Of a stretch of DNA of 64,000 nucleotides, positions 1-64,000 are shown piece after piece. How positions within the stretch are numbered: the first letter of the stretch is position 1; every line of letters starts with the position of its first letter. The stretch comes from Usitatibacter palustris (lineage in GTDB: Bacteria > Pseudomonadota > Gammaproteobacteria > Burkholderiales > Usitatibacteraceae), in contig NZ_CP053073.1 in the NCBI RefSeq assembly GCF_013003985.1, positions 1-64,000 on the forward strand, in the 5' to 3' direction. The notes beneath the pieces were generated by a model. It did no database searches. It was not told the origin of the DNA and saw nothing but the letters and a program-made list of their open reading frames with translations. The position numbers and the translations under genes are program-made.

Positions 1-1332
1 ATGGATTCGCTTTGGCCGTCGCTCGCCGCGGAACTCAAAAGAGACCTCTCGGCCCAGCAGTACGACACCTGGATCAAGCCGCTGCGCGCTGAGCGCCATG
101 GCGACCAGTTGTTGCTGCTTGCCCCCAATCACCACGTGCTGCGGTGGGTTCGCTCGAACCTCCTGGCGCGCATCGAATCGGGTGCGGAGCGCGTGGCCGG
201 CATGGGCCTCAGCGTCAATCTCCAACTCGACGAGAAGGCGCCCGAGGGCGAGATCGTGATGCCCGAGCCGCCCGTGACGGTCATCTCCTCGTCAGAGCGC
301 GCGCCCCGCGAAGAGCATCGCCTCAACCCTTCCTTTACGTTCACCAATTTCGTGAACGGCAAGGCGAACCAGATCGCGCGAGCCGCGGCGATCCAGGTCG
401 CCGAGAACCCCGGTACGGCCTACAACCCGCTCTTCATTTATGGCGGGACTGGCCTGGGCAAGACCCATCTGCTCCAGGCGATCGGCATCGAAGTGCTCAA
501 GCGCAACCCTAAAGCGAAGGTGCGCTACAGCCACGCCGAGCAGTTCGTCGCGGACGTTGTGCGCGCCTACCAGCACAAGAGCTTCGATTCCCTGAAGCGC
601 TACTACCGCTCGCTCGATCTCTTCCTGATCGACGACGTGCAGTTCTTCGTGGGCAAGACGCGCTCGCAGGAAGAATTCTTCTATACCTTCAACGCGCTCT
701 TCGAGGCCCACAAGCAGGTGGTGATCTCGAGCGATTCGTTCCCGAAGGAAATGACCGGCATCGAGGAGCGCCTGATCTCGCGCTTCGGCTGGGGCCTCAC
801 GGTCGCCGTCGAGCCGCCAGAACTCGAGATGCGCGTAGCGATTCTCCTCAAGAAGGCGGAGAACGACGGCGTACGCGTCGATGAAGAAATCGCATTCTTC
901 ATCGCCAAGCACATCCGTTCGAACGTGCGCGAGCTCGAGGGCGCCATGAAGCGCGTGCTCGCTTTCGCCCGCTTCAACAACCAGGCGGTCACGGTCGCGA
1001 CCGCGCGCGAAGCATTGAAGGATCTGCTTGCCGTGATCAGCCGGCAGGTTTCGATCGAGAACATCCAGAAAACGGTCGCGGACTACTACAAGATCAAGGT
1101 GTCCGAGATGTATTCGAAGAAGCGGTACCGCTCGATCGCGCGGCCCCGCCAGGTTGCCATGGCGCTCTCCAAGGAACTCACGCAGCAGAGCCTTCCGGAA
1201 ATCGGCGAAGCTTTCGGCGGCCGCGACCATACGACCGTCCTGCATGCCTGCCGCAAGATCGTGGAGTTGCGCGAGGGCGACCAGGACTTCGCGCGCGACT
1301 ATTCGCAGCTCCAGCAGATCCTGTTGGGATGA
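1..1332 (+). CDS. dnaA: Chromosomal replication initiator DnaA
   Basis: Initiator ATPase that binds DnaA boxes and opens the origin. At 443 aa it is a little shorter than the E. coli protein, mainly through a short linker (domain II, roughly residues 80-105). Walker A GGTGLGKT begins near residue 148, Walker B (LFLIDD) lies near 207, and the domain IV signature GGRDHTTVLHACRKI, which contacts the DnaA box, begins near 407. The ATG is the first base of the window, so its promoter and ribosome binding site are not visible. dnaN follows after about 200 bases, the usual replication-gene order. Identification is secure. Confidence 0.99.
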   Translation: MDSLWPSLAAELKRDLSAQQYDTWIKPLRAERHGDQLLLLAPNHHVLRWVRSNLLARIESGAERVAGMGLSVNLQLDEKAPEGEIVMPEPPVTVISSSERAPREEHRLNPSFTFTNFVNGKANQIARAAAIQVAENPGTAYNPLFIYGGTGLGKTHLLQAIGIEVLKRNPKAKVRYSHAEQFVADVVRAYQHKSFDSLKRYYRSLDLFLIDDVQFFVGKTRSQEEFFYTFNALFEAHKQVVISSDSFPKEMTGIEERLISRFGWGLTVAVEPPELEMRVAILLKKAENDGVRVDEEIAFFIAKHIRSNVRELEGAMKRVLAFARFNNQAVTVATAREALKDLLAVISRQVSIENIQKTVADYYKIKVSEMYSKKRYRSIARPRQVAMALSKELTQQSLPEIGEAFGGRDHTTVLHACRKIVELREGDQDFARDYSQLQQILLG

Positions 1333-1535
1333 ACCGTTGAAAACCTCCAACAACCTGTGGGTGAATTCGACTGGACTCGGGAAGGGTCAAACGATCCACA
1401 GCTTGTCCTTCGATGTCAGCAAATCCGTCCCCACCCAGAACCAGTGTCAACTCGTTGAACGATTGGACCATTTCGGATTTGTCCCGCTCCGGGCGTCCTC
1501 CTATCAGCTATTAACGATTTGAATTTATTAAAATC
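1333..1535. other. dnaA-dnaN spacer with DnaA-box-like sites and an AT-rich tract
   Basis: A 203-base gene-free spacer. It holds two 9-mers that each differ from TTATCCACA at two positions: 1356-1364 (minus strand reading) and 1392-1400 (plus strand). Bases about 1508-1535, just before dnaN, are clearly AT-rich against a GC-rich background. These could serve dnaN expression, DnaA autoregulation or an accessory origin element. With only two imperfect boxes I would not call this oriC. In many relatives the origin lies upstream of dnaA, outside this window. Confidence 0.35.
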
Positions 1536-2639
1536 ATGTTGAAGATAAAAGCCACCAACTCAAAGCTCCTTGAGCCGCTCCAGCAGGTCACGGGGATCGT
1601 CGAACGGCGGCATACGCTGCCGATCCTGTCGAACGTGTTGATCACGGCCGGCGGTGGTCACGTCGACTTCCTGGCCACCGATCTCGAAGTCCAGATCACC
1701 GCGCGCGCGGACCTGGATGGCAACGCCGAGGGATCAATCACCGTGGGGGCCCGCAAGCTCTTCGACATCCTCCGGGCGTTGCCCGAGGACGTGGAAGTTG
1801 CGCTCGAGGCCAAGGAAAGCCGCATGGTCGTGCGGGCCGGCAAGAGCCGCTTCAACCTGCAGACGCTGGCGGCGGCGGATTTCCCCAAGATGGTCGAAGC
1901 CAAGGATGCTTCGCGTTCCCTCGCCCTGCCGCAGAAGGCGCTGAAGGAAGCGCTACGCCTGGTGCAGTTCGCGATGGCCGTCCAGGACATCCGCTATTAC
2001 CTCAACGGCGTGCTTTTTTCTGTCGACAAGAACGTCCTGCGCGTCGTCGCAACCGACGGTCATCGCCTGTCGTTCGCGAGCCAGGCGCTCGAAGGCGACC
2101 ATGGCAGCGTGGAAGCGATCCTGCCGCGCAAGACCGTCATCGAGCTGATCAAGCTCCTGGGCGACACCGACGAACTCGTCGCGATCGCGATGGGCGCGAA
2201 CCAGGTCCGGTTCGCCTTCAGCGGAATCGAGATCGTCTCGAAGATCGTCGAGGGCAAGTTCCCGGATTACCAGAAGGTCATTCCGACGACCCACAAGAAT
2301 CGCGTGAGCCTCGAGCGCACGGCGCTGGCCCAGTCGCTCAACCGGGCGGCGATCCTCTCGAACGAAAAGATCCGCGGCGTACGCCTGGTGTTCACCAAGG
2401 GCGCGCTGTCGATCATCTGCACGAACAATGAGCAGGAGGAAGCCGAGGAAGGCCTCGCCATCGACTATGACGGCGATCCACTCGACATCGGCTTCAATAT
2501 TTCCTATCTGCTTGACGTCCTCAATCACATCGACGCGGCTCAGGTGAGCGTCACGATGGGCGACTCGAACTCGAGCGCGCTCATCGAGATGCCGGGCCGG
2601 GAGGACTTCAAGTACGTCGTGATGCCCATGCGCATCTAG
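1536..2639 (+). CDS. dnaN: DNA polymerase III beta sliding clamp
   Basis: Ring-shaped processivity clamp that tethers polymerase III and other repair and replication factors to DNA. The length of 367 aa is the family norm for three repeated clamp domains of about 120 residues. The N-terminus MLKIKATNSKLLEPLQQVTG and the C-terminal end YVVMPMRI match the hydrophobic partner-binding pocket seen in this family. It lies between dnaA and gyrB in the same direction; recF, often found between dnaN and gyrB, is absent here. The ATG follows an AT-rich leader without a strong Shine-Dalgarno sequence. Confidence 0.99.
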   Translation: MLKIKATNSKLLEPLQQVTGIVERRHTLPILSNVLITAGGGHVDFLATDLEVQITARADLDGNAEGSITVGARKLFDILRALPEDVEVALEAKESRMVVRAGKSRFNLQTLAAADFPKMVEAKDASRSLALPQKALKEALRLVQFAMAVQDIRYYLNGVLFSVDKNVLRVVATDGHRLSFASQALEGDHGSVEAILPRKTVIELIKLLGDTDELVAIAMGANQVRFAFSGIEIVSKIVEGKFPDYQKVIPTTHKNRVSLERTALAQSLNRAAILSNEKIRGVRLVFTKGALSIICTNNEQEEAEEGLAIDYDGDPLDIGFNISYLLDVLNHIDAAQVSVTMGDSNSSALIEMPGREDFKYVVMPMRI

Positions 2640-2646
2640 CCCTTAA

Positions 2647-5088
<2,442 letters not shown>

Positions 5089-5102
5089 TAGGAAGCAGGC
5101 GT

Positions 5103-5131
5103 AAAAAAAGGCCGCTTACGCGGCCTTTTTT
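5103..5131. terminator. Bidirectional terminator between gyrB and topA
   Basis: A GC stem (AAGGCCGC paired with GCGGCCTT around a short TTAC loop) is flanked by seven A on the left and six T on the right, so it works as an intrinsic terminator on both strands. The topA stop codon (5116-5118, minus strand) sits in the loop, so topA's last codons form part of the stem. Confidence 0.85.
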
Positions 5132-7689
5132 GCCTTGGAGGCTTTCGCCTTCGCTTTTGGCTTCGCCTTTGCCGCCGCCTTCAGCTTCGGAGGCGCCGCG
5201 GCCTTCGGCGCGGCCTTGGTCTTGGCGGGCTTCTTCTTGCCCTTGCCCGCCTTGGCCGCAAGAAGCTCGATCGCTTCCTCGAGCGTGACGGTCGTGATCA
5301 TCTTCTCGTCAGGGAGCGTGGCGTTCACCTTGCCGTGCTTCACGTACGGGCCGTACTTGCCCGCGTAAAGCGATACGGCCTGGCCGTCCTCGGGATGCTT
5401 GCCGAGAACCTTCAGCGCGCCGCGTCCGCCAGCGGCCTTCGGTTCCTTCAACAACGCGACAGCGCGCTCGAGCGTGATGTCGAAGACGCTTTCGGCCTTC
5501 GGGATCGACTTGAACTGGCCATCGTGGCTGACATACGGGCCAAATCGACCGATGTTGGCGATGACCTTCTTCTTGTCCTCCGGGTGAGCGCCAAGGTCGC
5601 GCGGCAATGCGAGGAGCATCTCCGCGATCTCGAAGTTCACCTGGTCGGGCAGGATGTTCTTGGGCACCGAGACGCGTTTGGGCTTCTTGTCGCCCTCCAT
5701 CTCGCCCAGCTGCAGGTAAGGGCCGAAAGGCCCAAAGAGGAGCTGGATCAGCTTGCCGGTGACCGGATCGACGCCGATCTCGCGCTTCTCGTTCGCCGGG
5801 CCGCCGTCGGAGCCATCGACGTTGCGCGTGTAATCGCACTCGGGATAGCCGGGGCAACCGATGAAGCGGCCGCGGCGCCCGAGTCGGATGGTGAGCTTGT
5901 GCTTGCCACACTTGGGGCAGACCTCGTCCAACTGCTCCTGGGTCACGTCCTTGCGCGAAACGGATTCCTTCTCGCCGATCTGCGCAGAGAAATCCTTCCA
6001 GAACTTCTCGAGGACCGGAATCCACTCTTCCTTGCCGTTCGAGATGTCGTCGAGCTCGTCTTCCATCTTCGCCGTGAACTCGTAGTCGACCCAGTGCGCG
6101 AAATGCTCCGACAGGAACTTGTTCACGACACGGCCCACGTCGGTGGGCGTGAAGCGCTTCTTGTCAAGGATCACGTACTCGCGCTTCTGCAGCGTCGAGA
6201 TAATCGACGCGTAGGTCGAGGGCCGGCCAATGCCGTACTGCTCGAGCGCTTTCACCAGGCTCGCTTCCGAAAAGCGCGGCGGGGGTTGCGTGAAATGCTG
6301 TTCGCCGTAGAGCTTGGTGATGTCCACGACGTCGCCCTGCTTGAACGCGGGCAGGCGCTTTTCCTCGTCGTCCGAGGGCGAATCATCCTGGTCTTCGTGA
6401 TACACCGCGTAGAAGCCCGGGAAGATCATCGTCTGGCCGGTCGCGCGGAATACGTTCCCGTCGCCGCCGACGTTGAAATCGACCGCGACGGTATCGAACT
6501 GTGCGGGCATCATCTGCGACGACACGGTGCGCTTCCAGATCATTTCATAGAGCTTGCGCTGCTCGTCGTTGAGGTACTGCGAGACGGAGTCAGGCGTGCG
6601 GGTTACCGACGTCGGGCGGATGGCTTCGTGCGCTTCCTGTGCATTCTTCGTCTTGTTCGCGTAGAACACCGGCGCCTTCGGAAGGTGATCCGCGCCGTAG
6701 TTCTTGGTGATGAATCCACGGATTTCCGTCATCGCTTCCTTGGAGAGCGTGACCGAGTCCGTACGCATGTAGGTAATGAGGCCCGTGACCGTGCGCCCGA
6801 TATTGACGCCCTCGTAGAGGCTCTGCGCGACCTTCATCGCGCGATCGGTCGAGAAGCCCAGCTTGCGCACGGCTTCCTGCTGCAACGTGGAGGTCGTGAA
6901 AGGCGCGGCGGGCGACTTGAGCCGGCGCTTCTTCTCGATCTCGCGGACCTTCGCGACACCCTTTGCGTGAGACTGCAGGAAGGCGATGATCTCGCCGTTG
7001 CGCTCGGCGCTCGGAACGGCGAACTGGTCGAGCTTCTCGCCCTCGAAGTGCGTGAGCCGGGCGGTGAAAGTGACCTTGTCCTTGTCCCCATCGAAGTGCA
7101 GCGTCCAGTATTCCTGGCTCTTGAACGCCTCGATCTCGTTCTCGCGCTCGCAGATCAGGCGCAAGGCCGGGCTTTGCACGCGGCCGGCGGACAGGCCGCG
7201 CCGGATCTTTTTCCAGAGCAGCGGAGACAGGTTGAAGCCGACCAGGTAGTCGAGCGCGCGGCGCGCCTGCTGGGCGTTCACCAGGTCCATCGATATCGCG
7301 CGCGGGTTCTTCACCGCATCGGTGACGGCGCCCTCGGTGATCTCGTAGAACACGACGCGCTTGATCTTCTTGTCCTTCAGCGCCTTTCGCGATTTGAGGA
7401 TCTCCGACAAATGCCATGCGATCGCCTCGCCTTCGCGATCCGGGTCGGTTGCGAGCAGGATGACATCGGCATCCTTCACGGCCCTCGTGATGTTGTCGAC
7501 GTGCTTCGTGTTTCGGTCGATCAACTCGTACTGCATGCGGAAGTTGTCGTCGGGATCGACAGCGCCGGTCTTGGGCACGAGATCACGGACGTGACCGTAC
7601 GAGGCGAGGACTTCGTAGTCCTTGCCGAGGTATTTCTTGAGCGTCTTCGCCTTCGACGGCGATTCGACGATGAGTAGATGCGTGGTCAT
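5116..7689 (-). CDS. topA: DNA topoisomerase I
   Basis: Type IA topoisomerase that relaxes negative supercoils. The N-terminal TOPRIM begins LLIVESPSKAKTLKKYLG. The catalytic tyrosine is Tyr307 in GLITYMRTDSV. One C4 zinc finger (CPKCG ... CPGYPECDY, about residues 590-620) is visible where E. coli has three. It is followed by repeated GPY-containing C-terminal modules (GPFGPYLQLG, GRFGPYVS, GKYGPYVKHG). The last 45 or so residues are almost only Lys, Ala and Pro, like histone H1, and probably bind DNA. The gene converges with gyrB, so the enzymes that add and remove supercoils end on the same terminator. dprA lies 24 bases upstream on the same strand. Confidence 0.98.
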   Translation of the reverse strand: MTTHLLIVESPSKAKTLKKYLGKDYEVLASYGHVRDLVPKTGAVDPDDNFRMQYELIDRNTKHVDNITRAVKDADVILLATDPDREGEAIAWHLSEILKSRKALKDKKIKRVVFYEITEGAVTDAVKNPRAISMDLVNAQQARRALDYLVGFNLSPLLWKKIRRGLSAGRVQSPALRLICERENEIEAFKSQEYWTLHFDGDKDKVTFTARLTHFEGEKLDQFAVPSAERNGEIIAFLQSHAKGVAKVREIEKKRRLKSPAAPFTTSTLQQEAVRKLGFSTDRAMKVAQSLYEGVNIGRTVTGLITYMRTDSVTLSKEAMTEIRGFITKNYGADHLPKAPVFYANKTKNAQEAHEAIRPTSVTRTPDSVSQYLNDEQRKLYEMIWKRTVSSQMMPAQFDTVAVDFNVGGDGNVFRATGQTMIFPGFYAVYHEDQDDSPSDDEEKRLPAFKQGDVVDITKLYGEQHFTQPPPRFSEASLVKALEQYGIGRPSTYASIISTLQKREYVILDKKRFTPTDVGRVVNKFLSEHFAHWVDYEFTAKMEDELDDISNGKEEWIPVLEKFWKDFSAQIGEKESVSRKDVTQEQLDEVCPKCGKHKLTIRLGRRGRFIGCPGYPECDYTRNVDGSDGGPANEKREIGVDPVTGKLIQLLFGPFGPYLQLGEMEGDKKPKRVSVPKNILPDQVNFEIAEMLLALPRDLGAHPEDKKKVIANIGRFGPYVSHDGQFKSIPKAESVFDITLERAVALLKEPKAAGGRGALKVLGKHPEDGQAVSLYAGKYGPYVKHGKVNATLPDEKMITTVTLEEAIELLAAKAGKGKKKPAKTKAAPKAAAPPKLKAAAKAKPKAKAKASKAKKAA

Positions 7690-7713
7690 GGATGGATGAT
7701 TCCCTGATTCATT

Positions 7714-8841
7714 CTATAACGCGTCCGCGTCCGGACCGTGAAGGCGCTGCACGCGACCGCCGGCGACCAGTGCGACTCGCCCCTCGATCTCGAGTTCCGC
7801 GATGCGTGCTGCGACATGCGATGCCGCGGCCAGCGTTCGTTGCGAAAGCTCGTCGATCGACGCGGGCGCGTCGCCAAGGGCATCGAGAAGTGGATCGCTC
7901 CGCAGCTGCGGCGTCGCCAACCCGCGCGGCGAAAGTCCCGCGGGCTCCATGCGCAGTTCGAGCAGGATGTCGTCGGCACATTCAACGAGCTTCGCGCCGT
8001 CCTTGATCAGTGCGTGGCCGCCTTTCGCGAGGGGCGAATGGATCGACCCAGGCACCGCGAAGACTTCACGGTTCTGATCCAGCGCACAGCGCGCAGTGAT
8101 GAGCGAGCCGCTCGCAAGCGCCGCTTCCACGACGAGCGTGCCGCGCGACATCCCGCTGATGATGCGATTGCGGCGCGGAAAGTTCTCGGCCGCGGGCGCC
8201 GTGCCCAGGGGAAACTCGGACACGATGACGCCGTCCACGGCCAGGGAACGAGCCAGCGCGGCATTGCGGGCCGGATAGATCCGGTCCGCTCCGGTGCCGA
8301 TGACCGCGATGCTCGAGCTTCGGCCCGCAAGACCGCCGCGATGCGCCGCCGCGTCGATCCCCAGCGCGAGGCCGCTGACGATTGCGAGACCCGCGTTCGA
8401 CAAGGAGGTCGCGAACGCCTCCGCATCCCGCATTCCCTGGGGGGTGGCGTTGCGGCTGCCGACGATGGCGAGGGCTGGCGCGTTCAACAGCTCCAGGCGA
8501 CCTTGCGCGTACAGCACGACGGGCGGGTCATGGATATCGAGGAGCGCCTGCGGGTAGCGTGGATCGCGTATTGAAAGGAGATGGTGCCCCGGCTCATCAA
8601 GCCATTGCATTGCGCGCTCAACCCAGGCTTCGGGGGCGCCTTTGGCAAGGGCGGCCGCGATGGCAGGCCCGGCAACGCCAGAGACCGACGCGGGCGATGC
8701 CTCGAGGGCGCCCTCGGGGGTCCCGAACGCGTCAACCAATGTGCGGCAGGACGCGTCGGAAACGCCCGGTACCAGGGCCAGCCGGAGCCAGTTCAGCGCG
8801 TCGTCGCGGGTTGGGGTGTGAAGCATCGGGGTCGGGTCCAT
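7714..8841 (-). CDS. dprA: DNA-processing protein DprA (Smf)
   Basis: Loads RecA onto incoming single-stranded DNA during natural transformation. The Rossmann-like core shows AIVGSRNATPQG and SGLALGIDAAAHRGGL, and a C-terminal winged-helix region (SIDELSQRTLAAASHVAARI) closes the 375-aa protein. I place the start at the ATG at 8841 (MDPTPMLH...), with a second ATG at 8826 possible. The frame stays open to 8940, but that extension would run through the terminator of the upstream LysM gene. The type IV pilus genes elsewhere in the window would supply the uptake machinery, so competence is plausible but not shown. Confidence 0.95.
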   Translation of the reverse strand: MDPTPMLHTPTRDDALNWLRLALVPGVSDASCRTLVDAFGTPEGALEASPASVSGVAGPAIAAALAKGAPEAWVERAMQWLDEPGHHLLSIRDPRYPQALLDIHDPPVVLYAQGRLELLNAPALAIVGSRNATPQGMRDAEAFATSLSNAGLAIVSGLALGIDAAAHRGGLAGRSSSIAVIGTGADRIYPARNAALARSLAVDGVIVSEFPLGTAPAAENFPRRNRIISGMSRGTLVVEAALASGSLITARCALDQNREVFAVPGSIHSPLAKGGHALIKDGAKLVECADDILLELRMEPAGLSPRGLATPQLRSDPLLDALGDAPASIDELSQRTLAAASHVAARIAELEIEGRVALVAGGRVQRLHGPDADAL

Positions 8842-8899
8842 CGGGGAACGGAGGATGCCCGATAAACGGCGGCGGGTCACGCCGCGCTGACGGGTCCTG

Positions 8900-8928
8900 A
8901 AAAACAACATGGGGGCCGAAGCCCCCAC
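8900..8928 (-). terminator. Intrinsic terminator after the LysM gene
   Basis: On the minus strand a 7-bp stem (TGGGGGC/GCCCCCA, 8910-8927) closed by a UUCG tetraloop is followed by a T-rich run (TGTTGTTTTT read toward 8900). It ends the LysM gene and separates it from dprA. Confidence 0.8.
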
Positions 8929-8952
8929 GTCACCAATCAAACAGCGATTGCG

Positions 8953-10194
8953 TTACGGCGTCTGTACCACGTCGCCAACGTAGATCGGCTTGGTGGACCG
9001 CATCACCATCGCGTACGACATCTTTTCGAATACACGGAAGACGAACACGAGGCCGTTGCGCTCGTCGGGAATCTTCAGGACCGTGCCCTCGAGCACTGCG
9101 CCGCCCTTCTTGGATTCACCGGACGCTTCCTTCGCATCGGCCTTTTCTTCGGCCTTCGTTTCCATGTTCTCGTACCACCAGCTGCGCAAGCCGCCCAGCA
9201 GATCGGTCTGCCAGGTATCGATTACCTGGCCGCTGCCGGTGATCACGTCGCCGCGGCGGAAGCTCGCGAGCACATGGCCCACTTCGATGCCGTCGCGCGA
9301 GCCACGATTGAGCGTCACGATCTGGTATTGACCGAGCTCCGACACGCCGCCATCGACCGACATGATCGAGCCCTTGATGGGCTTGTCCGGGGCGCGGGGG
9401 ATGTAGCTCGGGAAGCTCGTCTCGCGCGCCGGCAGCAGGCGGTCGCCGCGATTGATTTCTTCGCGAGCCTTCGTGATTTCGAGCGTCGTGGGGTCGCCGT
9501 AGCGGCGCACGCGGGCATCGCCCACATAGCGTGCTTCGTAGCCGAGCAGCTCGCCGGTATCCGGATCCGTCAGTTCCCGCCCACGGCGGAAAACCTGCCA
9601 GTTGACGCCGTCGGTCGAGGCAATGCGGTCGGCGTAGGCGATGCTGCCGGCCCCGACGAGGATGCGGCTCTCTTCGGTGGCGACGATCGCGGGCGCGGTG
9701 TCCAGGCCATTGGCTTCGACCACCATCGGCTGTGTGAGGAAGGGGCCGATCGCGGCGCCCGGGATGCTGGGCACGGCGACGCCGAGCGCGGCGATGCGGG
9801 TGCGGGGTTCGAGGCGGACGACGTTACCGGCGGCCTGCTCGGCAGTCCCGCCCGACGCGCCACCTTCGCCACCGCTGCCGCCGGAAACGATCGAAAGCTC
9901 CGGATAGGCTCCGGAACGGTCCAGCTTGATGATGTCGCCCGGGTAGATGAGGTGCGGGTTCTTGATCTGCTCCCGGTTCATCTGCCAAAGCAGGGGCCAC
10001 TTGAACGGTTCCTTCAGGAACCGGCCCGAAATGTGCCAAAGCGTGTCGCCCTTGACCACGGTGTACTGGGTCGGAGCGTCGGTTTGGAGGTCTGCGTTCG
10101 TCGCTTTGGTTGCGGGAACGGGGCCATTGGCCAGGAGTCCCGTCGGAACCAAACTGATGCCTGCGACGACTAAAGCTATAATTCTCTTGCGCAT
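8953..10194 (-). CDS. Exported LysM-domain protein
   Basis: A 413-aa protein with a signal peptide (MRKRIIALVVAGISLVPTG..., cleavage near LLANG) and one LysM module at about residues 43-90 (YTVVKGDTLWHISGRFLKEP ... IYPGDIIKL), which binds peptidoglycan. The rest resembles the uncharacterised region of betaproteobacterial LysM proteins encoded beside dprA. It has no visible hydrolase motif, so it is more likely a scaffold than a wall-cutting enzyme. The start is taken at the ATG at 10194, because an upstream ATG at 10296 would put 34 residues before a clear signal peptide. It is divergent from def. Confidence 0.85.
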   Translation of the reverse strand: MRKRIIALVVAGISLVPTGLLANGPVPATKATNADLQTDAPTQYTVVKGDTLWHISGRFLKEPFKWPLLWQMNREQIKNPHLIYPGDIIKLDRSGAYPELSIVSGGSGGEGGASGGTAEQAAGNVVRLEPRTRIAALGVAVPSIPGAAIGPFLTQPMVVEANGLDTAPAIVATEESRILVGAGSIAYADRIASTDGVNWQVFRRGRELTDPDTGELLGYEARYVGDARVRRYGDPTTLEITKAREEINRGDRLLPARETSFPSYIPRAPDKPIKGSIMSVDGGVSELGQYQIVTLNRGSRDGIEVGHVLASFRRGDVITGSGQVIDTWQTDLLGGLRSWWYENMETKAEEKADAKEASGESKKGGAVLEGTVLKIPDERNGLVFVFRVFEKMSYAMVMRSTKPIYVGDVVQTP

Positions 10195-10309
10195 GGCGGC
10201 TCTCACTTGTGGATATGGAGCACGGGACCCATATTCGAAAAGGGTTACGCCCCCCTTTTCATGTAGTGCGGTAGATTCTGCACATAATCCATTCAATTAG
10301 CAAGCTTTT
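10195..10309. promoter_or_regulatory. Divergent intergenic region between the LysM gene and def
   Basis: A 115-base AT-richer spacer that must carry the promoters of both divergent genes. A CATAAT hexamer at 10283-10288 is a candidate -10 for def, but no convincing -35 lies at the right distance. No clear promoter was recognised for the LysM gene. Confidence 0.35.
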
Positions 10310-10813
10310 ATGGCCATTCTCGAGATCCTCCAGTACCCGGACCCACGGCTGCATGCAGCCGCCCAGCGCGTCGACAAGATCGATGCGCAGACGCGCCAGC
10401 TCATCGACGACATGGCGGAGACGATGTATGCCGCGCCGGGGATCGGGCTCGCTGCCACGCAAGTGGACGTTCACAAACAGATCATCGTGATCGACGTGAG
10501 CGAGGACAAAAGCGACCTGCGCGTCTTCATCAACCCGGAGATCCAGCGCCGTGAAGGCGTTTCGACGGGACAGGAAGGCTGCTTGTCGGTCCCCGGCATT
10601 TATGACAACGTCGAACGGGCCGACAGCGTCACGGTCACGGCGCTCGACCGCAGCGGCGCCCGATTCACCCTCAATGCTTCCGGGTTGCTCGCCGCATGCA
10701 TCCAGCATGAGATGGACCACCTGCACGGGCGCGTCTTCGTCGAATACCTCTCGGAACTGAAGCAGAACCGCATTCGCGCGAAGCTGAAGAAACGCCAGCG
10801 CAAGGCCGCCTAG
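10310..10813 (+). CDS. def: Peptide deformylase
   Basis: Removes the formyl group from the initiator methionine of nascent proteins in the cytoplasm. All three family motifs are present: GIGLAATQ (motif 1), EGCLSVPG (motif 2, metal-binding Cys near residue 91) and QHEMDHLHG (motif 3, metal-binding histidines and catalytic Glu near 133-137). The length of 167 aa is typical. It is paired with fmt, 17 bases downstream, so the enzymes that add and remove the formyl group are co-transcribed. Confidence 0.98.
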
Positions 10814-10830
10814 AAAGGCGCGCCGCTTTC

Positions 10831-11763
10831 TTGCGCGTCGTCTTCGCCGGCACCCCCGCATTCGCCGCGCGGGCCCTGGAGGCCCTCCTCGCCGCCGGGC
10901 ATGAAATCCCGCTCGTCCTGACCCAGCCGGATCGACCGGCAGGGCGAGGCCTGCGGCTTGCCGCCAGCCCCGTGTCCGACTGGGCTTCCCAACGCGGGAT
11001 CGCCCTGCACAAGCCAGTGAACCTTCGAACGGAAGAGGCCCGCGAGCCAATTCGCAAGGCGAAGCCCGATGTCGTTGTGGTCGCGGCCTATGGGCTGATC
11101 CTCCCCCAGGCAGTGCTCGATATCCCGTCGGGCGGGTGCCTCAACATTCATGCCTCCCTGCTTCCCCGATGGCGGGGCGCCGCACCGATCCAGCGGGCCC
11201 TCCTCGCCGGCGACACGCGCACGGGCGTCGGCATCATGAGGATGGAGGCCGGCCTCGATACGGGCCCGGTGCTCCTCGAAAAGGTCATCGACATCGAGCC
11301 ACGCGAAACCAGTGGATCGTTGACTGAGCGCCTTGCCGAACTAGGTGCCAATGCCATTGTGCAAGCGCTCGCTAACCTCAGTCGGCTGGCGCCGCGAACT
11401 CAAGACGAGGCCACAGCCACCTATGCCTCGAAGATCACGAAGGGCGAAGCGAGGATCAACTGGAGCCAGTCGGCCGAGATAATCGACCGGCAGATTCGGG
11501 CGTACAACCCGTTTCCTGGCGCGGAGACCGTTCAAGGGGGGCTGCCCCTCAAGATATGGACGGCCAGCCCCGTGGAGGGCATGGGAAGCCCGGGAACGGT
11601 GCTGGCGGCCTCACCGGTCGAACTCAGGGTGGCCTGCGGGTCGGGAGCGCTCGCGATCGAGCAGGTACAGCGCGCCGGGTCGCGCCGGATGGCCGTTTCC
11701 GAGTACCTTCGAGGCACGCCGTTGGAGCCCGGATCCCGCTTGGGGGATGTGGAGAAACCCTAG
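10831..11763 (+). CDS. fmt: Methionyl-tRNA formyltransferase
   Basis: Formylates initiator Met-tRNA from 10-formyl-tetrahydrofolate. The N-terminal catalytic domain begins RVVFAGTPAFAARALEALL and contains the folate-binding and catalytic region HASLLPRWRGAAPIQRA plus GIMRMEAGLDTGPVL. A C-terminal tRNA-binding domain follows, and 310 aa is the usual size. The start appears to be a TTG at 10831: no ATG or GTG lies where the conserved beta strand requires it, and the preceding stop of def limits alternatives. rsmB (sun), which often follows fmt in related bacteria, is not present here. Confidence 0.96.
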   Translation: MRVVFAGTPAFAARALEALLAAGHEIPLVLTQPDRPAGRGLRLAASPVSDWASQRGIALHKPVNLRTEEAREPIRKAKPDVVVVAAYGLILPQAVLDIPSGGCLNIHASLLPRWRGAAPIQRALLAGDTRTGVGIMRMEAGLDTGPVLLEKVIDIEPRETSGSLTERLAELGANAIVQALANLSRLAPRTQDEATATYASKITKGEARINWSQSAEIIDRQIRAYNPFPGAETVQGGLPLKIWTASPVEGMGSPGTVLAASPVELRVACGSGALAIEQVQRAGSRRMAVSEYLRGTPLEPGSRLGDVEKP

Positions 11764-11852
11764 AGCGCGTCGGGGAATTACGACAAAAAGTGTGGCAAAA
11801 TCTCTACTTTAGTGGTAATTTAACAACACTCTCACTTGCGTTTGCCTAATTC

Positions 11853-12461
11853 ATGCGCAACGCGACGGCTTTGACCATACATTCCCGGCTCGCGGCCGGG
11901 ACCCTGCAGGCTGCGCGCCTGTGGATGGCGCTCGCCGCGCTGATGGTCGCCCTGTGCCTGCCGATGGGAGTCCACGCTGAAGGAATCTCCATCACCAAGG
12001 CTACGGTCGAGCCTGGCGTGGACGGTTGGCAACTCGATGCCGAATTCGACATGCAGTTCAGTCCGCGACTCGAGGAAGCGGTGACGCGCGGCGTGCCTCT
12101 CTACTTTGTCGTCGAGTTCGAGCTCTCCCGGCCACGCTGGTATTGGTTCGACGAGAAGCCGGTGCGCCTGTCGCAGACCTACAAGATCAGCTACACGCCG
12201 CTCCTGCGGCAGTACAGGCTGTCGGTCGGCACCCTGTACCAGAACTTCACGCGCTTCGACGAAGTGAAGCGCGTGCTCGCACGCACCCGCGCCTGGCATG
12301 TGGCCGACAAAGGTGCGCTCGCGAAGGATGTTGCTTACCAGGCGAATCTGCGCATGCGCCTGGATACCGCCCAGCTGCCCAAACCGTTTCAGCTGAACGC
12401 CCTCGCCTCAAGCGACTGGACGCTCGCGTCGGAATGGCACCGCTGGACGGTCACTCCGTAG
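11853..12461 (+). CDS. DUF4390 domain protein, probably exported
   Basis: A 202-aa protein with an N-terminal hydrophobic segment (about residues 24-40) that looks like a signal peptide ending near VHAEG. The remainder is predicted beta-rich and matches the DUF4390 family found directly upstream of NtrY-like kinases in betaproteobacteria. The function is unknown. The histidine kinase starts 10 bases downstream, so the two are probably co-transcribed, and the protein may act on the kinase's periplasmic part (inference from position only). The 89 bases upstream are AT-rich and probably contain the operon promoter. Confidence 0.8.
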   Translation: MRNATALTIHSRLAAGTLQAARLWMALAALMVALCLPMGVHAEGISITKATVEPGVDGWQLDAEFDMQFSPRLEEAVTRGVPLYFVVEFELSRPRWYWFDEKPVRLSQTYKISYTPLLRQYRLSVGTLYQNFTRFDEVKRVLARTRAWHVADKGALAKDVAYQANLRMRLDTAQLPKPFQLNALASSDWTLASEWHRWTVTP

Positions 12462-12471
12462 CGGGAGTCTC

Positions 12472-14595
12472 GTGAAGGCCCTGATCTTCCTCTGCGTCGT
12501 CACCGGCGCAGCGCTTGTCTACCTCCTCTCCGAAGCCTCTTCGAACACCGCGCTCTTCGCGCAGAACTACCCGGTTCTCCTTGGGCTGGGCGGCGGCTTG
12601 TCGCTGGGGCTCATGGGCCTCATCGGCTACCAGCTCTACGTCCTGCGCAAGAAGCTCAAGGAACGCGTCTTCGGTTCCAAGCTCACGCTGCGCCTGATGG
12701 TCGTGTTCGCGCTGATGGCGCTGATTCCTGGCGGCCTGGTGTACGCGATCTCCTTCCAGTTCCTGCAGCGCTCGATCGAATCGTGGTTCGACGTACGCGT
12801 CGACGAGTCGCTCGCGGGTGGCCTGAACCTCGCACGCAGCGCACTCGAGAACTCCCTCAAGGAGCTCGCGCAGAAGGCCGACGCCATGTCGCTGGCGCTC
12901 GCCAGCGCGCAGGCCGTCGAGGCCGCGACGCTCAATCGGCTTCGCGAGCAGCACTCCATCGAAGAGGCCACGCTGCTGACGCCACGCGGCCGAGTCATCG
13001 CCCAATCGGGCTCGGAGCCGGTAGCGCTGCTCCCGGACCTGCCCGGCGCGAATCTCCTGCGCCAGGTCCGTGCCCAGCAGCCAGTGCGCTCCATCGAATC
13101 GATTCCCGAGCGGGGACTCTACTTGCGCGTGATCGTGCCGGTGAACGTGCTCACGATCGCCGACGACATGCGCATCCTGCAGGTCCTGCAGCGCGTTCCC
13201 ACCGCGATCGCGCGCGATGCCAAGGTGGTCGAGAAAGGCTACAGCGATTACCAGGAGCTGCTGCTCGCCCGCAAGGGACTCAAGCAGATCTTCGGCCTCA
13301 CCCTCACGCTCGCGATGCTGCTCACGCTGTTCTCCGCGCTCGCGCTCGCGTTCCTGCTTTCCGAGCGGCTCTCCGCGCCGCTGTCCGCGCTCGCCGAGGC
13401 CACGCGTGCGATCGCGAAGGGCGACTACTCGAAACTCAATCCGGTAAAGAGCCGGGACGAGTTCGGCGTGCTTACCCAGTCGTTCAACACGATGACGCGC
13501 CAGATCGCCGATGCCACCGAGGCGATGGAGCGCAACCAGCAGCAGCTCGAGAACGCGAAGACCTACCTCGAGAGCATCCTGTCGAACCTCACGTCGGGTG
13601 TGCTCACGCTCGACGAGCGCCAGTACGTGAAGACGGTCAACGCGGCAGCCAACGACATCCTCGCAATCACTCCTGGCGCGTTTCACGGGCTTCGACTGCC
13701 CGAGTGGGCGCGCCATGTGCCTACCGTCGCTCCTTTTGCCGAGGTGGTCCTTCGCCACTTCGCATCGTCTGCGCCGGGGCAGTGGGAGGAGCAGATGGAG
13801 TTTCGCCGCGCCGATGGACAGCGGACGCTGCTGCTGCGGGGAACGCGCCTCGGGATGAGTGGCGGGGGCGACAACGGTTACGTGGTCGTGTTCGACGACA
13901 TCACCCACCTCATCCAGGCGCAGCGCGACGCGGCGTGGGGTGAAGTGGCGCGGCGCCTCGCGCACGAGATCAAGAACCCGCTCACGCCGATCCAGCTCGC
14001 AGCCGAGCGCATGCAGCAGAAGCTCGTGGCGAAACTTCCCGAGCAGGAAGCCGACATGCTGCGACGCTCGACGAGCACGATCGTGAGCCACGTCGCCGCG
14101 CTCAAGGGCATGGTCGACGACTTCACGCAGTACGCGCACGCCTCGCGCATGAACGCCCGCGCGGTCGTGCTGAACGATCTCGTGCGCGAAGTGCTCTTCC
14201 TCTACGAGTCGATGGGCGTGTCGATCGAGGCCCGCCTCGGCGACAACCTGCCCGCGGTGTTCGCCGATCCCGCGATGCTGCGCCAGGTCCTGCACAACCT
14301 CTTCCAGAACGCGCTCGATGCGCTGACCGGCATGGACCAGCCGCGCATTCTCGTTTCGACGAGCCTGGGTACGGGCGGCGTCCTTCTCACGGTGCGCGAC
14401 AACGGCACCGGAATCGCCGACACGGTGATGGGACGCATCTTCGAACCCTATGTGACCACCAAGCCCAAGGGCACGGGGTTGGGCCTCGCGATCGTGAAGA
14501 AGATCGTCGATGAGCACCACGGCCGCATCCTGGTCGAGAACGTCAAGCCCCATGGGGCGAACGTCAGCATCGTGCTCCCGCCGAAAGCCGCGTAA
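12472..14595 (+). CDS. NtrY-type membrane sensor histidine kinase
   Basis: A 707-aa kinase starting at a GTG. Two N-terminal membrane segments, then a third long hydrophobic stretch, lead into a further hydrophobic segment and a HAMP domain (about residues 280-350). A PAS-like region follows, then HisKA with the phospho-acceptor His near residue 498 (RRLAHEIKNPLTPIQLAAER) and an HATPase with GTGLGLAIVKK near 668. This layout is that of NtrY, the sensor in nitrogen- and envelope/redox-linked two-component systems. Its response regulator is 38 bases downstream. The signal sensed cannot be read from sequence. Confidence 0.92.
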   Translation: MKALIFLCVVTGAALVYLLSEASSNTALFAQNYPVLLGLGGGLSLGLMGLIGYQLYVLRKKLKERVFGSKLTLRLMVVFALMALIPGGLVYAISFQFLQRSIESWFDVRVDESLAGGLNLARSALENSLKELAQKADAMSLALASAQAVEAATLNRLREQHSIEEATLLTPRGRVIAQSGSEPVALLPDLPGANLLRQVRAQQPVRSIESIPERGLYLRVIVPVNVLTIADDMRILQVLQRVPTAIARDAKVVEKGYSDYQELLLARKGLKQIFGLTLTLAMLLTLFSALALAFLLSERLSAPLSALAEATRAIAKGDYSKLNPVKSRDEFGVLTQSFNTMTRQIADATEAMERNQQQLENAKTYLESILSNLTSGVLTLDERQYVKTVNAAANDILAITPGAFHGLRLPEWARHVPTVAPFAEVVLRHFASSAPGQWEEQMEFRRADGQRTLLLRGTRLGMSGGGDNGYVVVFDDITHLIQAQRDAAWGEVARRLAHEIKNPLTPIQLAAERMQQKLVAKLPEQEADMLRRSTSTIVSHVAALKGMVDDFTQYAHASRMNARAVVLNDLVREVLFLYESMGVSIEARLGDNLPAVFADPAMLRQVLHNLFQNALDALTGMDQPRILVSTSLGTGGVLLTVRDNGTGIADTVMGRIFEPYVTTKPKGTGLGLAIVKKIVDEHHGRILVENVKPHGANVSIVLPPKAA

Positions 14596-14633
14596 CCTTG
14601 GGATCTACCGTCCGAATCGATCCCCTGTAGCTC

Positions 14634-15920
14634 ATGTCCGCAAACCAGATCCTCGTCGTCGACGACGAAGTCGGCATCCGAGAACTTCTTTTCGAGATCC
14701 TCCGGGATGAAGGCTATGGCGTACGCCTGGCCGAGAACGCCCAGACCGCGCGCACCGCCCGTAAGGAGATGCGGCCGGACCTCGTCCTGCTCGATATCTG
14801 GATGCCCGATACCGACGGGATCACGCTCCTGAAGGAGTGGGCCGGATCGGGATTGCTCACCATGCCGGTCGTGATGATGTCCGGCCACGGCACGATCGAC
14901 TCGGCGGTCGAGGCTACGCGCATCGGTGCGTTCGACTTCCTCGAGAAGCCCATCAGCCTTCCCAAGCTGCTCGCGACGGTGGGCAAGGCGCTTGCCGGCG
15001 GCCGTGTGCTACCGAAGTCGGGCCTCACGATCGTCAACATGGGCCGCGCCCGCGCAGTCCAGGAGCTGCGCCAGCGCCTCGAGCAGGTGAGCCGCCTGCG
15101 TACGCCCGTCCTCTTCGTGGGCGAGCCCGGATGCGGCTTCGAAATCTGCGCGCGCCATCTTCATCTCGCCAACGCTCCGTGGGTAGCGCCCGAGAACACC
15201 GATTGGCTCGCAGCCAATCCGTTCGAGCCGCTCAATGACGCGCGCGACGGCACGCTGTTCCTCCCCGAGATCGGCATGCTCAGCAAGGCGGAGCAGAAGG
15301 GTCTCGTGCAGCTGCTGGGCAAGTTGGAGAAGTTCAACGTGCGGCTGGTGTGCGCCTCCACCGCGCCGCTACCCGAGATGTCCGAGGACGGGCGTTTCGA
15401 TGCGAACCTCTATAACCAGCTTTCGGGACTCACGATCCGCGTGCCGTCGCTGAGCGATCACGCCGAAGACATTCCCGAGATCGCGATGACGTTGCTCACG
15501 CAACTGGTGGACGCCAACGAGGTCCCGCTGCGCACGCTCACGGTCGGCGCGCTCAATGTGATGCGCAACCTCGACTGGCCCGGAAACATTCCCGTGCTGC
15601 AGAACGTCGTGAAGACGCTCTCGCTCACCGCCCTGGCCAACGACATCACGGGCGACGACGTGAATCGTGTCGCGCGCGAATTCAGCCTCGCGCCGCGGGA
15701 GCAAGCCACGACCGAAGTGGGCGTCTCACTCGACATGCCGCTGCGCGATGCGCGCGAACAGTTCGAGAAGCAGTACTTCCTGCACCACATCCGCCGCGAA
15801 GACGGCAACATGTCGCGCGTGGCCGATCGCGTGGGGCTCGAGCGCACGCACCTTTACCGCAAGCTCAAGCAGCTCGGAATCCGGCCCTCCGGCAAGGGCG
15901 AGGACTCCACCGGGGACTGA
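14634..15920 (+). CDS. NtrX-like response regulator with a degenerate AAA+ domain
   Basis: A 428-aa regulator with an intact receiver domain (phospho-acceptor Asp53 in LVLLDIWMPD), a central domain derived from sigma-54 activators, and a C-terminal Fis-type helix-turn-helix (about 389-416). The central domain has lost the parts needed for ATP hydrolysis and sigma-54 contact. Walker A reads GEPGCGFE near residue 163, with the essential Lys replaced by Phe. Walker B reads GTLFLPEIG, with Asp replaced by Pro, and no GAFTGA loop is present. It should therefore bind DNA in a phosphorylation-dependent way but not act as a classical sigma-54 activator. It is the partner of the upstream kinase. Confidence 0.88.
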   Translation: MSANQILVVDDEVGIRELLFEILRDEGYGVRLAENAQTARTARKEMRPDLVLLDIWMPDTDGITLLKEWAGSGLLTMPVVMMSGHGTIDSAVEATRIGAFDFLEKPISLPKLLATVGKALAGGRVLPKSGLTIVNMGRARAVQELRQRLEQVSRLRTPVLFVGEPGCGFEICARHLHLANAPWVAPENTDWLAANPFEPLNDARDGTLFLPEIGMLSKAEQKGLVQLLGKLEKFNVRLVCASTAPLPEMSEDGRFDANLYNQLSGLTIRVPSLSDHAEDIPEIAMTLLTQLVDANEVPLRTLTVGALNVMRNLDWPGNIPVLQNVVKTLSLTALANDITGDDVNRVAREFSLAPREQATTEVGVSLDMPLRDAREQFEKQYFLHHIRREDGNMSRVADRVGLERTHLYRKLKQLGIRPSGKGEDSTGD

Positions 15921-15929
15921 CGCGTCACG

Positions 15930-16883
15930 CTAGTGCGCGTCGATCTGCCCCAGGCGCACGGCCGTGAGGCCCGTCTTGATGTTGTGCGGCACCGGCATCA
16001 CCAGCACACAGTTGTCGTAGGGAGCGCGCACCGGCGCATCCCCATCCCACGCGATGAGATCTCCCTGTCGCGGAATGATCTCCAGCCCCGAGAAATCCTT
16101 GGCGAACCGAAACGCCGGAGACGTCGCGACCACGGCTTGCGTGACGCGGATGACCTTCTGCGGCGCGGCCGCGGCCTTGTCGATCTCGCGATCGACGAGC
16201 TCCCTGTCCATCACGTCGAGTGCGCGCAGGAACCGCCACGTGACCTGCCAGGCCACATGTTCGGCGGCGCGCTCCCAGTGCTGGCCGCACTCGATGAGCA
16301 GCGCATTCTTGGGGCTGGCCGGATCGCCGAACCCGCCGTAGTCGCGCATGCGGGTGCCGTTGGCGTGCCCCTTGTCGCAGACGATGTGCTCGGGTGAGCC
16401 GAGATCGCGTGCAAACCGGATTCCCTTGTCGAGCGGGCCGCAAATCATCACGGCGGGACTCGGCTCGAGCATCGAATGGATGTCGAGCAAATAGTCGGCC
16501 GCATCCACGTGCGGGCGAAGCTGGCGGGCGCGGCCGAGCTCGACGCTCATGCGCGAGCCCGACAGGGTTTCGGGCGTCCACACGCGATTGAAGTCTTCAT
16601 CGATGAAGCGCGTGGCGTACGGCCGTTCGGGATCGAAGCGAAAGAAGGCTTCCACGTTCGCGAAGGCGAGCGTGAGCGTCCCTCTCGCGGGACGCACGCC
16701 CATGCGCAGCAGCCGGTCGACGGCGATCGCGCCGCAGATCTCGTTGCCGTGCGTGAGCGCGTTGACCATCACGTGCGGGCCCGGCTTGCCGCTTTCGAAC
16801 GTGTGGACGAACTCGGTTCCGGTCGGCGAACGCCGGTGGATCTCGATGTCGGGAGCTTTCAGTTCGACTTGGATGTCGCGCAT
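15930..16883 (-). CDS. Succinylglutamate desuccinylase/aspartoacylase-family zinc hydrolase
   Basis: A 317-aa M14-type zinc amidohydrolase. The expected metal ligands are visible: His45 and Glu48 (NALTHGNEICG) and His136 (DIHSM). DEDFNRVW is also typical of this family, which removes acyl groups from N-acyl amino acids or short acyl-peptides. The start is the ATG at 16883, eight bases after the stop of the preceding gene. Continuing upstream would read the antisense-like frame of a His-rich coding stretch. It is the last gene of the peptide-importer operon, so its substrate is probably brought in by that transporter. The exact substrate is unknown. Confidence 0.85.
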   Translation of the reverse strand: MRDIQVELKAPDIEIHRRSPTGTEFVHTFESGKPGPHVMVNALTHGNEICGAIAVDRLLRMGVRPARGTLTLAFANVEAFFRFDPERPYATRFIDEDFNRVWTPETLSGSRMSVELGRARQLRPHVDAADYLLDIHSMLEPSPAVMICGPLDKGIRFARDLGSPEHIVCDKGHANGTRMRDYGGFGDPASPKNALLIECGQHWERAAEHVAWQVTWRFLRALDVMDRELVDREIDKAAAAPQKVIRVTQAVVATSPAFRFAKDFSGLEIIPRQGDLIAWDGDAPVRAPYDNCVLVMPVPHNIKTGLTAVRLGQIDAH

Positions 16884-16890
16884 GCGGGCC

Positions 16891-17856
16891 TCAGTGCTTG
16901 TGGTGGCCGTGCGAATGGCCGGAGTGGTCGTGATCGTGATGATGGTCATGGCCGCAGTCGGGGCCATGCTCGTGATGATGGTCGTGACCCGGGGCACAGA
17001 CATGCGAACCGTGCTCGCGCGCGTAGTCAGCGACGGCTTTCACCATCCGGTCGAGGTTCGCGCGGAGCGTTTCGAATCCCGAGGAACGCGTGCGCGTGCG
17101 CTCATCCATGTAGAGGCGGCGATTGACCTCGATCTGCAGGCTGTGCCGGCCCGCTGCGGGATCAGAGAATGCGCGAACCAGCTCCACGCCCTTGTAGGGA
17201 TCGTTGACCTTCACGTCATAGCCCAGGCCACGCAGCGTCGTGGCCACGAGCGCGGTGAACTCCGGTGAACACGTCGTTCCGTCGCGATCGCCGAGCACGA
17301 AGTCCGAGCGGGACTTGCCCGGCCCTTCCTCGGAGATGTTGCTGCTCACCGCCGGCATGGAATGGCAGTTGATGTGCCAGACCGCGCCGAAGTGGGCGTG
17401 GGCGGCGTCGAGCGCGTCCTTAACGGCCTTTTGGTAAGGCTGGTGGAACTGCGTGATGCGCCGCTTCACTTCGGCGACGGTGAGCTTGCGCGTGTAGATC
17501 GGCTCGCCCGTGTCGAGGATGCGCCAGATGAGGCCGATGCCGAGCTCCGTCTTCCGGCTCGCCTGTGCGGGCCCGGGCCACGGCGCGTCGATGAGCGCCG
17601 TGTCGATATCGAGCACGGAGCGGTTCGGGTCGATGTACGAGCGCGGGAAGAGAGCCGAGATGAGCGTGGCGCCGTGTCCGGGCGCCGACGCGTAGAGCTC
17701 GTCGACATAACTGTCCTCGGCCTGCCGCAGCTTCTCGAGCGACAACGCCGGTGAAAAATCCGCCGGGTAGCGGGTGCCGCTGTGCGGCGAATCGAGGACG
17801 AGGGGCACGGGGTGCCCGGAGGGGTCTTGCCGGGTGAAAGCGGTTTCTGGATTCAT
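16891..17856 (-). CDS. N-formylglutamate amidohydrolase-family protein with His-rich tail
   Basis: A 321-aa protein of the N-formylglutamate deformylase (HutG-type) family, with an early LDSPHSGTRYP motif containing a likely metal-binding His25 and a later INCHSMP motif. Family members hydrolyse N-formyl amino acids. The last 41 or so residues are a striking tail with about 18 His and 2 Cys, mixed with Asp and Gly, absent from ordinary family members and suited to storing or delivering Zn or Ni. Its ATG overlaps the stop of the upstream ABC ATPase gene by 4 bases (ATGA), showing translational coupling. No other histidine-degradation genes are nearby, so a role outside the Hut pathway is likely. 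Confidence 0.85.
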   Translation of the reverse strand: MNPETAFTRQDPSGHPVPLVLDSPHSGTRYPADFSPALSLEKLRQAEDSYVDELYASAPGHGATLISALFPRSYIDPNRSVLDIDTALIDAPWPGPAQASRKTELGIGLIWRILDTGEPIYTRKLTVAEVKRRITQFHQPYQKAVKDALDAAHAHFGAVWHINCHSMPAVSSNISEEGPGKSRSDFVLGDRDGTTCSPEFTALVATTLRGLGYDVKVNDPYKGVELVRAFSDPAAGRHSLQIEVNRRLYMDERTRTRSSGFETLRANLDRMVKAVADYAREHGSHVCAPGHDHHHEHGPDCGHDHHHDHDHSGHSHGHHKH

Positions 17857-18863
17857 GATGGCGTGTCGTTGAGGTGGCAGGCCGAGACGTGGCCGGGAGC
17901 GATCTCGCGCAGGCGCGGCGCTTCGCGCCGGCAACGCTCGAACGCCTTCGGGCAGCGGGGATGGAAATGGCAGCCCGACGGCGGATCGAGGGGCGAGGCA
18001 ATCTCACCCTTGATCGGAACATAACTGCGATGGCGCGCATCCACGCGCGGGACTTCGGCGATCAACGCCTCGGTGTACGGATGATTGGGCCGCTCGTAGA
18101 TCTCCGCGCACGGCGCGGCCTCGACGATCCGGCCCAGGTACATCACCACCACGCGATCGGACACGTGGCGCACGACACCCAGGTCATGGCTGATGAACAG
18201 GTACGTCAGCGCGAACTCTTCGCGCAGGCGGATGAAGAGGTTGAGCACCTGCGCCTGGATGGAGACATCGAGCGCGGCCACGGCTTCGTCGCACACGAGG
18301 AAGCGCGGCTTCACCGCGAGTGCGCGCGCGATCCCGATGCGCGCGCGCTGGCCGCCCGAGAACTGATGCGGGAAACGCCGCATGAGGCCCGCATCCAGCC
18401 CGACGCGCCCGAGGATGTCGGCGACGTATTCGTCGCGCGCCTTGGCCGCGACGAGCCCGTGCACCACGGGCGCTTCGCCCACGACATCGACGATCCGAAG
18501 CCGCGGATTGAGCGAGGCGTAGGGGTCCTGGAAAATCATCTGCACCGCGAGCCGGTCGGCGCGCGCGGCGGCATTGTCGAACCTGGCGTAGGGCTGACCC
18601 TTCCAGAAGCGCTCGCCCGCGCTGGGCTCGAGGATCCTCGACACGAGGCGTCCCAGCGTCGACTTGCCGCAACCTGATTCACCGACAAGGCCGACGACTT
18701 CGCCTTCGGCCACCGAGAGGTCCACGCCATCCACGGCATGGACCGTCTCCTCCCGCACCTTGGCGCCGAGCTTGCGCGCGATTTTCGCGGCGAAATCGAG
18801 GCGCTTCTCGAAGCGCTTCGAAATGCCTCGCAACTCGAGGAGCGGAGCGGCGGCAGCGTTCAT
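17853..18863 (-). CDS. Peptide ABC importer ATPase (OppF/DppF type)
   Basis: A 336-aa ATPase with Walker [16 protein letters not shown], signature [15 protein letters not shown], and Walker [13 protein letters not shown] in which the usual Pro after Glu is Ala. The C-terminal oligopeptide-transporter extension ([14 protein letters not shown] ... [15 protein letters not shown]) is present with its Cys-rich motif, which in relatives binds an iron-sulfur cluster. It energises uptake with the OppD-type ATPase upstream. Its start overlaps the stop of that gene by 4 bases, and its stop overlaps the next start in the same way. Confidence 0.93.
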
Positions 18864-19825
18864 GAGACCGGATGCAGGCAGCGGACGGTTCGACCGGGCG
18901 CGGGAATCGTCGCGGCGGGGGCGAGACGGCAATCGTCCTGCGCGCGAATGCAGCGCTCGCGGAATGCGCAGCCGTCGCCGAGCGCCATCAGCGAAGGCGT
19001 CATCCCCGGGATCTGCGCGAGCGGCCGGCCGCGCACGTTGCGGCTCGGGATGGATTCGAGCAGGCCGCGCGTGTAGGGATGCATCGGACGATCGAGGATG
19101 CCGTCGACCGCTCCGGATTCCACGATGCGGCCGGCGTACATCACGCAGACGTCGTCGGCGAGCCCCGCGATCACCGACAGGTCGTGCGTGATCCAGATGA
19201 GCCCCGTCCCGCTTTCGCGGCAAAGGCGCTGCATCTCGTGGAGGATCTGCCCCTGGATCGTCACGTCGAGCGCCGTCGTGGGCTCGTCGGCGATGATGAG
19301 GTCGGGCTTGTTGAGCAAGGCGATCGCGATGGCCACGCGCTGGCGCATGCCGCCGGAGAACTGGTGCGGGTACGCGCGCAGGCGTTCGTCGGGCGCGGCG
19401 ATGCCAACGCGCGACAGCGCTTCGCGGCAACGCGCAAGCGCGCTCTCACGCGAAATCGAGTGGTGCGCGAGGACGGCTTCCACCATCTGCGTGTCGATTC
19501 GCAGCACCGGATTGAGCGTCATCATCGGGTCCTGGAAGATCATCGCGATGCGGTTGCCGCGCAACTTGCGCCACTGCGCCTCTTCCAGGTTGGTGAGGTC
19601 CGTGCCATTGAGCGCGATCCGCCCGGCGACGATCCGCCCCGGCGCATCCACGAGCCCCAGGATCGAATAGCCGGTCATCGACTTGCCTGAACCCGATTCG
19701 CCGACAAGGCCGAGGATCTTCCCGCGCTCGAGACGGAAGCTCACGTCGTCCACCGCCTTCACGACGCCGGCGCGCGTGAAGAAATGCATCCGCAGGCCTT
19801 CCACCTCGAGAAGCGACGCGCTCAT
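18860..19825 (-). CDS. Peptide ABC importer ATPase (OppD/DppD type)
   Basis: A 321-aa ATPase of the peptide/nickel importer family. It shows Walker [17 protein letters not shown], signature [16 protein letters not shown], Walker [13 protein letters not shown], the switch His in WITHDLSV, and the C-terminal extension [15 protein letters not shown] with later Cys residues (GCAFRERC ... DDC). With the OppF-type partner it forms the heterodimeric motor. The start (19823-19825) overlaps the permease stop in an ATGA arrangement. Confidence 0.94.
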
Positions 19826-20742
19826 CGCTTGAGCCTCGGGTTGAGGATGTCGCGCAACTGGTCGGCGACGAGGTTGATCGCCATGATCGTCACGAGGAGT
19901 GCCAGGCCCGGATAGAAGCTGATCCAGTACTTGCCCGACAACAGGTACTGGAAGCCGTTGGAGATCAGCAACCCGAGCGAGGGTTCGGTGACCGGCAGGC
20001 CGAGGCCCAGGAACGAGAGCGTGGCCTCGAGCGAAATCGCATGCGCCACTTGCACCGTCGCCACGACGATCAGCGGGGGCAGGCAGTTGGGCAGGAGGTG
20101 GCGAAACACGATGCGCGGCTGCGAGAGCGCGAGGACCTTCGCGGCCTCGACGTATTCCTTCTGCCGCTCGACGAGCGCCGAAGAGCGCACGGTGCGCGCG
20201 TAGTAGGCCCACTGCACGGTGACGAGCGCGAAGATGATCTTGCTGACACCCTGCCCCAGCACGGCGAGCAGGATCAGCGCGATCAGGATCGCGGGAAACG
20301 ACAACTGGATGTCGGCGATCCGCATGATCACCGTATCCACCCATCCTCCGAAGTAAGCGGCCGCGAGTCCCAGCACGAGGCCGATCGCCAGGGCGAGCAC
20401 GGTGCTGGCGAGGCCCACGCCCAGCGAAATCCGCAGCCCGTAGAAGATCCCCGAGAGCATGTCGCGTCCCTGGTCGTCGGTGCCCAGCCAGTACGTTCCG
20501 CCGTTGGGAGCCGCGGCGCCCGGCGCGAGCTTCGAATCCATGATGTCGATCTGGCCGAGGTCGTACGGGTTCTGCGGCGAGATCAGCGGTGCGGCAATCG
20601 CCACGAGCGCGATCGTGATCAGCAGCGCGAGCCCGAAGAGGGCCAGGCGGCTCTCGGCGTACTCGGATGCGAGGCGGCGCCAGGGCGAGTCGACCTTGGG
20701 GGCCGCCACGGGCATTTCGGCAACGGGAATCGGCGTCTCCAC
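19822..20742 (-). CDS. Peptide ABC importer permease (OppC/DppC type)
   Basis: A membrane permease of about 306 aa. The N-terminal segment LALFGLALLITIALVAIAAP is followed by a periplasmic stretch and five further hydrophobic segments. The cytoplasmic EAA loop that docks the ATPases reads EAAKVLALSQPRIVFRHLLP. I place the start at a GTG (20740-20742) 20 bases after the previous gene, but an ATG at 20715 is also possible and neither has a strong ribosome binding site. It pairs with the OppB-type permease upstream. Confidence 0.9.
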   Translation of the reverse strand: METPIPVAEMPVAAPKVDSPWRRLASEYAESRLALFGLALLITIALVAIAAPLISPQNPYDLGQIDIMDSKLAPGAAAPNGGTYWLGTDDQGRDMLSGIFYGLRISLGVGLASTVLALAIGLVLGLAAAYFGGWVDTVIMRIADIQLSFPAILIALILLAVLGQGVSKIIFALVTVQWAYYARTVRSSALVERQKEYVEAAKVLALSQPRIVFRHLLPNCLPPLIVVATVQVAHAISLEATLSFLGLGLPVTEPSLGLLISNGFQYLLSGKYWISFYPGLALLVTIMAINLVADQLRDILNPRLKR

Positions 20743-20762
20743 GGCGTGTCGCACCGCGGGCC

Positions 20763-21746
20763 TCAGTGCGCGTTCGCCGACGAACCCAGGCGCACGCGCG
20801 GATCGAGCAGCGAATAGGCGACGTCGACCACGAAGTTGATCGCGATGAAGAGCGTGACGATCACCATGAGGTACGCGACGACGACGGGCCGGTCGAGCAG
20901 GTTGATCGAGTCGATGAGCAGCTTGCCGGTGCCCGGCCACGCGAAGATCGATTCGGTGACGATCGCGAACGCGATCACGGAACCGAGCTCGAGGCCGATC
21001 ACGGTCACGATCGGGATCAGGATGTTCTTCAGTACGTGCACGCCGATCACGCGGCCCGGTCCGAGGCCCTTGGCGCGCGCGAACTTCACGTAGTCCTGCA
21101 GCACGGCTTCGCGCGTGCTCGCCCGCGTGAGGCGGATGAGCAGCGAAAGCTTGAAGAGCGCGAGATTGAGCGCGGGCATCGCAAGGTGAACCAGCCCGTC
21201 CCAGGTGAGGAAGCTCACCGGAATGCCGAACAGCAGCACCGTCTCGCCTCGGCCGTTCGAAGGCAGCCACCCCAGCTGCACCGAGAACAACATGATGAGC
21301 ACGAGGCCCACCCAGAATGTCGGCAGGCTGAAACCCACGATGGATCCGGCCATGATCGCGCGCCCGACGAACGAGTGCGGCTTCAATCCTGCGATCAACC
21401 CCAGCGGAATACCGAGAGTGATGGCAATCACCATGGCTGCGAGCGCGAGTTCGATGGTAGCGGGCAGTTTGTCGAGGATGAGGTTGATCGCCGGTACGTT
21501 GAAGACGAATGACCGGCCCAGGTCGCCGGAGGCCGCGTTCGAGAGGAATGTTCCGTACTGCTGGAGGATCGGCTTGTCGAGACCGAGTGCCGCGGTGGCG
21601 CGAGCGCGCTCGACCGCGTCGGCCTCGGGATTGATCAGCAGCTCCACCGGGTCTCCGATCGCGAAGACGCCGAGGAAGACCAGGAACGACATCAGCACGA
21701 GGACCAGGAGGCTCTGGCCGAATCGGCGGATGGCGTAGGCAAGCAT
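20763..21746 (-). CDS. Peptide ABC importer permease (OppB/DppB type)
   Basis: A 327-aa permease with an N-terminal membrane segment (MLAYAIRRFGQSLLVLVLMS) and about five more. The family motif after the first loop (WVGLVLIMLFSVQLGWLPSNG) is clear. The EAA-type coupling loop is TREAVLQDYVKFARAKGLGPG. It forms the transmembrane pore with the OppC-type subunit. It lies 54 bases after the binding-protein gene, from which it is separated by a GC hairpin. Confidence 0.93.
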   Translation of the reverse strand: MLAYAIRRFGQSLLVLVLMSFLVFLGVFAIGDPVELLINPEADAVERARATAALGLDKPILQQYGTFLSNAASGDLGRSFVFNVPAINLILDKLPATIELALAAMVIAITLGIPLGLIAGLKPHSFVGRAIMAGSIVGFSLPTFWVGLVLIMLFSVQLGWLPSNGRGETVLLFGIPVSFLTWDGLVHLAMPALNLALFKLSLLIRLTRASTREAVLQDYVKFARAKGLGPGRVIGVHVLKNILIPIVTVIGLELGSVIAFAIVTESIFAWPGTGKLLIDSINLLDRPVVVAYLMVIVTLFIAINFVVDVAYSLLDPRVRLGSSANAH

Positions 21747-21762
21747 GGCAACGGGCCTCGGG

Positions 21763-21785
21763 CCCCGCGCGAAGCGCGCGCGGGG
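21763..21785 (-). terminator. Hairpin between binding-protein and permease genes
   Basis: An 8-bp all-GC stem (CCCCGCGC/GCGCGGGG, loop of 7) lies in the 54-base gap after the substrate-binding protein gene. There is no T-run, so it is more likely a partial terminator or mRNA-stabilising structure. Such structures often keep the abundant binding protein at higher level than the downstream membrane subunits. Confidence 0.55.
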
Positions 21786-21800
21786 CGGGTTTGCACGAGG

Positions 21801-23381
21801 CTACTTGATGGGCTTGAGCTCGGAGGCGAGCGTGTACTGGTCGGTGCGCGGGATGTACCGGAAGCCCTTCGCGCTCGCCCAGGTGCTCACCTCGTAGTGG
21901 ATCGGAATGAGGCCGGTGTCGTTCATGGCCACTTCCGCCGCGTGCTGGATGAGCCCCTCGCGCTTCTTGTCGTCCATCGTGACGAGCGCGTCGTTGAGCG
22001 CCTTGTCGAGCTCGGGGTTCGAATAGCGGCCGCGGTTGTTCATGCCCATGCCCTTGGCCGGATCGTGCGTGGCGAGCAGCGAGCGAAGTGCCGAACCCTG
22101 CTCACCCGATTCCGTTCCCCAGCCGAGCACCATGTAGCCGAACTCGAGCTTCGTCGCGCGCGGGAAATACGCGGTGGCGAGCATCGTCTCGACCTTGGTG
22201 TCGATCCCGATGCGCGTGTAGTACTGCGCGATCGCCTGGGCGATCTTGTCGTCGTTGATGTAGCGATTGTTGGGGCCGTGGATCGTGAGCGCGAACCCGT
22301 TCGGGTAGCCCGCTTCGGCGAGCAGCTTCTTCGCGCCTTCGGGATCGAACTTCGCGACCTTCAGCTTCCGGCTCGTGCCATAGAAGATGTCGGGCAGCAG
22401 CTGCGCGGCCGGAACGCCCTTCTTCTCCATGACGCGATCGGCGATCGCATCGCGATTGATCGCCATCGAGAGCGCCTTGCGGACGCGCGCATCGCGGAAG
22501 GGATTCTTCTCGAGGGGCTTGCCGTCCTTGGCGGTGACGAAGGGCGGCGCCTTCTCCGTGCTCTGGTTCAGGTGCACGTAGATCACGCGATTGGAGACCT
22601 TGTCGGTAAGCGAGAGCTTCGGGTCCTTGGAAAGCTTCGCGATGTCGGCCGTGGGCACGCTCTCGATCATCTGCACGTCACCCGACAGGAGAGCGGCGAC
22701 GCGCGCGGCGGAGTTGCTGAGGACCTTGAAGGTCACCTTGTCCCACGGCTCCTCGCCGCCCCAGTAGCCGTAGTTCGCCTTGAGCACGATGCGCTGGTTG
22801 GGAATGTACTCGACGAGCTTGTACGGACCGGTCCCGATCGCCGCCTTGCCCGAGTTGTAGTCGGAGGTCTCGGCCTTCTCGCCGTTGAGCTTCGAGATGA
22901 TGTACACCGAGGCGAGGTCGCTCGGGAGCAGGACGTGCGGCGTGGCCGTCTTGAAGATGAGCGTGTGCGGATCGACGACCTTCACGTCGACGATGGGCCG
23001 CGTGAAGGTGGCGAACGACGACGGGCTGTTGGGAACGTTGGGAACGCGCTTGAGCGTGAAGACGACATCGTCGGCGGTGAACGGCGATCCGTCGTGGAAT
23101 TTCACGTTCTTGCGAAGCTTGATCTCCCAGGTGAGATCATCGATCGCCTTCCACGAAGTCGCGAGGCCGGGCACGACCTTCTGGTTCGCATCGCGCTTGG
23201 TGAGCCCCTCGTAGATGTGCAGGAGCATCGAGTTGTTCGGCGAAAGGTTGTGGTAGTGCGGATCGATCGAACTCACGGCGGCCTGAAGGCCGATGGAGAC
23301 TTCGCGTTCCTTCGCCGCATGGGCGTGGGGCAGGAAAGCGAAAAAAAGCGCGGCGAGCGCGATCCGGGTGATCGGCAGCAT
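21801..23381 (-). CDS. Periplasmic peptide-binding protein (SBP family 5)
   Basis: A 526-aa solute-binding protein of the OppA/DppA family with a signal peptide (MLPITRIALAALFFAFLPHAHA). The mature N-terminus EREVSIGLQAAVSSIDPHYHN and the internal LTWEIKLRKNVKFHDGSPFTADDV motif are typical of family 5. It delivers di- or oligopeptides, or related N-acylated compounds, to the permeases encoded downstream. It is the first gene of a seven-gene minus-strand operon that ends with two amidohydrolase-type enzymes. The promoter must lie in the 41 bases shared with the divergent TPR gene or overlap that gene. Confidence 0.93.
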   Translation of the reverse strand: MLPITRIALAALFFAFLPHAHAAKEREVSIGLQAAVSSIDPHYHNLSPNNSMLLHIYEGLTKRDANQKVVPGLATSWKAIDDLTWEIKLRKNVKFHDGSPFTADDVVFTLKRVPNVPNSPSSFATFTRPIVDVKVVDPHTLIFKTATPHVLLPSDLASVYIISKLNGEKAETSDYNSGKAAIGTGPYKLVEYIPNQRIVLKANYGYWGGEEPWDKVTFKVLSNSAARVAALLSGDVQMIESVPTADIAKLSKDPKLSLTDKVSNRVIYVHLNQSTEKAPPFVTAKDGKPLEKNPFRDARVRKALSMAINRDAIADRVMEKKGVPAAQLLPDIFYGTSRKLKVAKFDPEGAKKLLAEAGYPNGFALTIHGPNNRYINDDKIAQAIAQYYTRIGIDTKVETMLATAYFPRATKLEFGYMVLGWGTESGEQGSALRSLLATHDPAKGMGMNNRGRYSNPELDKALNDALVTMDDKKREGLIQHAAEVAMNDTGLIPIHYEVSTWASAKGFRYIPRTDQYTLASELKPIK

Positions 23382-23422
23382 GGGAGTTCCTCCTGGAAAT
23401 ACTAGCGGCGATAATAGCGTGA

Positions 23423-23737
23423 ATGACCTTGATCCAGCGATTCGAAACCCTGCTTGCCGAAGGCAAGGACAACGCCTTGCTGCGCTTCGGTTTGGGCGGC
23501 GAATACCTGAAGGCCGGGGACGCGGCCAGGGCCGCCGAACACCTGCGCCAGGCTACGCGCCAGGACCCGGGCTATTCGGCCGCCTGGAAGCTGCTCGGCA
23601 AGGCGCTTGCGGAGCACGGGGATGTCGAAGCCGCGAAGGTCGCGTATCGCGACGGAATTGCCGCAGCTGAAACGAAGGGCGACAAGCAGGCGGTGAAGGA
23701 GATGACCGTCTTCCTTCGCCGCCTCGAGAAAGCCTAG
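23423..23737 (+). CDS. Small tetratricopeptide-repeat protein
   Basis: A 104-aa protein consisting almost only of two TPR-like helix pairs ([26 protein letters not shown] and [25 protein letters not shown] patterns) plus a capping helix. It has no signal peptide, so it is probably cytoplasmic. TPRs mediate protein-protein contact, but no partner is evident. Its stop codon shares the four bases CTAG (23734-23737) with the stop of convergent aroB. Confidence 0.8.
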
Positions 23738-24813
23738 GCCGCGGCGAGGACCTCGCGAAGCGCGCTATCCGGTGCGTCGCGCACCACGGACGCGCGGCCC
23801 AGTGCATCGAGGAGCACGAAGGTGATGCGACCGCCCTGGTTCTTCTTGTCGCGCCCCATGAATTCCATCCAGCGTTCCGGCGTGATCGCGGGCGCCTTGA
23901 CCGGCAATCCCAGCGCGGCGAGCAGGTGTTCGAGCCGCTGCACGTCGGCTTCGGCGATGCGGCCGATCCGCGCCGAAAGGCGTGCGGCGAGCACCATGCC
24001 GGCCGCAACCGCCTCGCCATGGAGCCAGGTTCCGTGTCCGAGCGCTGACTCGATGGCGTGACCGAAGGTATGCCCGAAGTTGAGCAACGCGCGCACGCCG
24101 GTCTCGCGCTCGTCTTGCGCGACGATCGCCGCCTTGATTTCGCACGAACGACGGATCGCGTGTTCCAGGGCGACCGGATCGCGTGCGACGAGCGCGGCGA
24201 CATTCGCTTCGATCCACGCCAGGAACTCGAGATCGCGAATGGCGCCGTGCTTCGCGACTTCCGCCAGCCCCGCGGCGAACTCGCGTGGCGGGAGTGTCGC
24301 GAGCGTGGCGGTATCGGCGATCACGACTCGCGGCTGGTGGAACGCGCCGATCATGTTCTTGCCCAGCGGATGGTTGATCGCCGTTTTGCCGCCGACGGAG
24401 GAATCGACCTGGGCGAGCAGTGTCGTGGGCACCTGAATACACGCGATGCCGCGCTGGTAGGTGGCGGCCGCAAATCCCGCGACATCGCCCACCACGCCGC
24501 CGCCGAGCGCGATGACAACGGTCTTGCGATCCGCGCTCTCGGCCAGCAATGCGGCATAGATGCGCTCGAGGCTGGACCAGTCCTTGCGCGCCTCGCCGTC
24601 GGGAAGGATCACGCGAATCGCATCGCTCCCGGCCGGACCGAGGCTCGCGAGCAGTCGATCGGCGTACAGCGGCGCGACGACATCGTTGGTCACCAGCGCA
24701 ATGCGGCCGGTAAGGTGCGGCGCGTACAGCGCCGATTGCGTGAGCAGCCCCGCACCGATGTGGATCGGATAGCCGCGATCCCCAAGTTCGACCTGCAGCG
24801 TGGTGGGCTTCAC
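23734..24813 (-). CDS. aroB: 3-dehydroquinate synthase
   Basis: Second step of the shikimate pathway, converting DAHP to 3-dehydroquinate with NAD and a divalent metal. Visible are [21 protein letters not shown] (NAD and phosphate binding), [20 protein letters not shown], and the metal-binding histidines in [13 protein letters not shown] and [11 protein letters not shown]. At 359 aa it has the normal length. Its ATG overlaps the aroK stop by 4 bases (ATGA), so aroK and aroB are coupled. Confidence 0.98.
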
Positions 24814-25340
24814 GCCGACTTCCTTGTCGCTTCTTCATGGCGCTTGAGGGCCGTTGCGACGCGCCCCGCGAGCGTTGCCGCGCTCTGCGTGCCGGTATCG
24901 ACGATGAGGTGGGCGCAGGCGAGGTACAGGGGCTCGCGGTGCTCCAGGATCTGGGCCAGGGTCGCGCGCGGATCCGCCGTGGCGAGCAGGGGCCGGTTCG
25001 TATCTCGCTTCGTCCGGTCCCAGAGGAATTCGAGCCGCGCCCGCAGGTAGACCACCGTTCCATGGGCGCGCATCACTTCGCGATTCTCCTCGGCGAGCAC
25101 GGCACCGCCTCCCGTGGCCACCACGGCGTCCTCGCCCTGTGAAACCTCCGCGAGCATCGCCGATTCGCGCCTGCGGAAACCCCCCTCGCCCTCCAGGTCG
25201 AAGATGGTCGCGATCGGCGCGCCGGTGCGCTCGACGAGCGCGCGGTCCGTGTCGATGAAGGGGAGCCCGAGGCGCTTCGCGAGAGCGCGCCCGACGGTGG
25301 TCTTGCCGGCGCCCATCATGCCGATGAGGAAAATGTTCAT
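24810..25340 (-). CDS. aroK: Shikimate kinase
   Basis: Phosphorylates shikimate with ATP. The 176-aa protein starts [20 protein letters not shown] with the P-loop at residues 7-15. The shikimate-binding Asp is in [13 protein letters not shown], the GEGGFRRRE motif binds substrate, and [10 protein letters not shown] is the GGG turn. The start chosen is the ATG at 25340, since an upstream ATG at 25376 adds residues not found in the family and runs through the pilQ-side terminator region. It is the first gene of the aroKB pair downstream of the pilMNOPQ operon, the conserved proteobacterial order. Confidence 0.97.
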
Positions 25341-25358
25341 GCCCGTTCGAGGATAGCG

Positions 25359-25390
25359 AAAAAAAAGCCCCGGCAACGCCGGGGCTTTCT
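25359..25390 (-). terminator. Terminator of the pilMNOPQ operon
   Basis: On the minus strand a strong stem (AGCCCCGGC with GCCGGGGCT, short loop) is followed by eight T. It lies between the pilQ stop and aroK and should end the pil transcript, giving aroK-aroB separate control or low read-through. Confidence 0.85.
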
Positions 25391-25410
25391 GGAGACTGTG
25401 TGCCTGGCGA

Positions 25411-27621
25411 TCAGCGCACCGTCAGGACGTCCTTCACGATCTTGGGCGTCACGAAGATCAGGAGCTCGGTCTTGTCGTCCTGCTTGTTCGTGCGCTTGAA
25501 CAGGTAGCCCACGAACGGGATGTCGCCGAAGAACGGGACCTTGTCGACCGTGGTGCGCGTCGTCTGCTCGAAGATGCCGCCGAGCACGATGGTGTCGCCG
25601 TTGTCGACCAGGACCTGCGTCGAGACGCGCTTCGTGTCGATCGAGGGGATGCCCGAGAACACGACACCGACCGCGTCCTTCTTCACTTCAAGGTCCATGA
25701 TGATCCGGTCGTCGGGCGTGATGCGCGGGGTCACGGCAAGCTCCAGGACCGCGGGCTTGAACGTGATCGTCGTCGCACCGCTCGCCGCCGCGGTGAAGTA
25801 GCCGATTTCCGTTCCCTGCGAGATGACCGCCTTCTTCTTGTCGGCAGTGATCACGCGCGGGCTGGAGACAACCTTGCCGCGGTTGTCGGCTTCGAGCGCG
25901 GAGAGCTCGACGTTGACCAGGTTGCCGCTGCCCAGGTTCAGGATCGACAGGGCGATCTGGCCCGCGGCGCCGGCGACCGGCAGGTTCACGTTGAGCTGCT
26001 CGGGCTGGGCACCGATCGGAATCGTGCCGATGTTGCCCGTGGTGCCGAATGCGCCTTGCGGGTCGCCGCCGGGGTACACCAGCGAAGCCGAGCCGCGCGA
26101 GACCGGGTTGTTCTGGAGCGCGTTGACCGTATCCACGCCCGAACCCGACACGCCGAAGTTGTAGTTGTTGCGGTTGAAGGCCGACTGCGTGCCGAAGCGC
26201 GCGCCCAGCTGGCGGCCCCACTTGTCATCCGCGATCACGATGCGCGCCTCGATCAGCACCTGGCGAACCGGCACGTCGAGTTGCAGGATCAGGCGGCGGG
26301 CCTCTTCGAGGCGGCCACCGGTGTCCTGCACGAACAGCGTGTTGGTGCGCTCGTCGATCGTCGCGCTGCCGCGCTTGGAGAGGATCTTCTGGTCCTTGTC
26401 CGAGAGCAGCTTCTTCAGGTCCTCGGCCTTGGCGTACGAGAGCGCAAAGCTCTCCGTGCGTACCGGCTCCAGGTCGGAGATGGCGGCGTTGGCTTCGAGG
26501 GCCAGCTTTTCCTTGGCCGCGAGCTCATCCGTGGGGGCAATCAGCACCACGTTGCCGTTCTTGCGCTTGGACAGGCCCTTCGACTGCAGGATGATGTCGA
26601 GCGCCTGGTCCCAGGGCACGTCCTTCAGGCGCAGCGTGAGGTTGCCGCCCACCGTGTCGCTGGTGATGATGTTGAGGCCCGTGAAGTCGGCGATCACCTG
26701 CAGCACCGCGCGCACTTCGACGTTCTGGAAGTTGAGCGAGAGCTTCTCGCCGGCATAGCCCGGGGTGGAGCTCTGCACCAGCTTGTTCGGATCTTCCTTG
26801 ACCGGCTTCACCTCGAGGATGAACTGGGTGTCGGTCTGGTAGGCCGAGTATTCCCAGATGCCGCGCGGCTCGATCACCATCCGGGCGTTGCCGCCCTGCT
26901 CGAAGGTGTCGACGAAGCGCACCGGCGTGCCGAAGTCGCCCACGTCGAGGCGGCGGACGAGGTTGCGCGGGACGTTCGTGCTCAGGAAGTCGACGAGCAC
27001 CTGGCGGCCCTGCTGGCGGATGTCGATGCCGACGTTGGCCGAGGAGAGGTCCACGATCACGCGGCCCTCACCCGTGTTGCCACGGCGGAAGTCGACGTCG
27101 CGAAGGTTGTAGCGGACCTGTGCGCCCGGTGCGGGCTCGGCGAAGACGGTAGTCCCTGCCGACGGGGCGGTGGCTTGCGCGCCCCCCGAGGTCTGGGCCT
27201 GCGAACCGTCGATCGTCACGACGAGGAGCTTGCCGTCGAGGACCTGCGTGTACGTGAGGTTGCGCGTGAGGTTCATCACCAGGCGCGTGCGCGTGGCGGT
27301 CTGCACGACGGAAACGTTCTTGAGATCGCCTTCGCCGGCCTCGACCTGGTTCTTGCCCAGGCCATTCACGGTGTCGGGAAGATCGATGGCAATCCGCGGC
27401 GGGTTGGTGACCGCGAAGCCCTGGGGCACGGCCTTCAGGGCGTCCTTGAAGCCGACCTTGACGACGATCTTTCCGCCCTGGATCGAGGAGAAGTTGATCG
27501 ACTCGACCGCATTCTTGGCGGCGGCAGCCTGCGCCCAGGCGAGCGGCGCGGCTAGCACGAGCGCCACGGCCGCGAGGGCGGTAGTGAACGTGCGGGTTTT
27601 ATTGCGGAGAGTGGCGATCAC
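25411..27621 (-). CDS. pilQ: Type IV pilus secretin PilQ
   Basis: Outer-membrane channel through which the type IV pilus passes and, in competent cells, DNA can enter. The 736-aa protein has a signal peptide (cleavage near AWAQA), two N-terminal AMIN domains that bind peptidoglycan, then the secretin N-domains (GYAGEKLSLNFQNVEVRAVL onward) and the C-terminal secretin barrel, with VPFFGDIPFVGYLFKRT just before the end. The ATG overlaps the pilP stop by 4 bases. It is the last gene of pilMNOPQ and is followed by a strong terminator. Confidence 0.97.
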   Translation of the reverse strand: MIATLRNKTRTFTTALAAVALVLAAPLAWAQAAAAKNAVESINFSSIQGGKIVVKVGFKDALKAVPQGFAVTNPPRIAIDLPDTVNGLGKNQVEAGEGDLKNVSVVQTATRTRLVMNLTRNLTYTQVLDGKLLVVTIDGSQAQTSGGAQATAPSAGTTVFAEPAPGAQVRYNLRDVDFRRGNTGEGRVIVDLSSANVGIDIRQQGRQVLVDFLSTNVPRNLVRRLDVGDFGTPVRFVDTFEQGGNARMVIEPRGIWEYSAYQTDTQFILEVKPVKEDPNKLVQSSTPGYAGEKLSLNFQNVEVRAVLQVIADFTGLNIITSDTVGGNLTLRLKDVPWDQALDIILQSKGLSKRKNGNVVLIAPTDELAAKEKLALEANAAISDLEPVRTESFALSYAKAEDLKKLLSDKDQKILSKRGSATIDERTNTLFVQDTGGRLEEARRLILQLDVPVRQVLIEARIVIADDKWGRQLGARFGTQSAFNRNNYNFGVSGSGVDTVNALQNNPVSRGSASLVYPGGDPQGAFGTTGNIGTIPIGAQPEQLNVNLPVAGAAGQIALSILNLGSGNLVNVELSALEADNRGKVVSSPRVITADKKKAVISQGTEIGYFTAAASGATTITFKPAVLELAVTPRITPDDRIIMDLEVKKDAVGVVFSGIPSIDTKRVSTQVLVDNGDTIVLGGIFEQTTRTTVDKVPFFGDIPFVGYLFKRTNKQDDKTELLIFVTPKIVKDVLTVR

Positions 27622-28145
27622 TTTTTGTCCCCTTTACCGGCTTCTTCCAGGAGCGGCAGGACGCTTTGCCGCTCGGCCCAGTCGCCGGCGCTGTCTTGAA
27701 CGATTTCCTTCAACTTGATCTCACCTTCGTTGATGTCGGTGATCAGGCCGAAGTTCTGGCCCATGTAGTTGCCTTTCTTCACCCTGTAGAGGGTCTTGTC
27801 GGCGCGTACGAGGGCATACATGTCTTCGAGCTGCGAGAGCGTTCCCACCATCTTGAGCTGCTCGAGCGGGAAGGCCTCCAGCGGCTCCTTGCGGCGGTTC
27901 AGGTCGGGTGCGAGTCCTCCGCCAGCGCCCTCTTTCGGCGCCGACAGCTTGCGCGGCTTGAAAGGATCGGGAAGGTCGAAGCCTTCGTAGGTGAACGGTT
28001 CGAAGGGTTTGACCGCCGGCAGCGATTCGATCTTGCGCGGCAGGCCCTTCTCGGACTCGCGCACGAAGCCCTTGAGCTCATCCAACTCCGAGCTGCAACC
28101 CGCGACCAGCAGACCGGCGGCCGGGATCAGGAGCCAACGCTTCAT
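27618..28145 (-). CDS. pilP: Type IV pilus lipoprotein PilP
   Basis: Inner-membrane lipoprotein that links the PilMNO platform to PilQ. The 175-aa protein begins with a lipoprotein signal with lipobox LVAGC (Cys near residue 17). A Pro-rich middle (PDPFKPRKLSAPKEG) precedes the compact C-terminal beta domain (MVGTLSQLEDMYALVRADKT ... VKKGNYMGQNFG) that docks on PilQ. It is coupled to pilO and pilQ by 4-base overlaps. Confidence 0.96.
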   Translation of the reverse strand: MKRWLLIPAAGLLVAGCSSELDELKGFVRESEKGLPRKIESLPAVKPFEPFTYEGFDLPDPFKPRKLSAPKEGAGGGLAPDLNRRKEPLEAFPLEQLKMVGTLSQLEDMYALVRADKTLYRVKKGNYMGQNFGLITDINEGEIKLKEIVQDSAGDWAERQSVLPLLEEAGKGDKK

Positions 28146-28789
28146 TTCTTGCCTCCCTTGGAAACCGCGGCCTTGTCCTTGGCGGTCTTCTTCTGCTTGG
28201 CGACTTCTTCGTCATCGAGGTAGCGGTAGGTCTTCGCCACGGCTTCCATCGACAACACGCCATCCTTCGGCGGGTCGAGCCTGATGTCGGTCAGCAGCAC
28301 GATCCGCGGCATCTTCGCCACGTCGCTCGAGAAGGCGCCCAGGTCGTGATAGTTGCCCGTGACCTTTATGTTTACCGGCAGCTCCGCATAGAACTCCGTG
28401 AAGTTCTCGGCGGTTGCGGGCTTGAAGAGCTCGAAGGCGAGGCCGCGACCCAGGCCCGCCTGGTTGATGTCGATCAGCAGCGCGTCCATCTCGCTCTTGT
28501 TGGGCAGCTGCTTGAGGAGCGCGCCGAAGGACTGCTCGATATCCGCGCGCTGCTGCTTGTAGGCCTCGAGGTTCACCGCGAGCTTCTTCTTCTCGATGAA
28601 GGCCTGCTTCTGCTTGTCGACTTCCTGGCGCCCCTTCTCGATTTCGTCGTTCTGTTCCTTCCAGAGGAAGACGCCAGCGGCGATCTGGATGGCGATGAAG
28701 AGGAGCACGAAGGCGCCGACCTTGACGGGCCAGGGCCAGTTGCCGGGCTGCTTCGGGTCTAGCGTCTTGAGGTCGTCGATCAGGCTCAT
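28142..28789 (-). CDS. pilO: Type IV pilus inner-membrane protein PilO
   Basis: Bitopic membrane protein that dimerises with PilN in the alignment complex. The 215-aa protein shows one membrane segment (VKVGAFVLLFIAIQIAAGVFLW) after a short cytoplasmic N-terminus, then a coiled coil and a ferredoxin-like periplasmic domain. The C-terminal tail is Lys/Ala-rich. Start and stop both overlap neighbours by 4 bases. Confidence 0.95.
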   Translation of the reverse strand: MSLIDDLKTLDPKQPGNWPWPVKVGAFVLLFIAIQIAAGVFLWKEQNDEIEKGRQEVDKQKQAFIEKKKLAVNLEAYKQQRADIEQSFGALLKQLPNKSEMDALLIDINQAGLGRGLAFELFKPATAENFTEFYAELPVNIKVTGNYHDLGAFSSDVAKMPRIVLLTDIRLDPPKDGVLSMEAVAKTYRYLDDEEVAKQKKTAKDKAAVSKGGKK

Positions 28790-29391
28790 TTCGCCCCCGC
28801 CGGCTTGGCTGCAGGCTTGGCCGACTTGCCGTCATCCGCCTTGGCCCGCTTGATCGAGATGTTCATCAGGAATTCGTTGACGCGCGCATTCGGGTTGCTC
28901 GGCGAGGGAACGGCCTTGATTTCGATCAGTTCCGGATTCTCGAGGTAGGGCGAGGCGCCGAGGTTGCGCATGAGCGTGGACACGCGCGCGTTCGACTGCG
29001 CGTAGCCCGTCACCGCGACCTTCGTATTCGTTTGCTTGACCGCCTTGAGGTAGACGCCCTCGGGCAGCTGGCGCAGGAGCTGGTCGAGCAGCTGCACGGG
29101 CTCCGAGCGGTTGCTCTGGAGGCCTTCGACCACCTGCTTCTTGGCCAGCAGCGACGCCGTTTCCTCGCGGATCTTGCGGATCTCCTCGATCTGCTTGTCG
29201 AGCTTGGAGATCTCGTTCTTCATGTACGCGACGTTGGCGCGCTGCTGCTCGACCTGCTGGTCGAGGAAGAACCAGACGGCTCCAGCCACGACGGCGCCGA
29301 TCAGCACCACGAGGCCTGCCAGGACGCCGAATTGTTGCTGGCGGCGTTTGCGCTTCTCTTCCCGGTGGGGAAGTAGGTTGATGCGAATCAT
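28786..29391 (-). CDS. pilN: Type IV pilus inner-membrane protein PilN
   Basis: Partner of PilO and PilM. The 201-aa protein opens with MIRINLLPHREEKRKRRQQQ, the cytoplasmic peptide that inserts into a groove of PilM, followed by a single membrane segment, a coiled coil and a periplasmic domain. It overlaps pilM and pilO by 4 bases each. A Lys/Ala-rich C-terminal tail, like that of PilO here, is longer than usual. Confidence 0.95.
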   Translation of the reverse strand: MIRINLLPHREEKRKRRQQQFGVLAGLVVLIGAVVAGAVWFFLDQQVEQQRANVAYMKNEISKLDKQIEEIRKIREETASLLAKKQVVEGLQSNRSEPVQLLDQLLRQLPEGVYLKAVKQTNTKVAVTGYAQSNARVSTLMRNLGASPYLENPELIEIKAVPSPSNPNARVNEFLMNISIKRAKADDGKSAKPAAKPAGAK

Positions 29392-30485
29392 GACGGGTCG
29401 AACCTGCGCATCGCGAGCCCGCAGGCGATCATCAGCGACGGTGCGTCGATGGTGAGCTGGCGGGGCTTGATCCGGGACGAAAGGGCCATGTTCGCGAACG
29501 GGTTCGCGACGATGGTGTGGACCTGCGTGCGCTGGGCGACCATTTCCTCGAGCCCGTCGAGCATGGCGCAGCCGCCCGTGAGCAGGATGTGGTCGACCTT
29601 GTTGAATTGGGTCGAGGTGAAGAAGAACTGCAGCGCCCGCTGGATCTCGAGCACGATCTTCTCGTTGAACGGCTGCAGCACGTCCGGCCCGAAGTTCTCG
29701 GGGAGGTTGCCCACGCGCTTGGCGGCCTCGGCTTCTTCCGGCGGCATGTCGAACTGTCGGGCGATGTCCTGGGTCAGATGGTTTCCACCGATCTGCTGCT
29801 CGCGCGTATAAACAGTCTGGCCGTTATGAAGAACCGTTACCCGGGTGACCGTGGCGCCGATATCGACGACGACCGTCACGTCGCTTTCCGAAATGCCCGA
29901 GTTGCCGCCGCAGATCAGCTCGAAGGCGGTCTGGGAGGCATAGGACTCGACGTCCATGACGATGGTCTTGAGTCCGGCAGCTTCGCTGGCGGCGACCCGG
30001 TCCTCGATCTTTTCCTTGCGCGAGGCGGCGATGAGCACCTCGACCTCGTCCTCACCCGAGGGGGCGGCCCCCAGGATCTGGAAGTCGAGGTTGACCTCGT
30101 CCAGCGAGAACGGGATGTATTGGTTGGCTTCCCCCTGGACCTGGACTTCCATGTCCTCTTCCCGCTGGTTGCCGGGGAGGATCACCTTCTTGGTGATCAC
30201 CGCGGCGGCGGGAAGGGCGAGGGCGACGTTCTTGATCCTCGAGCCGAGGGCTTTATGGGCGCGTTTGAGCGCCTCGCCTGCGGCCTCGATGTTCGCAATA
30301 TTCCCGTCCACCACCGTATCTTTCGGCAGCGGCTCGATTGCGTAGCGTTCGACGCGATAGACATTCCGGCCCGCTTCCGCGATCTCAACCATCTTCACGG
30401 ACGACGAGCTGATGTCACAGCCGATCAACGGCGGCGTCTTGGCTTTTAGGAAGTCGAACTGGGCGGCTAATTTTTCTTTAATCAT
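29388..30485 (-). CDS. pilM: Type IV pilus actin-like ATPase PilM
   Basis: Cytoplasmic actin-fold protein that binds the PilN N-terminus and connects the pilus base to the motor. The 365-aa protein has the phosphate-binding segments GCDISSSSVKMVEI and VVVDIGATVTRVTVL and the adenosine motif LLTGGCAML. It is the first gene of pilMNOPQ and is divergent from the PBP1A gene across 173 bases, the conserved arrangement in beta- and gammaproteobacteria. Confidence 0.97.
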   Translation of the reverse strand: MIKEKLAAQFDFLKAKTPPLIGCDISSSSVKMVEIAEAGRNVYRVERYAIEPLPKDTVVDGNIANIEAAGEALKRAHKALGSRIKNVALALPAAAVITKKVILPGNQREEDMEVQVQGEANQYIPFSLDEVNLDFQILGAAPSGEDEVEVLIAASRKEKIEDRVAASEAAGLKTIVMDVESYASQTAFELICGGNSGISESDVTVVVDIGATVTRVTVLHNGQTVYTREQQIGGNHLTQDIARQFDMPPEEAEAAKRVGNLPENFGPDVLQPFNEKIVLEIQRALQFFFTSTQFNKVDHILLTGGCAMLDGLEEMVAQRTQVHTIVANPFANMALSSRIKPRQLTIDAPSLMIACGLAMRRFDPS

Positions 30486-30658
30486 GATGGAAGGTTAGCA
30501 CCCACTACGAAGAATCTACTTTAGATGCTAGCAACAAGTCCTAGGCCTGTAAAGCAATTTGTCGGAAGGGCCCCCTGTGGACGCCGCGTTTATAATGTCT
30601 CGGCCGAATCGATTCTCGCTGCCCGCGTCCGCTTTATGGACCCGAGGCGGAGCCCAAA
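30486..30658. promoter_or_regulatory. Divergent promoter region between pilM and the PBP1A gene
   Basis: A 173-base spacer. A perfect TATAAT at 30591-30596 on the plus strand is a candidate -10 for the PBP1A gene, with transcription starting near 30603. No good -35 is present at 16-18 bases. The half nearest pilM is AT-rich (about 30515-30545) and probably holds the pilM promoter, but I could not pick a clear hexamer pair. Confidence 0.5.
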
Positions 30659-32983
30659 ATGACCTCCCGTTGGTGGTTTTATCCCGCGCTGATCGCTGTC
30701 TCCCTGGCCCTCGTGGCCGTGGGTGTGGCCGCACTCACTGTCGTCCTCTTGTGGCCGAACCTTCCGAGCCTTGAAGTTCTTACCGACTACCGGCCCAAGA
30801 TTCCGTTGCGGGTCTACAGCGCCGAAGGAGAACTGATCGGCGAGTTCGGCGAGGAAAAACGGGCGGTGGTGAAGATCGCCGACGTCCCGGAGATCATGAA
30901 GAAGGCCATCCTCGCGGCCGAGGATGATCGCTTCTACCAGCACGGCGGGGTCGATTACACCGGGGTCGCCCGGGCGGCGGTCGCCAACCTCCAGGGCCGG
31001 CGGGAGGGCGCGAGCACCATCACCATGCAGGTGGCCCGGACCTTCTTCCTGACCCGGGAGAAGACCTTCGCCCGCAAGCTTTCCGAGGTCCTGCTGGCGT
31101 TCAAGATCGAGGCCCTGCTCACCAAGGACCAGATTCTCGAGCTTTATGTAAACCAGATCTTCCTGGGCCAGAGGGCCTATGGGTTCGGCGCGGCGGCGAA
31201 CATCTACTTTGGTAAGGACCTCAAGGCCCTTAGCCCGGCCGAGGCCGCGATGCTTGCCGGCCTGCCCCAGGCACCCTCCCGCCAGAACCCGCTGGTCAAT
31301 CCCAAGCGGGCCCAGCAGCGCCAGCAATACGTCCTGCGCCGGATGCACGACCTGGGCTGGCTGGCCCCCGACTCTTATAAGAAGGCGCTCACCGAGCCCC
31401 TTCGCCTGAATACCGACCAGCGCGACACCTTCGCCTTCCGCGCCGACTACGTTGCCGAGATGGCCCGCGCCGCGGTTTTCGAGCAGTACGGCGATCCGGC
31501 CTACGTGAGCGGCATCAAGGTCTACACCACCGTCCGGCGCAAGGACCAGGAAGAGGCCACGGCAGCCTTGCGCCTGGGGGTCTACGAATACGACCGGCGT
31601 CACGGCTACCGCGGACCGGAGGGCCGGGTCGAATTGCCCGAGAAGGACGCCGAGTCCGAGGACACGATCGAGGAAGCCCTCCAGGACCGAGAAGCGGTCG
31701 CGGACCTCGTTCCGGCCGTGGTGCTGGCGGCAAGCGCCAAGGAAGTCACGGCCGTCATGCGCCGCGGCGACACCGTCAAGATCAGCGGCGACGGGCTCAA
31801 GTTCGCCGCCCGCTCGATCGGCGGCGGGGCGAATCCCGATCGGGCGATCCGGCGGGGCTCGATCGTGCGGCTCCAGGCCGGGGAAAAGGGTGCGTGGTCG
31901 ATCGCCCAGGTTCCCAAGGTCGAGGCCGCGCTGGTTTCGCTCGAGCCGTCGAATGGGGCCATCCACGCGCTCGCCGGCGGTTTCGACTTCAATGCCAACA
32001 AGTTCAACCACGTGACCCAGGCGTGGCGCCAGCCCGGGTCGAGCTTCAAGCCCTTCATCTATTCGGCGGCGCTGGAGAAGGGTTTCACGGCAGCGACCGT
32101 CCTCAACGACGCGCCTTTCGTGATCGAGGCCTCGAAGACCGGCGGCCAGCTCTGGGAGCCGAAGAACTACGACGGCAAGTACGAAGGACCGATGCGCCTG
32201 CGCACGGGGCTCGCGAAGTCCAAGAACATGATTTCGATTCGCCTGCTGCAGGCGATCGGCCCGGGATACGCCCAGGACTACATCCGCCGCTTCGGCTTCG
32301 ATCCGCGGATGCACCCGGCGTACCTCACCATGGCGCTCGGCGCCGGATCGGCGACGCCGCTGCAGATGGCCACCGCATACGCGACCTTCGCCAACGGCGG
32401 CTACCGCGTGAAGCCGTGGTTCATCACGCGCATCGTCGACGATCGCGGTGAAACGCTTTACGTCGCGAAACCCGAACTCGCCGGCGAATCCGCGGAACGC
32501 GTACTCGATGAGCGCAACGCGTTCCTGATGACTCAACTCATGCGCGACGTGGTCCGGTCGGGCACGGCCGCACGGGCCATGTCGCTGGGCCGCAACGATC
32601 TCGCGGGCAAGACGGGCACGACGAACGATCACATCGACGCGTGGTTCGCCGGCTTCCAGTCGACGCTGGTGGCGGTGTCCTGGATCGGCTTCGATACGCC
32701 GACCAATCTTGGCGTGAACGAGACCGGTGGCCAGGCCGCGCTACCCATCTGGATGTCGTACATGGGTGCGGTGCTCAAGGGCGTGCCCGAGGGGGACCTG
32801 CCGCTGCCCTCGGGCGTCGTCGCGGTGAACATCAATCCGGTCACCGGACTGCGCGAGGCCGACGCCCGCAGCAAGCTGATGGAGTTCTTCTACGCCGAAT
32901 CCCAGCCGGCGATGGGAGAAGAGGGCGCGTTCGCACGCGACGCCACGCGTCCCCCGGAAGAAGTCCGCAACCAGATCTTCTGA
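30659..32983 (+). CDS. mrcA: Penicillin-binding protein 1A
   Basis: Bifunctional peptidoglycan synthase. The 774-aa protein has an N-terminal membrane anchor (about residues 8-32), a GT51 glycosyltransferase domain with catalytic Glu88 in AAEDDRFYQHGG, an OB-like insert, and a transpeptidase domain. The transpeptidase active site shows the Ser of SSFKPF near 461, KSKNM as the SxN-type motif, and KTGTTNDHIDAWF near 651. It is encoded opposite pilMNOPQ, as in many proteobacteria. A GAGGCGGAG ribosome binding site precedes the ATG. Confidence 0.96.
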   Translation: MTSRWWFYPALIAVSLALVAVGVAALTVVLLWPNLPSLEVLTDYRPKIPLRVYSAEGELIGEFGEEKRAVVKIADVPEIMKKAILAAEDDRFYQHGGVDYTGVARAAVANLQGRREGASTITMQVARTFFLTREKTFARKLSEVLLAFKIEALLTKDQILELYVNQIFLGQRAYGFGAAANIYFGKDLKALSPAEAAMLAGLPQAPSRQNPLVNPKRAQQRQQYVLRRMHDLGWLAPDSYKKALTEPLRLNTDQRDTFAFRADYVAEMARAAVFEQYGDPAYVSGIKVYTTVRRKDQEEATAALRLGVYEYDRRHGYRGPEGRVELPEKDAESEDTIEEALQDREAVADLVPAVVLAASAKEVTAVMRRGDTVKISGDGLKFAARSIGGGANPDRAIRRGSIVRLQAGEKGAWSIAQVPKVEAALVSLEPSNGAIHALAGGFDFNANKFNHVTQAWRQPGSSFKPFIYSAALEKGFTAATVLNDAPFVIEASKTGGQLWEPKNYDGKYEGPMRLRTGLAKSKNMISIRLLQAIGPGYAQDYIRRFGFDPRMHPAYLTMALGAGSATPLQMATAYATFANGGYRVKPWFITRIVDDRGETLYVAKPELAGESAERVLDERNAFLMTQLMRDVVRSGTAARAMSLGRNDLAGKTGTTNDHIDAWFAGFQSTLVAVSWIGFDTPTNLGVNETGGQAALPIWMSYMGAVLKGVPEGDLPLPSGVVAVNINPVTGLREADARSKLMEFFYAESQPAMGEEGAFARDATRPPEEVRNQIF

Positions 32984-32989
32984 GGCGCG

Positions 32990-34741
<1,752 letters not shown>

Positions 34742-34775
34742 GCCCCGGCTTTACTCCCCTTTAGCCGGGGCTTTT
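34742..34775 (+). terminator. Second plus-strand terminator, overlapping the engB stop
   Basis: A 9-bp stem (GCCCCGGCT/AGCCGGGGC, loop of 12) followed by TTTT, directly after the terminator of the candidate small RNA. It contains the engB stop codon. The T-run is on the plus strand only, so it protects engB from plus-strand read-through rather than ending engB. Confidence 0.65.
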
Positions 34776-35462
34776 GTTGTCTGCGACCCACGCAGATATT
34801 TTCGCTCCAGCCTCCGACAATCCCTCGCGCTTCGTGCTGGAAAACAGCTGCAGCGTGGCGCCCGGATAGACCTCCATGAGTTCGCGCCGCGCCGCCGAGA
34901 GCGTGCGCTGCTGCGCCTGCTTCGAAAGTTTGTCGGCCTTGGTGAGCAGCACGTGCACCTTCCGTCCCGAAGGCAGGAGCCAATGCAACAGGCGCTTGTC
35001 GAGCGGCGTGAGCGGATGACGCGCATCCATCACGACGATCACGCCCGCGAGCGAAGGGCGCGTTCCAACGTAGTTGCCGACAAGCTGGTCCCAATGGTCG
35101 CGTACTTCCATGGGCACGCCCGCATAGCCGTAACCCGGCAGGTCGACGAGGAACGCCGTCTCGGCGATCGTGAAGAAATTGATGAGTTGCGTGCGACCCG
35201 GGGTCTTGCTCGCGAACGCCAGGCGCTTGCGTCCGGCGAGGGCGTTGATCGCGCTCGACTTGCCCGCGTTCGAACGGCCCGCGAAGGCAATTTCAGGCGC
35301 GCCGGGGCCGCGAAAGTCGCGCGGATCGTGCGCGGAGTACGCAAAGACAGCCGAAGCGAGCCTTAAACCGCCACCTGCGTTAAAATCCGGGGGCTTTTTC
35401 GCTTCCCTTTTCTTCTCGCGAGGTTTTTCAATGCGTGCCCTGACGGGTTTTGCCGGACTCAT
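34761..35462 (-). CDS. engB: Ribosome-biogenesis GTPase EngB (YihA/YsxC)
   Basis: Essential TRAFAC GTPase needed for 50S subunit assembly. P-loop GRSNAGKSSAINAL, switch II region DLPGYGYAGV, and the guanine-specificity motif TKADK are clear. The 233-residue frame begins at an ATG at 35462, giving a basic 28-residue leader before the conserved part (LASAVFAYSAHDPRDF). No other ATG, GTG or TTG lies in frame before the conserved region. That start overlaps the divergent cytochrome c4 gene by 32 bases, so the two 5' ends are interleaved. The GTPase identity is secure, the start less so. Confidence 0.94.
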   Translation of the reverse strand: MSPAKPVRARIEKPREKKREAKKPPDFNAGGGLRLASAVFAYSAHDPRDFRGPGAPEIAFAGRSNAGKSSAINALAGRKRLAFASKTPGRTQLINFFTIAETAFLVDLPGYGYAGVPMEVRDHWDQLVGNYVGTRPSLAGVIVVMDARHPLTPLDKRLLHWLLPSGRKVHVLLTKADKLSKQAQQRTLSAARRELMEVYPGATLQLFSSTKREGLSEAGAKISAWVADNKSPG

Positions 35463-36051
35463 GGCGCTAGTCTACGCAAGCGTCGCGCAAGCCGCGGCGC
35501 CAGCTGCGCCGCCCAAGGCCGACCTCGAGCGCGGCAAGCAGATCGCCACGACCGTTTGCGCGGCTTGCCACGGTGCCGAAGGTGCAAGCGTCGCCAGTGC
35601 CAATCCGAACCTGGCCGGCCAGAACGCCGAGTACATCGCGGCCCAGCTCGCGGCGTACAAATCTGGCGCGAGGCCCAATCCGATCATGCAAGGCATGGCC
35701 GCGGGCCTCTCGCCCGAGGACATGTTCAACGTCGGTTCGTATTTCGAGCGCCAGAAGCCCGTGTCCGGAATGGCCAAGGACAAGGCGCTCGCGCTGCGCG
35801 GCCAGCAGGTCTGGCGCGGTGGCGTGAAGTCGACCGGCGTGCCTGCGTGCGCAGGCTGCCATGGTGCGGCCGGTCGCGGGATGCCGGTGCTCAATCCGGC
35901 GCTCGCGGGCCAGCACTTCGAGCTCACCTACGGTTGGCTGAAGGCCTATGCCAGCGGTGGACGCACGCATCCGGTCATGAACGCGGTCGCCGCGAAGATG
36001 ACGGACGCCGAGATGAAGGCCGTCGCGGAGTATGTGAGCGGCCTTCGCTAG
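35431..36051 (+). CDS. Diheme cytochrome c4
   Basis: Periplasmic electron carrier to terminal oxidases. The signal peptide is MRALTGFAGLMALVYASVAQ followed by Ala-rich cleavage. Two haem c sites are CAACH (Cys43, Cys46, His47) and CAGCH (Cys140, Cys143, His144), each in a similar half of the 206-aa protein, which is the c4 duplication. The start at 35431 has AGG about 8 bases upstream and gives a complete signal peptide. It lies inside the 5' coding region of divergent engB. Its stop shares CTAG with the convergent GGDEF gene. Confidence 0.92.
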   Translation: MRALTGFAGLMALVYASVAQAAAPAAPPKADLERGKQIATTVCAACHGAEGASVASANPNLAGQNAEYIAAQLAAYKSGARPNPIMQGMAAGLSPEDMFNVGSYFERQKPVSGMAKDKALALRGQQVWRGGVKSTGVPACAGCHGAAGRGMPVLNPALAGQHFELTYGWLKAYASGGRTHPVMNAVAAKMTDAEMKAVAEYVSGLR

Positions 36052-37169
36052 GTCGCGAGCCGGGCGAGGTTTCGCCCCTCGCGCTTGGCGGCATACAGCG
36101 CGGCATCCGCCGCGCGAAAAAGCTGGTCCGGATCCTCCCCGTGCTCGGGAAAGAGGCTCACGCCCACGCTCGCGCTGATCTCGACGCTGTGCCCGGCGAT
36201 CAGGTAGGGCTTCTCGAGCTCGCTGCGCAGTTTCTCGGCGACCTGGATCGCGTTCTCCCGGGTCGCGCCCGGCAGGATCGCGAGGAATTCGTCGCCGCCG
36301 ATGCGGCCCACCGTATCCGAGGCCCGCACCGCCATTCGCGCGCGCCGGCCCACTTCTCCGAGCAGCGTGTCGCCTGCGGCATGGCCGTATGAATCGTTCA
36401 CGCTCTTGAATCCATCGAGGTCGAACAGCGCGACCGCGAAGCCCTGCTCGCCGCGTTTGGCGCGAATGACTTCCTGCGCGAACCGGTCGTTGAGCAGCGT
36501 GCGGTTCGGAAGGTTGGTGAGCGGGTCGTAGTGGGCGAGGTGCTCGATGCGCGCTTGCGCATGGCGCGCGCGCGCGTGCGAGTGCTGGAAGATCGCGAAC
36601 AAACCCGCGAGCACGCACACCGATCCCACCAGGAGCAGCGTCACGTAGAACTTGAGGTTCTCGCCGACGCGGATCTGCGCGACCGAGCCTTCGTTGATGC
36701 GCTGCGTTTGCGTGACCAGCGAGCGCTCGAGCGCGGCCCACGCCGCCGTCTCGATCGCCTCGGACTCGCTCGGAATCGCGCGCGCACCGACCCGCATGTG
36801 CAAGCCGAAAGCCTTGACGCCCTCGGCGAGCTGCGCGGTGGTCGCCGCGAGCGTGGCATCGGCCTGGGCGCGCGTGACGACATAGTCGAGGTTGGCGGCG
36901 ATCTCCACCTCGTAGCGCTCGACCGACTGCGCGGCCGCCGGATCCCCGGTGAGCGCGTGCACGCGGGCCGCGTACTTGAGCTCGTGCATCGCGGTGCCCA
37001 GCGACTCGAGCCCCTCCTTCACCTGCAAGGCGCCGATCACTTCCCGATTGAGATCGGTCTCGCGTTGCACGTCGTAGACCACGACGATCGCCAGAACGAG
37101 GATCGTGAAGGCCGCGATGAGCAGCCCCAGCGCCGTGACGCGCTCGACGGGGGGCGGCGTCAGCGGCAC
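36048..37169 (-). CDS. Membrane diguanylate cyclase (GGDEF)
   Basis: Makes cyclic di-GMP. The 373-aa protein has a membrane segment near the N-terminus (VTALGLLIAAFTILVLAIVV), a periplasmic helical sensor region of about 170 residues, a second membrane segment (FYVTLLLVGSVCVLAGLFAI) and a GGDEF domain with an intact RIGGDEFLAILPG near residue 291. No RxxD inhibitory site is obvious. The start proposed is a GTG at 37169, 8 bases after the hemL stop; an ATG at 37247 overlapping hemL is an alternative. It is the last gene of thiD-thiE-hemL, an odd partner for vitamin and haem genes. It may influence pilus behaviour via c-di-GMP (inference). Confidence 0.88.
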   Translation of the reverse strand: MPLTPPPVERVTALGLLIAAFTILVLAIVVVYDVQRETDLNREVIGALQVKEGLESLGTAMHELKYAARVHALTGDPAAAQSVERYEVEIAANLDYVVTRAQADATLAATTAQLAEGVKAFGLHMRVGARAIPSESEAIETAAWAALERSLVTQTQRINEGSVAQIRVGENLKFYVTLLLVGSVCVLAGLFAIFQHSHARARHAQARIEHLAHYDPLTNLPNRTLLNDRFAQEVIRAKRGEQGFAVALFDLDGFKSVNDSYGHAAGDTLLGEVGRRARMAVRASDTVGRIGGDEFLAILPGATRENAIQVAEKLRSELEKPYLIAGHSVEISASVGVSLFPEHGEDPDQLFRAADAALYAAKREGRNLARLAT

Positions 37170-37176
37170 GTGCTTT

Positions 37177-38469
37177 TCAGCCCGAGCGAATCTCGGCGAA
37201 GGCTGCGCGCGCCGCCGAGAGCGTTGCCGCGAGCTCGGCTTCACCATGCGCCGAAGAGACGAACCCCGCCTCGAATGCCGAGGGCGCGAGATAGACGCCC
37301 CGGTCGAGCATGGCGTGGAAGAATCGCTTGAACGCTTCCCGGTCCGAGTCCATCGCTTCCGCGAAGGTGCGCGGTGCGGCGCTGCGAAAGAAGAACCCGA
37401 ACATGCCACCGAGACTCGCGGTGCTGAAGGCGATTCCCGCGTCGCGCGCTTCTTTTTCGAGCCCGGCCACGAGCTTCGCGCTGGTGGCGCCGAGGCGATC
37501 GAAGAATCCGGGCGCAAGCACACGCTTCAGCGTGGCGAGGCCCGCGCTCACGGCCACCGGATTTCCGGAGAGTGTTCCCGCCTGGTAGACGGGGCCCAGC
37601 GGTGCGAGCTTGGCCATGATGTCGCGCCGTCCGCCGAACGCGCCCACGGGCAATCCGCCGCCGATCACCTTGCCGAGCGTCGTGAGGTCCGGCGTGATGC
37701 CGAAGAGACCCTGCGCGCCTTCGGCGGCCACGCGATAGCCGGTCATCACCTCGTCGAAGACGAGCACCGCGCCGTGCTGCGTGCACAGGCGCCGCAGGAC
37801 CTGGTGGAACTCCAGCGTGGGCTTCACGAAGTTCATGTTGCCCGCGACGGGCTCGAGCACGACAGCCGCGATCGTCGAGCCATGCCGCGCGAACAATTCT
37901 TCCAGGTGGGCCGGATTGTTGTACTCGAGCACGACGGTCTTCGCGACGATATCGGCGGGCACGCCCGCGGAGGTCGGGTTGCCAAACGTGAGCGCGCCGG
38001 AGCCCGCTTTCACGAGCAGGAAATCACTGTGGCCGTGGTAACAGCCCTCGAACTTCACGATCACGTCGCGTCCGGTGAAGCCACGCGCGAGGCGCAGCGC
38101 GCTCATCACCGCTTCGGTGCCTGAACTCACGAGCCGCACCTGCTCGAGCGAGGGCAGGCTCGCGGTGAGAAGCTCGGCCATCTCCAGCTCGAGTTCGGTG
38201 GGCGCGCCGAAGGAAAGACCGCGCGCGGCCGTGCGCTGGACGGCATCGACCACCTGCGCGTCGGCGTGGCCCAGGATCAGTGGGCCCCACGACAGCACGT
38301 AGTCGATGTACTCGCGTCCATCGACGTCGATGACCTTCGCGCCGCGCCCTTCGCGGAAGAAAACGGGTGTGCCGCCGACCGCGCCAAAGGCCCGGACGGG
38401 CGAATTCACCCCGCCCGGAATCCGCGCGAGGGAGCGTTCAAAGAGGAACTTGGAGTTTTCGAGGGCCAT
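37177..38469 (-). CDS. hemL: Glutamate-1-semialdehyde 2,1-aminomutase
   Basis: PLP enzyme that converts glutamate-1-semialdehyde to 5-aminolevulinate, the substrate of HemB. The 430-aa protein starts [20 protein letters not shown]. The PLP Lys is in [19 protein letters not shown], and [16 protein letters not shown] and [12 protein letters not shown] are family motifs. The start is the ATG at 38469; the frame continues upstream into thiE, which it overlaps by 32 bases. It shows that this organism uses the C5 pathway for haem. Confidence 0.97.
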
Positions 38470-39112
38470 GTGGCTCCGGAGTGTGCGCAAAAAGCGCCGC
38501 GAAGTCTCGTGCCATGCCGCGGACATCGGGCGCGTCGAAGAGCGCGGAGATGACCGCGACCATGTCCGCGCCCGCGGCAATCGCGAGCGGGGCGTTGTGA
38601 AGCGTGATGCCGCCGATGGCGACGACGGGTAGTCCCGAAGCGTCCCGCGCCTGCGCGATGCGCTCTAGCGGCGCGCGCACCGCCTGCGGCTTCGTCGACG
38701 AACCGAAGCAGCTGCCGATGGCGACATAGTCGGCGCCTGCGAGTGCCGCGGCGCGCGCGCGCTCCGGATCGTCATAACAGGAGACGCCGACCAGCCGGCC
38801 CGGAAGGGCTTCGCGTGTGCGGGCGACATCGCCGTCGTCGCGCCCCAGGTGCACGCCATCCGCATTTACCGCGAGGGCGAGCTCGAGGGAATCGTTCACG
38901 ATGAAGAGGCCGCGACCGGCGCAGCGCTCGCGAAGGGCGTGCGCCTGATCCAGGGCAGGGCCGGGTGCGAGGGACTTCGCGCGGTATTGAACCAGGGTGG
39001 CGCCGCCGGCGAGCGCCTCGTCCACGAGGTTCGCGAGTCGCGCGGTGTCCGGGGTCTCGGGCGTGATCGCGTAGAGCCCGCGCAGGGCCGGCGCGCCCAC
39101 CTTACTTGTCAT
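38438..39112 (-). CDS. thiE: Thiamine-phosphate synthase
   Basis: Joins HMP pyrophosphate and thiazole phosphate to form thiamine phosphate. The TIM-barrel protein of 224 aa has LYAITPE at the start, [33 protein letters not shown], and [10 protein letters not shown]. The ATG at 39112 overlaps the end of thiD by 11 bases, and the gene overlaps hemL by 32 bases. No riboswitch is seen before thiD-thiE, unlike thiC in this window. Confidence 0.95.
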
Positions 39113-39935
39113 CGCCCTCGCCGGCCGCGTCGCGCGCCCAGAAAAGCCGGTCCGGAATGTGTTGTCCCATGCCGAGGCGATACCCCTGCGCGAGCGATTG
39201 CCAGGTGTAGTCCTGCGCTTCGTACACGGCGTCGCCGATCTCCAGTCCGCGGGCGAGGTTCGCGGCGAGCGCCGAGGCCAGCGTGCACCCGGAGCCATGG
39301 AAGCTTCCGGGAAGGCGCTGCCAGGTATCCGAGCGCAGCACGCCGCCGCGGTGATAGAGCGTGTTCACCACCTCGGGGGTCGAGTCGTGCGTGCCGGTCA
39401 CGAGTACGTACTCGCAGCCGGAATCGAGCAGGTGCTGCGCGCATTCGGCGAGGTCGGCATCGCCCTCGTCGTCCTCGGCGAGGCGGCGAAGCTCCAGGAT
39501 GTTCGGGGTGACGATCGTGCTTTGCGGAACCAGCAGCTCGCGCGTCGCGATGATCATGTCTTCGCCCGCGAATTCGTCGCCGCGGCCGGAGGCGAACACG
39601 GGATCGAGCACCAGGGGGATGTCGGGATAGTCGGAAACCACCTCGGCGATCACGGTCACGATCTCGGTGGAGCCGAGCATCCCCATCTTGAACGCCGCCA
39701 CCGGCATGTCCTCGAGGATGCAACGGGCCTGGTCGGCCACCCAATCCGGGTCGATCGCGAGGAAGGATTCGACGCCGGCGGTGTCCTGGACCGTGATCGC
39801 GGTCACGACCGACAGCGGATGGCAGCCCATGCTCGCCAGGGCAAGGATGTCGGCCTGGAGGCCCGCCCCACTGGTGGGATCGGAAGCCGCGAAGGTGAGG
39901 ACGGTGGGCGGGGGTGTTACCGAGGGAGCTGGCAT
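39102..39935 (-). CDS. thiD: Hydroxymethylpyrimidine/phosphomethylpyrimidine kinase
   Basis: Phosphorylates HMP and HMP-P in thiamine synthesis. The 277-aa ribokinase-fold protein has [19 protein letters not shown], an [10 protein letters not shown] motif, [12 protein letters not shown], and the anion-hole/catalytic [19 protein letters not shown]. The familiar GGDSSGGAG form of the N-terminal motif is here SDPTSGAG. It is the first gene of thiD-thiE-hemL-GGDEF and is divergent from rubredoxin. Confidence 0.94.
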
Positions 39936-40079
39936 GAAAAACAGGGCGGCGGCGGAGGGTTACACTCTTACACTTGCAACCACTTGTCGATTGCGCCCCT
40001 CAGGTGGGGGTCGATACCATCGTTGTCCGGTCTCGCGGCGCGTGTCCGCATTCTACTTCAACAGGACTCACGTTCGCCC

Positions 40080-40277
40080 ATGCTTTCCTCGACAGCGCCC
40101 GCGCTTGAACCGTACAAGACGTGGAAATGCAACGTTTGCGGGCTCGTTTACGATGAGTCCGAGGGATGGCCCGAAGACGGCATCAAGGCGGGCACGCGGT
40201 GGGTCGACATTCCCGCCGGCTGGTGCTGCCCCGAATGCGGGGCGCGCAAGGACGATTTCGAAATGGTCGAGTTCTGA
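40080..40277 (+). CDS. rubA: Rubredoxin
   Basis: A small iron protein of 65 aa that carries single electrons. The four iron ligands are Cys17 and Cys20 (CNVCG) and Cys50 and Cys53 (CPECG), with the conserved [15 protein letters not shown] core between them. A short N-terminal extension precedes the fold. Rubredoxin directly ahead of pilG is a recurrent betaproteobacterial arrangement with no clear functional link. An AGGA lies 14 bases before the ATG, a long spacing. Confidence 0.93.
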
Positions 40278-40430
40278 AGCGGAGAAGACTTCGGAAACGG
40301 CTTCAAGATAGTGCAGCTATTGCTTGTTTTGGTTGAATAAAAAGGCTAACCTGCTCCCACCATAAAGCGCGGCGAATAGTCCGACGTCCTTGGGAGAGCG
40401 CGCGCTGCGGGACGAACACAAGAGGACATC

Positions 40431-40832
40431 GTGGCGGACTCCAAGAACCTCACGGGCGTGCGCGTGATGGTGATCGATGACAGCAACACCATCCGGCGGA
40501 GCGCGGAGATATTTCTCATGCAGGCCGGCTGCCAGGTCATCCTCGCGGAGAACGGCTTCGACGCGCTCGCGAAGATCGCCGACCACCAGCCCGACCTCAT
40601 CTTCGTCGACATCATGATGCCGAGGCTCGACGGCTACCAGACGTGCGCGCTCATAAAGAAGAGCGGCCGGCACGGGGCCACGCCGGTGATCATGCTTTCC
40701 TCGAAAGACAGCCTTTTTGACCGTGCGCGCGGGCGCATGGTCGGCAGCGACGAATACCTGACCAAGCCCTTCACGAAGGAAAGCCTCCTGAAGGCGGTCG
40801 AGACGCACCTCGCGCAGAAGAACGCGGCGTGA
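40431..40832 (+). CDS. pilG: Chemotaxis-type response regulator PilG
   Basis: A single CheY-like receiver domain of 133 aa that controls type IV pilus extension. The acidic pocket is VMVIDDSNTIRRSAE, the phospho-acceptor Asp is in LIFVDIMMPRLDGYQT, and SKDSLFDRARGRMVG ... YLTKPFTKESL carries the Thr/Lys switch. The start is a GTG preceded by AGAGGA. It opens the pilG-pilH-pilI-pilJ-chpA cluster. The 153 bases upstream include an AT-rich stretch (40320-40350) likely to hold the promoter. Confidence 0.94.
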   Translation: MADSKNLTGVRVMVIDDSNTIRRSAEIFLMQAGCQVILAENGFDALAKIADHQPDLIFVDIMMPRLDGYQTCALIKKSGRHGATPVIMLSSKDSLFDRARGRMVGSDEYLTKPFTKESLLKAVETHLAQKNAA

Positions 40833-40865
40833 GGATGAATTCAATTTCCGATGGAGTGATGTGAC

Positions 40866-41231
40866 ATGGCAATCAAGAAAATCATGGTGGTGGACGACTC
40901 TCCCACCGAACGCGCATACATGGAAAGCGTCCTCAAGAAGAGGGGCTACGAAGTGGTCGTCGTCGACAGCGGCGAAGCGGCCATCGAGAAGGCCAAGGCC
41001 GAGCAACCCGACCTCATCCTCATGGACGTGGTGATGCCGGGGCTCAACGGCTTCCAGGCCACGCGAGCCATCACGCGCGAGGAGTCGACCAAGCACATCC
41101 CCGTGATCATCTGCACGACCAAGGACCAGGAGACCGACAAGATCTGGGGCCTGCGCCAGGGTGCGAAGGACTATGTGACCAAGCCGCTCAACGAAGGCGA
41201 GCTGCTCGAGAAGATCAAGGCACTGGGCTAG
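40866..41231 (+). CDS. pilH: Chemotaxis-type response regulator PilH
   Basis: A second CheY-like receiver, 121 aa, linked to pilus retraction. It has IMVVDDSPTERAYME, the phospho-acceptor Asp in LILMDVVMPGLNGFQ, and KDYVTKPLNEGELLEK. It receives phosphate from the ChpA-type kinase encoded downstream. It lies 33 bases after pilG. Confidence 0.94.
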   Translation: MAIKKIMVVDDSPTERAYMESVLKKRGYEVVVVDSGEAAIEKAKAEQPDLILMDVVMPGLNGFQATRAITREESTKHIPVIICTTKDQETDKIWGLRQGAKDYVTKPLNEGELLEKIKALG

Positions 41232-41246
41232 GAACGGACGAACGCC

Positions 41247-41759
41247 ATGGCCCGACGCACCGGACTCCGCGAATTCCAGCTTTCCCTGGGCGAACGCCTG
41301 CGGACGGCGACGACCGCGGCTGCGCTCCAGTCGCGGCTGGGATTCCAGGTCGGCGCGGATAACTGGTTCGTCGCGCTGCACCAGGTGAGCGAAGTGATCC
41401 CGGTGCCGCAGTCGGTGCCGGTGCCCCTGACCGCGAGCTGGTTTCGTGGCGTGGCCAACGTGCGGGGCAACCTCTACAGCATCATCGATTTCTCGTCTTT
41501 CCAGGGTGGCGACGTCACCGGTGCCGCGATGGAACGGCGCGTGATCCTGGTATCGGACCGGTTGATCGGCGGCGCCGGGTTGCTCGTGACCCGGATGCTG
41601 GGCCTGCGCAATCCGGACCAATTTGAAAAGCTTCCGCTGCCCGCGGATGCCGCCCCCTGGCTGGGCGGTGTCTATGCGGCCGCTGGAGGCACGCGGTGGC
41701 TCGAGCTGGACCTTCCCAAGCTCGTGCGGCAGTCGGGATTCCTCGAAGTCGGCACATAA
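41247..41759 (+). CDS. pilI: CheW-like coupling protein PilI
   Basis: A 170-aa CheW-domain adaptor that couples the PilJ receptor to the ChpA kinase. The CheW fold is seen in FQVGADNWFVALHQVSEVIP, FRGVANVRGNLYSIIDFSSF and a later LLVTRMLGLRNP. It starts 15 bases after pilH and is followed 24 bases later by pilJ. Confidence 0.92.
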   Translation: MARRTGLREFQLSLGERLRTATTAAALQSRLGFQVGADNWFVALHQVSEVIPVPQSVPVPLTASWFRGVANVRGNLYSIIDFSSFQGGDVTGAAMERRVILVSDRLIGGAGLLVTRMLGLRNPDQFEKLPLPADAAPWLGGVYAAAGGTRWLELDLPKLVRQSGFLEVGT

Positions 41760-41783
41760 CAAGACGAAGCAGGAGAGATAGAC

Positions 41784-44039
41784 ATGGCGAAAGCACAGGC
41801 AGCCAAACCCAAGGGTGGCATCGCGGGATGGTTCCGCAATATGGGCGCCCCCAAGGCGAAGCCGACGGCCCGTCCGGCCTCCGCTCAGGTCTCCACGATG
41901 ACCAACATCCCGGCGGCCGGCGGTCCCACGACCGGTGGTCTTCCGACGAGGCCAGGGGCCGCGCGCCCGGCACCGGCCAAGAAGGCCGTCAAGCCCGCGG
42001 GCGAGGGCCTTGCCGGATTCCGGATGCCGCTGATCGGCGGCCGACCCGTCTTCGAGCAGTTGCAGATCCTGGGCGGTCTCGCCTTCGCCCTGCTCGCCTT
42101 CACGGCCATGACGGTGTTCTTCGACGTGAAGCACCGCTCCGAGAACGCGACGTACATCACGATCACCTCGCAGATGCAGTTCCACACGCAGCGTCTCGCG
42201 AAAGCCGCGGGACAGGCCGCGCGCGGAACGCAGATCGCCTTCCCGCAGCTCCAGGACAGCCGCGACGAGTTCGCCAACTACCTCGCGATCCTGCAGAGCG
42301 GCGGCTTCGCGTTCGGCGTGGACGTCCCCAGCGCGGCGGTGAACGATGAGCTGAAGAGCCGTCTGGACGAACTGGCGCAACGCTGGCCCGAATCGTCCAA
42401 CGCGGCAACCGCCATCCTCGCGGCGCAGAAGGACCTCGTGGCCCTCGCGCAGAACATCGCGCAGATCCGCGTCGGTTCGGAAGAGATGGCCACCCTCTCG
42501 CAGGAACTCACGGGCCTGATGACGCAATCGGGCTCGGCGCCTGGCCAGGTGCTGCGCGCCAACCGCCTCACGTTCCTTGCGGAGCGCCTGGGACGCGGCT
42601 CGGCGGAAATTCTCGGTTCGGAAATCATCGATCCGGAAGTGCCGTTCCTCATCGGCAAGGACACCAACGACCTTCGCGAGCTCATCAAGTCGCTCGAGAG
42701 CGGCAACGAAGCCCAGGGCATCGTCGCGATCCGCGACACCGAGACGCGCGCGAAGCTCGCGCAGCTGAAGACGCAATTCGGCGTGTTCGAGAAGAACGTG
42801 GGCCCGATCCTGCGCGAGTTGCAGAAGCTCGTGTCGGCGCGGCAAGCCGGCGCGCAGCTCGTCGCCGCATCCGAGTCGCTGCAGGGCGCGGTGGGCCGCT
42901 TCCAGGAAGCGATCCAGGGCGAGAAGTCGGCCGGTTCGATCATCGCGGTCGCAATCCTCTCGGTGATGCTCTTCATCGTGCTGGTGCTGATGGCCCTCGT
43001 ATTCCTTGCGGACACACGTCGCCGCGCGGCGCAGGCCGAAGGCGAGAACAAGCGAAACCAGGAGGCCATTCTGCGGCTCCTGAACGAGATGGGCGACTTG
43101 GCCGACGGCGACTTGACGATCAAGGCGCAGGTGACCGAGGACATCACGGGCGCCATCGCCGACTCGATGAACTACACGATCGACGAGCTGCGAAACCTGG
43201 TGACGGGCGTGAACAACGCAGCCGTGCAGGTGACCCAGAAGACCGCGCAGGCGCAGACGATTGCCGCGGAGCTGCTGAACGCCGCCGAACGCCAGTCGAA
43301 GGAAATTGAGGAAACGACGAGCCAGGTGTTGCAGGTCTCGCGCTCGATCTCCGAGGTGTCGACCACCGCCGAAGAAGGCGCGCGAGTCGCGCAACGCTCG
43401 CTGGCTGCTGCCGACAAGGGCCGCCTCGCGGTGCAGAACTCGATCTCGGGCATGAACGACATGCGCGAGCAGATCCAGGAGACCTCCAAGCGGATCAAGC
43501 GGCTGGGCGAAAGCTCGCAGGAGATCGGTGAAATCGTGGAACTGATTTCCGACATTACGGAGCAGACGAACGTGCTGGCCCTCAACGCCGCCATCCAGGC
43601 GGCGTCGGCGGGTGAAGCCGGACGCGGCTTCTCGGTGGTTGCGGAGGAAGTGCAGCGACTGGCCGAACGCTCCGGTGAAGCGACCAAGCAGATCGGCGCG
43701 ATCGTGAAGACCATTCAGGCCGATACGCAGGACGCGGTGGCCGCCATGGAAAAGTCGACGATGGGCGTGGTCGAAGGCGCGAAGCTCTCCGAGGCCGCGG
43801 GCCAGGCGCTCACCGAGATCGACTCGGTGACGAAGAACCTCGCGCAGCTCATCCAGAACATCTCGACGGCCACGCAGGTGCAGGCCAATGCCACGAACAA
43901 GGTGGCGCAGAACATGACCGACATCCTGGAGATCACGCGGCAGACGACGCGAGGCACGCAGCAGACGGCAGGCTCGATTCGCGACCTCGCCGCGGTGGCC
44001 CAGGAGCTCAAGAGCTCGGTGTCGGGCTTCAAGCTCTAG
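41784..44039 (+). CDS. pilJ: Methyl-accepting chemoreceptor PilJ
   Basis: Membrane receptor of the Pil-Chp pathway. The 751-aa protein starts with a basic, Ala/Pro-rich cytoplasmic leader of about 85 residues, then a membrane segment ([19 protein letters not shown]) and a large periplasmic helical PilJ-type sensor region. A second membrane segment ([23 protein letters not shown]) leads to HAMP and the long signalling coiled coil. The kinase-control tip contains [20 protein letters not shown]. An NWETF-type CheR docking tail is not present. Confidence 0.94.
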
Positions 44040-44051
44040 GAACAACGCCCG

Positions 44052-47000
44052 ATGGCCGCAAGCCCAACCGCGATCGATCTCGGCCCACTCACCTGGGTCA
44101 AGACCGAGATCGACCACTCGCTCAACCAGGCGAGGGAGAACCTCGACAAGCTCGCGGCGAAGCCCGACGACCGCGCGCCGGTCAAGTACATCCTCACGCA
44201 CCTGCACCAGGCCACTGGCGCGCTGGCGATGGTCGGCCTGGGCGCGGCCACGCGCTTCAACGAGGAACTCGAGAAGCTCGTCGCATTCCTCGAGACCGAA
44301 GATGGCACGCGCCTCGCGATGGCGAGCGTCGTCGCGAAGAAGGGCATCTCGGCGCTCGCCGGTTATCTCGACCGCCTGATCGCCGGCGATCCCGATCGGC
44401 CGATGTCCCTGCTGCCGACCTACATCGAGCTCAACCGCGCGCGCGGACAGAGCGATGCGGTCGAGGGCGACCTCTTCTATCCGGACCTCGGCGCGCCGCT
44501 GCCGCCCGCGGAGGGCTCGTCCGGTGATCTCGATGACGCCGTTCGCGCCAAGGCGCTTTCCCACCAGCGCTCGCAATACCAGCAGGGCCTGCTGAAGATC
44601 CTCAAGGGCGGAGACTTCGCCGAGGCGATGCGCCAGATGCATGGCGCCGTCGCCGCGATCGAGACGCTCGAAGTGGCCACGCCGCATCGGTCCTTCTGGG
44701 TCGCCGCCGCCGCATTCTTCGATGCGCTCGTGCTGGGCGGCCTCGAATCCAACGCCGCCGCGAAGCCGCTCTACGCGAAGATCGACCAGCAGGTGAAGCA
44801 GCTGATCGAAGGCTCCACGCGCGTGGGCGAGCGTCTGTTCCGTGACCTCCTGCTCGCCGTCGGCCGTTCGCGTCCGGTGTCCGAGCGCATCGCGCTGCTG
44901 CACGACGTCTACGCCCTTCCGGAGCTGCTCGCGACCCCGTCGCGCGCGGACGGCGATGCCGATGACGAAGGCTTGGTCGCCCTCGTTCGCGAGTTGCGCG
45001 ATCTCACCAGCCAGCAGAAGGACACCTGGCTCAAGTACACCTCCGGCAACCGCGCCGCGCTCGAGCCCTTCGGCAAGCAGGCCCTGGCACTCGCGGATCG
45101 TGCCGGCAAGATGCCCAATCGCGACGTGCAGACGGTGCTGGTGCGCCTCTCCGACGTCGCGCCCTCGCTGAAGGCGAAGGCCATCCCGCCTTCCGAAGCG
45201 CAGTCGCTCGAAGTGGCGACGGCGCTGCTCTTCGTCGAGAGCGCGCTGGAAAACTATTTCCGCCTCGGCGCCGATTTCCCGCGCCAGGCGAAGGCGGTCA
45301 ACGAACGGTTGCGCGCGGCGATGGCCGGCGAACCGCTGCCGCCGATGGACACGTCCGAAGGCGGCCTGCTCGACCAGATGACGCGGCGCGCGCAAGAGCG
45401 CCTGCTGATCTTCCAGGTCGGCCAGGAAGTGCAGGTGAACCTGCAGAACATCGAGCAAGCGCTCGACGCGTACTTCCGCGATCCGGCCAAGCGCCCCGAG
45501 CTGAAGGCGCTGCCCGGCCTGTTCGCGCAGGTGCAGGGCGCGTTGATGATCCTCGAGCTCTCGGATGCCGCGGGCCTCAACGCCGCCGTGATGGCGCGCG
45601 TGCAGCAATTCGCCGATGGCACGCTCGACGGAACGGGCGAGGCCGCGGAGATCGTCGCCGATGGCCTGTCCGCACTCGGTCTGTACATCACCGCGCTCCA
45701 GCAGGGCGTCGCGAATCCGCGCGAGGTGCTGCTGCCCGCGCTCATTCGCTATGGCCTCGCGGAAGCGCCGGGCAAAGCCGTCGAGACGCTCACGCGTCGC
45801 ACGGGCGTCGTGGCCCCGGCGGACCTCGACGTGCAGAAACAGAAGGTCCAGGAAGCCTACGAAGACTGGCGCGTGGATCCGGTGCAGGACACGCGCGAGA
45901 AACTCGAGACGGCCGTCAACGACCTGAAGCGCGATGCGGCCGTCGTGTCCGATTCCGCGGTTGCCAAGCACAGCCAGCTCGCGCTCGATGCGATCCAGCA
46001 GGGCACGGATCCCGACCAGACCGGCGTCTTCCGCGCGATCCAGGGCCTCACGCCCGACAAGCCGACCGACGAGCCCGCGCCGCAGGTGGTGCAACTGGTC
46101 GACGCGCCCGGCGCGGAGATCGACCGCGAGCTGCTCGAGATCTTCCTCGAGGAGGCCACCGAAGTGGTCGGCACGATCCGCGAGAACCTCGCTATCAGCC
46201 GCGATGCGCCGCACGATCGCGAAGCGCTCACCACGATCCGCCGCGGCTTCCACACGCTCAAGGGCAGCGGCCGGATGGTGGGCCTCAACGACCTGGGCGA
46301 AGTCGCGTGGCAGTCCGAGCAGGTCATGAACAAGTGGCTCAAGGACGAGAAGCCCGCGACCGCGGGGCTCCTTTCGTTCATCGAGCTGTCGGAACATTCC
46401 TTTGGTGGCTGGATCGATGCGCTCAAGGCCGGCAGTGACGCGGCGATCGATGGCTCCGAGATCCAGCGTCGCGCCGAGCAGCTGAAGAGCGACACCGAGA
46501 TCGCGCCCCAACCGGAGGTCCTCGCGCCTACGGCCGTTGTCGAGGCCGTTCCCGAAATGGAAGCGCCCGTCGAAGCGCCGCTGGAACTGGTCGCCGAAGC
46601 GGAAGTGCCACCCGTTGCCGAGATGGATTTCACGCCGGCGACCGAACCCGAACCCGAGAAGATCGAAGCCGCGGCCGAGCCCAGCTTCGACTTCGCTTCG
46701 CTCGATCTCACGCCCGCCGCGCCGCCGCCCGTGGCCGAAGCGCCTGCGGCACCCGAGTCCGGGCTGCCTGCGCTCGACGATCTTTTCGCGCCGGCGGCCG
46801 AAGCCGCTGCGCTACCGGAAGCCGAGGCGCTCGCTCCTGCCGAAGAGCCCGACGTGGTCATTGGCCCGATCGTGCTCTCGCCCGCGTTCTTCGCGATCTA
46901 CATCGGCGAGGCCGAACAGCATGCCGCCTCGCTCGAGGAAGAGATGGCCGCGGTCGAGGCCGATCCGATGCGCCCGGTGAGCCATGCCTTCATGCGCGCC

Positions 47001-49931
47001 GCGCACACGCTCACGAGCAGCTCGCGGACCACCAGTTTCGATGTCATCGCCGACGTCGCCTTCGCGCTCGAGAAGTGGCTCCAGGACGCGATCGACTTCC
47101 TGCCTGTCTTCGACGAGCAGCGCCTTGCGGTTACGCGCCACGCGGTCGATGCGATTACCGCGATGGTGCAATCGGTTCGCGCGCAGGCGATGCCGTTCCC
47201 GCGTGACGACGTGATCGCCGAGCTCGTCGCGGTGCGCGAAGCCCTCAAGGAAGCGCGCATGTCCGGCGAGGGCACGCACATCAAGATGCCCGGTGTCGTG
47301 CGCGATGCGCTCGAGGCGCAGCGCCCGATGCAGGAACCGCCGCCCCCGGTCGACGAACCCGCACCCGCGCCGGTGAAGGAACCGCCGCCGCGCGACCCCG
47401 AGCCGCCGGTCGTCGAGCCGCCGCCTGAAATCATTCCGGAGACGCCGAAGGCCGTCGTGGTGGAAGCGCCGCGCGTCGTCGCACCCGAACCGCCGAAACC
47501 GGAGCCCGCGAAGCCCGAGCCCGTGAAGGTCGAAGCCCTTGCGCCCGAGGGCGGCGCTCCGTCGAGCAAGCCGTTCGAGTCGGGCAAGGACCAGCGCAAG
47601 ATCCTGGACGACGTCGACCTCGAGCTGCTGCCGATCTTCCTCGAGGAAGCCAAGGAAATCATTCCGCTCGTGAGCGAGGGGATGCGCCGCTGGAAGGGCG
47701 CGCCCACCGACCACTCGCCGGCCGCGGAACTCCATCGCCACCTGCACACGCTGAAGGGCAGCGCGCGCATGGCGGGCCTCATGCGCCTGGGCGAGCTTGC
47801 CCACGTGCTCGAAACGCGCGTGATCGCTATGGAAGGCGAAGCCGCGCCGTCGACCAAGGCGTTCGACGAAGCCGAGGAACGCATCGACCGCTTCTCCGTG
47901 TCGCTCGAGCGCCTGGCGCGTGGCGAGGACATCGAGAACGTCGTGCCCCTCGAGATCCCCGTGGGCGCCGTCTTCGAGCAGCAGAAGGACAAGCCGGGTG
48001 CCATCGCCGTCATGGCCGCCGCGCAGCAAGCCCAGACGGAGGCTGCGCAGGCTGCGGGCCTGCCGCCGGAGCTGCGCGACACGCGCTCCGCACTCCTGCG
48101 CGTCAACGCCGACCTCATCGACCGCTTCGTGAACGAAGCGGGCGAGCTCTCGATCGCCCGTTCGCGCATCGAGATCGAGATGGCCGCATTCAAGCGCGCA
48201 CTCGTCGACCTCGCGGACAACGTGTCGCGCATGCGCACGCAGCTGCGCGAGATCGAGATCTCTGCCGAATCGCAGATGCAGAGCAGCCTGAAGGAACAGG
48301 AAGCGCTCGGAACCACTTTCGACCCGCTCGAGTTCGACCGCTTCTCGCGCGTGCAGGAACTCACCCGATTCCTCGCCGAGTCGCTCGGTGACGTGATCAC
48401 GCTGCAGCAGAGCTTGCAGAAGAACATCGACGAATCGGAACTCGCCCTCCACCAGCAGGCGCGCCTCAACCGCGAACTGCAGCAGGGCCTGATGGGCGTG
48501 CGTCTCGTTCCGCTCGCCAACCTGACCGACCGTTTCTATCGCGTCGTGCGCCAGACGGCCAAGGAACTCAACAAGAAGGCGAACCTCGAGCTCAAGGGTT
48601 CGCGCGTGGAGCTCGACCGCTCGGTGCTCGAGAAGATCACCGCGCCTTTCGAGCACTTGCTGCGTAACGCCGTGGTGCACGGCCTGGAAACACCCGAGGC
48701 GCGCGCGAAAGCCGGCAAACCCGAAATCGGCGAGCTCGCGATCGACGCGGCGCAGCGCGGCAACGAACTGGTGCTCACCGTTTCCGACGATGGCGGCGGG
48801 CTCAACTACCCGCGCATCCGCGAGAAGGCGATCGAGACCGGCATGCTCGCGCCCGACGTGGAGCTTCCGCCCGCGCAGCTCGCGCAATTCATCTTCGCGC
48901 CCGGCTTCTCGACCGCGAGCGAGATCACGCAGGTCGCCGGCCGCGGTGTCGGCATGGACGTGGTGAAGAACGAAATCACCTCGCTCGGCGGCCGGGTCGA
49001 GATCGCCTCGACACCGGGACGCGGCACGACATTCACCATCACGCTGCCGCTCACGCTCGCCGTGACGCAGGCCGTGATGCTGCGCTCGGGCCCCTCCATA
49101 TTCGCCGTGCCCTCGGTGATGATCGAGCAGGTGCAGGAATACAAGGCCGCGCCCTACGCCGATATCGTCGCGGGCGGCGAGGTCAAGTGGAAGGACAACG
49201 TCTACCCGCTGCGCTCGCTCCTGCCGCTGCTGGGTGAAATCGACACGCCCACGCCGGCGCGCCAGATCCCGGTGCTGCTGCTCAAGAGCGGCGTGCAGCG
49301 TGCTGCCGTGCGCGTCGATGAAATCATCGGCAACCGCGAAGTCGTGGTGAAGACGATCGGACCGCAGCTTTCGCGCCTGGCGGGCATCGCCGGCGCCACG
49401 GTGCTCGGTAACGGCCAGGTCGTGCTGATCCTCAACCCCGTGCAGCTCGTGCATCGCGCGATCGCAACCGCCACGGCACTCGAGAAGATCGAGGGCGCGC
49501 CCGCTGCGGCCGAACCCGCCCCGGCCCAGCTCGTCGTCGAACAACGTTCCGGCGCCGCACTCGTCATGGTGGTCGACGATTCGCTCACCGTGCGCAAGAT
49601 CACCAGCCGCATGCTCACGCGCGAAGGCTACGAAGTCGCGACGGCCAAGGACGGCGTGGATGCGCTCCAGCAGCTCCAGGACATCAAGCCCGATTGCATC
49701 CTGCTCGACGTGGAAATGCCGCGCATGGACGGCTTCGAATTCGCGCGGACGGTTCGCGCCGATGCCCTGACCCGCGGCATCCCGATCATCATGATCACCT
49801 CGCGAAGTGCGGACAAGCACAAGAACCACGCGTTCGAGATCGGCGTGAACGAGTACATGGGCAAGCCGTACCAGGAAGACCAGCTGCTCGCCCTCGTCAA
49901 GCGCTACACGGAAGAATCGGCGTTCGCCTGA
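44052..49931 (+). CDS. chpA: Large CheA-like hybrid kinase (ChpA/PilL)
   Basis: Central kinase of the type IV pilus chemosensory system, 1959 aa. At least three Hpt domains have visible phospho-His motifs: FHTLKGSGR near residue 733, AHTLTSSSR near 984 and LHTLKGSAR near 1231. The first 700 residues contain further helical Hpt-like units without that motif. Acidic Pro/Ala-rich linkers separate the domains (residues about 815-930 and 1090-1175). Then come CheA dimerisation, HATPase (HLLRNAVVHGLET near 1535), a CheW-like domain, and a C-terminal receiver (Asp near 1886 in CILLDVEMPRMDGFE). A glycosidase gene begins 7 bases after its stop. Confidence 0.95.
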   Translation: MAASPTAIDLGPLTWVKTEIDHSLNQARENLDKLAAKPDDRAPVKYILTHLHQATGALAMVGLGAATRFNEELEKLVAFLETEDGTRLAMASVVAKKGISALAGYLDRLIAGDPDRPMSLLPTYIELNRARGQSDAVEGDLFYPDLGAPLPPAEGSSGDLDDAVRAKALSHQRSQYQQGLLKILKGGDFAEAMRQMHGAVAAIETLEVATPHRSFWVAAAAFFDALVLGGLESNAAAKPLYAKIDQQVKQLIEGSTRVGERLFRDLLLAVGRSRPVSERIALLHDVYALPELLATPSRADGDADDEGLVALVRELRDLTSQQKDTWLKYTSGNRAALEPFGKQALALADRAGKMPNRDVQTVLVRLSDVAPSLKAKAIPPSEAQSLEVATALLFVESALENYFRLGADFPRQAKAVNERLRAAMAGEPLPPMDTSEGGLLDQMTRRAQERLLIFQVGQEVQVNLQNIEQALDAYFRDPAKRPELKALPGLFAQVQGALMILELSDAAGLNAAVMARVQQFADGTLDGTGEAAEIVADGLSALGLYITALQQGVANPREVLLPALIRYGLAEAPGKAVETLTRRTGVVAPADLDVQKQKVQEAYEDWRVDPVQDTREKLETAVNDLKRDAAVVSDSAVAKHSQLALDAIQQGTDPDQTGVFRAIQGLTPDKPTDEPAPQVVQLVDAPGAEIDRELLEIFLEEATEVVGTIRENLAISRDAPHDREALTTIRRGFHTLKGSGRMVGLNDLGEVAWQSEQVMNKWLKDEKPATAGLLSFIELSEHSFGGWIDALKAGSDAAIDGSEIQRRAEQLKSDTEIAPQPEVLAPTAVVEAVPEMEAPVEAPLELVAEAEVPPVAEMDFTPATEPEPEKIEAAAEPSFDFASLDLTPAAPPPVAEAPAAPESGLPALDDLFAPAAEAAALPEAEALAPAEEPDVVIGPIVLSPAFFAIYIGEAEQHAASLEEEMAAVEADPMRPVSHAFMRAAHTLTSSSRTTSFDVIADVAFALEKWLQDAIDFLPVFDEQRLAVTRHAVDAITAMVQSVRAQAMPFPRDDVIAELVAVREALKEARMSGEGTHIKMPGVVRDALEAQRPMQEPPPPVDEPAPAPVKEPPPRDPEPPVVEPPPEIIPETPKAVVVEAPRVVAPEPPKPEPAKPEPVKVEALAPEGGAPSSKPFESGKDQRKILDDVDLELLPIFLEEAKEIIPLVSEGMRRWKGAPTDHSPAAELHRHLHTLKGSARMAGLMRLGELAHVLETRVIAMEGEAAPSTKAFDEAEERIDRFSVSLERLARGEDIENVVPLEIPVGAVFEQQKDKPGAIAVMAAAQQAQTEAAQAAGLPPELRDTRSALLRVNADLIDRFVNEAGELSIARSRIEIEMAAFKRALVDLADNVSRMRTQLREIEISAESQMQSSLKEQEALGTTFDPLEFDRFSRVQELTRFLAESLGDVITLQQSLQKNIDESELALHQQARLNRELQQGLMGVRLVPLANLTDRFYRVVRQTAKELNKKANLELKGSRVELDRSVLEKITAPFEHLLRNAVVHGLETPEARAKAGKPEIGELAIDAAQRGNELVLTVSDDGGGLNYPRIREKAIETGMLAPDVELPPAQLAQFIFAPGFSTASEITQVAGRGVGMDVVKNEITSLGGRVEIASTPGRGTTFTITLPLTLAVTQAVMLRSGPSIFAVPSVMIEQVQEYKAAPYADIVAGGEVKWKDNVYPLRSLLPLLGEIDTPTPARQIPVLLLKSGVQRAAVRVDEIIGNREVVVKTIGPQLSRLAGIAGATVLGNGQVVLILNPVQLVHRAIATATALEKIEGAPAAAEPAPAQLVVEQRSGAALVMVVDDSLTVRKITSRMLTREGYEVATAKDGVDALQQLQDIKPDCILLDVEMPRMDGFEFARTVRADALTRGIPIIMITSRSADKHKNHAFEIGVNEYMGKPYQEDQLLALVKRYTEESAFA

Positions 49932-49938
49932 GCGCGCG

Positions 49939-51522
49939 GTGACTTCCAGGCGCGCCTTCCTGCATGGCGCGGCCGCGGGCGCGGCGGCAACTTTCGTGGG
50001 CGCGGGCGATGCGGTCGCACAGACCGCCACCTGGCGACGCGGCCACGACAACCAGCGCATCGCCGACCTCGGCGACGGCCATTTCCTCAATCCCGTCATG
50101 TCGGGGGACCACCCCGATCCCACCATCCTCAAGGATGGCCGGGATTACTACATGACGTTCTCCACGTTCGACTCGTATCCCGGGCTCGTCCTCTGGCATT
50201 CGCGCGACCTCGTGAACTGGACGCCGCTCACGGCCGCGCTCACGAAGAACATCGGCTCGGTGTGGGCGCCAGAGCTGTGCAAGCACGGCTCGCGCTACTT
50301 TCTCTACATCCCCGCGCGCACCGAATCGCGACGCTCGAGCTACGTCGCGTGGGCGGACAGGATCACGGGACCGTGGAGCGATCCGATTGATTTGAATCTT
50401 CCCGATCACATCGACCCCGGGCACGCCGTCGGTGAAGACGGCTCGCGTTGGCTCTTCCTCTCGAACGGCGATCGCGTGCGGCTCGCCGACGATGGGCTGA
50501 GCTGCGTGGGCAAGCCCGAGCATGTCTACGACCCGTGGCGCTATCCCGAGGATTGGGTCGTCGAAGCGTTCGCGCCCGAAGGCCCGAAGATCACGCGGCA
50601 TGGCGAGTACTTCTATCTCATCACCGCGATCGGTGGCACCGCCGGTCCACCCACCGGGCACATGGTGATTGCCGCGCGATCGAAATCGATTCACGGTCCG
50701 TGGGAACACCATCCGAAGAATCCTCTCGTGCGCACGACGCGACACGACGAGCGATGGTGGTCGCGCGGCCACGCAACGCTCGTCGAAGGACCGGATGCGA
50801 GCTGGTGGTCCGTCTATCACGGCTACGAGAACGGCTACTGGACGCTGGGACGCCAGGCATTGCTCGATCCGGTCGAGTGGACGAAGGATGGCTGGTTCGA
50901 GATGCGCGGCGGCGATCTCTCGCGCCCGATCCGCAAGCCCACCGGCGGCGAGGCATTTCGCCACGGCGCGCCGCTATCGGATGACTTCTCCGCGCCGCTG
51001 GCACTCGGACGCCAATGGAGCTTCTTCAAGCCCGGCGCCGGCGAAGCGAGCCGCATTCGCGTGGCCGATCGCAGGCTTCACCTGAAGGCGCGCGGCACGG
51101 CGCCCTCGAGCTCGTCGCCGCTGCTCCTCGTGGCCGGCGACCAGGGCTACCGTTTCGAGGCCGACATCGAGATCGATCCGGGTGTCACCGCGGGGCTGGT
51201 TCTCTTCTACGACGAGCGGCTCTACTGCGGCCTGGGCTTCGACGAGCGGCGCTTCGTCACGCACCAGTACGGCATCGAGCGGGGACGGCCCGCGAATGCG
51301 CATGGAAGGAAGATGCGGTTGCGCGTGACCAACGACCACCACATCGTCACCTTCGACACGAGTGGCGATGGCGGGCGCACGTGGAAGCGCTTCGATCGGG
51401 GCATGGAAGTTTCCGGTTATCACCACAACGTCCGCGGCGGATTCCTCATGCTGCGGCCCGGTCTCTACGCGGCGGGCGAGGGCGAAGCGCGCTTCGCCAA
51501 CTTCACGTTCCGCGCAGGCTAG
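49939..51522 (+). CDS. Tat-exported glycoside hydrolase, family 43 type
   Basis: A 527-aa protein starting at a GTG, with a twin-arginine signal (SRRAFLHGAAAG, cleavage near AVAQ). The five-bladed propeller of GH43 shows all three catalytic acids: base Asp60 (GDHPDPTILKDG), modulator Asp159 (DHIDPGH) and acid Glu214 (FAPEGPKI). A C-terminal beta-sandwich (from about DDFSAPLALGRQW) matches the concanavalin-like domain of beta-xylosidase or arabinofuranosidase relatives. It probably trims plant-type pentose polymers in the periplasm or outside. It starts only 7 bases after chpA, an unexpected place for a carbohydrate gene. The specificity is not predictable from sequence. Confidence 0.85.
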   Translation: MTSRRAFLHGAAAGAAATFVGAGDAVAQTATWRRGHDNQRIADLGDGHFLNPVMSGDHPDPTILKDGRDYYMTFSTFDSYPGLVLWHSRDLVNWTPLTAALTKNIGSVWAPELCKHGSRYFLYIPARTESRRSSYVAWADRITGPWSDPIDLNLPDHIDPGHAVGEDGSRWLFLSNGDRVRLADDGLSCVGKPEHVYDPWRYPEDWVVEAFAPEGPKITRHGEYFYLITAIGGTAGPPTGHMVIAARSKSIHGPWEHHPKNPLVRTTRHDERWWSRGHATLVEGPDASWWSVYHGYENGYWTLGRQALLDPVEWTKDGWFEMRGGDLSRPIRKPTGGEAFRHGAPLSDDFSAPLALGRQWSFFKPGAGEASRIRVADRRLHLKARGTAPSSSSPLLLVAGDQGYRFEADIEIDPGVTAGLVLFYDERLYCGLGFDERRFVTHQYGIERGRPANAHGRKMRLRVTNDHHIVTFDTSGDGGRTWKRFDRGMEVSGYHHNVRGGFLMLRPGLYAAGEGEARFANFTFRAG

Positions 51523-51592
51523 GGAACAAAACGTCACAACGCCGCGCCGTTGGCTGCCGTAGCATCCGGGTCCTTTCCGCAACGAAAACACC

Positions 51593-52447
51593 ATGGACGG
51601 CTCCGCGGCACCGGTGCTCTCGCGTCGCACGCTCTACGAGGCCACGTCGCTTCGCATCGAGCGCATCGTTGCGCGTCCGCACACTGATGGATGCCTGGAA
51701 GTCGCCGCGCCACTGGCCAATGGCCTGGCGCTTCCGCTCGCCGGAGCCTTCGCGCGCCACGATTCCGGCCGCCATCCCCGGGTGGCCACCGCGAACGACG
51801 CCGTCTTCTTTCCGGCGCGCCGGCCCTACCGCGTCAGTTTTCCGGGAACGATCGGCGACGAAGTTCTCTCGCTGCAATGGACGGACGAAGCGCTCGCGAG
51901 CGCCTGCCCCGAGGCGCAGGGTCATTTCGCATCGGCAGCGCACGCGTTGCTCGAACCGGACCAGATGGTTCGCCGCAGCATCCTCTTGCGGCGACTGGCG
52001 CGCGCCCAGGCCGATCCCCTCGAGATCGAGGAGCTCAGCGTCGAGCTCCTCGCCTCGTGCCTGCGCATCGAGCGAACGAGCATCGTCGCGCGGCGCGGCA
52101 TCGAGAACGTGAAGGAAGCGGTGGCCCTGGAGCCCGAGCACAAGTGGACGCTTCCGGAGCTCGCGCAAATCGCACGCATGTCGCCCTCGCACCTGGCGCA
52201 CGTCTTCCGCCGGGAGGCGGGCGTGACCGTCTATGCGTACGTGCTTCGCTCGCGCCTCGCGAAGGCGCTCGCCGCGATCGTGGACTCGGATGCCGACATC
52301 ACCACCATCGCCTTCGACGCCGGCTTTGCAAGCCACAGCCACTTCACGATGCGCTTTCGCACCACCTTCGGCATGACGCCCGCGTCGTTGCGCCGCGACG
52401 CGCACGGTGACACGCGCGAACTTCGCAGGATCGTGACAGCGCGCTGA
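51593..52447 (+). CDS. AraC-family transcriptional regulator
   Basis: A 284-aa regulator with a ligand-binding-like N-terminal half of about 170 residues and two C-terminal helix-turn-helix motifs. The second reads ITTIAFDAGFASHSHFTMRFRTTFGMTPASLRR, split here only for description as IAFDAGFASHSHF and FGMTPASLRR, the classic AraC signature. It lies between the GH43 gene (70 bases before) and an alpha/beta hydrolase (50 bases after). It may regulate either, but nothing in the sequence proves which. Confidence 0.88.
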   Translation: MDGSAAPVLSRRTLYEATSLRIERIVARPHTDGCLEVAAPLANGLALPLAGAFARHDSGRHPRVATANDAVFFPARRPYRVSFPGTIGDEVLSLQWTDEALASACPEAQGHFASAAHALLEPDQMVRRSILLRRLARAQADPLEIEELSVELLASCLRIERTSIVARRGIENVKEAVALEPEHKWTLPELAQIARMSPSHLAHVFRREAGVTVYAYVLRSRLAKALAAIVDSDADITTIAFDAGFASHSHFTMRFRTTFGMTPASLRRDAHGDTRELRRIVTAR

Positions 52448-52497
52448 GCCGCTTCGCCCTAGAGTCGGTTGCTTCCTTGTGAATGTGAGGCAGCGAC

Positions 52498-53466
52498 ATG
52501 ATGGGTCGGAGAAATTTCGTCGGGATGATGGCCGCCGGTGTACTGGCGGGTGCCTGTGGCGCGCCGGGGACGGAGCGCACCGCGTTGATGGACGTCGCGA
52601 GCTTCCACGCGCGGCGCAAGTTCGCACCCACGCCCTCGGGCGACATCGCCTACGTCGAGCAGGGCAAGGGCCGCGTGGCGCTCTTCATCCACGGCGTGCC
52701 GCTGAACGGCCTGCATTGGCGCCACGTGATGGCCGAGCTCCATGGCATCCGCCGCTGCATCGCGCTCGACCTCATGGGGCTGGGGTACACGCGGATCGCG
52801 CCAGGACAAGCCGTCTCGTTCGAAGCGCAGGCGCGCATGGTGCGCGAGTTCCTCGACGCGCTCGACATCGACCAGGTCGACCTCATCGCCAACGACAGCG
52901 GCGGGGCGGTTGCGCAGATCTTCGCGGTGGGCAACGCGCACCGCCTGCGCTCGCTCACACTCACCAACTGCGACGTGCACGACAACTGGCCGCCGGAGGT
53001 CATCAAGCCCTCCATCGAAGCGGCGCGCGCGGGAACGCTGATCGAACGCTACGTGAAGCTGATCGACGATCACCCGGAACGCTACGCACGCTTCGCGCGC
53101 GCGTATGCCGACCCGCACGTGCTCACCGAGGATGTCTATCGCGCCTACATCGATCCGCTGCGTGTGACGTCGGAGAGCCGCAACAACTTCCACCGCTATT
53201 GGACGTCCTTCGATAACGCGCAGACCGTTGCGATCGAGGGGCGCTTGCGCGAGCTCAAGGTGCCCACCCTCATCGTGTGGGCCCTCGACGACATCTTCTT
53301 CGACGTGAAGTGGGCCCACTGGCTGGGACGCGCGATTCCCGGAACCGTAAAGGTGGTCGGCGTGCCGGGGGCCAAGCTCTTCTTCCCGGAGGACCGCCCC
53401 AACGCGCTGCTCGATCCGTTGTGGGATTTCCTGTGGTCCTCCGGGTTGCCGTCCGGCCCGGGCTGA
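52498..53466 (+). CDS. Alpha/beta hydrolase, haloalkane dehalogenase-like, without the usual catalytic His
   Basis: A 322-aa protein with an exported N-terminus (MMGRRNFVGMMAAGVLAGAC, Tat-like or lipoprotein signal). The fold shows the oxyanion loop FIHGVPLNG and a nucleophile elbow IANDSGGA, in which Asp133 occupies the nucleophile position as in dehalogenases. The acid region is VWALDDIFF. At the place where relatives have the catalytic His (AGHFxQE) it reads AKLFFPE, so Leu294 replaces His. It may therefore be inactive as a hydrolase or belong to a subfamily with other chemistry. Confidence 0.75.
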   Translation: MMGRRNFVGMMAAGVLAGACGAPGTERTALMDVASFHARRKFAPTPSGDIAYVEQGKGRVALFIHGVPLNGLHWRHVMAELHGIRRCIALDLMGLGYTRIAPGQAVSFEAQARMVREFLDALDIDQVDLIANDSGGAVAQIFAVGNAHRLRSLTLTNCDVHDNWPPEVIKPSIEAARAGTLIERYVKLIDDHPERYARFARAYADPHVLTEDVYRAYIDPLRVTSESRNNFHRYWTSFDNAQTVAIEGRLRELKVPTLIVWALDDIFFDVKWAHWLGRAIPGTVKVVGVPGAKLFFPEDRPNALLDPLWDFLWSSGLPSGPG

Positions 53467-53474
53467 GGGCGCCG

Positions 53475-53936
53475 CTACTTCGCCGGTTTTTCGGCCGGCT
53501 TCCCGCCGCGGACGTCGATCGTGAAGTGCTCGCCGCCGCCTTGCGTGTGGAAGGCCATCCCTTTCGGATCCTGGGAGATACCGCGCTTGGACTCGTGCTT
53601 CAGGCCGCTGAACGCGCCCTCGATATAACCGTCGCCGACGTTGAACCGGAGCGAAACGATCGAGGCGGGCGACAACATCCCCTGGTACTTCACGACGAAG
53701 CCCAGCGTCGCGCACTTGGAGGGCTTCAGCTCATTGCCGCTCTTGTGATGCGTGATGCCGTTGGGCTTCGCGTCGCCGAACTGGTCCGTGCCCACCTGGC
53801 CCTTCGAGTAAGAAACGATGACGGATTCGGCGGTCTCGTTGCAGAGCTTCACGTGATAGTGCTTGTTCGCATGCGCGAGCGCCGGGGCGGCAAGCACACA
53901 GGCGGCAAGCAGGGCCTTCGTCATGATCCTGTTCAT
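53475..53936 (-). CDS. Small exported protein of unknown function
   Basis: A 153-aa protein with a clear signal peptide (MNRIMTKALLAACVLAAPALAHA) and a mature part of about 130 residues. It has two Cys (CNETAESV and SKCATLGF) that could form a disulfide and a Lys/Pro-rich end. The mature part looks beta-rich. I do not recognise the family. It is convergent with the alpha/beta hydrolase, with stops 8 bases apart, and is preceded by uppP in the same direction after a spacer of about 100 bases. Confidence 0.7.
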   Translation of the reverse strand: MNRIMTKALLAACVLAAPALAHANKHYHVKLCNETAESVIVSYSKGQVGTDQFGDAKPNGITHHKSGNELKPSKCATLGFVVKYQGMLSPASIVSLRFNVGDGYIEGAFSGLKHESKRGISQDPKGMAFHTQGGGEHFTIDVRGGKPAEKPAK

Positions 53937-54034
53937 CGGTGTTCTCCCTTGAGGTTGTTGGAAACGCCTTCCACTACAACGTTGCAGGCCGCATTTCGGT
54001 TGTGCGACCGACGTCCCGCGACCTTGGTCGCAGG

Positions 54035-54841
54035 TCAGAGGAAGTAGGCGAGGACCGCAATCCCGAGAACGATGCGATACCACGCGAAGGCCTTGAAGTC
54101 GTGGTGCGCCACGTACCGAATGAGCGCCTTCACCGCGAGGAGGGCCGCGAGGAAGCTCACGACGAAGCCGACTACGAACGGCCCGATGTCCGCCGCCGAG
54201 AAGAGCGCGCGGTACTTCACCATCTGGTAGCCGGTGGCCGCGAACATGATCGGCACCGCGAGGAAGAACGAGAACTCGGTGGCGGCGTGGCGCGAGAGGC
54301 CGAAGCACATCGCCCCCATGATCGTCGCACCCGAGCGTGACGTCCCCGGGATCAGCGAGAGGCACTGCGCGAGCCCTACCTTCAGCGCGTCCTTCCAGTT
54401 CATCTCGTCGACCGCGTTTACTCGTGGCGCGCCGTGGCGCGCGTACCAATATTCGATCGCGAAGATCGCGAACGCGCCCACGATCAGGGCGATGGCCACC
54501 GCGACCGGATTGAACAGGTGCGCCTTGATCTGCGACTGGAAGAAGAATCCGATCGCAGCCGCGGGAACGAAGGCCACCGCGAGATTCGTCGCAAAGCGTT
54601 GCTGGACGGGGTCGGAGCCGATGCCGGCGAAGGCCTTCGCGAAGCGAGCGCGGTATTCCCAGCACACGGCGAGGATGGCGCCGAGCTGGATCACGATGTC
54701 GAAGACCTTGCCCTTCTCGTCGTTCACGCCGAGCAGGTCCGACACGATGATGAGATGGCCGGTCGAGGAGATCGGAAGGAACTCGGTGAGCCCTTCGACG
54801 ACTCCCAGGATCAGGGCCTTGGCGAGCGCAACGAATTCCAT
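54035..54841 (-). CDS. uppP: Undecaprenyl-diphosphatase UppP (BacA)
   Basis: Recycles the lipid carrier of cell-wall synthesis by dephosphorylating undecaprenyl diphosphate at the membrane. The 268-aa multi-pass protein has the catalytic motifs [14 protein letters not shown] and [16 protein letters not shown]. About seven or eight hydrophobic segments are visible. It is divergent from an aldo/keto reductase gene, 20 bases away. Confidence 0.97.
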
Positions 54842-54861
54842 CGCGCGGTAGTCTATCAGTC

Positions 54862-55758
54862 ATGCAACGGCGCGAATTTCTCCTTTCGACGATGGCCCTG
54901 GCGGCGGCATCGAACGCGGGCGCCCAGGCTGGCCCCACGACCCGGCCCATTCCCTCGACGGGCGAGCGCCTCCCCGCGGTCGGACTGGGCACCTGGCTTA
55001 CCTTCGACGTGGGCTCCGGCGAAAGCAACGCGCGTGGCGAAGTGCTGAAGGCCTTCTTCGCGGCCGGCGGCCACCTGGTCGATTCCTCGCCCATGTACGG
55101 CGCCTCCGAAGAGGTCATCGGTGCGCAGTACGCTCGCATCGGCAAGCCCGCGGCCATGTTCTCGGCGACCAAGGTGTGGACCGTGGGCGGGCTCGCCGGC
55201 CGGCGCCAGATGGAAAAATCGCGCGGCCTCTGGAACCTGCCGCGCTTCGACCTCATGCAGGTCCACAACTATCTCGACTGGGAAACGCACCTGCCCACGC
55301 TGAAGGCCATGAAGGCCGAGGGCAAGCTGCGCTACGTGGGCGTGACCACCTCGCACGGCCGCCGCCACGACCTCGCCGAGGAAATCATGAAGAAGGAGAA
55401 GCTCGATTTCTTCCAGGTGACGTATTCACTCGCCGACCCCGAAGCCGACAAGCGCTTGCTGCCGCTCGCGGCCGATCGAGGTACCGCGGTGATCATCAAC
55501 CGCCCGTTCGACGGCGGCGCGCTCTTCAGCCGCGTGAAGGGCAAGGCGCTTCCCGGATGGGCCGCGGAGATCGGCTGCAAGAGCTGGGCCGAGGTGTTCC
55601 TGAAGTGGATCGTGTCGCACCCGGCCGTGACCTGCGCGATTCCCGCGACGACCCGCGTGGATCATGTGCGCGAAAACATGGGGGCCCTCGCGGGCCCCCT
55701 TCCTGATGCGGCGATGCGGCGGCGCATTTCCGCCGACTTCCATGCACTGTCATCCTGA
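54862..55758 (+). CDS. Tat-exported aldo/keto reductase family protein
   Basis: A 298-aa protein with a twin-arginine signal (MQRREFLLSTMALAAAS) and an AKR TIM barrel: AVGLGTWLTFD, LVDSSPMYGASEEVIG (catalytic Asp and Tyr), and ATKVW at the Lys position. The usual HxxD catalytic His appears in LMQVHNYLDWE. Export of an NADPH-type enzyme is unusual, because NADPH is not available in the periplasm, so the cofactor question is open. The last three codons and stop lie inside the left arm of a dispersed palindromic repeat. Confidence 0.85.
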   Translation: MQRREFLLSTMALAAASNAGAQAGPTTRPIPSTGERLPAVGLGTWLTFDVGSGESNARGEVLKAFFAAGGHLVDSSPMYGASEEVIGAQYARIGKPAAMFSATKVWTVGGLAGRRQMEKSRGLWNLPRFDLMQVHNYLDWETHLPTLKAMKAEGKLRYVGVTTSHGRRHDLAEEIMKKEKLDFFQVTYSLADPEADKRLLPLAADRGTAVIINRPFDGGALFSRVKGKALPGWAAEIGCKSWAEVFLKWIVSHPAVTCAIPATTRVDHVRENMGALAGPLPDAAMRRRISADFHALSS

Positions 55759-55840
55759 GGAGCAGCGCGACCGAAGGACCTGCTTGAATCAGTTAACCGA
55801 CTAAAGCAGGTCCTTCGTCGCTTCGCTCCTCAGGATGACA
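55748..55840. repeat. Dispersed palindromic repeat between convergent genes
   Basis: Two nearly perfect inverted arms, 55748-55785 (starts TGTCATCCTGAGG, ends GACCTGCTT) and 55804-55840 (starts AAGCAGGTCC, ends CAGGATGACA), around an 18-base loop. It separates the aldo/keto reductase from the convergent P460 gene, so it may work as a two-way terminator. A single-arm copy lies at 56725-56762. Arms of this type are scattered in many bacterial genomes. Confidence 0.8.
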
Positions 55841-55844
55841 GTTC

Positions 55845-56642
55845 CTACTTGACTTCCACCTTGCCTTTCATGTTCGGGTGCAGCCCGCAGATGTAGTCGT
55901 AGACGCCGGGCGTCTCGAACTTCATCGTCTGGCTCTGGCCCTTGAGGATCACCGGCGTGCGCAAGCCATTCGCGCTCGTGACCGTCACCTGGTGAGGTGA
56001 ATCGTCGGTATTGGTCCACGTGACGTAGGTGTTGGGCTTCACGTCGAGCTTCTCGGGGCCGAAGAGGAAGTCGGAGATCGCGACGATGTCCGGTCCCTTC
56101 TTGGCCACCGGCTTCGCGCCGGGTGCGGTGCCCGAGAATTTCGCGAGCGAGATCACGAAGTCCTGCCCGGCATGCGGCTTGTGGCAGACGAAGCAGCTCT
56201 TCAGGTTCGCCTTGTCGTTCACTTTCTTCTCGGCGTTGAAGACCTGGTATTCCCAGTCGCCGTTGCGGATGTCCTCGGGATACTCGACGCCAAAGCCCGT
56301 GCGCTTTTCCATCACGGTGTACGCGACGAGGTCACCCTTCTTGAAGCGTCCCTTGTCGTCCTTGACCGGAACGCCCTTGTCATCGACGACGGCCTTGTAC
56401 TGCACGAGCGTGAGCACGGTGCCCGAGGGGATGGGCTTGCCCGCCTTGACCGCGTCGACCGCGGCCTTGGTGGACCACAGCTCGCGGTACTGCTTGATGT
56501 CGTAGCGGTCGACGACGCCGTAAAGCACGCCCTCCGCCCACTTTTCGGGGTACTGCACTTTGTTGGGCCCGGGGTTCTGGGCGAGGACAGGCAGCGAACA
56601 GGCGGCGATTGCGGCTAGCAGGGCGCGGCTGGCGGTTTTCAT
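55845..56642 (-). CDS. Exported cytochrome P460-cupredoxin fusion protein
   Basis: A 265-aa protein with a signal peptide (MKTASRALLAAIAACSLPVLA). Residues about 30-170 form a cytochrome P460 domain with GDWEYQVF and one c-haem site CFVCH (Cys150, Cys153, His154). Residues about 180-265 form a small blue-copper domain with the four type 1 copper ligands His217, Cys252, His255 and Met258 (DDSPHQV and YICGLHPNMKG). P460 enzymes of ammonia and methane oxidisers convert hydroxylamine or detoxify NO. Here the copper domain could take the electrons directly. Substrate is inferred, not shown. The start at 56642 fits the signal peptide. Confidence 0.85.
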   Translation of the reverse strand: MKTASRALLAAIAACSLPVLAQNPGPNKVQYPEKWAEGVLYGVVDRYDIKQYRELWSTKAAVDAVKAGKPIPSGTVLTLVQYKAVVDDKGVPVKDDKGRFKKGDLVAYTVMEKRTGFGVEYPEDIRNGDWEYQVFNAEKKVNDKANLKSCFVCHKPHAGQDFVISLAKFSGTAPGAKPVAKKGPDIVAISDFLFGPEKLDVKPNTYVTWTNTDDSPHQVTVTSANGLRTPVILKGQSQTMKFETPGVYDYICGLHPNMKGKVEVK

Positions 56643-56724
56643 TGGATCCTCCCGGATGGCGGGGCGGCGAAAAGCCGCCCCGAAGCACTGTACGTGAACA
56701 GTGCCCAACCGGATTCCTTCCAAC

Positions 56725-56762
56725 AGCAGGTCCTTCGGTCGCTATGCTCCCTCAGGATGACA
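56725..56762. repeat. Single-arm copy of the dispersed repeat
   Basis: A sequence nearly identical to the right arm of the palindrome at 55804-55840 (starts AGCAGGTCCTTCG, ends CTCAGGATGACA). It sits between the end of thiC and the start of the P460 gene. No matching opposite arm is seen next to it, so it is a half copy. Confidence 0.75.
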
Positions 56763-56769
56763 AGTCGGG

Positions 56770-58813
<2,044 letters not shown>

Positions 58814-58886
58814 GTGCTGCATTCAAGGTACCGGAAACCGCGCCGGCCGGGAAATGACCCGCGGCAAGGGCGGCTGTAAAAACTAC

Positions 58887-58915
58887 TTGACTGAGTAATT
58901 ACTCGGGCGTACAGT
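58887..58915 (+). promoter_or_regulatory. Promoter with palindromic operator for the TetR operon
   Basis: TTGACT at 58887-58892 (-35) and TACAGT at 58910-58915 (-10) are 17 bases apart. The 12-base perfect palindrome GAGTAATTACTC (58893-58904) fills most of the spacer, where a bound repressor would block RNA polymerase. This suggests autoregulation by the TetR protein encoded just downstream. Confidence 0.7.
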
Positions 58916-58925
58916 TTCGATCAAC

Positions 58926-58966
58926 GTTGACCCTCACCCCGGCCCTCTCCCAAAGGAGAGGGAGAA
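58926..58966 (+). repeat. REP-like repeat with hairpin covering the TetR-gene ribosome binding site
   Basis: The leader contains CCCTCACCCC, then CCCTCTCC (58943-58950) pairing with GGAGAGGG (58955-58962). The right arm is also the Shine-Dalgarno sequence for the ATG at 58970. Sequences of this type are common dispersed repeats in proteobacteria, so a repeat seems to have been co-opted as the 5' untranslated region. Confidence 0.6.
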
Positions 58967-58969
58967 AAA

Positions 58970-59665
58970 ATGCCTCCGAGACCCTCCCGAAACCAGGACC
59001 GCGCGCTCATCACGGCGGGCCGGCTGCTGTACCCCAAGGTGGGTGCCGCGGGCCTCACGATCCGCCAGGTGGCCGAGGCCGCGGGCGTGAACATCGGCAT
59101 GTTCCACTACCACTTCAAGACGCGCGAGGCGTTCCTCCAGGCCGTCCTGCAGTCCATCTACGAGGACATGTTCGCGCGCCTGCCGATGCCGCCCGCGAAG
59201 GCGCCCATGCCCGAAGCGACCGCCACGCAGGTGCTGCGCGCCGGACTCATGACGCTGGGCGGATTCGTGCGCGAACACCGTTCGTTCCTCGCGCGCCTGC
59301 TCGCCGATGCCGCGAATGGCGATCCGGTCGTGCGCGCCTTCATCGGCACCAACTTCCCGCGCCACTTCGACCTCGTCGGTTCCGTGATTGCCGCGGGGCA
59401 GGCCTCGGGCGAGCTGCGCAAGATGCCCGTGCCGCAGGCGATCGCCTTCTGCGCCGGTGCGATCTCGCTCCCGTTGCTTGCGGTGGGTGCGCTGATCGAC
59501 GTGGGCGCGATCCCGAAGTCCGGTGCGAAAGTTCTCGAAACCTCCGTGCTGTCCGAATCCGCCGTCGAGCAACGCATCGACCTCGTGCTCGTGGCCCTCG
59601 CCAACCCCGAAGCGGGCGCGAAAACGAAAGCGCCGCGCAAGACCTCGAAGAAAGCTCGCCCATGA
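58970..59665 (+). CDS. TetR-family transcriptional repressor
   Basis: A 231-aa regulator with an N-terminal helix-turn-helix (LTIRQVAEAAGVNIGMFHYHF, near residues 29-49) and a helical ligand domain. The C-terminus is a Lys-rich tail. It is the first gene of an operon with a lipoprotein adaptor, an ABC ATPase and a permease, like E. coli cecR-ybhG-ybhF-ybhS/R, in which the regulator responds to exported drugs. Its stop overlaps the adaptor start in ATGA. A palindromic operator lies in its own promoter. Confidence 0.9.
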   Translation: MPPRPSRNQDRALITAGRLLYPKVGAAGLTIRQVAEAAGVNIGMFHYHFKTREAFLQAVLQSIYEDMFARLPMPPAKAPMPEATATQVLRAGLMTLGGFVREHRSFLARLLADAANGDPVVRAFIGTNFPRHFDLVGSVIAAGQASGELRKMPVPQAIAFCAGAISLPLLAVGALIDVGAIPKSGAKVLETSVLSESAVEQRIDLVLVALANPEAGAKTKAPRKTSKKARP

Positions 59666-60609
59666 AACGCCTGCTCCTTCCCGTGCTCATCGCCGCGAGC
59701 CTCGCCGGCTGCGGCAACCAAGAATCCGCCGCGCTTCAGGGCTACGCCGAAGGCGAATACGTTCGCGTCGCCGCACCGTTCGCCGGCACCTTGGTGAAAC
59801 TCGAGGTCGCGCGCGGCGCGAAGGTCGAACCCGGCGCGCCGCTCTTCGCGCTCGAAGCCGAGAACGAAACCGCCGGTCGCCGCGAAGCCGAGCAGCGCGT
59901 GAGCCGCGCGCAGGCGCAGCTCGACAACCAGAAGAAGGGCGCGCGGCCGAGCGAGCTCGAGGCGCTGAGGGCGCAGCTTGCGCAAGCGCAGTCCGCCGCC
60001 GCGTTCTCCACCAAGGAGCTCGTGCGCCAGGAGGACCTCCTCGCGAAGAACTTCGTGAGCCGCAGCGCCGTGGATGCCGCACGGACGACGGCCGATCGCG
60101 ATCGCCAGCGCGTGCAGGAAGTCCAGGCCCAGATCACCACCGCCAACCTGGGGGCGCGGCCCGATGAGATTCGCGCCGCCGAAGCCGAGGTCGCCGCCGC
60201 GACGCAAGCGCTCGCGCAAGCCGACTGGCGGCTGCGGCAGAAGACCGTGGCGTCGACGGTCGCCGGCGTCATCACCGACACGAACTTCGTGAGCGGCGAG
60301 TGGGTACCCGCGGGCGCCCCGGTTGTTGCCGTGCTTCCTCCGGAGAACGTGAAGGTCCGCTTCTTCGTTCCCGAGACGAGGCTGGGTGCGGTGAAGGTGG
60401 GCCAGAGCGTGGAGATTGCGTGTGACGGCTGCCCCGCGAAGATCGCCGCCAACGTGACCTTCATCGCGCCGCAGGCCGAGTTCACCCCGCCCGTGATCTA
60501 CAGCCGCGAGAACCGGGCGAAGCTCGTGTTCCTCGTCGAGGCGCGCCCGTCCAAAGCGGATGCGCCGAAGCTGCATCCGGGCCAACCGGTGGACGTGACG
60601 CTCAAGTGA
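59662..60609 (+). CDS. HlyD/YbhG-type periplasmic adaptor lipoprotein
   Basis: A 315-aa membrane-fusion protein beginning with a lipoprotein signal (MKRLLLPVLIAASLAGCG, lipobox LAGC). The biotinyl-lipoyl-like domain (VRVAAPFAGTLVKLEVARGA) surrounds a long coiled-coil hairpin (about residues 75-185). The second lipoyl half (STVAGVITDTNFVSGEWV) and a beta-barrel follow. It bridges the inner-membrane ABC exporter and an outer-membrane channel. The stop overlaps the next gene's GTG start (GTGA). Confidence 0.9.
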   Translation: MKRLLLPVLIAASLAGCGNQESAALQGYAEGEYVRVAAPFAGTLVKLEVARGAKVEPGAPLFALEAENETAGRREAEQRVSRAQAQLDNQKKGARPSELEALRAQLAQAQSAAAFSTKELVRQEDLLAKNFVSRSAVDAARTTADRDRQRVQEVQAQITTANLGARPDEIRAAEAEVAAATQALAQADWRLRQKTVASTVAGVITDTNFVSGEWVPAGAPVVAVLPPENVKVRFFVPETRLGAVKVGQSVEIACDGCPAKIAANVTFIAPQAEFTPPVIYSRENRAKLVFLVEARPSKADAPKLHPGQPVDVTLK

Positions 60610-61580
60610 ACGCGGTCGTGAAAGTGAACGCACATGAGTCTTCGGGCGACATCGTCATCGACGTCCAGGACCTCACCAAGCGTTTCGGCACGAAAACCGT
60701 CGTGGACCACTTCTCGATGCAGGTGCGCCGCGGCCAGATCTACGGCTTCCTCGGCCCCAACGGCAGCGGCAAGACCACGACGATCCGCATGCTCTGCGGC
60801 CTGCTCACGCCCGACGAAGGGCGCGGGACCTGCCTGGGCTACGACATCCTCACCGAGTCCACGAAGATCAAGCGCGAAGTGGGCTACATGACGCAGAAGT
60901 TCAGCCTCTACGAGGACCTCTCGATCGCCGAGAACCTCGATTTCGTCGGCCGCATGTACGACGTGCCCAACCGCAAGCAGCTCGTCGATTCGACCCTCGA
61001 GCGCCTGGGCCTCACGGGCCGGCGCACGCAGCTCGCGGGCACGCTCTCGGGCGGCTGGAAGCAACGCCTGGCACTCGCCGCCTGCCTGTTGCACGACCCG
61101 AAACTTCTCCTCCTCGACGAGCCGACCGCGGGCGTCGATCCGGGTGCGCGGCGCGATTTCTGGGACCACATCCATCGCCTCGCCGACGAAGGCATGACGG
61201 TGCTCGTGAGCACGCACTACATGGACGAAGCCGAGCGCTGCCATGAGCTCGCCTATATCGCCTACGGAAAACTCCTCGCGCGCGGCACGGGCGCCGAGGT
61301 GATCGCGCGCGCGGGGCTCACGACGTGGGAGATCACCGGCGCGAATCTCTCCGCGGTGGGGCGCAGCCTGGAAGGCGCGCCCGGCGTGGAAATGCTGGTC
61401 CCGTTCGGTACTGCGCTGCACGTCAGCGGCACCGATGCCGCGGCACTGCGCGCGAGTGTGGACAAGGCGGCATCGCCCGCCCACGCGAAGGCGCGGGAGG
61501 TGCCCACCGGGCTCGAAGACGTCTTCATCCACCTCATGCGCGGCGCGGTCGATCCGAGCGCGAAGACCGAGAAAGCCTGA
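60606..61580 (+). CDS. ABC exporter ATPase
   Basis: A 324-aa single-domain ABC ATPase of the drug/polysaccharide exporter type, starting at a GTG. Walker A is GFLGPNGSGKTTTIRML, signature LSGGWKQRLALAACLL, and Walker B LLLLDEPTAGVDP, with the switch His in STHYMDEAE. E. coli YbhF has two such domains in one protein, whereas here there is one, so the motor must be a homodimer. It is translationally coupled to the adaptor. Confidence 0.93.
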   Translation: MNAVVKVNAHESSGDIVIDVQDLTKRFGTKTVVDHFSMQVRRGQIYGFLGPNGSGKTTTIRMLCGLLTPDEGRGTCLGYDILTESTKIKREVGYMTQKFSLYEDLSIAENLDFVGRMYDVPNRKQLVDSTLERLGLTGRRTQLAGTLSGGWKQRLALAACLLHDPKLLLLDEPTAGVDPGARRDFWDHIHRLADEGMTVLVSTHYMDEAERCHELAYIAYGKLLARGTGAEVIARAGLTTWEITGANLSAVGRSLEGAPGVEMLVPFGTALHVSGTDAAALRASVDKAASPAHAKAREVPTGLEDVFIHLMRGAVDPSAKTEKA

Positions 61581-61581
61581 C

Positions 61582-62709
61582 ATGTTCACCCTGCATCGCT
61601 TCATCGCCGTGCTGCACAAGGAATTCGTGCAGATGCGCCGCGACCGGCTCACCTTCGCGATGATGATCGGCGTGCCGATCATGCAGCTCATCCTTTTCGG
61701 CTACGCGATCAACATGGATCCCAAGGGCCTGCCCGCGGCCGTCGTGAGCGCCGAGCAGAGCGTGTACGCGCGCAGCTTCGTGCGATCGCTGGAGAACTCC
61801 GGCTACTTCAAGGTGATCGCGCAGCCGCGCACCGTCGCGGAATCCGACGCCCTCATCGCCGCGGGCAAGGTGCAGTTCGCGATCCACCTCCCGGAGGATT
61901 TCTCGCGCAGCATCCAGCGCGGCGAGCGCCCGGTCGTGCTGGTCGAAGCCGACGCCACCGATCCGGCCGCCACCGGCAACGCGGTCGCGGCGATGCAGAA
62001 CCTCAACTTCACCGCGCTCGATCGCGATCTCACCGGGCCGCTTGCGGCGCAGCGCGCCGGGACGCCGCCCTTCGAGCTGAGAATCCACAAGCGCTACAAC
62101 CCCGAGGGCAACACGCAATACAACATCGTCCCCGGCCTCATGGGCGTGGTGCTCACGATGACGATGGTGATGATGACTTCCATCGCGATGACCCGCGAGC
62201 GCGAGCGCGGCACGATGGAAAACCTGCTCGCCACCCCCGTCACGCCGCTCGAAGTGATGATCGGCAAGATCGTGCCCTACGTCGTCGTGGGCTATGTTCA
62301 AGTAGTCGTGATCCTCACCGCGGCGAAATTCCTGTTCAGCGTGCCCATGGTGGGGAGCCTCTTCCTGCTCTCGGCGGTGATCGTGGTCTTCATCGCGGCT
62401 CTGCTCGCGATCGGCTTCACGTTCTCCACGCTCGCCAAGAGCCAGATGCAGGCGATGCAGATGACGATGTTCTTCTTCCTGCCCTCGATCCTGCTCTCGG
62501 GCTTCATGTTCCCCTACCGCGGGATGCCCCTCTGGGCGCAATACCTGGGCGAAGTGCTTCCGCTCACGCATTTCCTGCGGATCGTGCGGGGGATCATGCT
62601 CAAGGGCAGCGAGCTTCCCGACGTCCTCCCGCACGTCTGGCCGCTCGCGGTCATTTTCGTGCTGGTTTCCATGGTGGCGCTGCGCCGGTACCAGAGAACG
62701 CTGGACTAA
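61582..62709 (+). CDS. ABC-2 type exporter permease
   Basis: A 375-aa membrane protein of the ABC-2 family: an N-terminal membrane segment (MMIGVPIMQLILFGYAI), a periplasmic domain of about 150 residues, then five membrane segments. The signature MTRERERGTMENLLATPV is before the second segment. It starts one base after the stop of the ATPase gene. One permease is present where the E. coli Ybh system has two (YbhS, YbhR), so a homodimer is expected. Confidence 0.92.
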   Translation: MFTLHRFIAVLHKEFVQMRRDRLTFAMMIGVPIMQLILFGYAINMDPKGLPAAVVSAEQSVYARSFVRSLENSGYFKVIAQPRTVAESDALIAAGKVQFAIHLPEDFSRSIQRGERPVVLVEADATDPAATGNAVAAMQNLNFTALDRDLTGPLAAQRAGTPPFELRIHKRYNPEGNTQYNIVPGLMGVVLTMTMVMMTSIAMTRERERGTMENLLATPVTPLEVMIGKIVPYVVVGYVQVVVILTAAKFLFSVPMVGSLFLLSAVIVVFIAALLAIGFTFSTLAKSQMQAMQMTMFFFLPSILLSGFMFPYRGMPLWAQYLGEVLPLTHFLRIVRGIMLKGSELPDVLPHVWPLAVIFVLVSMVALRRYQRTLD

Positions 62710-62764
62710 CTGTTACAAAGTGAAAAGGGGTTTGATCCCCCTAAATGACCGCAGATACGCCGCG

Positions 62765-62770
62765 TATAAT
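62765..62770 (+). promoter_or_regulatory. Candidate -10 box for the methyltransferase gene
   Basis: A perfect TATAAT, 34 bases before the ATG at 62804, in the 94-base gap after the export operon. The hexamer 17 bases upstream (TAAATG) is a poor -35. It suggests the methyltransferase and tolC genes have their own promoter. Confidence 0.55.
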
Positions 62771-62803
62771 CCGCCCTTTGCCGAAGACCGCACCCCGAGC
62801 GCC

Positions 62804-63457
62804 ATGAACGTCGAACAAGCCCGCTTCAACATGATCGAGCAGCAGATCCGCACCTGGGAGGTGCTCGATCCGGACGTGCTCGCGTTGCTCTCGGAAGTGA
62901 AGCGCGAGCAGTTCGTGGAGCCGGCCAACGAAAGCCTCGCCTTCGCCGACCTCGAGCTCCCGCTCGCGCACGGCTGGGCGATGTGGCAGCCCAAGGTCGA
63001 GGCGCGCGTCGTGCAGGAGCTCGCCCCGCAGGCGCACGAGAGCGTCTACGAAGTCGGCACCGGCAGCGGGCACCTTGCGGCACTCCTCGCCAAGCGCGCG
63101 CGCCAGGTGACGAGTGCGGAAATCCATCCCGATCTCCTCGAGCGTGCCCGCACGAACCTGCAGGCCGCCGGCATCGGCAACGTGACGCTACTCGCCGGCG
63201 ACAGCGCCGCGGCACCCCTGGGCGAATCGACCTACGACGTGATCGTGCTCACCGGCTCCGTACCCGTGCTGCCGCCTGCGTTCATCGAGCGGCTCAATCC
63301 GGGCGGGCGAATTTTCGCGATCGTGGGCGATGCCCCCGTGATGAAGGCCGTCCTGGTCCGCCAGGCCGCCCGGGGTGAAACGCGCACGGTGGAGCTCTTC
63401 GAAACCCTGATGAAGCCGCTGGAAAACGCCCCGCAGCCGGCGCGTTTCCGCTTCTGA
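62804..63457 (+). CDS. Protein-L-isoaspartate O-methyltransferase family protein
   Basis: A 217-aa SAM-dependent methyltransferase. The N-terminus NVEQARFNMIEQQIRTWEVL and the SAM-binding VYEVGTGSGHLAALLA match the PCMT family as found immediately upstream of tolC in betaproteobacteria. True PCMT enzymes repair isoaspartyl residues; whether this branch does is not known. The gene precedes tolC by 83 bases. Confidence 0.85.
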   Translation: MNVEQARFNMIEQQIRTWEVLDPDVLALLSEVKREQFVEPANESLAFADLELPLAHGWAMWQPKVEARVVQELAPQAHESVYEVGTGSGHLAALLAKRARQVTSAEIHPDLLERARTNLQAAGIGNVTLLAGDSAAAPLGESTYDVIVLTGSVPVLPPAFIERLNPGGRIFAIVGDAPVMKAVLVRQAARGETRTVELFETLMKPLENAPQPARFRF

Positions 63458-63540
63458 CCGGCCGCCCGGCCTGAATCCGAACCGACCCGCCCGGGCGTCC
63501 AAACCCAACTGACCCTCGAGAAGAGACAAAAGACCGAACC

Positions 63541-64000
63541 ATGAAGCTGAAGCGACTTGCCGCCGCCCTGGCCTTCGGGCTCTCCATCGGACCCGCCATG
63601 GGCGAGGACCTCCTGACCATCTACCGCGACGCGCTGGTGAGCGACCCGGTGTACCAGGCCCAGCGCGCGCAGCGCCAGGCCACGATCGAGAAGCTGCCGC
63701 AGGCGCGCGCCGGCTACCTGCCGTTCGTTTCCGCGCAGGCTTCGTACTTCAAGAACTACAACCAGCGCGACGGCACCGACGACCTCGACTACAACACGCG
63801 CAACGGCAACGTCTCGCTCTCGCAGCCGATCATCCGCGTGCAGAACTGGATCGCGATCGGCCAGGCGGAGAAAGTCGTCCTGCAGGCCGATGCCACGCTC
63901 GCCGCCGCCAACCAGGACCTGATCCTGCGTGCCGCGCAGGCTTACTTCGACGTCCTCCTCGCGCAGGACAACGTCGCGCTTTCGCAGTCCCAGAAGACGG
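63541..64000 (+). CDS. tolC: TolC-family outer-membrane channel, 5' part only
   Basis: The first 153 codons of a TolC-type protein; the gene runs off the end of the window. It has a signal peptide (MKLKRLAAALAFGLSIGPAMG) and the TolC beginning DLLTIYRDALVSDPVYQAQR, followed by the characteristic ARAGYLPFVSAQASY and LSQPIIRVQNWIAIGQAE stretches. It would provide the outer-membrane exit for the nearby HlyD/ABC exporter and other pumps. Confidence 0.92.
   Translation, partial: MKLKRLAAALAFGLSIGPAMGEDLLTIYRDALVSDPVYQAQRAQRQATIEKLPQARAGYLPFVSAQASYFKNYNQRDGTDDLDYNTRNGNVSLSQPIIRVQNWIAIGQAEKVVLQADATLAAANQDLILRAAQAYFDVLLAQDNVALSQSQKT

Follow-up and report, generated by a model that had tools for sequence, protein, structure and literature searches.

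A cytochrome c'-beta-class haem domain fused to a predicted type 1 copper domain in Usitatibacter palustris, within a haem-domain branch that has several candidate redox partners

The stretch analysed here, called the window, comprises 64,000 nucleotides of the Usitatibacter palustris genome (NZ_CP053073.1, positions 1 to 64,000). At 55845-56642 its minus strand, to which all features of the gene given below belong, carries a single open reading frame of 265 codons plus stop (266 codons) without internal stop, running from an ATG at 56642 to a stop at 55845-55847 and encoding, as supported by Pfam, a 265-residue fusion protein (P0001). Five bases before the ATG, a GGAGG sequence resembling a ribosome-binding site was read by eye (56648-56652). 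Residues 1-21 (56580-56642) have, also by eye, the look of a signal peptide with a basic start, a hydrophobic core and a VLA end, and residues 1-24 display pLDDT values below 50 in the AlphaFold2 model. The flanking genes (thiC, an aldo/keto reductase gene and a BacA-type gene) are uninformative on function. The intergenic regions contain repeats: a long, near-perfect inverted repeat lies between the fusion gene and the aldo/keto reductase gene (55746-55842; RNA fold energy -70 kcal/mol) and a related half of it between the fusion gene and thiC (56717-56763). For a related repeat pattern with a different spacer, the rest of the genome contains two exact matches and the control none.

The model of the protein shows two folded domains (mean pLDDT 82, pTM 0.68). 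The first, residues 25-170 (56133-56570), is a c-haem domain of the cytochrome c'-beta/P460 fold, assigned from PF16694 (residues 43-164, E 9.8e-18, above the curated cut-off), from the solved structure 7s5o and from fold alignment. It contains the haem-attachment motif CFVCH at residues 150-154 (56181-56195). A linker rich in Gly, Ala, Pro and Lys, delimited from sequence and model (residues 171-186, 56085-56132), leads to a cupredoxin domain, residues 187-265 (55848-56084), which matches PF13473 (187-262, E 1.6e-10) and PF00127 (189-265, E 2.2e-9), both above the curated cut-offs. Within this fold the His, Cys, His and Met ligands expected of a type 1 copper centre form a predicted site: His217 (55992-55994), Cys252 (55887-55889), His255 (55878-55880) and the axial Met258 (55869-55871), each present in 40 of 40 fusions. 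To judge from these residues, the fusion protein would be loaded with both haem and copper. The first-pass annotation had described one exported polypeptide in which a c-haem P460 domain (CFVCH) is followed by a type 1 copper domain that retains its complete ligand set, and its coordinates, strand, frame and residues are confirmed here, the ligands moreover proving constant throughout the fusions.

A misassembly of two genes had been named as what would undo that description. Misassembly or chance fusion is unlikely, given the one-contig assembly of this genome (3.96 Mb), the recurrence of the fusion in frame and the similar third-position GC of the haem and copper halves (0.89 and 0.90). A scan of 84,980 species genomes took as query four aligned fusions, namely the window protein and three from its family. 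It gave 72 loci: 34 further in-frame fusions in other genomes, one fusion with a broken frame (L056) and 37 single-domain or partial loci. As only two peptide patterns were used, the number of fusions is an under-count. Fusion holders are mostly Bradyrhizobium, cultivated species included, together with Betaproteobacteria, one Xanthobacteraceae MAG and Rokubacteria MAGs. The broken-frame copy, from Rokubacteria, spans two open frames (L056, 7001-7810), which points to a broken gene or to a sequencing error. Viral contigs gave no match; among plasmids 72 records matched, without any of them reaching 80% coverage of the query.

In the order to which Usitatibacter belongs, PF16694 is present in 53 of 300 genomes. 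Reading 12 stretches with long frames there revealed five more copper fusions (L127, L128, L129, L134 and L135), three long frames with weak PF16694 matches being left out among the 300 (G249, G064 and G149 contig 16). The initial alignment set comprises 35 fusions, window included, and 33 single-domain proteins, after removal of L056 for its broken frame and of L071, L092, L095 and L096, which were shorter than 100 aa as extracted; no frame was obtained for L099 and L117. The residue counts given here add the five fusions of the order and drop the singles L074 and L079; they thus cover 40 fusions, 31 single-domain relatives and eight cytochrome c fusions.

The best solved relative of the haem domain is 7s5o (phmmer E 1.2e-13; profile E 3.1e-43), the N. 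europaea cytochrome c'-beta (NeCP-beta), which is tabulated as not oxidising hydroxylamine (PMC11928373). Fold alignment of model residues 25-176 (VIA-align) gave Z 15.8 with 7s5o and 14.0 with the T. thermophilus cytochrome c'-beta; the P460 chains reached 13.1 (9hrk, the best of them) and 12.9 (6hiu). A haem-lysine cross-link is what defines the cytochromes P460, those that oxidise hydroxylamine additionally carry a distal carboxylate, and the cross-link-deficient P460s characterised to date are inactive (PMC11928373). The window protein has neither residue. In the phmmer alignment, Arg46, Met79 and Ala109 of 7s5o correspond to Arg46 (56505-56507), Leu79 (56406-56408) and Thr109 (56316-56318) of the window protein, by a hand count in which one offset fits all three. 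Leu79 stands at the position of the cross-linking lysine of true P460s (Lys70 in NeP460, Lys78 in McP460), and the profile alignment puts McP460 Lys78 (6hiu) on the same column. Thr109 occupies the position that holds the catalytic distal carboxylate (Glu96/Asp102) in the P460s active on hydroxylamine.

These features extend to the whole set of 40 fusions. Position 79 is Leu in 37 and Met in three and never Lys; position 109 is Thr in 34, Ala in five and Asn in one and never Asp or Glu. Position 46, equivalent to the distal capping arginine of NeCP-beta, is Arg in all 40, and Cys150, Cys153 and His154 are likewise conserved in every one. Lys83 was considered as an alternative cross-linker and is unlikely to be one: it lies four residues off, and the position reads Lys in 33, Arg in one and Gln in one of 35 fusions. 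The sequence and the model thus place the haem domain, almost certainly, in the cytochrome c'-beta class, that is, in the P460-c'-beta superfamily without the cross-link. With lysine and carboxylate absent and a cytochrome c'-beta as nearest relative, no 460-nm spectrum is to be expected. The view of this domain as a P460 passing electrons from hydroxylamine is contradicted by Leu79 and Thr109 and by the lack of Lys or Asp/Glu at these positions in the 40 fusions.

NeCP-beta resembles the window protein in its haem fold, in Arg46, in a residue other than Lys at 79 and in a non-carboxylate at 109, and differs in being a 169-residue chain without copper domain, with Met79 and Ala109 in place of Leu79 and Thr109. 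The P460s (NeP460 2je3, McP460 6hiu/9hrk and NsP460 6amg) share PF16694, the fold and a CxxCH haem, whereas they possess the haem-lysine cross-link and the solved ones have no copper domain. One further position deserves mention: His157 (56172-56174), three residues C-terminal of the haem-ligand histidine, is found in 39 of 40 copper fusions versus one of 31 single-domain relatives, although the latter form one clade and are therefore not independent. It may mark the contact side.

As for the copper domain, fold alignment of the model (residues 183-265) gave Z 13.4 with 5fc9, the Nitrosopumilus purple cupredoxin, and about 13.1 with amicyanins, a tie. The cupredoxin fold is thus shared, at Z of about 13, by the window protein, 5fc9 and amicyanin (1aac and relatives), and the short ligand loop C-x2-H-x2-M of the window domain is, in the alignments, of the amicyanin type. 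Unlike the window domain, both are free-standing carriers, the partner of amicyanin being methylamine dehydrogenase (title of 1mda).

Copper is not the only carrier joined to this kind of haem domain. Eight relatives, three in the genus of the window organism (L006-L008) and five elsewhere in its order (L130-L133 and L138), have an N-terminal cytochrome c instead of the copper domain; Pfam was run on L006 alone (Cytochrom_C, Cytochrome_CBB3 and PF16694) and the other seven were judged by CxxCH and sequence. Their position 79 is Ala in four, Leu in two and Val in two, never Lys, and their position 46 is Arg in two, Phe in five and Met in one. We built a tree of 67 hand-picked haem domains, with 20 copper fusions (15 of the 35 and the five extra), 15 of the 33 singles, all eight cytochrome c fusions, 16 classical sequences and eight others; it is midpoint-rooted and carries a long-branch warning for L137, L136, L009 and L122. 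Copper fusions and the single-domain proteins of the family scan form one starred clade (99/97), inside which the 15 single-domain rows make a starred group (100/99), most simply explained if the copper domain was lost once. A separate starred clade (99/96) unites the eight cytochrome c fusions. The classical Lys-type and Phe-type sequences stand apart, but the split isolating them is weak (86/71). On these sequences, carriers of two kinds appear to have been acquired in the haem lineage.

A third candidate partner is encoded next to some of the single-domain genes. In 10 of the 11 Bacillota loci (L081-L090 and L094) a DUF4405 frame lies 30-87 bases downstream, and the eleventh, L090, keeps a 36-residue DUF4405 trace; DUF4405 copies are interrupted in L087 (two frames) and L090. 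The plasmid loci that were opened (R. etli, S. meliloti and Peribacillus muralis; L141-L143) all three show a single-domain gene directly before a DUF4405 gene, the rhizobial plasmid proteins being absent from the 67-row tree. In S. meliloti GR4 (L142, 6158-7483) a guanylate/adenylate cyclase gene (PF00211) comes after this pair, a possible hint at signalling. Beyond the Bacillota and the opened plasmid loci, DUF4405 does not hold up as a partner common to the single-domain relatives: neither tblastn nor a profile of 12 DUF4405 proteins detected it near the remaining 26 single-domain or partial loci, of which some lie on short contigs, and none was found near 35 fusion loci (L056 included) or the window, the flanks never exceeding 7 kb and often being shorter. 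His33, His47, His111 and His125 of DUF4405 are conserved in 13 of the 13 stretches that extend to residue 125. Their spacing is reminiscent of membrane haem b cytochromes, and one of three proteins has a weak PF01292 match (E 0.0013, below the cut-off); this membrane protein may bear haem b. DUF4405 is a candidate electron partner of the single-domain P460-fold protein, and we infer that cupredoxin, cytochrome c and DUF4405 replace one another in this role.

Genome context says less. No neighbour is constant across the beta, alpha and Rokubacteria fusion loci in the 15 loci compared, and no pathway for the fusion is thus supported. Matches between clades are scattered and seem, by eye, to belong to large paralogous families (response regulators, ABC/rotary ATPases, a glycosyltransferase, extracytoplasmic receptors). 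Alpha loci do share neighbours because they are close kin; one such neighbour is a response-regulator gene, located immediately upstream in L032 and L055 and matched in about 20 alpha rows. PF02461 and PF13447 (AMO/HAO) have no match in the whole window genome, nor in any of 14 control genomes, so that this negative is weak evidence for a lack of ammonia-oxidation genes. The window organism does have a cytochrome cd1 nitrite reductase (cytochrome c and d1 domains), adjoined by COX1-family and CoxB-like genes, and its genome gave no NirK match. A d1-haem protein (E < 1e-99; counts by eye, in which NirN and NirF may be included) occurs in two of six copper-fused and two of seven cytochrome-fused genomes versus 78 of 300 genomes of the order, and NirK exceeds the cut-off in none of the 13 fused genomes versus 37 of 300. 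Nitrite reductases are thus not enriched in fused genomes, on samples of six and seven that are lower bounds. At L139 (G000:C1:1016500-1036400), nirS lies at 9805-11631 and the opposite strand carries COX1-family, CoxB-like and SCO1-like genes and an FtrB-like regulator, the FtrB-like and CoxB-like matches being below the cut-offs; this may represent an unusual kind of NO reductase and not an oxidase.

How could such a protein work? It would lie in the periplasm and hold two redox centres, a c-haem of the c'-beta class, with the CxxCH histidine as ligand and an arginine on its distal side, and, on a short linker, an amicyanin-like type 1 copper that would serve as the tethered electron partner of the haem. 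The ferric haem would react with hydrogen peroxide to a ferryl state; Cu(I) would reduce the ferryl, and the copper would be recharged by the periplasmic electron-transfer chain. The parts of this proposal differ in weight. That the copper domain acts as tethered redox partner is probable, by analogy, and the 40 of 40 complete sets of copper ligands, the cytochrome c-fused clade and the DUF4405 neighbours, the last confined to the Bacillota and the opened plasmid loci, all argue for a redox partner. The idea of donor and acceptor fused in one chain, put forward in the first-pass annotation, is retained as a probable tethered redox pair but loses hydroxylamine as the electron source; electrons may run from haem to copper, as put forward there, or in the opposite direction. 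Tethering has precedents in copper nitrite reductases, some of which end in a cupredoxin and others in a cytochrome c (PMC7201279; see also PMC13324648). TsNiR (6hbe, cupredoxin), RpNiR and PhNiR (cytochrome c) likewise join a catalytic core to a carrier, whereas their core is a copper enzyme instead of a haem domain, and the carrier is C-terminal in RpNiR and PhNiR versus N-terminal in the cytochrome c/c'-beta fusions.

Hydrogen peroxide as the main substrate is a tentative choice, its chemistry being carried over from NeCP-beta. With H2O2 this protein forms a ferryl; it also acts as a guaiacol peroxidase, and Arg46 is presumed to take part (PMC11928373). This argument does not extend to the cytochrome c fusions, as only two of eight have Arg46. 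Type 1 copper has a potential of about +0.26-0.3 V. With a haem at about -205 mV, transfer from Cu(I) to Fe(III) would be uphill and from Cu(I) to ferryl downhill; the same potentials also allow haem-to-copper flow, which counts against peroxide. Two further points weigh on the same side: the peroxidase activity of NeCP-beta is modest and uses an artificial donor, and the window genome already encodes a separate CCP/MauG-type protein (PF03150, 113.5 bits, over the cut-off). Moreover, classical peroxidases have a distal histidine, and none was identified in the window haem domain. The haem value used here is that of McCP-beta, the tabulation giving none for NeCP-beta (PMC11928373). A detoxification role, suggested earlier on, stays plausible for peroxide or NO and is given up for hydroxylamine.

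Among other substrates NO comes first. The ferrous haem could bind NO as scavenger, carrier or NO reductase-like protein, while the copper keeps the haem redox-poised or supplies electrons. Gas binding is the general function proposed for cytochromes c'-beta (PMC11928373), and the rhizobial relative at L142, two genes upstream of the adenylate/guanylate cyclase gene, could hint at signalling. Against this, nitrite reductases show no enrichment. Furthermore, copper at about +0.3 V is ill suited to reducing a haem near -0.2 V. We consider such a role unlikely.

NO could, in another scheme, be oxidised: bound to ferric haem it would be hydrated to nitrite, and the tethered Cu(II) would take up the electron and pass it to the respiratory chain. 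Transfer from haem to copper is downhill, c'-beta haems bind NO (PMC11928373), the window organism, with its cytochrome cd1 nitrite reductase, probably produces NO, and 5fc9, among the top structural matches of the copper domain, belongs to the Nitrosopumilus purple cupredoxins, of which Nmar_1307 is reported to oxidise NO to nitrite (PMC6790972). Yet the 5fc9 match is one of fold only, the missing enrichment of nitrite reductases applies here too, and a quinone-linked donor would be unsuitable where DUF4405 adjoins (Bacillota, rhizobial plasmids), which leaves this scheme quite unlikely. That the fusion is a self-contained NO oxidoreductase, serving soil bacteria other than nitrifiers as a physiological NO oxidase, is a long shot. 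A milder reading, that one c'-beta branch would be a modular redox family with interchangeable partners, is better supported.

The fusion as a P460 hydroxylamine oxidase joined to its own electron acceptor, the original reading, is very improbable. The Pfam family is shared, the McP460 fold does match (9hrk and 6hiu, with the Z values given above) and electrons would run downhill from haem to copper, but cross-linking lysine and catalytic carboxylate are missing from the window protein and all 40 fusions, P460s deficient in the cross-link are so far inactive (PMC11928373), and Lys83, four residues away, is not invariant. A chlorite-dismutase-like or other oxyanion activity via the distal arginine, with the copper domain as an accessory, is barely credible: chlorite dismutation requires no electron carrier, even if the arginine over the NeCP-beta haem does recall chlorite dismutase (PMC11928373).

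Peroxide reduction by a tethered haem-copper pair is the reading we prefer, and the partners themselves bear on a wider question. The published picture of cytochromes c'-beta is one of single-domain gas binders, with the role of the Arg-capped ones yet to be determined (PMC11928373). The words 'fusion', 'copper' and 'two-domain' are absent from the main text of that article, and the literature covered, from which most subscription papers are missing, yielded no description of a P460/c'-beta plus cupredoxin architecture; automatic domain annotation presumably already lists the domain pair. That related haem domains carry different redox partners is an argument for electron-transfer chemistry in this branch. 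Since both centres lie on a single polypeptide, direction and substrate would be directly readable, the copper site reporting electron flow near 600 nm, and the cultivated Bradyrhizobium members make a knock-out feasible.
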